From a virus, in the IMG/VR virus record IMGVR_UViG_3300047297_000200, positions 1 to 32,056 of that record: a stretch of DNA of 32,056 bases; one strand, written 5' to 3'. The notes below the pieces were generated by a model that saw only the letters and a program-made list of their open reading frames with translations, had not been told where the DNA came from and made no database searches. The position numbers and the translations under genes were made by a program. Positions 1 through 32,056 of the stretch are shown one piece after another (position 1 is the first letter of the stretch; each line of letters starts with the position of its first letter).

Positions 1-35
1 GACCCCCCTCCCCGCCCGAATGGGGGGTGGGGGTC
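1..35. other. GC-rich hairpin at the left edge
   Basis: Bases 1-7 (GACCCCC) pair exactly with 29-35 (GGGGGTC). Bases 9-13 extend the stem against 23-27 after one mismatch. The hairpin lies about 90 bases downstream of the TerS-like gene in its reading direction. It has no T-tract on the minus strand, so it is not a standard terminator. Packaging start sites often lie near the small terminase gene, but nothing here proves that role. The stretch 36-123 holds no gene I can support. Confidence 0.4.
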
Positions 36-123
36 TGGGAATTTCCAGGCTCGGGAAGGGGCCAAGGGCTGGCCAGATCGACGCAGGAGGCGCGATCGGC
101 ATGAGGTCGAGGGCTGGGTAGCG

Positions 124-690
124 TCACGCACCTGGCGCGTCTCCTGCGGGCTTTGGCATGTCGTCGCCTGCTGCCGCCGCCTGCTCGCCCCCTGCCGGCG
201 TGTCAATCGGATCTTTAATCCGGTACTTGCCGCCGTTATCTCGTTCTAAATCAATGACTTGCGTGACCTGCTCGACAGGTTGTGCCACGGTTGTGCCAAT
301 GTTGCGCTGGCCAAGCCATGAAAGCTGCACCTGGATGCCGCCCTCCACGTTGGCGTTGATCTGAGTCGGCAGCACCTTGCTCACCAGGCCGACGAACGCG
401 GCCCGATCGCTCTGCGTGCCGTTGGCCAGCCGCGCCAGGTACTGCGTGCCGCCGACCTGGTCGAACGCCTCGAGCACCGCGTCGCGCAGGTTGGTCAGCT
501 TGTTGCGCACGCCCTTCGGCCTGCCCGCGGGCGTCCGCACGCCCCCGTTGCCGTATGCGACGGGCTTCCCGCCGTTTTCAGGCCCTTTTTCTGTCGCCTC
601 ACTGGATGCATATCCAGCATCAACCGCCTGCTGCAAAACCGCGTCCTGCAGCCGCTGGCCGATGTCGTCTTGTTGCTTTGTTTCGATCAT
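124..690 (-). CDS. Putative terminase small subunit-like protein
   Basis: 188-residue protein with a basic GRPKGVRNKLT segment near residues 56-66. A mostly helical stretch follows, with an FVGLVSKVLP motif near residues 99-108, and the Ala/Gly/Pro-rich tail looks disordered. The GRPKG..NKL opening followed by a short helical domain is familiar from DUF5681-like phage proteins encoded just before large terminases, where they recognise phage DNA for packaging. The gene reads off towards the left edge, where a large terminase would be expected. It starts 15 bases after the small membrane-protein gene. The ribosome site is weak (GGGAAAA upstream). The small-terminase role rests on motif and position, so it is probable rather than certain. 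Confidence 0.65.
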   Translation of the reverse strand: MIETKQQDDIGQRLQDAVLQQAVDAGYASSEATEKGPENGGKPVAYGNGGVRTPAGRPKGVRNKLTNLRDAVLEAFDQVGGTQYLARLANGTQSDRAAFVGLVSKVLPTQINANVEGGIQVQLSWLGQRNIGTTVAQPVEQVTQVIDLERDNGGKYRIKDPIDTPAGGEQAAAAGDDMPKPAGDAPGA

Positions 691-705
691 GCTGCGATTT
701 TCCCA

Positions 706-864
706 TCACGCGTTGGACGCGATGGCCGCGAACAACAAAAAGACCAGGAACCCTTCCCAGCCCCCGATCGCCCAGCCGGCAATCCCAGCGCACACAAACA
801 ACGCCATGGCCAGCTCATCCTTGGCCTGCTCGGCCTTGACTGCCCTGAACTCTAAATCTGTCAT
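706..864 (-). CDS. Small two-helix membrane protein (52 aa)
   Basis: 52 residues. A short charged N-terminus (MTDLEFRAVKAEQAKDE) is followed by two hydrophobic stretches, roughly residues 19-33 and 37-50, joined by a Gly-Trp turn. I chose the ATG at 864 because AGAGG lies 8 bases upstream. An in-frame ATG at 870 would add two residues but leaves too little room for the ribosome site. It is the first gene after the repeat-rich region and may open the transcript that runs into the TerS-like gene. Its function is not recognised. Its size and topology would suit a phage inner-membrane protein. Confidence 0.7.
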   Translation of the reverse strand: MTDLEFRAVKAEQAKDELAMALFVCAGIAGWAIGGWEGFLVFLLFAAIASNA

Positions 865-904
865 TTCCATGTCCTCTCAAAATCTGCACCGCACCCCACC
901 CCTA

Positions 905-933
905 TATATCTAAGTGAGTGCGGTGCACCCCAA
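905..933 (-). promoter_or_regulatory. Candidate minus-strand promoter inside the repeat array
   Basis: On the minus strand, TTGGGG (933-928) and GATATA (910-905) are 17 bases apart, which gives a plausible but imperfect sigma-70 promoter for the small membrane-protein/TerS transcript. A TGCACC copy occupies the spacer, so a factor binding the repeats would interfere with or assist polymerase there. Confidence 0.3.
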
Positions 934-937
934 AACA

Positions 938-960
938 CACTACCGGTAGTGCATATGCAC
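938..960. promoter_or_regulatory. Two overlapping perfect palindromes
   Basis: CACTACCGGTAGTG (938-951) is a perfect 14-base palindrome. It overlaps GTGCATATGCAC (949-960), a perfect 12-base palindrome that itself contains the TGCAC repeat. Both lie in the gap between two minus-strand genes, so they are natural dimer-binding sites, perhaps for the phage's own regulators. Confidence 0.55.
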
Positions 961-993
961 CGCACCCGTATGCGGGGTGCGTTGCAATGCATC

Positions 994-1152
994 TCACTGC
1001 ACCTTACCCTGCACCTTACTTGCGGTGCAGTGCGGTGCAGACGGCTTTGCAGGCTGCTGCGGAGCCGGTTTCTTGTTGCCAAAGATGCGCTCCCACGCAT
1101 CCTGGTAACCGCTGCCTGGCCTACGGCCTGATCCTTTGCCGCCGTCGCTCAT
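994..1152 (-). CDS. Small basic phage protein (52 aa)
   Basis: 52 residues starting MSDGGKGSGRRPGSGY, with a central DAWERIFGNKK motif. The remainder is a Pro/Ala-rich tail partly encoded by the TGCACC repeats. The KGSGRRP...W..IFG pattern is familiar from short uncharacterised proteins in replication regions of betaproteobacterial phages. The start ATG overlaps the stop of the preceding gene (ATGA at 1149-1152), which indicates coupled translation. The function is unknown. The positive charge would allow nucleic-acid contact, but that is only a guess. Confidence 0.75.
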   Translation of the reverse strand: MSDGGKGSGRRPGSGYQDAWERIFGNKKPAPQQPAKPSAPHCTASKVQGKVQ

Positions 1153-1406
1153 GCTGCCCCCTCCTCTGGCTGCGCCTTCACATAGCCCCATGCGGTTGCC
1201 AGCCGCGCTTGCACTGACTTGCAGCTGAGGTTTTGCTCTGGGTGTGCTTTGCACCAGTTGCATTGACAGACAACGTGAAGCGGGCCTTCTACTTTCATTG
1301 ACCGCTCTGGCTGTGCCAAAGTTGCCCTTGCTTGTTGCCATTCGTTCAGGCTTGGTTTGTGGTCGAACCCCTCCATCGCCCGCTCCCATGATTCATTCTT
1401 AGTCAT
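1149..1406 (-). CDS. Hypothetical protein with clustered cysteines (85 aa)
   Basis: 85 residues. The N-terminal half is charged and helical. The centre carries CQCNWC (about residues 48-53) and a further Cys near residue 62, an arrangement that could bind a metal. It overlaps the glutaredoxin gene upstream and the 52-residue gene downstream by four bases each (ATGA), so it belongs to one coupled operon. I do not recognise the family. A zinc-binding accessory of DNA replication is possible given its neighbours. Confidence 0.75.
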   Translation of the reverse strand: MTKNESWERAMEGFDHKPSLNEWQQARATLAQPERSMKVEGPLHVVCQCNWCKAHPEQNLSCKSVQARLATAWGYVKAQPEEGAA

Positions 1407-1642
1407 GCTTTGCCCTCCAATTGCTTCAATGCCGCCTGCAGCCCAGCCAAGCCGCCCACGCGCTGGCCATTGATGAAGATCACCGGCATCTGCTGGATCT
1501 CCGGGTGAAGCGCAATCAGCGCCTCAAATGTGTTGGCCTTCTCTGCATCCACCTCCTGGTAGGTAAGGCCCTTGGACTTGACCAGCTGCTTGGCGGCAAT
1601 GCAGTTAGGACAGTGCTTTTTTGTGTAGATCGTGATGTTCAT
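1403..1642 (-). CDS. Glutaredoxin-like thiol-disulfide oxidoreductase
   Basis: 79-residue thioredoxin-fold protein. It begins with a beta strand (MNITIYTKK) followed by the CPNC redox motif at residues 11-14. The cis-proline segment MPVIFI is at about 52-57 and the GG of the glutathione/substrate site at 63-64. The length matches short NrdH/glutaredoxin proteins. These cytosolic proteins typically supply electrons to ribonucleotide reductase or keep protein thiols reduced. No reductase gene is visible, so it presumably serves the host enzyme. The start ATG at 1642 has AGGAGG 8 bases upstream and overlaps the stop of the zinc-ribbon gene (ATGA). A longer in-frame reading upstream is only the shadow of that gene. 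Confidence 0.9.
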   Translation of the reverse strand: MNITIYTKKHCPNCIAAKQLVKSKGLTYQEVDAEKANTFEALIALHPEIQQMPVIFINGQRVGGLAGLQAALKQLEGKA

Positions 1643-1818
1643 TTGTTCGTCCTCCTGATTGCTTTGTTCGTCCAGCAGCTGGCGCACATCCAGCGCGTTG
1701 GACTCATCTCGATGCCACCCTCTGGCGGCTTGTCCTTGTTGCACTTGCTGCACAACTTGAACTGGTGGCCATGGCGTGGCGTCTGGGGCATGTTGATGCC
1801 GTTCTTCACGAAGCTCAT
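1639..1818 (-). CDS. Small zinc-ribbon protein (59 aa)
   Basis: 59 residues. CSKC at 23-26 and CASC at 45-48 form a likely four-cysteine zinc ribbon separated by about 18 residues, with basic ends. The gene fits exactly between its neighbours: its ATG overlaps the stop of the primase-helicase gene (1815-1818) and its stop overlaps the glutaredoxin start (1639-1642). That coupling is the main evidence that it is translated. Zinc ribbons of this size often bind nucleic acid or dock onto polymerases or helicases. No specific function can be assigned. Confidence 0.8.
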   Translation of the reverse strand: MSFVKNGINMPQTPRHGHQFKLCSKCNKDKPPEGGIEMSPTRWMCASCWTNKAIRRTNK

Positions 1819-3926
1819 TCGTCTGCCTCCTCACGCTGCGCCCAGTTGGGTGGCGCGCCTGACCCAATGGCCACACGTGTCGCGCCTGTCTCTGTGAGCA
1901 CCACGCGCTGACCGGTCATGCGGTTGGCTTTCTTGTAGGTCTCAAGCGCCACCAGGCCTTCGCGCTCCATGTCCCGCATGAGGCCAAAAAAGGTCTTGCG
2001 GTCAAGGCGATTGGGGAACTCGGTGTCGTCGGCCAACACGTTGAAGACGTTGGAGCGCGGCGAGTTGCTGTTCATTGACAGGTTGACGCCAGCGGCCACC
2101 GCCCTGCTGATCAGTTTGAGAATCACAGCGCGTTGGGTATTTCGCACCAGTGACTGCGCAGCCTTTTGGCCTGGAATGGTTCCAAAGCGCTTGAAGACCT
2201 TGGCGCCTGGATCGAACTCGATGCGCAGCTCCTCTTGCAGTGGCCCAAGGTTGCACTTCTCATGGCGCAGCACGACGGTGTCCGCGTCCCGCACCATGGC
2301 CCAGCGCGACCTGGCACTGTTGTTCCAGGCAGTCGATCCGCTGAACGTGGTGTTGCTGTCCAGGCCCGCACCACCCCGCACTGATGCCTTGTCAACGTGC
2401 GCCAGCAACAGGACGGCTGCGCGTGTGACGTTGGCGATCAGGTTGAGCGCCCGCATAAAACCGCGGACTTCGGTGCGGTCGTTCTCGTTGGACGCGAAGA
2501 CGTCGGAGGCGTTGTCGATGATGACGGTGTTGGCCTTGGTTGCCACAGTCACATCGGCCAGCCACTGCATGCGCTCGGTTGTGCCGCCATCGCGCCACAG
2601 GACGCAGTCGGCCTGGGTCAAGTCGTAAACAATCAAGCGATCGCGCAGCTCTGCCATGGACAGGCCCAGATCTGCGCAGATGTTGGCCACGCGGAAGTGG
2701 ACTGTGCGCGCCTCGTCCTCACCTGACAGGATCAAGACCTTGGAGGGCTTGGTCGCAATGTCAAAGAGGGGCGAGCCAAAGGCCATGGCCACGCCAAGCT
2801 GCAATGACAGGTTGGACTTACCCACGCCACCGTTGGCAGACAGCAGGGTGACTGTGCCCTCGGGCAGCCAGCCGTCGAAGCGCCACTCGGTTGGCTCGGG
2901 CTGTTTGTGCTCGAGCTGGCCCCAGTCCATGGGCACCAGGTCGCCCTTGATTTCAGGTGCAGGCTCACTGGGTGAGCCACCAGGCATGGACAGATTGACA
3001 GTGATCTTGGGCGGCTGGCGCTCCTCGGGCGCGAACTTCTCCGCTGACTTCACAGCTCGGGGGATCTCGGCGCGTCTGGTCTCCCAGCGACGCATCTCCT
3101 CGGGATCGCCTGGGCGGTTCTCATCCATCAGGCTGTAGAGGAAGTCCACAGCTGCACCGGGGAACATGCCACCGGCCACAAGAGATGCAGCCAGGCGCGT
3201 CAAGCTCTCGTGATAGACGCGGGCGCCTGGGTTTGGATCTGTCAGGCCGGCGATCATCTCGCCTGCATGATTTGTTGCGCCGGTTGTTGAAGACTTGGTT
3301 GTCGGCATCTGAGCTGTGGCTCTGATGCTGTCCAGCTCAATGCCAATGGCGGCGCAGGCGTCGTCCAGGCTCCAGCGGATGTTGGGCTGCCAGACCTCGA
3401 GCTGCACTTGCCACTCGCCGGCAGCGCGTGGCTTGGTGTTCATGCCCTGGGGCAGGCGAACGTAACGCACGCAGGCGTTGCCCGAGGCGTCGTTTGACCT
3501 ACCGCGGGCGGCCAAAGCCGACATAAGCCGGTCAATCAGCTGCCTATTCCTGGTATCAGCATCTTCACCATCGAGAAAGATACCTACTTGGAACTTGCCT
3601 GGACTCGTTTGCAGGGCGTAGGAAAAGCCTTGGACGTCAGACAGTTGGACGTCGTCTAGGACTAGCACCGCAAGTCGCACAAACGCCGACTTGTTTCGAG
3701 CGATCTCTCCGTCTGGCGTGGCCGTCAGCACGGACGTGCAGAAGTAGGTGTTGTCTTGGATCGAACGATCAATCAGGGCCGCCTGGTTAGGCAGACCTTT
3801 GTAGGCGCGTCCCGACCACACAGTGGGCGGCGCGTTGTTAGGGTCAGCGCGAAACGAGCACACCCAGCCGTGGGTGCCTGGCTCCATCTCGCCGTAAATC
3901 TCCGCGAGGAAGTCGCTGTTGGTCAT
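1815..3926 (-). CDS. Replication protein: RepB-like primase plus RecA-like helicase (AAA_25)
   Basis: About 703 residues. The N-terminal third resembles RepB-type primases: an acidic VLVLDDV strand, a PGKFQVG segment and RYVRLPQGMNTK near residues 155-165. The central domain is a RepA/KaiC-like hexameric helicase with Walker A ANGGVGKS (about 360-370), Walker B TVIIDNASD (about 465-475) and a LLLAHVDK strand. The C-terminus looks like a winged helix. The protein would prime and unwind phage DNA, so it is the likely replication initiator. I prefer the ATG at 3926, which has GGAG 8 bases upstream. A GTG at 3953 overlapping the regulator stop, or an ATG at 3947, would add a few residues. It is co-transcribed with the Cro-like gene. 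Confidence 0.85.
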   Translation of the reverse strand: MTNSDFLAEIYGEMEPGTHGWVCSFRADPNNAPPTVWSGRAYKGLPNQAALIDRSIQDNTYFCTSVLTATPDGEIARNKSAFVRLAVLVLDDVQLSDVQGFSYALQTSPGKFQVGIFLDGEDADTRNRQLIDRLMSALAARGRSNDASGNACVRYVRLPQGMNTKPRAAGEWQVQLEVWQPNIRWSLDDACAAIGIELDSIRATAQMPTTKSSTTGATNHAGEMIAGLTDPNPGARVYHESLTRLAASLVAGGMFPGAAVDFLYSLMDENRPGDPEEMRRWETRRAEIPRAVKSAEKFAPEERQPPKITVNLSMPGGSPSEPAPEIKGDLVPMDWGQLEHKQPEPTEWRFDGWLPEGTVTLLSANGGVGKSNLSLQLGVAMAFGSPLFDIATKPSKVLILSGEDEARTVHFRVANICADLGLSMAELRDRLIVYDLTQADCVLWRDGGTTERMQWLADVTVATKANTVIIDNASDVFASNENDRTEVRGFMRALNLIANVTRAAVLLLAHVDKASVRGGAGLDSNTTFSGSTAWNNSARSRWAMVRDADTVVLRHEKCNLGPLQEELRIEFDPGAKVFKRFGTIPGQKAAQSLVRNTQRAVILKLISRAVAAGVNLSMNSNSPRSNVFNVLADDTEFPNRLDRKTFFGLMRDMEREGLVALETYKKANRMTGQRVVLTETGATRVAIGSGAPPNWAQREEADE

Positions 3927-3949
3927 CGATGTTGCTCCGACGACCATGC

Positions 3950-4192
3950 TCACGCCTCGACGTTTGCAAGCTCCTTAAGGGTGATGCGCACGCGCTGCTC
4001 GCGTGCCATCGCGATGAGCTGCGGCCAGTACCGCTGCGGGACAATGCCGCCTGTGCCTGCGGGCTTGTCCTGGCACCAGCGCGAGAGCGTTGATTTGTCC
4101 AGGCCCAGGCGCTCGGCCACGGTGGACTTGCCCCCGAGTTTCTCGATCACCGTGTAAGCAGGCTCAAGGGTATGGATAACTGGAATGGTCAT
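3950..4192 (-). CDS. Cro-like helix-turn-helix regulator
   Basis: 80 residues. KLGGKSTVAERLGLDKSTLS (about 19-38) is a clear helix-turn-helix, followed by IVPQRYWPQLIAMAREQ, the pattern of small YdaS/Cro-type regulators. It diverges from the repressor gene across a 78-base gap, the classical cI/cro arrangement. It would repress the lysogeny promoter and let the replication operon run. I chose the ATG at 4192, which has AAGGA 7 bases upstream. A TTG at 4225 would extend it by 11 residues but has no such site. Its stop is adjacent to the primase-helicase gene. Confidence 0.8.
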   Translation of the reverse strand: MTIPVIHTLEPAYTVIEKLGGKSTVAERLGLDKSTLSRWCQDKPAGTGGIVPQRYWPQLIAMAREQRVRITLKELANVEA

Positions 4193-4270
4193 GTTGAAAA
4201 TCCTTATGGGTTGCGTTTGACTCAACAGGGAGTGTATGGCATTGTGGAAACCTCACCGTCAGAGGCCCCC
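4193..4270. promoter_or_regulatory. Divergent lysis/lysogeny control region with palindromic operator
   Basis: 78 bases separate the Cro-like and repressor start codons. They contain TTGACTCAA (4217-4225), a palindrome around a central C. Its first six bases could also serve as a rightward -35 box. On the minus strand TACACT (4236-4231) is a possible -10. Overlap of operator and -35 would let either regulator shut a promoter. The exact promoters are not secure from sequence alone. Confidence 0.5.
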
Positions 4271-4855
4271 ATGAATACCGAGTGGTTTCGTCAACTATTA
4301 GCCACGCGCAAGCTGTCGCAGCGCGGCCTGGCCAAGCTCATGGAGCTCGATCCTGCGGCGGTGTCGCTGATGCTACGCGGCCAGCGCAAGATGACGAACG
4401 AGGAAGCTCACCAGGTGAGCCTGATCCTTGGCGTGCCAATCACTGAGGTGCTACGCCAGGCAGGCATCGAGGTCACTGAAGACGTCAGACGCGTGAAAGT
4501 CACAGGCTTTGTGGACAAGGGCGAAGTTGTCACCCTATTCCCCAAGCGCACGCATGACAAGGTTGTTGGCCCTGCTGACTGTCCTGATGGCACCTACGCG
4601 CTGCAAAAGCGATCGCCTGGCCACCCGCATGATGGCTGGATGTTGTTTGTCTCTCCCTCTGAAGACGATCCACGCGCTCACCTTGGCCAGCTGTGCTGCA
4701 TTGCCGTGGAGAATGGTGAGCACATCGTCGCGTTCATCCAGCGCGGTTACCGCACCGGCACGTTTAATCTGATCAATGGCGCTGATGGCGGCGCACTGCG
4801 TACCGACGCCAATGTCGTGTGGGCCTCGCGCATACTCTGGATCAAGCCCACCTAG
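4271..4855 (+). CDS. CI-like phage repressor with degenerate S24 domain
   Basis: 194 residues. The N-terminal XRE-type HTH (about 12-60) contains SQRGLAKLMELDPAAVSLML. The C-terminal domain follows the LexA/CI plan: TGFVDKGEV, then YALQKRSPGHPHDGWMLFVSP, then HIVAFIQRGYR. In cleavable repressors the segment after the Ser-containing loop supplies a catalytic Lys. Here that position reads AFIQR, and the GDSM loop is shortened to RSPG, so self-cleavage looks lost. The domain probably only dimerises. I chose the ATG at 4271 because an upstream in-frame ATG (4172) would run through the control region. It should maintain lysogeny by binding the 4193-4270 region. Confidence 0.8.
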   Translation: MNTEWFRQLLATRKLSQRGLAKLMELDPAAVSLMLRGQRKMTNEEAHQVSLILGVPITEVLRQAGIEVTEDVRRVKVTGFVDKGEVVTLFPKRTHDKVVGPADCPDGTYALQKRSPGHPHDGWMLFVSPSEDDPRAHLGQLCCIAVENGEHIVAFIQRGYRTGTFNLINGADGGALRTDANVVWASRILWIKPT

Positions 4856-4913
4856 TGAGCCTGGGCTAATAACCCTTTGTTTTTGTCGGGATAGTATTGT
4901 GCTTTTCTCATCG

Positions 4914-4942
4914 TTGTGTCTTAATCACTTTACGCCTGATTT
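4914..4942 (+). promoter_or_regulatory. Candidate promoter for the plus-strand early operon
   Basis: TTGTGT (4914-4919) and TGATTT (4937-4942) are 17 bases apart in the 114-base gap after the repressor. A second AT-rich TAGTAT lies at 4892-4897. A small hairpin CGCCT-GATTT-AGGCG overlaps the putative -10. Some promoter is expected here because the next gene begins a closely packed operon, but the match is moderate. Confidence 0.35.
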
Positions 4943-4969
4943 AGGCGGGAACGATGAAACGAGAAACAC

Positions 4970-5176
4970 ATGACCTACGCAGAACTAATTGCAGAGCTGG
5001 TGCAGATCGAAAAACAAACAGGCGCTTATTTAAGCGACCCCTGTGTTGATCTTGAGAACGCCGGCAAAGACGCTACTGACGCTCAACTGTTTTCTGTTGC
5101 CGCAAGCGCAGCAGGCCAACGTGCAGAAGAAGCTGGCTTAGACATTAACGCTTTGGTTGGCGCAATCATTTTTTAA
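4970..5176 (+). CDS. Hypothetical small acidic protein (68 aa)
   Basis: 68 residues, mostly helical and acidic (MTYAELIAELVQIEKQ at the start), with a hydrophobic end (ALVGAIIF). There is no membrane segment long enough to be convincing and no recognisable motif. It is the first gene of the plus-strand early operon, 16 bases before the next start. The ribosome site is weak. Small acidic early phage proteins often bind and inhibit host factors, but nothing specific can be claimed here. Confidence 0.65.
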   Translation: MTYAELIAELVQIEKQTGAYLSDPCVDLENAGKDATDAQLFSVAASAAGQRAEEAGLDINALVGAIIF

Positions 5177-5192
5177 ACGAAAAAACCGCAAC

Positions 5193-5402
5193 ATGAACAC
5201 AGAACAGGAATACCGCGCAGCCCTCCAGGCGCATGACTGGTACTACGACTACAGCGACGACCACAAGGTCTGGTGTGCAGGCCGCGATCAACGCAGCGCC
5301 CTTCATGCCGCAGCTCGCACGCTCGACCCCGACTATGCGATCTGGAACGAATATTCACCCCGCCCTGTGCAAGTAACTACAAAAACGGAAACATCAAAAT
5401 GA
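5193..5402 (+). CDS. Hypothetical early protein (69 aa)
   Basis: 69 residues starting MNTEQEYRAALQAHDWYYDY. The aromatic DWYYDYSDDHKVWCAG segment and following ARTLDPDYAIWNEY helix form a compact domain seen in small uncharacterised phage proteins. I chose the ATG at 5193. An in-frame ATG at 5157 would overlap the preceding gene. Its stop overlaps the next start (ATGA at 5399-5402). The function is unknown. Confidence 0.7.
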   Translation: MNTEQEYRAALQAHDWYYDYSDDHKVWCAGRDQRSALHAAARTLDPDYAIWNEYSPRPVQVTTKTETSK

Positions 5403-5569
5403 AACTCTCTCACTACCAAACCCCCCGCACTCTCGCTGACTGCACATTCACAGTTGGCCACCCTGAAGCTCACCGCGAGCCGATGCAAGAAACAGTCGCC
5501 GGCTACCTGCTGGCCATTGCGATTGGCGTCGGCATGGCCTGCTTGCTTGTTGCCTGGTGGAGTAGCTGA
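5399..5569 (+). CDS. Small single-pass membrane protein (56 aa)
   Basis: 56 residues. The polar N-terminus (MKLSHYQTPRTLADC) is followed by one strong transmembrane helix, about 33-53 (AGYLLAIAIGVGMACLLVAW). Similar MKLSHYQTPRT-type proteins occur in early regions of betaproteobacterial phages, and their role is unknown. Both ends are coupled: the start overlaps the previous stop and the stop TGA shares a base with the next ATG. An early membrane protein could act in superinfection exclusion, which is speculative. Confidence 0.75.
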   Translation: MKLSHYQTPRTLADCTFTVGHPEAHREPMQETVAGYLLAIAIGVGMACLLVAWWSS

Positions 5570-5757
5570 TGAACTGTCCACGCTGCGGCACATGGTCTGA
5601 AGTATTGGAGACGCGCACGCGGCTGGATGGCAGCAAACGCAGACGCTACGAGTGCGCAAACCTTCACCGCTTCAGCACAGAAGAACGACACGTTGCTGAA
5701 TTGAAGCAACCCAAATCCATCGCACAAAAGATCATCGACAACTTGTCAAATGACTGA
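5569..5757 (+). CDS. NrdR-like zinc-ribbon protein (62 aa)
   Basis: 62 residues. MNCPRCGTWSEVLETR begins with CPRC at 3-6, and a downstream RRRYECANLHRFSTEER supplies a further Cys-x4-His at about 29-34. This matches the N-terminal zinc ribbon of NrdR (repressor of ribonucleotide reductase genes) but lacks the ATP-cone domain. It is probably a small nucleic-acid-binding protein. It is translated in coupling with the membrane protein before it. Confidence 0.75.
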   Translation: MNCPRCGTWSEVLETRTRLDGSKRRRYECANLHRFSTEERHVAELKQPKSIAQKIIDNLSND

Positions 5758-5804
5758 TGCGAATTTCACAATCCCACGACGGCCTCAACTTTTAAGGAAA
5801 CAAA

Positions 5805-6551
5805 ATGGCTTTTGATCTCTCCTCCATCTCGCGCACAAAGAGAATGCGCGCCCCCAAGATCGTTATTGCCGGCCCAGGCAAGATCGGCAAGACGACCTTT
5901 GCGTCGATGGCGCCCAACGCGATCGGCATCTTGACCGAGGACGGCGCCGACGCAGTCGATGCGTCTGCCTTCCCTCTGGCCACCACGCTCGACCAGGTCT
6001 ACGAAGCGATCGGGACGCTGCTTCAGCAGGAGCACGACTACCAGACGGTGTTTGTTGACTCGCTGGACTGGCTCGAGCCGCTGATCCACGCGCACGTCTG
6101 CAAGGCCAACAAGTGGGCAAGCATCGAGGCAGCCGGCTACGGCAAGGGCTACATCGCGGCAGCCGATGAGTGGCGCACGCTGCTCAATGGCCTGGAAGCA
6201 CTGCGCCAGCAACGCAACATGGCCGTGATCTTGATCGCGCACGACAAGATCAAGCACTTTGAGTCACCACTGCACGACGGGTATGACCAATACGTCTTGA
6301 AGCTGCACGACCGCGCAGCTGCCCTGGTGCAAGAGTGGGCCGACGTCATTGGCTGGGCCAACTACCGCATCGTGACCACGCAGTCAGATGCTGGCTACGG
6401 CAACAAAGAAACAAAGGCCCGCACGACGGGCGACCGAATTCTCCATGTTGAACCTCACCCCGCTCACATGGGCGGCAACAGGTTTGGCCTGAAGAACATG
6501 AAGCTCGACTGGGCTGAATTCGCCGCGGCATTGACCGCATCTCAAAACTGA
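5805..6551 (+). CDS. AAA_24 ATPase, Sak4-like recombination protein
   Basis: 248 residues. Walker A GPGKIGKTTF is at 23-32, Walker B TVFVDSLDW at about 80-88, and VILIAHDKIK is at about 141-150. This is the AAA_24 RecA-like core that includes Sak4 single-strand annealing proteins. Such proteins anneal or exchange strands together with a single-strand-binding protein during phage recombination and replication. The ribosome site TAAGGA lies 7 bases before the ATG. The next genes, DUF669 SSB-like and a PD-(D/E)XK exonuclease, are the expected partners and support this reading over a generic NTPase. Confidence 0.85.
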   Translation: MAFDLSSISRTKRMRAPKIVIAGPGKIGKTTFASMAPNAIGILTEDGADAVDASAFPLATTLDQVYEAIGTLLQQEHDYQTVFVDSLDWLEPLIHAHVCKANKWASIEAAGYGKGYIAAADEWRTLLNGLEALRQQRNMAVILIAHDKIKHFESPLHDGYDQYVLKLHDRAAALVQEWADVIGWANYRIVTTQSDAGYGNKETKARTTGDRILHVEPHPAHMGGNRFGLKNMKLDWAEFAAALTASQN

Positions 6552-6570
6552 AACTAGGAACTTTTTAAAC

Positions 6571-7050
6571 ATGGCAATCATTAACTTTAAAGCCTCCGCG
6601 ATCACCATCGAAGAACGCTCAAATTCATTTGGCCCTCTGCCTGCTGGCGAGTACGAAATGATGATCGTGAAGTCGGAGACTAAGCCGACCAAGTCTGGCA
6701 ACGGCCACTACCTCGAGCTGGAGATGCACGTCGTCTCTGGCCAGCACTCTGGCCGCCGTCACTGGGAGCGCTTGAACCTGGACAACCCAAACCAGCAGGC
6801 CGTCAAGATCGCTGAGGAGTCACTGGCCAAGCTGTGCATGGCGCTGAACGTCGATGACGTCGAAGACAGCGAGCAGCTGCACGACCAGGTCTTCATTGCG
6901 GAGATCGGCATCGACAAGAAGGACGAGACGCGCAACGTGATCTGGGGCTACCAGGGCGTGGGCGGCCACATCAACAACGCCAAGCCGAAAGCTCCCGCGG
7001 CGCCAGCTCCCTCAGCTGCGCCCGCTAAAGCTGCAAAGCCCTGGGGATGA
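6571..7050 (+). CDS. DUF669 single-strand DNA-binding-like protein
   Basis: 159 residues. The DUF669 pattern is clear: NSFGPLPAGEYEMMI near 25-39, a GNGHYLELEM segment near 50-59, and RHWERLNLDNPN near 69-80. DUF669 proteins are OB-fold-like phage SSB candidates that sit beside annealases. An Ala/Pro-rich linker (about 134-155) ends in KPWG, placed where bacterial SSBs carry their partner-binding tip, although the acidic residues typical of that tip are absent. It lies 19 bases after the AAA_24 gene. Confidence 0.8.
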   Translation: MAIINFKASAITIEERSNSFGPLPAGEYEMMIVKSETKPTKSGNGHYLELEMHVVSGQHSGRRHWERLNLDNPNQQAVKIAEESLAKLCMALNVDDVEDSEQLHDQVFIAEIGIDKKDETRNVIWGYQGVGGHINNAKPKAPAAPAPSAAPAKAAKPWG

Positions 7051-7112
7051 ACATCGGGCCGAAAGCTGTGCTGCGCTGCTTATCAGAGCTTGCGGACGAC
7101 CCAGCGCGGTGA
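7047..7112 (+). CDS. Possible 21-residue coupled peptide
   Basis: The ATG at 7047 overlaps the DUF669 stop (ATGA) after a GGGG stretch and opens a 21-residue frame (MNIGPKAVLRCLSELADDPAR). It would partly fill the 92-base gap before the exonuclease. The coupling signal is the only support. It could be a chance frame. Confidence 0.3.
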   Translation: MNIGPKAVLRCLSELADDPAR

Positions 7113-7142
7113 GTAGGCCCACCTTTTAAGAACGAGAAAACG

Positions 7143-8339
7143 ATGGCAACAATCCCCGAGTCACAGCACACCACCGCTGTGCACATCATTAACTTCCACG
7201 CAAAGAAGCCGCAGGAGCACCGCCCTCACATGGGCGCGTCACTAATTGGCCACAACTGCGATCGCTACATCTGGCTGACCTGGCGCTGGGCGCTCAAGCC
7301 AGAATTCGAAGGCCGCATGCTCAGACTGTTTGGCTTTGGCCAGGCTGCCGAGTCGCGGTTCTTTGACGAGCTGCGCGGCATCGGCGCGACTGTCTGGGAC
7401 GTCGATCCCGACAGTGGCGACCAGTGGCGCGTCAACGCCTGCAATGGCCACTTCAGTGGCTCACTGGATGCTGTGGCCAAGGGCTTGCCCGAGGGGCCAA
7501 AGACGCCAGCTGTGGTTGAGTGCAAGACGCACAACGACAAGTCATTCAAGACGCTGCTGTCCAAAGGCGTCAAGTCTGCCAAGCCCCAGCACTACGACCA
7601 GATGATTGTCTACATGGGCCTGATGGAGCTGGAACGCGCCCTCTACATCGCAGAGAACAAGAACGACTCAGCGGTTTACAGCGAGTGGGTGCACTTCGAC
7701 AAAGAGCGTTTTGCGCAGCTCATCGATCGCGCTCAGCGACTGATCGAGGCGACGACACCGCCCTGGCGAATCAGCACCGACCCCGAAAACTTCGAATGCA
7801 AATACTGCTCAATGTGGAAGCACTGCCATGGCGGCCTGGCTGCTGAGGCCAACTGCCGCACCTGCTGCCATTCGTCACCCGTTGGGAATGCAGCATGGCA
7901 TTGCAAGCCCCACAACAAGCAGCTGTCATACGAAGACCAGACCAAGGGCTGCAACATTCATTTGATGATCCCTGACCTGGTGCCCTACGCGGACGCGCAG
8001 GACGGCGGCGAGAACTGGATCGCATACAAGCACAAAGAGACCGGCGAGTTTTTTGTCAACGGCCCAGAGGGCATCAAAGAGTACGGCGCCACGTTCAGCA
8101 GCAAGGAGCTGCACAACTGCCCAGGCTCACTGATGGCCGAGGTGATCGCGCATAAGAACGAGTTTCCTGTGAGCACCGTCGAGTCTGGCGACGTCAAGCG
8201 CCCCGCGATCGACACCACCTGGGACGACCTGGCCACGCACCCTGACGACATTCCGGTGAAGGCCGACAACCCGACCAAGCGCGAGGCTGCCAAGAAGATC
8301 AAGAGCGCGGTCAAGGTCATGGAGGCGCTTAAAAAATGA
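7143..8339 (+). CDS. PD-(D/E)XK exonuclease with Cas4-like Fe-S cysteines
   Basis: 398 residues. The nuclease core shows E70 (GQAAESRF), D109 (GSLDAV), E126-x-K128 (VECKTH) and the QxxxY motif Q153-Y157. C39 near the N-terminus plus C219, C222 and C228 (CKYCSMWKHC) reproduce the one-plus-three cysteine layout of Cas4/AddB nucleases, which bind a 4Fe-4S cluster. CxxCC and a further Cys follow at about 238-254. It would resect duplex ends to give single strands for the Sak4-like protein. The C-terminal 140 residues are unassigned. The stop overlaps the next ATG. Confidence 0.85.
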   Translation: MATIPESQHTTAVHIINFHAKKPQEHRPHMGASLIGHNCDRYIWLTWRWALKPEFEGRMLRLFGFGQAAESRFFDELRGIGATVWDVDPDSGDQWRVNACNGHFSGSLDAVAKGLPEGPKTPAVVECKTHNDKSFKTLLSKGVKSAKPQHYDQMIVYMGLMELERALYIAENKNDSAVYSEWVHFDKERFAQLIDRAQRLIEATTPPWRISTDPENFECKYCSMWKHCHGGLAAEANCRTCCHSSPVGNAAWHCKPHNKQLSYEDQTKGCNIHLMIPDLVPYADAQDGGENWIAYKHKETGEFFVNGPEGIKEYGATFSSKELHNCPGSLMAEVIAHKNEFPVSTVESGDVKRPAIDTTWDDLATHPDDIPVKADNPTKREAAKKIKSAVKVMEALKK

Positions 8340-8446
8340 TCCACTGGCTCTGGCTCTTTGCGGCGCTCTTTGCGGGCGTCTTTGTTGGCATGTTGACGAT
8401 GGCCCTTTGTGTCATGACGAGGGGCGCTGATGAAGGAACTGATTGA
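8336..8446 (+). CDS. Tiny membrane protein (36 aa)
   Basis: 36 residues: one hydrophobic helix, about 3-27 (HWLWLFAALFAGVFVGMLTM), then a short charged tail. The ATG overlaps the exonuclease stop (ATGA at 8336-8339). The stop lies 17 bases inside the next gene. The shape recalls DUF3789-like single-pass phage peptides. The role is unknown. Confidence 0.6.
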   Translation: MIHWLWLFAALFAGVFVGMLTMALCVMTRGADEGTD

Positions 8447-8933
8447 TCGCGTGCGCAGGCACATCGAGGAGATCGGTGACTGCTGGGAGTGGACTGGTGC
8501 GATGCAGTCCAACGCTCCCACGCCAACGATCAACTACCAACGCAAGGCCCAGCCTGTGCGCCGCCTTCTGGCGCAGCACATGGGCAAAGTGATCACAGGC
8601 AAGTTGGTGACATGCAAGTGTCGCAACGAGCTGTGTGTCAATCCTGATCACCTCCTGGTGGTGACGCGCAAGCGCCTCCAGGAGATGGTCTCGAAGGAAC
8701 GTAAGTACACCAGCAACCCCGTCCGCATGCGCAAGCTGGCCGCCAAGGCCAGAGAGCACAGCAAGCTCACCGCAGAGCTGGCTGCGGAAATCAGAGAGGC
8801 CGATGGCTCGCAGCGAGAGATTGCTGCGCGTTACGGCGTCAGCCAGTCCACCGTCAGCGTGATCAAGCGCGGCGTGACTTGGCGCGACTACTCAAACCCA
8901 TTCGCTCAACTTATCGGAGGACTCAACAAATGA
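8430..8933 (+). CDS. HNH-like (degenerate) protein with C-terminal HTH
   Basis: 167 residues. The N-terminal CWEWTG and VTCKCRNELCVNPDHL segments match the phage HNH_3 layout. The usual first catalytic His (V-x-H-x-C) is replaced by Cys (VTCKC), so nuclease activity is doubtful. The C-terminal 50 residues (KLTAELAAEIREADGSQREI then YGVSQSTVSVIKRG) form a resolvase-type helix-turn-helix. The protein may thus bind DNA as a regulator, or be a homing-type nuclease remnant. It is embedded in the recombination operon, with its stop overlapping the RuvC-like start. Confidence 0.7.
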   Translation: MKELIDRVRRHIEEIGDCWEWTGAMQSNAPTPTINYQRKAQPVRRLLAQHMGKVITGKLVTCKCRNELCVNPDHLLVVTRKRLQEMVSKERKYTSNPVRMRKLAAKAREHSKLTAELAAEIREADGSQREIAARYGVSQSTVSVIKRGVTWRDYSNPFAQLIGGLNK

Positions 8934-9412
8934 GTTTCATCATTGGAATTGACCCAGGCGCAGCCGGCGCCGTGGCCATCATCGAGGACACCGGCAAGCT
9001 GGTGCACGTCTTTGAGATGCCCGCGGTCGAGGTGATCGTGGGCGGCAAGGCCAAGCGCCGCGTCTCGCCTGAGATGTTGGCCGCCGAGCTTGAGCTGTAC
9101 GCGTACCAGGGCGCTCGAGCTGTCATCGAGCAGGTGGGCGCCATGCCTGGCCAGGGCGTGACGTCGATGTTCGCGTTTGGCGAATCCTTCGGGCTGGCCA
9201 AAGGCGTCCTGGCGGGCCTGAAGATCCCGACCAGCACCGTTACCCCTGGCAAGTGGAAAAAAGCGCTCCAGCTCAATTCTGGCAAGGATGGGAGCCGTCA
9301 AAAGGCTGCCCAGATCTGGCCGGCGTCAGCTGGTGAGTTCAAACGCGTCAAGGACGACGGCAAAGCCGAGGCTGCGCTGATCGCCTGGTGGGGGAGGACT
9401 GTGCCAATTTAA
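8930..9412 (+). CDS. RuvC-like Holliday junction resolvase
   Basis: 160 residues with the RNase H fold of RuvC. D8 is in IIGIDPGAAGAV, E67 in AVIEQVG, and the acidic set D142/D143 and E147 is in KDDGKAEAAL. These are the metal-binding positions used to cut four-way junctions. It would resolve recombination or replication intermediates before packaging. The start ATG at 8930 has GGAGG 10 bases upstream and overlaps the HNH-like stop (ATGA). Together with the annealase, SSB-like and exonuclease genes it completes a recombination module. Confidence 0.85.
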   Translation: MSFIIGIDPGAAGAVAIIEDTGKLVHVFEMPAVEVIVGGKAKRRVSPEMLAAELELYAYQGARAVIEQVGAMPGQGVTSMFAFGESFGLAKGVLAGLKIPTSTVTPGKWKKALQLNSGKDGSRQKAAQIWPASAGEFKRVKDDGKAEAALIAWWGRTVPI

Positions 9413-9420
9413 TCCGGGTA

Positions 9421-9449
9421 TTGACGTTTGCTTTTGCTGTTGCGATAAT
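9421..9449 (+). promoter_or_regulatory. Near-consensus sigma-70 promoter of the integrase
   Basis: TTGACG (9421-9426) and GATAAT (9444-9449) are separated by exactly 17 bases. This is the best promoter match I found in the window. It lies 32 bases before the integrase ATG. No palindromic operator overlaps it, so the integrase may be expressed independently of the repressor. Confidence 0.8.
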
Positions 9450-9481
9450 CTCACCAACCGAAACACGAACGAGGCAGAACG

Positions 9482-10438
9482 ATGGCAATCAAACTACGCG
9501 GCGAAACCTACTGGCTGGACGTCATGATCAAGGGCAAGCGCGTGCGCGAGTCCTTGAAGACGTCCGACAAGAAGCAGGCCCAGGAGCTGCACGACATCCG
9601 CCGCGCCGAGCTGTGGCGCACTGGCGCCCTCAAGGAAAAGCCCAAGAAGACCTGGAACGACGCCACCGACAAGTGGAAGGTCGAGAAGGCCGGCAAGCGC
9701 TCCATCTCTGACGACGAGGACAAGATCACCTTCCTCAAGCCAAAGCTGGGCGCCCTGCTGCTGACCGACATCGACCGCGACATGATCGAGGAGGCTCTCC
9801 CCGAGGGCGTCAAGCCGGCCACCCGCAACCGCTACCGCGCCCTGATCCGGGCCATCTTCCGCGCCGCCCAGATCGACTGGCAGTGGATCGACACCATCCC
9901 AGGCTTTCGCAAGGAGGAGGAACCCACCCGCCGCGTCGCATATTTGACACGCGAGCAGGCCGAGGCCGTGATCTCAAACCTACCGGAAAAGTACCGGTGT
10001 CCAGTCCGTTTCGCTTTGCTCACCGGGTTGAGAAAAGCCAACGTCTTCGGCCTGCGCTGGGAGAACGTGAACCTCGAGACGGGCATGGTGATCGTGCACG
10101 CGGATGAGGCCAAGGCCGGCGAGCGCATCCTGGTGCCGCTCAACACCAAGGCCAAGGAAATGCTCTCAGCCATGCCAGAACCGCGTCAGGGCCTTGTATT
10201 TCAATGCCCTGTGCGGATCTCTCCAACCACCTGGTCAAACGCCACCAAGCGCGCTGGCGTGCCCTGGTGCCGCTTCCATGACCTGCGCCACACCTGGGCC
10301 AGCTGGCATGCCATGGCCGGCACGCCGATGTCGGTGCTCCAGGAGCTAGGCGGCTGGCATTCAGCCGAGATGGTCAGGAAGTACGCGCACCTGTCGCCTG
10401 AGCACCTGGCCGCGGCTGCCGAGAAGGTGACGTTCTGA
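9482..10438 (+). CDS. int: Tyrosine integrase
   Basis: 318 residues. The N-terminus (MAIKLRGETYWLDV) is an arm-binding beta-sheet domain, and residues 55-130 form the core-binding SAM-like domain. The catalytic domain has R184 (TGLRKANV), K211 (DEAKAGER), H266-x-x-R269 (FHDLRH), H293 (GGWHS) and nucleophile Y301 (RKYAHL), so all active-site residues are present. It integrates and excises the phage at attP, which begins 60 bases downstream. It has its own promoter at 9421-9449. The length and intactness indicate a functional temperate phage. Confidence 0.95.
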   Translation: MAIKLRGETYWLDVMIKGKRVRESLKTSDKKQAQELHDIRRAELWRTGALKEKPKKTWNDATDKWKVEKAGKRSISDDEDKITFLKPKLGALLLTDIDRDMIEEALPEGVKPATRNRYRALIRAIFRAAQIDWQWIDTIPGFRKEEEPTRRVAYLTREQAEAVISNLPEKYRCPVRFALLTGLRKANVFGLRWENVNLETGMVIVHADEAKAGERILVPLNTKAKEMLSAMPEPRQGLVFQCPVRISPTTWSNATKRAGVPWCRFHDLRHTWASWHAMAGTPMSVLQELGGWHSAEMVRKYAHLSPEHLAAAAEKVTF

Positions 10439-10498
10439 TTGTCACGTTTTTGGCACAACCGAGGTTTTTGATGCTGAGAGAAAAGTGCGTTTTGAGAG

Positions 10499-10543
10499 TG
10501 GAGGCGGGGGTCGGAATCGAACCGGCGTACACGGATTTGCAGG
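10499..10543 (-). other. attP: attP core: 3' half of tRNA-Cys (GCA)
   Basis: Read on the minus strand, 10543-10499 gives the 3' half of a tRNA: the anticodon-loop sequence CTGCAAA, the 3' anticodon stem TCCGT, a T-loop TTCGATT, the acceptor end CCCCGCC, then T and CCA. Anticodon GCA and a discriminator U identify tRNA-Cys. The bases preceding the loop do not pair with TCCGT, so the 5' half is absent and this is not a working tRNA. Temperate phages carry such copies to rebuild the target tRNA on integration. The T-stem has one non-pairing position (C:A). The site is intact between phage modules, so this is attP, not attL or attR. Confidence 0.85.
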
Positions 10544-10553
10544 GCGAACCGAC

Positions 10554-10580
10554 AAAAAAGTGCCCTGAAAATCAGGGCAC
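10554..10580 (-). terminator. Intrinsic terminator of the lysis/late operon
   Basis: GTGCCCTGA (10560-10568) and TCAGGGCAC (10572-10580) form a perfect 9-base-pair stem with an AAA loop. On the minus strand the stem is followed at once by TTTTTT (10559-10554). It lies 54 bases beyond the lysozyme stop and stops late transcription from entering attP and the integrase gene. Confidence 0.9.
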
Positions 10581-10634
10581 AAGGACTAACCAATGGCAAC
10601 TGTGGCACAAGTCCACGGCACAATTTTGGCACAG

Positions 10635-11162
10635 TCATTCATCGTCTAATTCCAGGTCAGACAGGAACAAAGCCTTCTCCTTTTCCCGCCTACGCTTGAG
10701 GCCCGGCAATTCCTTGCCGCCCCCGCGAGTCCACTGCATGAACGCCTGGGCGGCCTCCTTCCACTCCTGGCGCCCGATCTTCATCCGAATAGTGGAACGC
10801 TGAAAGTTTCCCAGCCCGGCATTGAACGCAAAGCTGGTACACGCGTCGAAAGCGCCTTGATTGCCATGCAGATTGGGAGCAAGTCGAAGAACACCGCGTT
10901 CAAAACTAGCGATGTCACTTGCGAATAGCGCATCGATCTCTTGTTGACTCCAAACACGGCTGTCCTCCGGTCTCAGTGGGTATTCCTTGCGGATAACGGG
11001 GCTGTGGATCTCCTTGACCCGCACCATCGGCAGCCTGATCTGCTCCTGGTACAGCACATGGCCCCAGCCGATCGTCCAGATGTGCGCGGGGCACAGGTAG
11101 GGGCGGTTCCTGCACCCTTCAAATTCGTGCATGAGGGCCGCGCCAGCCTGGCTCAATTTCAC
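10635..11162 (-). CDS. Phage lysozyme (GH24 endolysin)
   Basis: 175 residues of the T4/P22 lysozyme family, which hydrolyse the glycan strands of peptidoglycan. The active-site motif reads E15 (HEFEGC), C24 (PYLCPA) and T30 (WTIGWGH), i.e. E-8-C-5-T, with Cys in place of the more common Asp. FNAGLGNF and a Trp-rich C-terminal region are typical of the family. There is no signal peptide or SAR anchor, so release should depend on the holin. The ATG overlaps the holin stop (ATGA at 11159-11162). Confidence 0.9.
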   Translation of the reverse strand: MKLSQAGAALMHEFEGCRNRPYLCPAHIWTIGWGHVLYQEQIRLPMVRVKEIHSPVIRKEYPLRPEDSRVWSQQEIDALFASDIASFERGVLRLAPNLHGNQGAFDACTSFAFNAGLGNFQRSTIRMKIGRQEWKEAAQAFMQWTRGGGKELPGLKRRREKEKALFLSDLELDDE

Positions 11163-11662
11163 TTCTTGCTCCAGCTGCGTGAGCCAAACCAGTAGCCAAT
11201 GATCCCGCCCAAGATGGCCATCTCGTCAGAGCTGAAGATGATGTCCGCGGCGCGGATCAGATCGTCAATGCTTTGGATCAGCTGCGGGTGCTCGTAGATG
11301 TAGAACGCGATCCAGGCGTTGATTGCGCACAGCTCAAGCACAAAGATGTAGGTGATCGTTGGCCGCACAGTGCCAACGTAGCTGGAGACCCAGCCGGCAG
11401 CCTTGGCCAGCACAGCCTTGTCGTGGTCATACGCGGCCACAGTCATCTGCGCGTCGGTCTGCATGGCGATCTGATCGGTGCGAATCTCCTCGACCCTCTG
11501 CTGGGCCGCAAAGCCCTTGGCAGCCAGCTCTAGCTCGCGCTCTGTCTGCACCCTGGCCAGCGCCAGCTCATGCTTTTGGTCAGCCTTGTTCTGGAAGTAG
11601 TCCAGCAGCTTTGGCAGGCCAGAGATCAGCAGTCCGCCGAGGGTAGAGAACAGTGACAACAT
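11159..11662 (-). CDS. Holin-like 3-TM protein (GTA_holin_3TM type)
   Basis: 167 residues. A hydrophobic N-terminal segment (FSTLGGLLISGLPKLLDYF) is followed by a charged coiled-coil-like stretch (about 25-75). Two further membrane helices lie at about 100-120 (TYIFVLELCAINAWIAFYIY) and 145-160 (MAILGGIIGYWFGSR). This layout is that of 3-TM holins found next to endolysins and in gene-transfer-agent release modules. It would permeabilise the inner membrane to release the lysozyme. It is directly coupled to the lysozyme gene. Confidence 0.8.
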   Translation of the reverse strand: MLSLFSTLGGLLISGLPKLLDYFQNKADQKHELALARVQTERELELAAKGFAAQQRVEEIRTDQIAMQTDAQMTVAAYDHDKAVLAKAAGWVSSYVGTVRPTITYIFVLELCAINAWIAFYIYEHPQLIQSIDDLIRAADIIFSSDEMAILGGIIGYWFGSRSWSKK

Positions 11663-11664
11663 AG

Positions 11665-11814
11665 TTAAAGCCCAATCATTCCTAGAAACTTATTAACAAT
11701 CTTGTCGGATAGATCGTCCGGCAAGAACTTCAGAAACCCCAGCGCATACCAAGCGACGCACATGCGCACGAAGATCTTGAGCCAGAGGTCAAATTGTTTC
11801 TGGTACTCATTCAT
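11665..11814 (-). CDS. Small membrane-associated lysis-region protein (49 aa)
   Basis: 49 residues starting MNEYQKQFDLWLKIF. One hydrophobic helix, about 14-30 (FVRMCVAWYALGFLKFL), is followed by a charged segment and a short hydrophobic end. The start overlaps the upstream stop (ATGA at 11811-11814) and the stop lies 2 bases before the holin start, so the coupling supports translation. It could modulate the holin, as antiholins do. That is inference from position and topology. Confidence 0.65.
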   Translation of the reverse strand: MNEYQKQFDLWLKIFVRMCVAWYALGFLKFLPDDLSDKIVNKFLGMIGL

Positions 11815-12308
11815 CGCCCACACTTACGCGCGCCGCTGCACAAGTCCATCAGCTCATTGACGCCCATGCCGACCAGGAGCAAAACGAACACAGTGCCGCC
11901 AATGATCATGGCCAGCTCAATCTGCTCCTGCTCTTTCTGCTTTTTCTTCTTTTCTGCTTCTTTCAGTTTGCGTGCTTCTATCGCGTCGTCTCTGTCCATC
12001 TCGGCCTTGCGAGCCATCATCTTGTTGTAGACGTCGATGTTGCCGGTCTGCATGTAGAGGAGTTGAAGCTCGCGTTGCAGGTTCCTGCTGTTCATCAATG
12101 CGTTTTCAATACGCATCGCGATTTCAAAGTTGGATTTGCCGCCGCTTTTCTTGGCAGCCAACATGGACTTGGTCGCCTGGCTCTCAGCGTCAAACAGACG
12201 CCCGACCATGACCGACAGGCCGCCAATATCGTTGGCGACTTTCTGAGCTTTCTTGACGAGACTGACGGCCTTCTCTAAGCCTTCCAGCGCGCTGAGCGGA
12301 TCGATCAC
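11811..12308 (-). CDS. Coiled-coil protein with C-terminal membrane anchor (165 aa)
   Basis: 165 residues starting MIDPLSALEGLEKAVSLVKK. It is largely helical, with a Lys/Glu-rich coiled coil at about 98-130 (KLKEAEKKKKQKEQEQ) and one strong membrane helix at about 132-152 (ELAMIIGGTVFVLLLVGMGV). I chose the GTG at 12308, which has GGAGG 5 bases upstream and overlaps the previous stop (GTGA). IDPL..L-type proteins like this occur in tail or lysis regions of other podophages without known function. The anchor at the C-terminus is the reverse of a classical inner-membrane spanin. Confidence 0.7.
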   Translation of the reverse strand: MIDPLSALEGLEKAVSLVKKAQKVANDIGGLSVMVGRLFDAESQATKSMLAAKKSGGKSNFEIAMRIENALMNSRNLQRELQLLYMQTGNIDVYNKMMARKAEMDRDDAIEARKLKEAEKKKKQKEQEQIELAMIIGGTVFVLLLVGMGVNELMDLCSGARKCGR

Positions 12309-12403
12309 GGCAGCCTCCAGACCCAGACCATGATGTAGACCGACCACAGCACCATGCTGCAAAGAGCTGCCGCTGAGATGAAAGCGATCAGCCAGTCTTT
12401 CAT
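12305..12403 (-). CDS. Tiny single-pass membrane protein (32 aa)
   Basis: 32 residues, almost all one membrane helix (WLIAFISAAALCSMVLWSVY) with Lys/Asp before and Arg after it. Its TGA stop overlaps the GTG start of the coiled-coil gene (GTGA), and its ATG lies 5 bases after the preceding gene. No function is recognised. It belongs to a run of membrane peptides ahead of the holin. Confidence 0.55.
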   Translation of the reverse strand: MKDWLIAFISAAALCSMVLWSVYIMVWVWRLP

Positions 12404-12408
12404 GGCGA

Positions 12409-12594
12409 TCACTTAGGGAGTGAGTTGTGACCGGCGAGCCACATAAAGAGGCCGATCACTGCCGCGCCTGTGAGCCAGGCGAGCTTCTTTAAAACTGACT
12501 TGCCTACTTCTGTGTAGACCTTGTTGAGAGCGACCTCAGCCGCTCGTTCTGCGATCGCTTCAATCTGATCGTCAGTCAGTGGTACTTCCTTCAT
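12409..12594 (-). CDS. Small C-terminally anchored membrane protein (61 aa)
   Basis: 61 residues. An acidic amphipathic helix (LTDDQIEAIAERAAEVALNK) is followed by a membrane helix at about 38-54 (LAWLTGAAVIGLFMWLAG). Similar DDQIEAIAE...KK.W.. proteins occur in lysis/tail regions of podophages. The gene overlaps the upstream 58-residue gene by 23 bases. The role is unknown. A holin-like or holin-regulating function is possible. Confidence 0.7.
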   Translation of the reverse strand: MKEVPLTDDQIEAIAERAAEVALNKVYTEVGKSVLKKLAWLTGAAVIGLFMWLAGHNSLPK

Positions 12595-12748
12595 CGCCCG
12601 CCCCTTCAGTATTCCTTGGGAGCTGGACTGCCGCCTGGGCGCGGATCTTGGCCGCGATGGGCCAGGTGTTGGTGCTTGTCGGGAGTGCCCCGATTGCGTC
12701 CAGTACCGCGTTGACTTCGTTCAGCTCGAGTTTGAGAGTGATTTCCAT
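12572..12748 (-). CDS. Small conserved phage protein (58 aa)
   Basis: 58 residues starting MEITLKLELNEVNAVLDAIG, with PTSTNTWPIAAKIRAQA in the middle. This resembles a short soluble phage protein with a beta strand, a helix and a PT...WP..KI motif that is often encoded near tail or lysis genes. It is the first gene of the lysis cluster as read, after a gap holding a hairpin. The function is unknown. Confidence 0.65.
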   Translation of the reverse strand: MEITLKLELNEVNAVLDAIGALPTSTNTWPIAAKIRAQAAVQLPRNTEGAGDEGSTTD

Positions 12749-12792
12749 GTTGATTCCTTAGTGAGTGTCGTGGGTTGAGATAGTTTTTATGT

Positions 12793-12814
12793 GTGGCGAT
12801 TATCGCATCGCCAC
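12793..12814 (-). other. Hairpin between fibre and lysis modules
   Basis: GTGGCGAT (12793-12800) and ATCGCCAC (12807-12814) form a perfect 8-base-pair stem with a 6-base loop. There is no T-tract on either strand, so it is not a canonical intrinsic terminator. It could stabilise or separate the fibre and lysis messages. Confidence 0.45.
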
Positions 12815-12823
12815 GGGCGTGGA

Positions 12824-13069
12824 TTAAGCAGGCTGTGTCGGCTCTTCCCAGTTAGGGTTCAGCGTCCACGCGCCAGCGTCGTACAGGTACTTGCACCCTG
12901 CCCAGTCTTCCGGTGGCGTGACGTTCTCGACCAGCGTTGCGTTGGTGCTGTTCATGTCCGCGATGTTCAATTGAGGCGCGGATGTCATATCAGCGCCAAT
13001 GGTGACTTCGACATCGTCTGCCCAAATGTATTTGGACTCTTTGGTCGCAATTTCGATCAGTGTTTTCAT
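12824..13069 (-). CDS. Small tail-fibre-associated protein (81 aa)
   Basis: 81 residues. The N-terminus is mixed (MKTLIEIATKESKYIWADD), and the C-terminus is aromatic and Pro-rich (PPEDWAGCKYLYDAGAW). It starts 2 bases after the fibre gene stop, so it is almost certainly co-translated. Small genes here in other phages encode fibre assembly chaperones or baseplate-associated proteins. The DW..C.Y.YD pattern is seen in such neighbours, but I cannot assign a precise role. Confidence 0.65.
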   Translation of the reverse strand: MKTLIEIATKESKYIWADDVEVTIGADMTSAPQLNIADMNSTNATLVENVTPPEDWAGCKYLYDAGAWTLNPNWEEPTQPA

Positions 13070-13071
13070 GC

Positions 13072-16000
13072 TTAACCTTTGATGACAAGTTTCGTGGCAG
13101 AGATGGCAAGTCCTGCATACGGCTGTGTTGTTGCAGTGGACGACAGAGTGCCAAAATCCGACACATAGTATTTTGTGCCAGCAGTCAAACTTGACTGCGC
13201 GTCGTCGGTTGAACCAACAGTCTGAATGGTCGCAGTTTGGCCATTGGTGTATGCACCGTTGGAAATCCCCAAAAAGTTAGAAGACGTGAGATTTGTTGTG
13301 TAACCTCGATACGCCTCCAATTGCGCAATAGAGCTAGTGGTGCCCGTGGAGAATACAAGACCTGTTCCAGTACCTACAGCAATTTGGGTAGCTGAAGTTG
13401 TAGCAGTCAATGTATCTGCCGCAGAAAATGTATTTGTACTAGGGAAACTAATGGTTTGCGCGCCGTACACATTTGAAATTAAGACTCTTGATATGTCAGG
13501 GTCGTACATTCCGTAGTATGGATAGTAGGCGTTTGTAATAAACGCCGAGTACCCTTCTGAACCGAAAGTTACATCAGTGCCTGAGATGGTTCCCGCTTTG
13601 CCGTACAGGTATCCATCCCCTGACTTTGTGTAGTTGACGAACAATTGGTTTGCCGCAGTGGAATACGCAACCGCAGATGCGCTGTAGCTTGATGTGTACG
13701 TCGCCTGTGAGTTAATCACAGTTTCGTTGCCGAAACTTGCGGCCCCCGCAGACGCCGTCCCGATTTTTACTGCTGGATACCCAGAAGAATTTCTATAAAC
13801 AACGGCATACTTATTAATGCCATTGCAGTAGGTGCAAGACACCAACCCTGCAGTGCCTCCTGCGTCAATGTAGTTTGCTGAAAACTGATTCAAACCACTG
13901 GTTGTAACTACTGTGATGATGTAAACAACCCAACCTGACCCGTTATATGCAACAGTCAAAACCTGGTTGTTTACTGAGTCATAGCAACACGAAAAGAATG
14001 AGTAACTTCCTGAGTGACCGGGGCTTGCGCTACTTACGTTTACAACCGTGTTGTTAGAAGTCTCTATTCTGCACAAATACTGTGTAAACGATCCGTCGCT
14101 ACCTCTATAGAACGAGACAATGAATCTATTTGATACGGAGGAATACACGGTTTGCACACCGCTGTAAGTGGTGTAGAGACTTCCGCTGTAAATTGTTGCA
14201 ATCGCCCCAAACGTAATCGTTGTTCCAGTCAAAATACCGACAGCGCCATATACGTTGGTGCCACCACTACCAATCCAAGTAAGCAGCACGCGATTGTCTG
14301 TAATGCTGTACGCGCAAGAGCAGACATACCGCCCTGTGGAAACGTTAGAACTTGTAACGCTAGTCGGGCCAGCAATCTGTGTAAATGAGGAAGCGGCAGT
14401 CGTAGTGACAGCGCTGACCGTCCCATCACTATTAATCACCACTTTAGTGCCATCGCTCAACGAACCAGAAGCCACAGCCGTCACAGAACCAGCGGATGCA
14501 GGAGGTGCAGACCAAGTAGGAGGAGCACCAGCACCAGCGGACGTGAGCACCTGGCCGGCAGAGCCGTAGGAGCTGCTGAACGCAATCGCTCCAGTGTTCG
14601 AAATCGCCAAGCGCTCAGTTGGGCCAGATGCACCGTCAGGTGTAGTCGAGAACACCAAACGTCCAGGCACATCGTTAGTGCCAGGCGTGCCATCTGAATA
14701 GCCACTGATTGCTGCCGACTGCAAATAATTTGCACCGTCGAACGATCTAAAGACAATGTTTCCAAGGTTGTCGTTGTTCTGAACGACAGCCCCAGCGCGA
14801 TCCTTGTCAAACACCAAGTAAGAGGCGCTCGCGTCGTTTGTCTTGTTGCGGTTGACTACCTGTGGGTAGTAACCGTCATTCGAGACCAACGCGATGCCAG
14901 CTGACGTCACGTTGTCAGGTGTGGTCGTTCCGATACCCACCGCGCCAGTGGAAGACACCACAAACGGCGTTGCATCGGCTGCCACGTCCTCGATGTAAAG
15001 GGCGTTGCCGCTGCCGGCCTGAGTAATGCTCAGAGCCGCACTTGAAGTGTTAACGCTGATGATCTGATTGGCTGTGAACGTGTTTGTCGCAGCCAGCTGG
15101 GCATAGCCCGTCGCTGGGATGTACGAAGCAAGCCACGCGGAGCCGGTGTAGACGCGCATCTCATTGGCCACTGAATTGAAGTACAGGGCGCCAGTGATCA
15201 GAGCGTTGCCGTCGTTGTCCACCGTTGGGTCAGATGTTTTTGCACCCAGGTAGCGATCGTCAAACGAGTCGAATGACGCAGCAGCAGAGGCAGCAGAGGC
15301 AGACGCAGCAGACGCACTGCCAGAGGCGCTTGAGGCCGATGCAGATGCAGCAGACGCAGCCGAAGCAGCAGCTGCAGCAGACGCAGCCGCAGTCGTTGTC
15401 GAACCAAAGATCGTGTCGATATAGTTCTTTGTGGCAGCGTCTTGAGCCAGCGTTGGATCACCGAGGCCGGTGATCTTGTTTGTGCCCATCGCGATCGCGC
15501 CTGACATAGTTCCACCAGTCAGGTTGAGCTTGGCCGCGAGCAGAGTGTCAGTTTGTGTCTGCGTGTACGCGTTGGTGATGCCAAAGCCGGCCAGCGTTGT
15601 GGGGTTGGTTCCACCAGTCACGCGGCCATAGACGTCAACAGTCACCGACTTGTAAGTGTCGGCAGTCACGCCAGTCGTGGCCAGGTCAATGTCGTCAGTG
15701 CCCACGACGATGCGTGCGCTCGAGGCCGTGCCCACGTTCAGCGTGTTGCCGGACTTGTACATACCGGCGCCGGCAGTAATCTGACCAGCGCCTGAGAACT
15801 GCTCCCAGGTCACAGCTGTGACGCCTAATGTCCCACCTGCTGGCGACGTGCAGACCCAGCCAGAGTTGTCGTTGACTGTGCCTTCTTCCACAAACGTGAA
15901 GGCGCCAACCAGCTCGGCCCATGTGTCAGCGTCAGTTGAACGCGACCAGGAGCCGGCAGCCACGACATAGATGCCGTTCTCAGCTGCGCTCGACTGATTC

Positions 16001-16860
16001 TTGACCAGGACGCGATCACCAGCGATGACGGCCACGCCGTCGATCGTCTGAGTACCGCTGAGGGTGATGTTGGCCGTTGTGCCAACACGGCAAGATCCTT
16101 TGACATCGAGGCCTTGGGCCACGCTGTCAACGTAGGCCTTGGTGGCCGCGTCGCCGTCAGCCGTAGGCGTTGCAAGACCAGTGATCTTGCTGTTGCCCAT
16201 GGCAATGGCGCCCGACATCGTGCCGCCAGTCAGCGCCAAGCGCAGGGCGTCTTGCGTGTCAACGTAGCCCTTGTTGGCCGCGTCAGATGCGTTTGTGGGC
16301 GTGCTCAGACCTGTGATGGTCGCAGAGCTGCCGGCAGTCATGTCCAACGCGCCCGTGATCACCACGTCGTTGAAGGTCGATGTGCCGGTGGCTGCCGTCA
16401 CGTTGCCGGTGACGTTGCCAGAAACGCCACCCGTTGCGGTGATCGCACCAGTGACGGCCAAAGTTGAGCCGAGAGTTGTCGCACCGCCAACCGAGAACGT
16501 GCCTGACACAGAGGCGTTGCCTGCCGCGGTCAGTGCCTTGCCAAAAGGAATGGTCAAGCCAACAGTGGAGAACTGAGCGACGTTTACACCCAGCACGGCC
16601 ATCCATGTCGAGCCTGCGCCAGAGCGGTAGAGGCCGGTGTTGGTCTCGTTCAAGTACGACAGACCAGGGCCGCTGACAGAGCCGTCAGCAATGCGGAAAG
16701 GCGCCAACATACCGCCGGCGCCTGTGCGTGAAAGAGAGTTCGTCAGCGCGTCGGCAACGTCCTCAAGTGTTGTGTTGGCCCATTCGGCCTCAATGACGTC
16801 TCCAGGGGTGACGGGGTTGCCGCCTGGTAGCGTGTAAATACCTGATCCGTTGCGTGGCAT
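13072..16860 (-). CDS. Tail fibre / receptor-binding protein
   Basis: 1262 residues. The N-terminus (about 1-75, GNPVTPGDVIEAEWANTTL) attaches to the tail. Residues about 190-480 carry three PT..DAA.K.Y(V/I)D repeats and two copies of LTGGTMSGAIAMG, the usual fibre shaft. An Ala/Ser-rich segment (about 487-525) forms a hinge or coil. Residues about 820-1190 contain at least six loosely repeated units of the form NxxxVxYxxSG, suggesting a beta-propeller-like tip that binds the host surface. The last 90 residues (LGISNGAYTNGQTATIQ) form a trimer-cap-like domain. The repeat region is visibly richer in A/T than its surroundings, which suggests a separate origin. No chaperone peptidase is fused. 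Confidence 0.85.
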   Translation of the reverse strand: MPRNGSGIYTLPGGNPVTPGDVIEAEWANTTLEDVADALTNSLSRTGAGGMLAPFRIADGSVSGPGLSYLNETNTGLYRSGAGSTWMAVLGVNVAQFSTVGLTIPFGKALTAAGNASVSGTFSVGGATTLGSTLAVTGAITATGGVSGNVTGNVTAATGTSTFNDVVITGALDMTAGSSATITGLSTPTNASDAANKGYVDTQDALRLALTGGTMSGAIAMGNSKITGLATPTADGDAATKAYVDSVAQGLDVKGSCRVGTTANITLSGTQTIDGVAVIAGDRVLVKNQSSAAENGIYVVAAGSWSRSTDADTWAELVGAFTFVEEGTVNDNSGWVCTSPAGGTLGVTAVTWEQFSGAGQITAGAGMYKSGNTLNVGTASSARIVVGTDDIDLATTGVTADTYKSVTVDVYGRVTGGTNPTTLAGFGITNAYTQTQTDTLLAAKLNLTGGTMSGAIAMGTNKITGLGDPTLAQDAATKNYIDTIFGSTTTAAASAAAAASAASAASASASSASGSASAASASAASAAASFDSFDDRYLGAKTSDPTVDNDGNALITGALYFNSVANEMRVYTGSAWLASYIPATGYAQLAATNTFTANQIISVNTSSAALSITQAGSGNALYIEDVAADATPFVVSSTGAVGIGTTTPDNVTSAGIALVSNDGYYPQVVNRNKTNDASASYLVFDKDRAGAVVQNNDNLGNIVFRSFDGANYLQSAAISGYSDGTPGTNDVPGRLVFSTTPDGASGPTERLAISNTGAIAFSSSYGSAGQVLTSAGAGAPPTWSAPPASAGSVTAVASGSLSDGTKVVINSDGTVSAVTTTAASSFTQIAGPTSVTSSNVSTGRYVCSCAYSITDNRVLLTWIGSGGTNVYGAVGILTGTTITFGAIATIYSGSLYTTYSGVQTVYSSVSNRFIVSFYRGSDGSFTQYLCRIETSNNTVVNVSSASPGHSGSYSFFSCCYDSVNNQVLTVAYNGSGWVVYIITVVTTSGLNQFSANYIDAGGTAGLVSCTYCNGINKYAVVYRNSSGYPAVKIGTASAGAASFGNETVINSQATYTSSYSASAVAYSTAANQLFVNYTKSGDGYLYGKAGTISGTDVTFGSEGYSAFITNAYYPYYGMYDPDISRVLISNVYGAQTISFPSTNTFSAADTLTATTSATQIAVGTGTGLVFSTGTTSSIAQLEAYRGYTTNLTSSNFLGISNGAYTNGQTATIQTVGSTDDAQSSLTAGTKYYVSDFGTLSSTATTQPYAGLAISATKLVIKG

Positions 16861-16872
16861 ATGCCTCTCCTA

Positions 16873-18726
16873 TTACTGAGTGTCCATTTGAATCGCTGTC
16901 TGAGCCGCGTAGGGACGCAGGATTTCGACAATTGTCTTCGGGTCTTTTGCTGCAAGTATTTTCGCAGCAGTTGCAGGGTCTGTTAGAGCGCGAGCAAGCA
17001 GTTGCTCAGTTTGGCTTTGCGTCATTTTGAACGGGAAGCCCATCACGCCAGAAACCAGTCGGCCAACCATGGAGTCGGCTGCGGATTGTGGGATGCCCAA
17101 GGGTCCCAGGAACTGGCGAACGACGTTCTGCGCGCCCAGGTACTGGGCAGTCGGAGAACCTGGCACTCGAGCAAGCTCTTGTGCTCCAGCGTAGCGAGCC
17201 ATGTCCTGGCCAATGCCATTGATCTGCGCCATCTGCGCAGGGTCCATGACGCTTTCCATTGTTGCGCCTTTGAGGCCTGTGGCCTTGCGGGCCGTAGCGT
17301 CAGCGTTGCGCAGTGCATTGGCGTAGCTGTTTGCGTTGACGCGGGCCAGTGATCCTTCGCTGAAGTCGGTAAGTGCAGGCAGCGCTGTGTTGCGCAGCTG
17401 CTGTGCGACGTTCATTTGGTTGATCGGGCGCGACATCTGCTTGAAGGTGTCACGCGCCTCCATGAACTTGGGCGATGCCTGCTCGAGGTAGCCCAGGATC
17501 TCGTCCTTGACGTTCATCAGCACGCGCTTGTCGTCAACACCAGCCGCGCTGATCTTGTCGTCAATGGCACGCACGATGTACTGCATACCCTTGACGCTGC
17601 CGGATGGGTCGCCAATGTCCACGCCCTCGTTCAGGGCCTTGCGACGTGCCTCCACGATCGCCTCCTGGACAACGGGTTTTTTCATCAGCTGGCCAGCCTG
17701 GGCGTCAAGCGCCTTGGAACTTGTCAGGCCAGCAGCTCGCGCCTGGCCATAAAGGTCGTCAGCAGCTGCGTTGCGGGCAGCCGTGTAAAACTCCATGCGG
17801 CCATCGTTGCCGGCCAAGTCATCGAGCACGCCCTTGTAGCCGGCAAATTGACGGCCACGCGCCTCTGCCAGGGCAGACGCGACATCGGGAGAGCTGGCAG
17901 CCGCGCCGCGTTGCAGCTGGGCGATGCCAGGGTCCATCGTGGCCTCAGCCAAGGTTGGCTTGACGCCTGGAACGTATTCAACGGGGTTTTGCGCAGCTGC
18001 GCGAACCTTTGCGGGATCGGTAGCAAAGCGGTCGATCGTGCGCTTAAGGATTCGCTCGCGGCCAGACTGCCACAGCGGCTCCACAGCGGCCTTGGCGCCG
18101 CCGTAAGCAGCAGACAGCACCCTACCCCCCACCTCGCCTGCCGTGCCTGCCAGAGCGCCCGTTGTGGCACCTCCTGACATGTCGTCTGGGGTTGTGATGG
18201 CGCCGATCGCGGCGCCTGATCCAGCAGCGCCAATGTAGGGAGCTGCACCGCGTGTCGCTGAAGCTGCCGCCTTGGGCAAAACGCGTGACGCATTTATGTA
18301 GGCCCCGGTGATCGCTTGCTGACCCTTCAGGCCAGGAACAAACATCAAGCCGGCGTCAGTAAGGCCTTTGCCCCACGCGCCTGCGCTGGTGTTCATCAGG
18401 GGCTTGTCCAGTGCCTCGTCGGCCTTGGCTGCAGCCTCGTCGTAGTCACCGATGCCAACCATGTTGGCCACGCGCTTAGCTGACCGGCCAAGGTCAACAA
18501 ATGACTTGCCTGCGCCAGCCAGCAGCTTGTCGGTGGTGGACATCGAGCCGACCAGGTCCTTGTTCAGGCGGTCGCGCTCGGTGTCGTAGTCGATGTTGCC
18601 GTAGAACCTTGCTGGAGGGATGTCGCTGTAATACTTCTTGCGCAGCGCGATCAGCAGCTGGTCATCGTTTAAGTCCCCGTACATGGGGAACTTCTCGCGG
18701 ATCTCGGAGACTTTGATTTTTTCCAT
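16873..18726 (-). CDS. Putative internal virion/ejection protein (617 aa)
   Basis: 617 residues. The N-terminal MYGDLNDDQLLIALRKKYYS (about 15-34) is a motif shared by large phage proteins delivered into the host. The middle is Gly/Ala-rich with amphipathic, membrane-active-looking segments (about 125-215). A long helical C-terminus follows (QAAG-, EAR- and ARDTFKQM-type helices). Position and composition match podophage ejection proteins that form a channel across the envelope during DNA entry. It overlaps the start of the fibre-side gene spacing by none and abuts the 401-residue gene with a 1-base overlap. Confidence 0.65.
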   Translation of the reverse strand: MEKIKVSEIREKFPMYGDLNDDQLLIALRKKYYSDIPPARFYGNIDYDTERDRLNKDLVGSMSTTDKLLAGAGKSFVDLGRSAKRVANMVGIGDYDEAAAKADEALDKPLMNTSAGAWGKGLTDAGLMFVPGLKGQQAITGAYINASRVLPKAAASATRGAAPYIGAAGSGAAIGAITTPDDMSGGATTGALAGTAGEVGGRVLSAAYGGAKAAVEPLWQSGRERILKRTIDRFATDPAKVRAAAQNPVEYVPGVKPTLAEATMDPGIAQLQRGAAASSPDVASALAEARGRQFAGYKGVLDDLAGNDGRMEFYTAARNAAADDLYGQARAAGLTSSKALDAQAGQLMKKPVVQEAIVEARRKALNEGVDIGDPSGSVKGMQYIVRAIDDKISAAGVDDKRVLMNVKDEILGYLEQASPKFMEARDTFKQMSRPINQMNVAQQLRNTALPALTDFSEGSLARVNANSYANALRNADATARKATGLKGATMESVMDPAQMAQINGIGQDMARYAGAQELARVPGSPTAQYLGAQNVVRQFLGPLGIPQSAADSMVGRLVSGVMGFPFKMTQSQTEQLLARALTDPATAAKILAAKDPKTIVEILRPYAAQTAIQMDTQ

Positions 18727-19931
18727 CAGCCGGGCCTCCGCAGACCCAATGGGTCGTTGTCAGCCGCAGGCGCCCCACCAGGACCGTTCTGCGGCAAAGC
18801 GCGGCCAGCGCGGGCCTGCAACGACTTCATGTAGACGTCGTAGCTGGCCGTCTTTTGCGCAACCAGGCCAGGCTTATCACCCAGCTGGGGCACAAGCTCG
18901 CGCACCTTTTGTTTTGCCTCGTACTCGTTCATGCCGGCGCCAGTAGCAGCACGCAGCAAAGCCTCGGCCATTGAGCTGCCCGCCTGGACAAACTTCTGAC
19001 GGTCTTCGGGTCGAAGCTGGTTGGCAAAATCTTCGCCAATCCCTGGAATGAAACCAGCGCCACGCTCGGCAAGCGTTGGATAGGCCGCTTGCGGGTTCTT
19101 CTTGATGACGCTTTCCATGTTGCGGCGTGCGTTGTCAGCCTGGAAGAACCAGCCTGCGGCCTTGCGCTCGTCCTCAGAAGGTTGAGCGCTGCTGGCCTTG
19201 GGTTGCACGTTGCCTGCATAGGCAATCGGTTGGCCGCTTGCGTCATAGGTAAACAGCTGGCCATTCTTCTGTCTAAAGATCGGCTCGTTGTTGGGACCAG
19301 AGCCAATTTGTTGAGCAGTGCCAGCGCCTAGGCCGCCGCCGCCGCCAGCTGCGACCATGCGGGCCGTGTCTGCGTTCATGAAACGAATTTCGTTCATGAT
19401 CGCGTTTTGAGATGCCTCAGCTCTCGCCCTGTCTTGAGCTGTCTGCGCTGTTGCGGCCATCTGCTCGTACATACGAGCCTGCTGCAACAAGAATTCAGCC
19501 TTCTTGTTCTGCGCAGCCTCTGGGTCCTTGATGTACTCGCCTTCAGCGGTAATGATTCCGCTGCCCAGCTTCATCGGGTCGCGTGAGGCTGCAGCTTTCT
19601 TAAGGTACTGCTCCTGCACGGGAGCAAAGCTCTCCCCTGCATACTGAGCTGCCAACGCGTTGAGCATAGCCGCGTCCCCCTGCTGCGAACGCTGTTTGGC
19701 AAACGCCTGAAACTGCGCGAAGTCGGGTTCTTGGTTGTAGAGGTCACTGCCTTGTTGAAACAAGTCAGCGGCCTTTGCTCGATTTGCCTCAATCGAGTTG
19801 GGCAGAATCGCACCAGAGCGCACTGTGTTGGACAAAACGCCTCCAGGCGACTGGATCTTTGCACGCGCTTTTTTTAGGAGGCCATAGCTTGGCTGCTCCT
19901 CCTCGTTGTTGAACAGGGTGTAATCGACCAT
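18726..19931 (-). CDS. Putative internal virion/ejection protein (401 aa)
   Basis: 401 residues, mainly helical and Ala/Gln-rich (LLQQARMYEQMAATAQTAQ at about 150-168). A Gly-rich stretch (about 195-206) is followed by a helical domain ending in a Pro/Gly tail (GPGGAPAADNDPLGLRRPG). It lies between two other predicted internal proteins. This gene group and lack of enzymatic motifs fit a structural ejection protein. The family is not recognised with certainty. The start is 2 bases after the preceding stop. Confidence 0.6.
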   Translation of the reverse strand: MVDYTLFNNEEEQPSYGLLKKARAKIQSPGGVLSNTVRSGAILPNSIEANRAKAADLFQQGSDLYNQEPDFAQFQAFAKQRSQQGDAAMLNALAAQYAGESFAPVQEQYLKKAAASRDPMKLGSGIITAEGEYIKDPEAAQNKKAEFLLQQARMYEQMAATAQTAQDRARAEASQNAIMNEIRFMNADTARMVAAGGGGGLGAGTAQQIGSGPNNEPIFRQKNGQLFTYDASGQPIAYAGNVQPKASSAQPSEDERKAAGWFFQADNARRNMESVIKKNPQAAYPTLAERGAGFIPGIGEDFANQLRPEDRQKFVQAGSSMAEALLRAATGAGMNEYEAKQKVRELVPQLGDKPGLVAQKTASYDVYMKSLQARAGRALPQNGPGGAPAADNDPLGLRRPG

Positions 19932-19933
19932 GA

Positions 19934-20311
19934 TCAGGCCTCGTTGCCGTAGGTTGGCAGGTTGCCGTATGGGTCCTCATAACCTGCTGCCGGCATGGTT
20001 GGAGCAGCACCAACGCCGCGGCGCTTACGCAGCTGCTCGAGCGCCATGCGCTGCTTTGTGTTGAAGTCAACCATCTTGGCGTCTACGCCCTTCTGGGCTT
20101 GGCCGGCCATGTAACCCTGGCCCAACTGTGCAAGGGCCTGGCCAATGCCTGGCGCAACGTAGTGCTTGCCGACCATCTGGCCTTCCATTGGCTTAAGGGA
20201 ATTGCCGCGCAGGGCGTCAACCATCGCCTGCTTTTTCTTCAGCTCGGCTTCTTCGGGACGCATCTGGCCCATCTGGACCAGGTAATCAAACATCAATTCG
20301 TCATTCATCAC
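19934..20311 (-). CDS. Small virion-associated protein (125 aa)
   Basis: 125 residues. The N-terminal LMFDYLVQMGQMRPEEAELK is a helical pair, followed by KQAMVDALRGNS and a Gly/Ala-rich region (APGIGQALAQLGQGYMAGQA, about 71-90). The C-terminus is Pro/Tyr/Asn-rich. It overlaps the S74-like gene stop by 4 bases (ATGA at 20308-20311). It is probably a minor internal or injection protein, judged only from its position and composition. Confidence 0.6.
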   Translation of the reverse strand: MMNDELMFDYLVQMGQMRPEEAELKKKQAMVDALRGNSLKPMEGQMVGKHYVAPGIGQALAQLGQGYMAGQAQKGVDAKMVDFNTKQRMALEQLRKRRGVGAAPTMPAAGYEDPYGNLPTYGNEA

Positions 20312-21600
20312 AGACCTCCGTAATTCACCATCAGGTAACCACTGGCGTGACGCTTGACGAGGTCAGGTCGCACCGCTTCAACTTCTTGGGCAATCACACC
20401 GCGTTGCGGCATTCCCATCATTGTGTAGTCATAAATTCCCACGCCAATCGCGTGAGTGCCAACGCGCTTGATGTTTGACTTCAAGCGACGATCAGAGAAC
20501 ATAAACGCGGCAGATCCAAGCTGTGCACCAGCGCCCAGTAAGTTGCCAAAGGCAGCGTTCTGCGCGTTGGCCGCGCCCAGCTGTGCGTCGTAGCCCATCT
20601 GAGTTGCGCCTAGGATGTTGGGCGTCTGTGACTGCTGTGCGGCCACAAACGAAGGCATCTGAGGCATGCTGACTTGTTGGCCAGACAGCAACGCGTTCAT
20701 CTCGTTCAGCGACATGCCGCGGCGCTGTGCCTGCTCGGCAATCGCCTGCTGGCGCAATTGGTTTTGCGCGTTGGCGTACTGCTGATTGAGGCCGTACTGC
20801 TGAGAGATCGCGTTGTTTTGCGCGTTCATGTTTGCCAGGTCCAACGCGGAGCCTTGGCCCAGTGCCTGGTTCTGGAACTGAGCTGCTTGCAAGTTTTGGT
20901 TAAAGCCTTGCTGCGCAGTACCCATCTGCATGTTGTACAGGCGCTGTGCTTCGCTGCCAGCCGTATCGAGCGCGTTGTAGCGCTCGGCAGCTTGGCGCTG
21001 TGCCATGTTATTCAGCTCGCGGTCGTAGCCTTCAGTGCCAGGTCTGAAACCCATGTTAGAGAGCTTTGTCTCGAGCTGGCGCTGCTGATAGTCATGCACC
21101 GGCTGCATCTTCTGCATGAGCTGGTTGGCCACCGTGTCACGGTAGCTCGAGTCGAACTGAGGCAAAGGAGCGCCAAAGTTAAAGCCAGTCGTCAGGCCAG
21201 CTGAGTAGTCCTTCACGCCCGTGTACAAGTTGCCAGGCGCGTTGGCCGATGTCAGCTGCGGCAGGTTCTGATAGTCGAAAGGCTGCGAATACTCGCTGGC
21301 CACACGACCCATGAAGCTGTTGGCAAGATCACTGCGACCGCCTTGGATGGCGATCTGATCATTCAGCGCATCTTGTAGACCAGGCGCAAGCGTGTTGTTC
21401 TGCGTCCATTGCGTGACCGCTTGGCCAGTCGCTGGATCAGTGACCGCCTGCGTGCCCCAGGACTGCGAACCAAACGGCGTGTTGATGACAGGCCGGTTGG
21501 CGTAGTTCTGAATGTTGGTTAACTCTTTAGACGCTGCCGCCTGAGTGTTGGCAGCGCCCAAATAGTCAGGCGTTGCTGGTGCTGACGATTTTCCGCCCAT
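20308..21600 (-). CDS. Internal virion protein with C-terminal S74-like segment
   Basis: 430 residues. A Pro/Asn/Gln-rich N-terminus and a long Gln/Ala-rich coiled coil (about 195-310) are followed by SDRRLKSNIKRVG at about 370-382 and a short GVIAQEVEAVRPDLV...YLMVNYGGL ending. SDRRLK begins the S74 intramolecular chaperone domain found on fibres. Here only about 60 residues are present, rather than the usual ~100 or more, so it may not self-cleave. Proteins of this form are common in podophage internal-protein clusters. It starts after AGGAGAAGGAAC and overlaps the GNAT gene by 35 bases. Confidence 0.7.
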   Translation of the reverse strand: MGGKSSAPATPDYLGAANTQAAASKELTNIQNYANRPVINTPFGSQSWGTQAVTDPATGQAVTQWTQNNTLAPGLQDALNDQIAIQGGRSDLANSFMGRVASEYSQPFDYQNLPQLTSANAPGNLYTGVKDYSAGLTTGFNFGAPLPQFDSSYRDTVANQLMQKMQPVHDYQQRQLETKLSNMGFRPGTEGYDRELNNMAQRQAAERYNALDTAGSEAQRLYNMQMGTAQQGFNQNLQAAQFQNQALGQGSALDLANMNAQNNAISQQYGLNQQYANAQNQLRQQAIAEQAQRRGMSLNEMNALLSGQQVSMPQMPSFVAAQQSQTPNILGATQMGYDAQLGAANAQNAAFGNLLGAGAQLGSAAFMFSDRRLKSNIKRVGTHAIGVGIYDYTMMGMPQRGVIAQEVEAVRPDLVKRHASGYLMVNYGGL

Positions 21601-22006
21601 GTTCCTTCTCCTTGATCCAGCGGCAGTCTTCTGCCTTCATTTCAAACATCACGCAATCAACGGTCTCAGCAATCTGCCGAAACCCCAGCTTGCGGTTCAT
21701 CTTTAACGCATCATCCAAGTGCTTTGGTGTGAGGCCGTAGACCGCTTCCTTGCCGCATGTAATCAGCGGATATTCGAAAGCCGCACGCCAAAGCTCGCGG
21801 GTCAAACTGTGCGGGCTGTCAAATGCAACGTGCATCCAGCAGCCTTTTTCTGTCCAAGCGTTGTATGCGACAGCAGCCCCAATTGTGCCGTCATCGCGCA
21901 TCGCCGCTATCGAGCGCAGATCACTACTCCAAGGCAGGTTTGTCTTCCTGTGCATCCATTCCCAGATGACAGGTCGCTCGCCTGGCTTGTCAGTAACAAT
22001 TTTCAA
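21566..22006 (-). CDS. GNAT-family N-acetyltransferase-like protein
   Basis: 146 residues. The fold pattern is GNAT-like: AAVAYNAWTEKGCWMHVAF strands, then a helix and the C-terminal ALKMNRKLGFRQ (about 108-119), the motif that closes the acetyl-CoA site. The canonical Q/R-x-x-G-x-G/A loop is weak. Such proteins occur amid the structural genes of podophages and may modify a virion or host protein. It overlaps both neighbours (4 bases upstream, 35 downstream). Confidence 0.7.
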   Translation of the reverse strand: MKIVTDKPGERPVIWEWMHRKTNLPWSSDLRSIAAMRDDGTIGAAVAYNAWTEKGCWMHVAFDSPHSLTRELWRAAFEYPLITCGKEAVYGLTPKHLDDALKMNRKLGFRQIAETVDCVMFEMKAEDCRWIKEKEHGRKIVSTSNA

Positions 22007-23094
22007 GGACGACTCCTGTTAAGCCGATTCAATAACTCGTAGCCAATCGCCTTTGCTGCTTCTTTGTTCAAAACAAACTCGCCGTTTTTCAGCGCGGCAA
22101 AGCCGTCATCAGGGCCTGGAGGGTTAGGTCCACCTAAGCGATTTGGAGTGACCTTGCCTCCTTTGGCGAAAGCCATAGCGCCGCCGCTAATGTCGTCCAA
22201 ATATTTGCCGCCACCGCCGCCGCCGTATTGCTCATAACCCTCATACCCTGGGATGCCGCCTGGATAACCATCCGTGCTGAATTCCGTTGAGTTGATCAAA
22301 TCAAGAATGTCGCCCGTTGTGCCGTCGTCTTGGATGACATCATCTTGATCACCAGGAACAAGACCAGAGTTAATTAGCTCGATGATGTCGTCAGTCGTGC
22401 CGTCGTCTTGAGGAAATTCCTCATTAGGATCGACTTCCTCAATAATCACTGTTCCATCTCGCTCTTTCTTGGGTTCCTCTGGGTACACAAGCGGATCAAA
22501 AACAAACGGGTCAAGCTCTGTCGGATCAATCCAATCAGGATCGGGATCAAAAGGATCGTCTTCTGGATCTTCTGGATCTTCTGGATCTTCTGGCGGGTCT
22601 TCTGGCGGGTCTTCTGGATCCTCAGGATCTTCTGGATCTTCTGGCGGGTCTTCTGGCGGGTCTTCTGGATCCTCAGGATCTTCTGGATCCTCAGGATCTT
22701 CTGGATCCTCAGGATCTTCAGGATCTTCTGGATCTTCTTCAATAATGTCTGGATAAATAAGATCTGGAACAAAAGGCGTGTCTGGACGCACAAAAGGCGT
22801 TTGTGTTTCAGCGTTAGGCAAAACAACTTCAGGCGCCACATAACCAGCCATGCCCAACATGCCTGGGTTGTTTGCGCCACGGTATTTGCGCGATGAGGGT
22901 GTCAAGGCAGCGCCATTTGCGCCGTTCGCATATCGAGTAAAGCCTGGGTTTGCAGGGCCTGAGATGCCGCGAAGCGCAGAGATCAAGTCAGAGCGACTTG
23001 CGCCGCCCTGCCGCATCATGGGTACTGACAGCTCAGGCGTTCCAGCGATCAGCTGCAAAGTTTCATTAGGCAATTCGTATCTGTTAACCATCAC
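22003..23094 (-). CDS. Virion-associated protein with acidic PED repeats
   Basis: 363 residues. About 119-180 is a low-complexity run of Glu-Asp-Pro triplets with PPEDPPED interruptions, followed by more acidic sequence to about 270. The C-terminal 60 residues (AFAKGGKV... GPDDGFAALKNGEFVLNKEA) form a conserved module seen at the ends of phage virion proteins. The repeat should be an extended, highly acidic spacer. The function is unknown. It may sit in the ejectosome or the tail hub. It overlaps the GNAT gene and the propeller gene by 4 bases each. Confidence 0.65.
   Translation of the reverse strand: MMVNRYELPNETLQLIAGTPELSVPMMRQGGASRSDLISALRGISGPANPGFTRYANGANGAALTPSSRKYRGANNPGMLGMAGYVAPEVVLPNAETQTPFVRPDTPFVPDLIYPDIIEEDPEDPEDPEDPEDPEDPEDPEDPEDPPEDPPEDPEDPEDPEDPPEDPPEDPEDPEDPEDDPFDPDPDWIDPTELDPFVFDPLVYPEEPKKERDGTVIIEEVDPNEEFPQDDGTTDDIIELINSGLVPGDQDDVIQDDGTTGDILDLINSTEFSTDGYPGGIPGYEGYEQYGGGGGGKYLDDISGGAMAFAKGGKVTPNRLGGPNPPGPDDGFAALKNGEFVLNKEAAKAIGYELLNRLNRSRP
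22556..22742. repeat. Nested 9-base / 51-base tandem repeat
   Basis: The unit is 9 bases (GGATCTTCT with GGATCCTCA and GGCGGGTCTTCT variants), each unit giving an E-D-P triplet on the minus strand. A larger 51-base block, 17 codons long, is present twice in succession (first near 22591, second near 22642). The frame is preserved, so length changes would only lengthen or shorten the acidic spacer. Confidence 0.8.
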
Positions 23095-24695
23095 ATCACT
23101 CCACCTAGTTCAGTCATCACATTGCATGAAGTGAAGACAGTTGCTGGCAGGCCACGCACCTTCATGCGCAGCGAACCGTAATACCCAAGGCCAGTCGTGC
23201 CGGCCCATCCTTGATAAGTGTTCGTTCCCACCCAGGTCGATGTATTCCAGATGCCTTCATCCCAAACCGCGCCGCTGTCCTTCGTAAAGAAAGGCGAGCC
23301 GCCCACGGGCGTGAGCAAAAACTGAGTGTTCATCTGCAATTTGATCGCAGGCGCGGCTGTCGAAATAAACGTTGGACGCACCATGCCAAACTTCTTAAGC
23401 TGGGCTGGCGTGTTAAAGGCCTGGAAGGACGTCTGCACGTCTCCCTCGACGTAGTTGCCGCCGTCCCCAATGGCGTCAGCGCCATCCTTGTCACCAAACA
23501 AACCCTTGCAGGTGTAGCCGTCCTCAGTGCCAAAGTAGAGCTGGCCGTTGATCACGGCAGCGCTCAGCATTGGAATGCCCACAAACTGGCACCAGGCGCC
23601 CGTGGTGACGTTCATTGCGAACTGGCGATACGTTCCACCGTCTGGTGGCAACTTGATCACCAGCACCTCAGAAGACGGCACAACAAACACGTCGAAGTAG
23701 AGGCCGTCAAGTAGCCTGCGCACCAAAGGCGCAAAAACTGACTGGATCTTGGACGCAGGGCCGATCTGCTGGTCTTGCGTGTACTGGCCATTGACCAGCT
23801 TGGACATGGGAACCAGGCCCAGCTCGGAGACGATCATCACGTCGCCACCAAAGGGCGTGAAGAACGTGCCGTGCTTGGGCACAGGGCCAACGTACCAAAC
23901 GCCCTTCAAGCTGAATGTGTCGGCGCTGGTGGGGTCTGTGCCCTGCCACACGCCAATGTCGCCCTCAGTGCCGACAACGATCAAGAAGTCATCGATTGAG
24001 AAACCGGCATCCATCGTCCAGTTGATCAGCGCAGAAACATAGCCACCGTTGCGCAGGGTCGAACCCATGGCAAACGATGTGCAGGCGCCCGTAACGACAT
24101 CGACCGCGTTCAGGTAGTAGACGTTGGAGTCGCCTTCTGCGGTGAACCAAACGCGCTGCTTCCACACGGCCACCGTGCGCACAGTCGTTGGCAAGCTGGT
24201 AGTCGTTGCAGTGCGATCGATCCAGCCAGTGCCCGTGCTGTAAGTCCAGTACCCAGCGCCAGGAGAGACGGCCAGCAAGAACGTGTCCGCGGGGGTAGAG
24301 AACTGCGTCGTCCACCACTCGTCGGCATCGCTGCCCGTGCCAGTGACAGCCAGCACAGGCGTGCCGCCATCGGTCACGTCGTAGATGTTGCCGTTGACCG
24401 CAGTGAAAATGCGATCGTCCGCAGGGACTGGCGCCTTGTAGCTGAAGATTGCGTCAACTGAGTTGCCGCCCACGGGGTCAGCGTAATTTGCATACCCTTT
24501 GCGCAGCTCCACGCCTTGTTGGCGTGGGATGAAATTGGTCAGAGCAAGCGCGTCGAGCGGCGTCATGGCCGCGATGGGGTCACGATAGTTCAACCCGCCT
24601 GTTGGGGCGGGAATCACTTGCACCTGCGCTGTTTGAGCGGCGTATGACCTTCTAGGTACACGCGGAGATTGAAGCGGCAACAAGGGCATGATCAA
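23091..24695 (-). CDS. Beta-propeller tail hub protein (P22 gp10 / T7 gp12-like)
   Basis: 534 residues. The start (APTGGLNYRDPIAAMTPLDA, about 31-50) and LTNFIPRQQGVELRKGY, followed by repeated beta hairpins with Trp/Tyr and Gly (WKQRVWFTAEGDSNVYYL, VVGTEGDIGVWQG), match the tail-tube/hub propellers of short-tailed phages. The C-terminal ~120 residues are a second beta domain. It would form the nozzle between adaptor and fibre. It is overlapped by 4 bases at both ends. Confidence 0.75.
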   Translation of the reverse strand: MIMPLLPLQSPRVPRRSYAAQTAQVQVIPAPTGGLNYRDPIAAMTPLDALALTNFIPRQQGVELRKGYANYADPVGGNSVDAIFSYKAPVPADDRIFTAVNGNIYDVTDGGTPVLAVTGTGSDADEWWTTQFSTPADTFLLAVSPGAGYWTYSTGTGWIDRTATTTSLPTTVRTVAVWKQRVWFTAEGDSNVYYLNAVDVVTGACTSFAMGSTLRNGGYVSALINWTMDAGFSIDDFLIVVGTEGDIGVWQGTDPTSADTFSLKGVWYVGPVPKHGTFFTPFGGDVMIVSELGLVPMSKLVNGQYTQDQQIGPASKIQSVFAPLVRRLLDGLYFDVFVVPSSEVLVIKLPPDGGTYRQFAMNVTTGAWCQFVGIPMLSAAVINGQLYFGTEDGYTCKGLFGDKDGADAIGDGGNYVEGDVQTSFQAFNTPAQLKKFGMVRPTFISTAAPAIKLQMNTQFLLTPVGGSPFFTKDSGAVWDEGIWNTSTWVGTNTYQGWAGTTGLGYYGSLRMKVRGLPATVFTSCNVMTELGGVM

Positions 24696-25441
24696 ACTCC
24701 ATAACCAGTGTCAGGAGTATTGGTCAGCGGCTGGATGTACGGGAATCGGAAGTCCCGCGCCATCGACAACACAGGCGCGCCCTTCTCTGCTCCCTTGCGG
24801 TTCTCAAACGCGATCTGGAAGTCGCGCTGTGCCGCAGCTGTGTCAAGGCCCTTCATCTCGAGCCACTTCACGCGGGTGTACAGCGTGATCAATGTGGGGT
24901 CGAGCAGAGCCTTGTCACCGTTTTTGGTGATGCGGTTTTTGTAAAGCGTTGGATCGTCCTGATCCTGCACCCAGGCCTGCGACATGTAAAACACGTTCAT
25001 GGTCTGGGGCGAATTGGGAGGCGCCAACACATAGATCAAGTTGTCGCGCACCTGCCAGTAAAACGAAAGCACCGGCAGCGTGGTGCGGATCAGCAGCTGC
25101 TGCCACATCTGTGGCGAGACAGGGCCGAGGGACGGGAACTGCGTTGTCGCGTTCCAGTTGGTCTGATCAATCCAGTCAAAAAAATCCTCGGGCAACGGGA
25201 AACCTTTTTCCCGCTGGTTGTTGTAGTCCGACTGAATCGGGATCACATAGTTTTTAATCAGCTCTTGCCAGTCGTACATGGTCAAAAGCTCGATGCCGGC
25301 CATGTTGGCGGCCTGCACAAACTGCTGCACCGTGGGATCTGGATCACCCGCGGGATCTTGAGGGACGGGGAAGGCCACCATCGAGGCCACGTTCTGCACG
25401 ATGGCCGAGAGGGTCGATTCGTTAACGATTTGAAAGGCCAT
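24692..25441 (-). CDS. Tail adaptor / head-completion protein (T7 gp11 / P22 gp4-like)
   Basis: 249 residues. The N-terminal helix pair is followed by LLTMYDWQELIKNY and a DYNNQREKGFPLPEDFFDWI motif at about 72-91, familiar from adaptor proteins that bind under the portal. AENRKG-type C-terminal helices complete the fold. It sits between the capsid-side genes and the hub gene, where adaptors are expected. It overlaps the hub gene by 4 bases. Confidence 0.7.
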   Translation of the reverse strand: MAFQIVNESTLSAIVQNVASMVAFPVPQDPAGDPDPTVQQFVQAANMAGIELLTMYDWQELIKNYVIPIQSDYNNQREKGFPLPEDFFDWIDQTNWNATTQFPSLGPVSPQMWQQLLIRTTLPVLSFYWQVRDNLIYVLAPPNSPQTMNVFYMSQAWVQDQDDPTLYKNRITKNGDKALLDPTLITLYTRVKWLEMKGLDTAAAQRDFQIAFENRKGAEKGAPVLSMARDFRFPYIQPLTNTPDTGYGV

Positions 25442-25455
25442 CCCCTGGTCTCCTG

Positions 25456-26067
25456 TTACTCAGCTTCTGCTGTCGCTGCGACGTTGCGCTTGGCGGGCTT
25501 GGCGCTGGCTTGCAGTGCCTCGACCATCGTGCGCAGGTTTTCGATCTCCGCGTCGCGCTTTTGCAGCTCTGCGTTCATCTTTTCGATCGGGGCGTTGTTG
25601 GCCGCGACCTCCATGAAAGCCTTGGCGCGTTGCTTGTCCGATTGGAAGGACATGAACTTGCCGCCCAGGTTGTCATTGGCGTCAGCAAGCTGCTCGACGG
25701 TGATGATCTTGAAGAACTTGTATTCCTCGACCTTGGACGCGTTCATGCCTGGCAAGGCGCTCAAGGGAGTACCGGTCACAGCTTCTTCCTGGCCGGCCTT
25801 CCACTTGTTGTATCGATCCTGGAAGCGGAAAACGTCCTGCTGAGACAGCGGACGCTCAATCACTGAGGACTTGTCGCCCGGCACATGAATGCGGACGTAA
25901 TCGACTTCTTCGTACACAGCGCGGCCAGCTTCACGGCTTTTGCCGGGTTGCATGACTGGCTTGCGAAAGAACTCGATGTAGAGCTTGTTATCGGCGGCAA
26001 AGCGGGTCTCATCCGGTTTGGAGAAGTCGCTTGGCTCGTCGAAGATGGTTGGTGTCGTGGGTTGCAT
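25456..26067 (-). CDS. Conserved phage virion-region protein (203 aa)
   Basis: 203 residues. The first half contains KLYIEFFRKPV (about 28-38), YVRIHVPGDKSSVIERP (about 57-73) and an aromatic FRFQDRYNKW helix. The C-terminal third is a coiled coil (EKMNAELQKRDAEIENLRTM) ending in an Ala/Lys tail. The VRI..PGD....RP pattern belongs to a widespread phage family of unknown function encoded near capsid genes. A head-vertex or capsid-assembly role is plausible. Confidence 0.65.
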   Translation of the reverse strand: MQPTTPTIFDEPSDFSKPDETRFAADNKLYIEFFRKPVMQPGKSREAGRAVYEEVDYVRIHVPGDKSSVIERPLSQQDVFRFQDRYNKWKAGQEEAVTGTPLSALPGMNASKVEEYKFFKIITVEQLADANDNLGGKFMSFQSDKQRAKAFMEVAANNAPIEKMNAELQKRDAEIENLRTMVEALQASAKPAKRNVAATAEAE

Positions 26068-26088
26068 CTCTGACCTTTTTTTTGATTT

Positions 26089-26274
26089 TTAAGCGTTGGT
26101 ATCGATCACTAGATCAGTACCAGGGGAGCCACCGATGCGTGAACCACCGATGGATGCACCGTCAACGCCTGTCAGGCCAATGCCTTCACAGACGGCGCCA
26201 GTGGATTGGGATGCAGCCGTGTCTACGACTGCGGGAGCGTTTGCGGAAACTGCGCCGCTAAATGTTGCTGCCAT
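26089..26274 (-). CDS. Small Ala/Gly-rich protein (61 aa)
   Basis: 61 residues rich in Ala, Gly, Ser and Thr (MAATFSGAVSANAPAVVDTA), with one Cys and no charged domain. GGAAGG lies 9 bases before the ATG, a good ribosome site. It lies between the capsid terminator and the 203-residue gene. It could be a head decoration or minor capsid protein, but I do not recognise it. Confidence 0.6.
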   Translation of the reverse strand: MAATFSGAVSANAPAVVDTAASQSTGAVCEGIGLTGVDGASIGGSRIGGSPGTDLVIDTNA

Positions 26275-26291
26275 GATTTTTTCCTTCCGTT

Positions 26292-26345
26292 AAAAAACCC
26301 GAGGGGTTGTGGGTCTCCCCAGTCCCTCGGGAAAGGGAGACCCAC
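26292..26345 (-). terminator. Terminator after the capsid gene with interleaved alternative hairpin
   Basis: On the minus strand CCCGAGGG (26331-26324) pairs with CCCTCGGG (26305-26298), and TTTTTT (26297-26292) follows: an intrinsic terminator with an 18-base loop. A second, longer perfect stem, 26345-26335 with 26319-26309 (GTGGGTCTCCC / GGGAGACCCAC, 11 pairs), interleaves with it in the order A-B-A'-B'. Only 3 bases lie between A' and B', too few to span 11 pairs easily, so the stems are likely alternatives. Partial read-through would explain high capsid and lower tail expression. Confidence 0.8.
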
Positions 26346-26360
26346 GACGGCCCACCAAAA

Positions 26361-27332
26361 TTAGTTTTGGATACGACCCTGGAACTGAGCACCAGAGGTG
26401 GTCAGGTTGCCGGCCCAAGCCAAGATCTGAACTTCAGCGTCCTGGTTGATGGCGTAGCGACGGTTAGGTGACAAAGGCACCATGTTGCGATCCTTGTGAG
26501 GGCGCCACTTGATGTATTTGCTGTTGAGCATGAAGCCGGTGTTGGCAGGGCAATAGCCGCCGATACCGCCGTCGAGAACAACGTCAGCGTCCATGAACTT
26601 CAATGTGGGGAAGCCCAAATTGCCAGTCTCAGGAGACGTGAAACGCTGCTGGGCCTGCAAGCTGCCCATGTAGTAAGACCAGTAGTTGTTGTCCAACACG
26701 ACCAAGTCAGGACGATCAGTGCCGCGAACCAACTGTGCCCACAAAGCGTTCAACGCGGCCTGCATAGTGGTCGCGCTGGGGGTCACGCTTTGAGCGCTGA
26801 AGTCATACAGCTTGGAGCGCCAGAAAGTCCATGTGGCGCGGTTGATGCCACCGTAAGTGCCGGTTGTGGGGTCAGCAGGCACAGCAGCGTTCAAGCCGGT
26901 GACTTCTTTACCGCCAGAGCCAGTGCCGTCTGAATAGATGGACTGGGCCAACTGGTTGACCATGGTGGACTCAGCCACGTTCAAACGGGCTTCGAGCAAG
27001 TCGATGAATTGCTCTTTGCCACTGTTTTGCAACATCTCGAGACCGGACATCACGACGGGCACGGCGTACTGCTTGATTTGGAATTCAGCAGCACTGATGA
27101 CGTCTTGAGCGGCCACAGGCAGCAAGTCATAACCAGAGTAGAAACCGCCGTTCGCGTTTTCAGCGAATGAGAGTTCTTCAAAGATTGTGTTACCACCAGA
27201 GATGGTCTTGACGTTGCCGCGCTGGTTCAAGCGGGACAACAGGGCGTTGTTTTTAGTAACGTTGTCAGCAATCTGACGAGTGCGTGACTGAATCGTCGTT
27301 GCGACGATGTCACTTACATTTGGAAAAGACAT
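26361..27332 (-). CDS. Major capsid protein
   Basis: 323 residues. The N-terminus TIQSRTRQIADNVTKNNALL (about 13-32), an IFEELSFAENANGGFYSGYD loop (about 50-69), a long helix-rich spine (about 100-130, LEMLQNSGKEQF then LLEARLNVAE) and the C-terminal AEVQILAWAGNLTTS strand fit the HK97-fold coat proteins of podophages. It lies between the scaffold and a terminator, the usual place. AAGGAG sits 5 bases before the ATG, a strong site for a very abundant protein. Confidence 0.85.
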   Translation of the reverse strand: MSFPNVSDIVATTIQSRTRQIADNVTKNNALLSRLNQRGNVKTISGGNTIFEELSFAENANGGFYSGYDLLPVAAQDVISAAEFQIKQYAVPVVMSGLEMLQNSGKEQFIDLLEARLNVAESTMVNQLAQSIYSDGTGSGGKEVTGLNAAVPADPTTGTYGGINRATWTFWRSKLYDFSAQSVTPSATTMQAALNALWAQLVRGTDRPDLVVLDNNYWSYYMGSLQAQQRFTSPETGNLGFPTLKFMDADVVLDGGIGGYCPANTGFMLNSKYIKWRPHKDRNMVPLSPNRRYAINQDAEVQILAWAGNLTTSGAQFQGRIQN

Positions 27333-27514
27333 GATGACTCCTTCATCTGAGTTAAAACGAGCTTGCGCTCACCTTTTTCAGATGCGCCTACGCGAACCTT
27401 TCACAGTCCGACTTCGTCGTAGGTGGGACGCCTGGCGTCTCCTAGGATCATGCGGTGGCTGGGGTGCTTGGGCACACCAGTCGAGATTGCTCTCGACATG
27501 GTGTGATTATGGCA
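27333..27514 (-). promoter_or_regulatory. Structured 182-base leader of the capsid gene
   Basis: There is no gene here. On the minus strand a strong hairpin (27505-27473) pairs CACACCA and GTCGAGA with TCTCGAC and TGGTGTG around a GCAA loop, with a single-base bulge. Further stems are GACGCC/GGCGTC (27439-27427, one-base loop), CGAC/GTCG (27419-27409) and GAGC-GCAA-GCTC (27370-27359). The leader ends in AAGGAG before the capsid ATG. It may stabilise or process the capsid message, or contain a promoter not visible by consensus. Confidence 0.6.
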
Positions 27515-28654
27515 TCACCGTGAGGTCATCTGAATGGCGGCCTCGATCGCAGTGCGCACGTCGGTGCTTTCCTGCCTCAACGCGCCCATCGGCGCGGAGC
27601 CGAAAACTTGCACGGCAGCTGACCTGGCCTTTTGCGCAGCCTGGGTGGTCTGCTGGGCGCCCTTAGCTTTCACGCGTTGGGAAAGAACTGAGCGCACGCT
27701 GTCGTTCATTAGGCAGGCCTTTTTGTAAGCGTCCTGCAAGCTGATGTTTTGTCCGCGGCGGCTGTATGACTCGATGATGTCGGCCATGTCCTCGCGCACG
27801 TCCTCACCAAACTCTGCGCGTTGCAAAAACGTGGAAACCTCTGTCTCCGCGGCCTGCGAAGCCTGCTGCTGCTGCTGGAGCTGGGCCTGCTGAAACTGGG
27901 TCAACATCTGCTGCACGGGCGCCAGGCGCTGATTGAGCACCTGCTCCATGGCCAGCTGCTGTGGGTCTTGCTTGGGAGTCTGGCCAGCCAGGGCGCCGTC
28001 AAGCAGCTCGATGAAGCCATTGCCAAAGCGGCCAGTGCCAAACTGGTTGACGATGCCGGCCACTAGCTGCGCAAGCTCAGGCGCCGTGCCGGTGCGCAGA
28101 CGCGCCGCCGTGCTCATCAGGTTGTCGATCGCCTGCAAAGGGTTGCTGTTTTCTGCTTTGATGAACGCCTGGTAAGGCTCGATCGTCTTCATCACCGCCT
28201 CGGCTGTCTTGCGAGCCTCTGCGGTTTCCTGGAGGGTGCGAGCCACCTCTGTCTCGCGGCGCTGGATCTCTGCGCGGACAGGCTCGGGCAGCGTGCCCCA
28301 GTGCTCGCGAATGTCAGGACGCCAGGATGCTGGCGCCTTTTCGCCTTGCTGACGCGGGCCTGACTTGGGGCCAGCTTGCACACCTTCGGGTTTTTTGAAT
28401 TTTCCCTGCTCGTCGCGCTCCGGTTGTTGAACATCCTTGTGATCATCTGCCTTGTCTTCTGCCAGGGCGTTCAAATCTTGCGACGCAACAGGATCGGCGG
28501 CAGGTGCATCGGAGGCTGCAGCGGCAGGCTCGCTAAAGTCAGCCGGCTCAGGTGCTGGCGCAGGTTCTGACGCTACTGGTGTGGGTAGAGGCTTGTCTGC
28601 TTCTTCGAACGCGGCCTCGAGGGCGTCGCGCATGGTTGTCGTGGGTTCTGTCAT
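27515..28654 (-). CDS. Scaffolding protein
   Basis: 379 residues, highly charged and helical. The N-terminus is acidic and Pro/Ala-rich (about 1-75), then DEQGKFKKPEG and PASWRPDIREHW. A heptad-rich middle (ETEVARTLQETAEARKTAEA, about 134-153) and a Gln-rich coiled coil (QQAQLQQQQQ, about 245-254) precede a basic C-terminal helix that would contact the coat. This, and the position right before the capsid gene, are characteristic of scaffolds that direct procapsid assembly and then leave. Confidence 0.75.
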   Translation of the reverse strand: MTEPTTTMRDALEAAFEEADKPLPTPVASEPAPAPEPADFSEPAAAASDAPAADPVASQDLNALAEDKADDHKDVQQPERDEQGKFKKPEGVQAGPKSGPRQQGEKAPASWRPDIREHWGTLPEPVRAEIQRRETEVARTLQETAEARKTAEAVMKTIEPYQAFIKAENSNPLQAIDNLMSTAARLRTGTAPELAQLVAGIVNQFGTGRFGNGFIELLDGALAGQTPKQDPQQLAMEQVLNQRLAPVQQMLTQFQQAQLQQQQQASQAAETEVSTFLQRAEFGEDVREDMADIIESYSRRGQNISLQDAYKKACLMNDSVRSVLSQRVKAKGAQQTTQAAQKARSAAVQVFGSAPMGALRQESTDVRTAIEAAIQMTSR

Positions 28655-28660
28655 AGGGTG

Positions 28661-28984
28661 TTACCTGTTTTGAAGTTTGTGAATTGCGCGCTCTATGTCG
28701 GCACGCTTGAATGAGCCGCCTTCGGTCATGTACCGCTCGCGGCTTTCCTTGGCTTTCGCCCAAGAACCTGTGAAATCGTCCATCGTGGTCAGGCCCTTGG
28801 CCTTCATGTACTCACGATGCTTTGTGCGTGACGAAATGTCCGTGCCATCCGGCGCCTTCAGGCCGGCATAGCTGCTGTCGCCCCAAAGCGCTCCAGAGTC
28901 GGTGCGCAGCTCGGGCTGATAGTCGGCGGTGACCTCAATCAGCTCACCAGTTTTTCTGTCTTGAATCCAGCGTCTTCTAGTCAT
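28661..28984 (-). CDS. Conserved head-region protein (107 aa)
   Basis: 107 residues starting MTRRRWIQDRKTGELIEVTA. The central DISSRTKHREYMKAKGL (about 49-65) and C-terminal FKRADIERAIHKLQ are familiar from small phage proteins encoded between portal and scaffold genes. In that family the WIQD..TG.L opening is typical. The function is unknown. It ends 6 bases before the scaffold start. Confidence 0.75.
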   Translation of the reverse strand: MTRRRWIQDRKTGELIEVTADYQPELRTDSGALWGDSSYAGLKAPDGTDISSRTKHREYMKAKGLTTMDDFTGSWAKAKESRERYMTEGGSFKRADIERAIHKLQNR

Positions 28985-29023
28985 GTTGTGATAAACTCAT
29001 CAGTGAATAAAGGAGGTGATTCT

Positions 29024-29203
29024 ATGGACAAGCAACAAACGTATGAGTCGATCGTTGAGGCGATCCACTTGGCCGTAGACGCGGAGCAGCCCGAGGGCGG
29101 CCCCCATCCGTACAAGCCAGAGACAGAACAATGCCTTCATGTCGTGTACACCCTGTTGCAAGAGGCTCTGGGCATCACTGACCCTCACGCAGCCGACGAA
29201 TGA
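29024..29203 (+). CDS. Plus-strand moron-like small protein (59 aa)
   Basis: 59 residues (MDKQQTYESIVEAIHLAVDA at the start), acidic and helical, with one Cys and no membrane segment. It is the only plus-strand gene inside the 10.6-32 kb minus-strand block. The Shine-Dalgarno AAGGAGGTGAT (29010-29020) is complementary over its full length to the 3' end of 16S rRNA. An in-frame ATG at 28961 is less likely because this site sits correctly only for 29024. It ends 29 bases inside the convergent neighbour. A gene placed this way could be expressed from a prophage independently of the late operon. Its function is unknown. Confidence 0.65.
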   Translation: MDKQQTYESIVEAIHLAVDAEQPEGGPHPYKPETEQCLHVVYTLLQEALGITDPHAADE

Positions 29204-30452
29204 CTGGCTGCAATTGCTCGATCAATTGAGGCGTCACCAGCTGAGCTGGCGCTGACCGCTCAAACGCCATCCTGTCGCCGCTCACTGGCATGCCTCGAGC
29301 GCGGCGCTCTGCAAAGAAGTCTTTCCACAGCTCGGTGTGCGGGATGTTCACGTCCATGCCGCCAACCACCTGGCCAGCCAGCTGCGTGTCGTAGGTGCTG
29401 TGCGGGTCTTTCGCGTTTTTAATGATCGGCTTTGACGTGTCAATGCGGCCAACCGAATAGCCGCCGTGATAGTTGGGCACAGTGCCAAGCGACGGCTCCA
29501 TGATGGCCTTGCGAATGGACGCCAGCTCAGGGAAACCAGCCTTTTGAAAATCATCCAGCTGCATGCGGTTCAAAAACGCATGACGCAGTGCGCCGTTGTT
29601 GCGCAGCTGTGCCACCACATCGGGTGACTGCAAGCCTGCAAACTCAGGGCGCAAGCTGCGCACAGCGTCGTCAAATTCACGCTGTGACTTCTTGGTGATC
29701 TTGCCGCTGCGGATCATCTCGAGCGCGGCATCAGTGGGCATCGTGCTGAAGTTCAGCGAGTCGTGACCCATGGGCACATACATCAGGTTTACGTTGGCGC
29801 CAGGCGTCGCTTCCTGGGCGCCCACAGCGCGGTTGCGCAGCTTGCTCACAATGCTCTGGCCACTGGCCCACACAGAGCCGCCAGGCTGGCTGCCATGCGT
29901 GAGCATGAAGTCAGGCCCACCCTCAAGCATCACTGGGTTTTGAAACTTGACGCCATCGACTTCTGTGAGCAGCTTGCCGGCAGCCGTGCGGTCGCCAATG
30001 GCTGGGATGATGTACTGGCCCTCGAGATCCTCGATGCCGATCTGCTTTCGCGTCGGCAGATCCTTCACAGGCGTGGCCGAGTAAGTCATCTCGTCGTAGG
30101 GCTTGCTCAACTTTTTGCCCAGGCCGATCGGGTGCCAATAGCCGGCAGCTTTGGCCTCGGCTGCGCTCATACGCGGAGCTTTTTCCGCACCGCGGAGCGC
30201 TTTGCTCACCGCTCTGGTCGCGCCGCCGACAACGGGCACCATGCCAATGCTGGAGAGGGCCATGCCTAGCTTGTCACCCTCGCGCCTGGAGCGCTCAAAG
30301 TCACGCGCACTAAGCGCCGTGCCAACGCCAGGCACAAAGCCTGCACCAATGTCGGTGGCCACGTCGGCCAAGTCCTGATCTTCAGGCGTATCCAGCGCGA
30401 CGAACTTCTTTGCTCTGCTTCGCAGCGCGTCAATGATTGCCGATGCGTCCAT
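29175..30452 (-). CDS. Polyvalent-type protein of unknown function (425 aa)
   Basis: 425 residues. About 30-90 is Gly/Ala-rich and hydrophobic (ATDIGAGFVPGVGTALSA, then MALSSIGMVPVVGGATRAVS), resembling toxin or ejection-protein segments. About 135-345 (EDLEGQYIIPAIGDRTAAGK, then NPVMLEGGPDFM) looks like a domain I associate with large polyvalent proteins injected by phages and conjugative elements. Here it stands alone. It lies between a ferritin-like DUF protein and the head proteins. It could be a virion protein delivered to the host. No catalytic residues are assigned. Confidence 0.6.
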   Translation of the reverse strand: MDASAIIDALRSRAKKFVALDTPEDQDLADVATDIGAGFVPGVGTALSARDFERSRREGDKLGMALSSIGMVPVVGGATRAVSKALRGAEKAPRMSAAEAKAAGYWHPIGLGKKLSKPYDEMTYSATPVKDLPTRKQIGIEDLEGQYIIPAIGDRTAAGKLLTEVDGVKFQNPVMLEGGPDFMLTHGSQPGGSVWASGQSIVSKLRNRAVGAQEATPGANVNLMYVPMGHDSLNFSTMPTDAALEMIRSGKITKKSQREFDDAVRSLRPEFAGLQSPDVVAQLRNNGALRHAFLNRMQLDDFQKAGFPELASIRKAIMEPSLGTVPNYHGGYSVGRIDTSKPIIKNAKDPHSTYDTQLAGQVVGGMDVNIPHTELWKDFFAERRARGMPVSGDRMAFERSAPAQLVTPQLIEQLQPVIRRLREGQ

Positions 30453-30460
30453 CTCTCACC

Positions 30461-30820
30461 TCACTGCAAAGTCAGCATGTATTGCGTGCCCTCGTACAGG
30501 CGCAAGATCTCGTCGATCGTGTTCTGTAGCGATGTCTCGTCCTTCTCGCAGATCTGGTAGCGGTACATCTCGATCCACTCTGCGCGAAACGCCAGCAAGT
30601 CACGGATGTCGTCGTCATTGCCATCCTCGCGCTTGATCGTCATGCGCCCGCCGTAGTAGCCCTGGTACTGCTCGACAAAACCGTCGATCAGCTCGAGCAA
30701 CGAGTCGTAAAAGTCGTTCAGCGCCTTGTGCTCGGCGTAGCTCTTGGTCTTCCAGTGCGCGATGTGCGCGGCGTCACGGTCAAATAACGCCTTGCTGACA
30801 AATTCTTCTGCTTTGGTCAT
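30461..30820 (-). CDS. DUF5856-like ferritin-fold protein (119 aa)
   Basis: 119 residues, all helical. HIAHWKTKSYAEHKALNDFY (about 19-38) followed by ELIDGFVEQYQGYYG (about 43-57) is the hallmark of DUF5856-like phage proteins, which are thought to adopt a ferritin-like four-helix bundle. His and Glu/Asp pairs (H22, H31, D46, E50) could bind metal. It is encoded between the portal and the 425-residue protein. It may be virion-associated or protect DNA, by analogy only. Confidence 0.7.
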   Translation of the reverse strand: MTKAEEFVSKALFDRDAAHIAHWKTKSYAEHKALNDFYDSLLELIDGFVEQYQGYYGGRMTIKREDGNDDDIRDLLAFRAEWIEMYRYQICEKDETSLQNTIDEILRLYEGTQYMLTLQ

Positions 30821-30828
30821 GTTTCACC

Positions 30829-32056
30829 TCATTGCATTGGGGGCAGGCCGTTGGTGGCCGCGGGCATCTGGGGCTGCGCTGGTGGCAGCTGGGGCTGTGG
30901 CTGCATGACGCCCATCGCACGCAGCTGCGCCTCTTTGCCAAGCGCGTCCATTTGCGTGTCTTTGGCCTTGGCCATGCGCTGTGCCGCGCCGGCTTGCTTT
31001 TCTGCTATCTCTGCGTCTTGCAATGGGTTGGGCTGAGGCTGTGGCACGCCCTGCTGCTTCAGTGCGCTGATTGCCTGGTCGAGAACGCTCTCGATCTGTG
31101 TTGACACGCGGAACTTGCTCACGCTCCACTGGAGCAATGACATCAGCACAGGCGCCGCAGCCGGCACTTGCTGGGCCATTGGCGCCACCTGGGAGATGAA
31201 CGCGCCCAGGCCCTGCATGAACTGCACTGCTGCGTCGCGTTCTGCGGCCCAGTCGAGTGCGGCCATCGAGTCGGCCTCGATGTTGATGCGGTACTCGTTC
31301 ATTTCCTCGTCTTTCAGGAGCTGAACGGCCTGCATGGCCAGCGCCGCATCGGGCGTGCGCTCGATGTTGCTGCGCTTGATGATTGTCTCGGGCTGGAAGT
31401 GCTTGCAGATGATCTCGGCCTTGATGCGCAGAGCCTGCGTGATCCAGTCAGCGATGTAAAACTGCTTGAGCTGGATACGGGTCGAGCCAAACTGAGCCTT
31501 GATCTGCTGGGCTGCCGCGGTCTCAGAGGCCTTTGAGCTGCCGCGCATGATGTCGGAGACACCCAGCACCTCGTAAATCTGAGTGACCTTGTCTTGGCGG
31601 TACACGCGCAGGTGATCGATGGCGTTCACCACCTCAGAGATCGGAATCCAGTCAACTTGGCCCTTGATGCCGCCCTTTTCAGCGAACATCGCCCAGTTGT
31701 CAACGGGGATCAGTTGGTTCTCAGAGCCTTGGTTGAACACGCGCTGGATGCCCTCGGCGCTCTTGTCGTACACGCCCACCACCTTGGCTGCACGCGTGAG
31801 CCAGGTGATGCGGGTGTTGATCTCGTCCAGCTCGTTGAACTGGTCCTGGGCAAAGATGTAGTCGGCCCGAGGCATAAAGTTGCTCGAGGTGACGTTCGCG
31901 GCCAGGGGTTTGGGGCATGGGAAGAAACCGTCCAGGCCCAGTGGGTCGTCTTTGACGTCCAGGATGATGTCGCAGCTCTTGGCGTACCAGTAGACCTTGC
32001 GCTTTTCCTTGCACCAGATCTCAAACACCTCGGCTTTGTTCCATGGATCGTGCTTG
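30829..32056 (-). CDS. Portal protein (C-terminal part, cut by right edge)
   Basis: About 409 residues are visible; the reading frame is open to the right edge, so the N-terminus is missing. A GTG at 32028 is not the true start. VFEIWCKEKRKVYWYAKSCD, then LDGFFPCPKP, then PRADYIFAQDQFNELDEINT (helical wing and stem), and a Gln/Pro-rich C-terminus with a coiled coil, fit podophage portals. The 12-mer ring packages DNA and anchors the tail. A large terminase and the rest of this gene are expected beyond the edge. Confidence 0.85.
   Translation of the reverse strand, partial: KHDPWNKAEVFEIWCKEKRKVYWYAKSCDIILDVKDDPLGLDGFFPCPKPLAANVTSSNFMPRADYIFAQDQFNELDEINTRITWLTRAAKVVGVYDKSAEGIQRVFNQGSENQLIPVDNWAMFAEKGGIKGQVDWIPISEVVNAIDHLRVYRQDKVTQIYEVLGVSDIMRGSSKASETAAAQQIKAQFGSTRIQLKQFYIADWITQALRIKAEIICKHFQPETIIKRSNIERTPDAALAMQAVQLLKDEEMNEYRINIEADSMAALDWAAERDAAVQFMQGLGAFISQVAPMAQQVPAAAPVLMSLLQWSVSKFRVSTQIESVLDQAISALKQQGVPQPQPNPLQDAEIAEKQAGAAQRMAKAKDTQMDALGKEAQLRAMGVMQPQPQLPPAQPQMPAATNGLPPMQ

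Follow-up and report, generated by a model that had tools for sequence, protein, structure and literature searches.

Phage attachment sites (attP) used by tyrosine integrases reportedly lie in tRNA genes, with crossover in the anticodon loop. The site analyzed here, in a 32,056-nt stretch of DNA (the window) that is a linear metagenomic record, resembles this classic arrangement in having an integrase beside attP, a 44-nt 3' tRNA half, paired arm sites and, in silico, a rebuilt tRNA; we found no essential difference, the tRNA-Cys target and the metagenomic integrase lineage adding a member to the class. Common cores of 30-45 bp are typical (Guerrero-Bustamante and Hatfull 2024, PMC10865867). 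The same paper treats tRNA-dependent lysogeny, in which a phage tRNA replaces the one destroyed by integration, and leaves open both its frequency outside actinobacteriophages and the evolutionary order of events; replacement of tRNA-Leu has been reported in Sinorhizobium (PMC11476347). The attP of the window is confirmed and ordinary in kind, and its relatives are of greater interest, bearing on the open question of how phages go from rebuilding a host tRNA to supplying their own.

The attP core and the predicted rebuilding of tRNA-Cys

Read on the minus strand, the core (CTGCAAATCCGTGTACGCCGGTTCGATTCCGACCCCCGCCTCCA) passes in order through an anticodon loop with GCA, the 3' anticodon stem, the variable region, the T-arm, the 3' acceptor strand, U73 and CCA (Table 1). 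The first-pass annotation had recognized here the 3' half of a tRNA-Cys with no matching 5' half, and both points were borne out: a pattern search first gave 43/43 matches in 4 of 399 genomes of one order, which upon extraction of the intact tRNA-Cys genes (G627, G710, G683 and G787) became 44/44 from C32 to CCA, while ARAGORN reported no complete tRNA in the window and the sequence from 10543 onwards showed no tRNA continuation. The end of the core had been placed at 10543, one base too far, as identity to the host genes ends at 10542 and tRNA base 31 is already different. Rfam covariance models did not recognize the half tRNA, as expected of a fragment. Among 13 related attP sites, mean majority identity was 99.6% over the 3' half (37 nt) and 100% over the 7-bp loop, but fell to 51% over the 40 nt towards the integrase; together with the 44-nt identity, this conservation excludes a chance match. 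That the loop is invariant in the Cys group, with host identity stopping exactly at the loop end, suggests that it is likely the overlap region for strand exchange.

Table 1. Features of the attP region, in coordinates of the window.
Feature	Position	Strand	Evidence
attP core: 3' part of tRNA-Cys(GCA), C32 to CCA, 44 nt	10499..10542	-	Matches intact host tRNA-Cys genes at 44/44 nt
Anticodon loop (TTTGCAG on + strand), predicted to be the 7-bp overlap in which strands are exchanged	10536..10542	.	Invariant in Cys group; tRNA-His counterpart ATCACAA in 25/25 mini-cores
Tyrosine integrase gene, 318 aa, convergent with half tRNA	9482..10438	+	PHROG 1 integrase, E 4.8e-66; PF00589, E 2.4e-23; profile matches HP1 integrase 1aih
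Left arm-type sites GTCACGTTTTTGGCACA, putative integrase binding sites	10441..10457	+	Sequence; counterpart in relatives
Right arm-type sites GGCACAAGTCCACGGCACAATTTTGGCACAG, putative	10604..10634	+	Starts +71, +84, +95 from core; spacing common to Cys, Ser, Asn and His attP
Terminator-like hairpin then T run, between core and right arm sites	10560..10580	-	Terminator scan; similar hairpin in many relatives
Endolysin gene, phage DNA beyond attP	10635..11162	-	PHROG 7 endolysin, E 5.6e-46

An unpaired T-stem position had been noted, with the suggestion that integration might leave a slightly altered tRNA. The unpaired position is real (C50.A64), and it was present in all 44 native tRNA-Cys genes examined, which had been gathered by similarity with up to 3 mismatches allowed. 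In silico fusion of the G627 tRNA-Cys 5' part to the 44 nt of the window reproduced the native gene, letter for letter. Since the unpaired position is native and the hybrid equals the G627 gene, the altered tRNA is ruled out, and integration would leave the tRNA of such a host as it was.

Arrangement of attP and competing explanations

The integrase stop lies 60 nt from the CCA end at 10499, the very gap claimed for it. GGCACA/GTCACG-type repeats flank the core on both sides, and the distance from core to right arm (+71, +83/84 and +94/95) recurs in attP sites with tRNA-Cys, tRNA-Ser(CGA), tRNA-Asn and tRNA-His parts, a constancy to be expected of integrase arm-type sites, as which we interpret these repeats from their sequence. 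The hairpin between the core and the right arm sites faces transcripts coming from the endolysin side.

The attP model rests on the 44-nt identity, an integrase next to the core, flanking sites at fixed spacing and a rebuilt tRNA identical to the native one, and from these we infer the binding, the crossover position and integration in a real host. We are nearly certain that this is a temperate phage's attP, at which the integrase would exchange strands with a host tRNA-Cys(GCA) gene in the anticodon loop and thereby rebuild the tRNA. In the proposed mechanism, the integrase would bind the arm-type sites on both sides of the core as well as core-type sites at the anticodon stem, and strand exchange between attP and the host gene would take place within the 7-bp loop. 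The host 5' half would then join the phage-borne 3' half to yield an unchanged tRNA-Cys at the integrase end, with the host's own 3' half displaced to the opposite end of the integrated phage. From sequence alone, the attP thus indicates which gene an uncultured phage would integrate into, and links the phage to hosts with the exact tRNA-Cys.

The best surviving of the competing explanations is that the half tRNA is an attR, i.e., the host 3' half that an integrated prophage has displaced, with integrated DNA included in the window. An attR also appears as a lone 3' half, and a prophage should show host DNA on one side of the half tRNA or a complete tRNA beside the integrase. Here, where host DNA should follow the CCA end, we found instead the phage's own integrase, together with arm sites to either side of the half tRNA and the endolysin beyond, and other Cys-type relatives are arranged alike; we therefore regard this explanation as very improbable. 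Because the half tRNA has the integrase on one side and the endolysin of that phage on the other, the first-pass reading of the locus as the unintegrated form of a phage directed at tRNA-Cys(GCA) holds, given the 44/44 identity, the adjacent tyrosine integrase, and phage genes and arm-type sites on both sides of the core.

Less credible still is tRNA-dependent lysogeny in the window phage, whereby integration would destroy tRNA-Cys and a phage tRNA would replace it. Relatives with integrases 60-70% identical do have a complete tRNA-His and a minimal core, but the window, unlike the system described in PMC10865867, has neither a cognate or other complete tRNA nor a short core, its 44 nt rebuilding the tRNA exactly. 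That the half tRNA is a relic, or the source of a tRNA-derived RNA, and no recombination site at all has nothing in its favor beyond the sequence itself, and can virtually be dismissed given the fixed spacing to the arm sites, the other tRNA halves that take the same place in relatives and the sharp conservation confined to the tRNA part.

Host genomes and related prophages

The centre of the search bears a 23S signature that we take to be that of Betaproteobacteria, and the order to which the 399 genomes belong appears to be Burkholderiales. Neither in these genomes nor in smaller family searches (some families being very small and thus a weak negative) did any prophage integrase exceed about 46% identity, and no prophage with a close integrase was found at tRNA-Cys. 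In a phage collection, the nucleotide search gave no match and the protein search gave distant integrases only, and a scan of genome contigs yielded no close relative. Burkholderiales prophages with integrases 41-46% identical to that of the window mostly adjoin a complete tRNA (Ser, Thr, Arg, Lys, Phe, Asn, Leu, Met or His) in the same orientation, as expected of the integrated form. In most of the loci examined, the integrase and the complete, opposite-strand tRNA have the geometry of the window, the gap between integrase stop and tRNA 3' end usually being about 70-130 nt. Of the expectation that host genomes would offer a tRNA-Cys(GCA) with a matching 3' end followed by a related prophage, the exact match was found in four genomes, and the prophage integrases found, 41-46% identical, sit at other tRNAs.

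We also found tRNA-Cys targets that are occupied. In G627, 152 kb separate a complete tRNA-Cys from a displaced 3' half, and G787 has displaced tRNA-Cys 3' halves, then a tRNA-Leu; in both genomes, a PF00589 integrase of another lineage than that of the window adjoins the complete tRNA-Cys. These displaced halves and adjacent integrases indicate that tRNA-Cys, cut at the anticodon loop, is already targeted by other elements, which, like the geometry of the Burkholderiales prophages, favors the attP model. The 152-kb stretch in G627, from the complete tRNA-Cys with its adjacent integrase (L160:9604-11065) to the displaced 3' half (L161:9694-9737), is probably a large genomic island in tRNA-Cys.

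Related loci and the tRNA-His branch

Eighty related loci were taken from viral contigs, and those with a recognizable attP follow the same plan as the window. Integrases 60-95% identical to that of the window are accompanied by 3' halves of tRNA-Cys, tRNA-Ser, tRNA-Asn or tRNA-His at an unvarying distance from the arm sites, and in the integrase tree the window falls within a well-supported tRNA-Cys group, the other groups using Ser, Asn and His. Much of the window is collinear with L052, a locus with a tRNA-His part, at nucleotide identities of about 66-85%, signifying that these are related phages with different targets.

Within the His branch, we distinguished three states. In state (a), only the 3' half is present (L026, L059, L060 and L078). 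State (b) combines the 3' half with a complete tRNA-His between the integrase and the left arm (L046, L052, L053 and L056), the core of L046, L053 and L056, as in L052, giving 35/38 matches when scored against the tRNA-His 3' half. State (c), for which 25 contigs were scored, has a complete tRNA-His and a short core only (L027, L030, L032-L045, L047, L049, L050, L055, L057, L058, L062, L079 and L080). In all 25, the loop ATCACAA is kept with CC[AG]G[AT] on one side, and the 33 nt beyond the stem match the tRNA-His 3' half at 6-12 of 33 positions, near the level of shuffles. The core-to-right-arm distance in state (c) is unchanged from other attP sites, the exact core having been found in 20; five further mini-core contigs have GTATCACAA, and these lie outside the exact-core search and inside the 25-contig loop scoring. 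Among eight distinct phage tRNA-His genes, 100% of 21 pairs are kept, with both-side changes at four pairs, as would be expected of working tRNAs.

Set beside tRNA-dependent lysogeny as described in PMC10865867, relatives such as L032, L042 and L045 have a cognate tRNA-His gene and a core cut down to the anticodon loop with a portion of one stem; state (c) accordingly looks like this kind of lysogeny, providing candidates outside the actinophages. In the four contigs of state (b), a 3' half that would rebuild the tRNA stands together with a complete tRNA-His, a pairing missing from Table 2 of PMC10865867, where no phage has a cognate tRNA as well as a rebuilding core. Our hypothesis is that state (b) may be an intermediate, the tRNA having been gained first and the core shortened later; it stays a hypothesis as the tree fits gain or loss alike. 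The integrases of state (b) are nearly identical to that of L059, and since L046, L052, L053 and L056 differ from L059 and L060, which have the half only, mainly by a whole tRNA-His gene, comparison and experiment can be used to test which step came first. If true, the His-branch series would favor acquisition of the tRNA ahead of core shortening, an order on which PMC10865867 does not decide. No lysogens of state (b) or (c) were seen. On balance, we give an even chance to the larger proposal that one integrase lineage has switched tRNA targets under one attP architecture, with the His branch keeping the steps from a 3' half, to a half plus a whole tRNA-His, to a whole tRNA-His plus a loop core, in phages probably of Betaproteobacteria.

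Other variations on the plan were noted among the related loci. A small ORF of about 250 nt, running from the integrase stop, parts the integrase from attP in L012-L014, L016, L019, L024-L026 and L076, and insertions similar to it are present in L040 and L050. Elsewhere, attP seemingly contains a 5' tRNA half, not a 3' half, being tRNA-Ser(GGA)-like in L065-L067 and L069-L073, where it lies downstream of the integrase, and tRNA-Arg(CCT)-like in L083 and L084; with such an attP, the phage would supply the 5' end of the tRNA and its promoter side.
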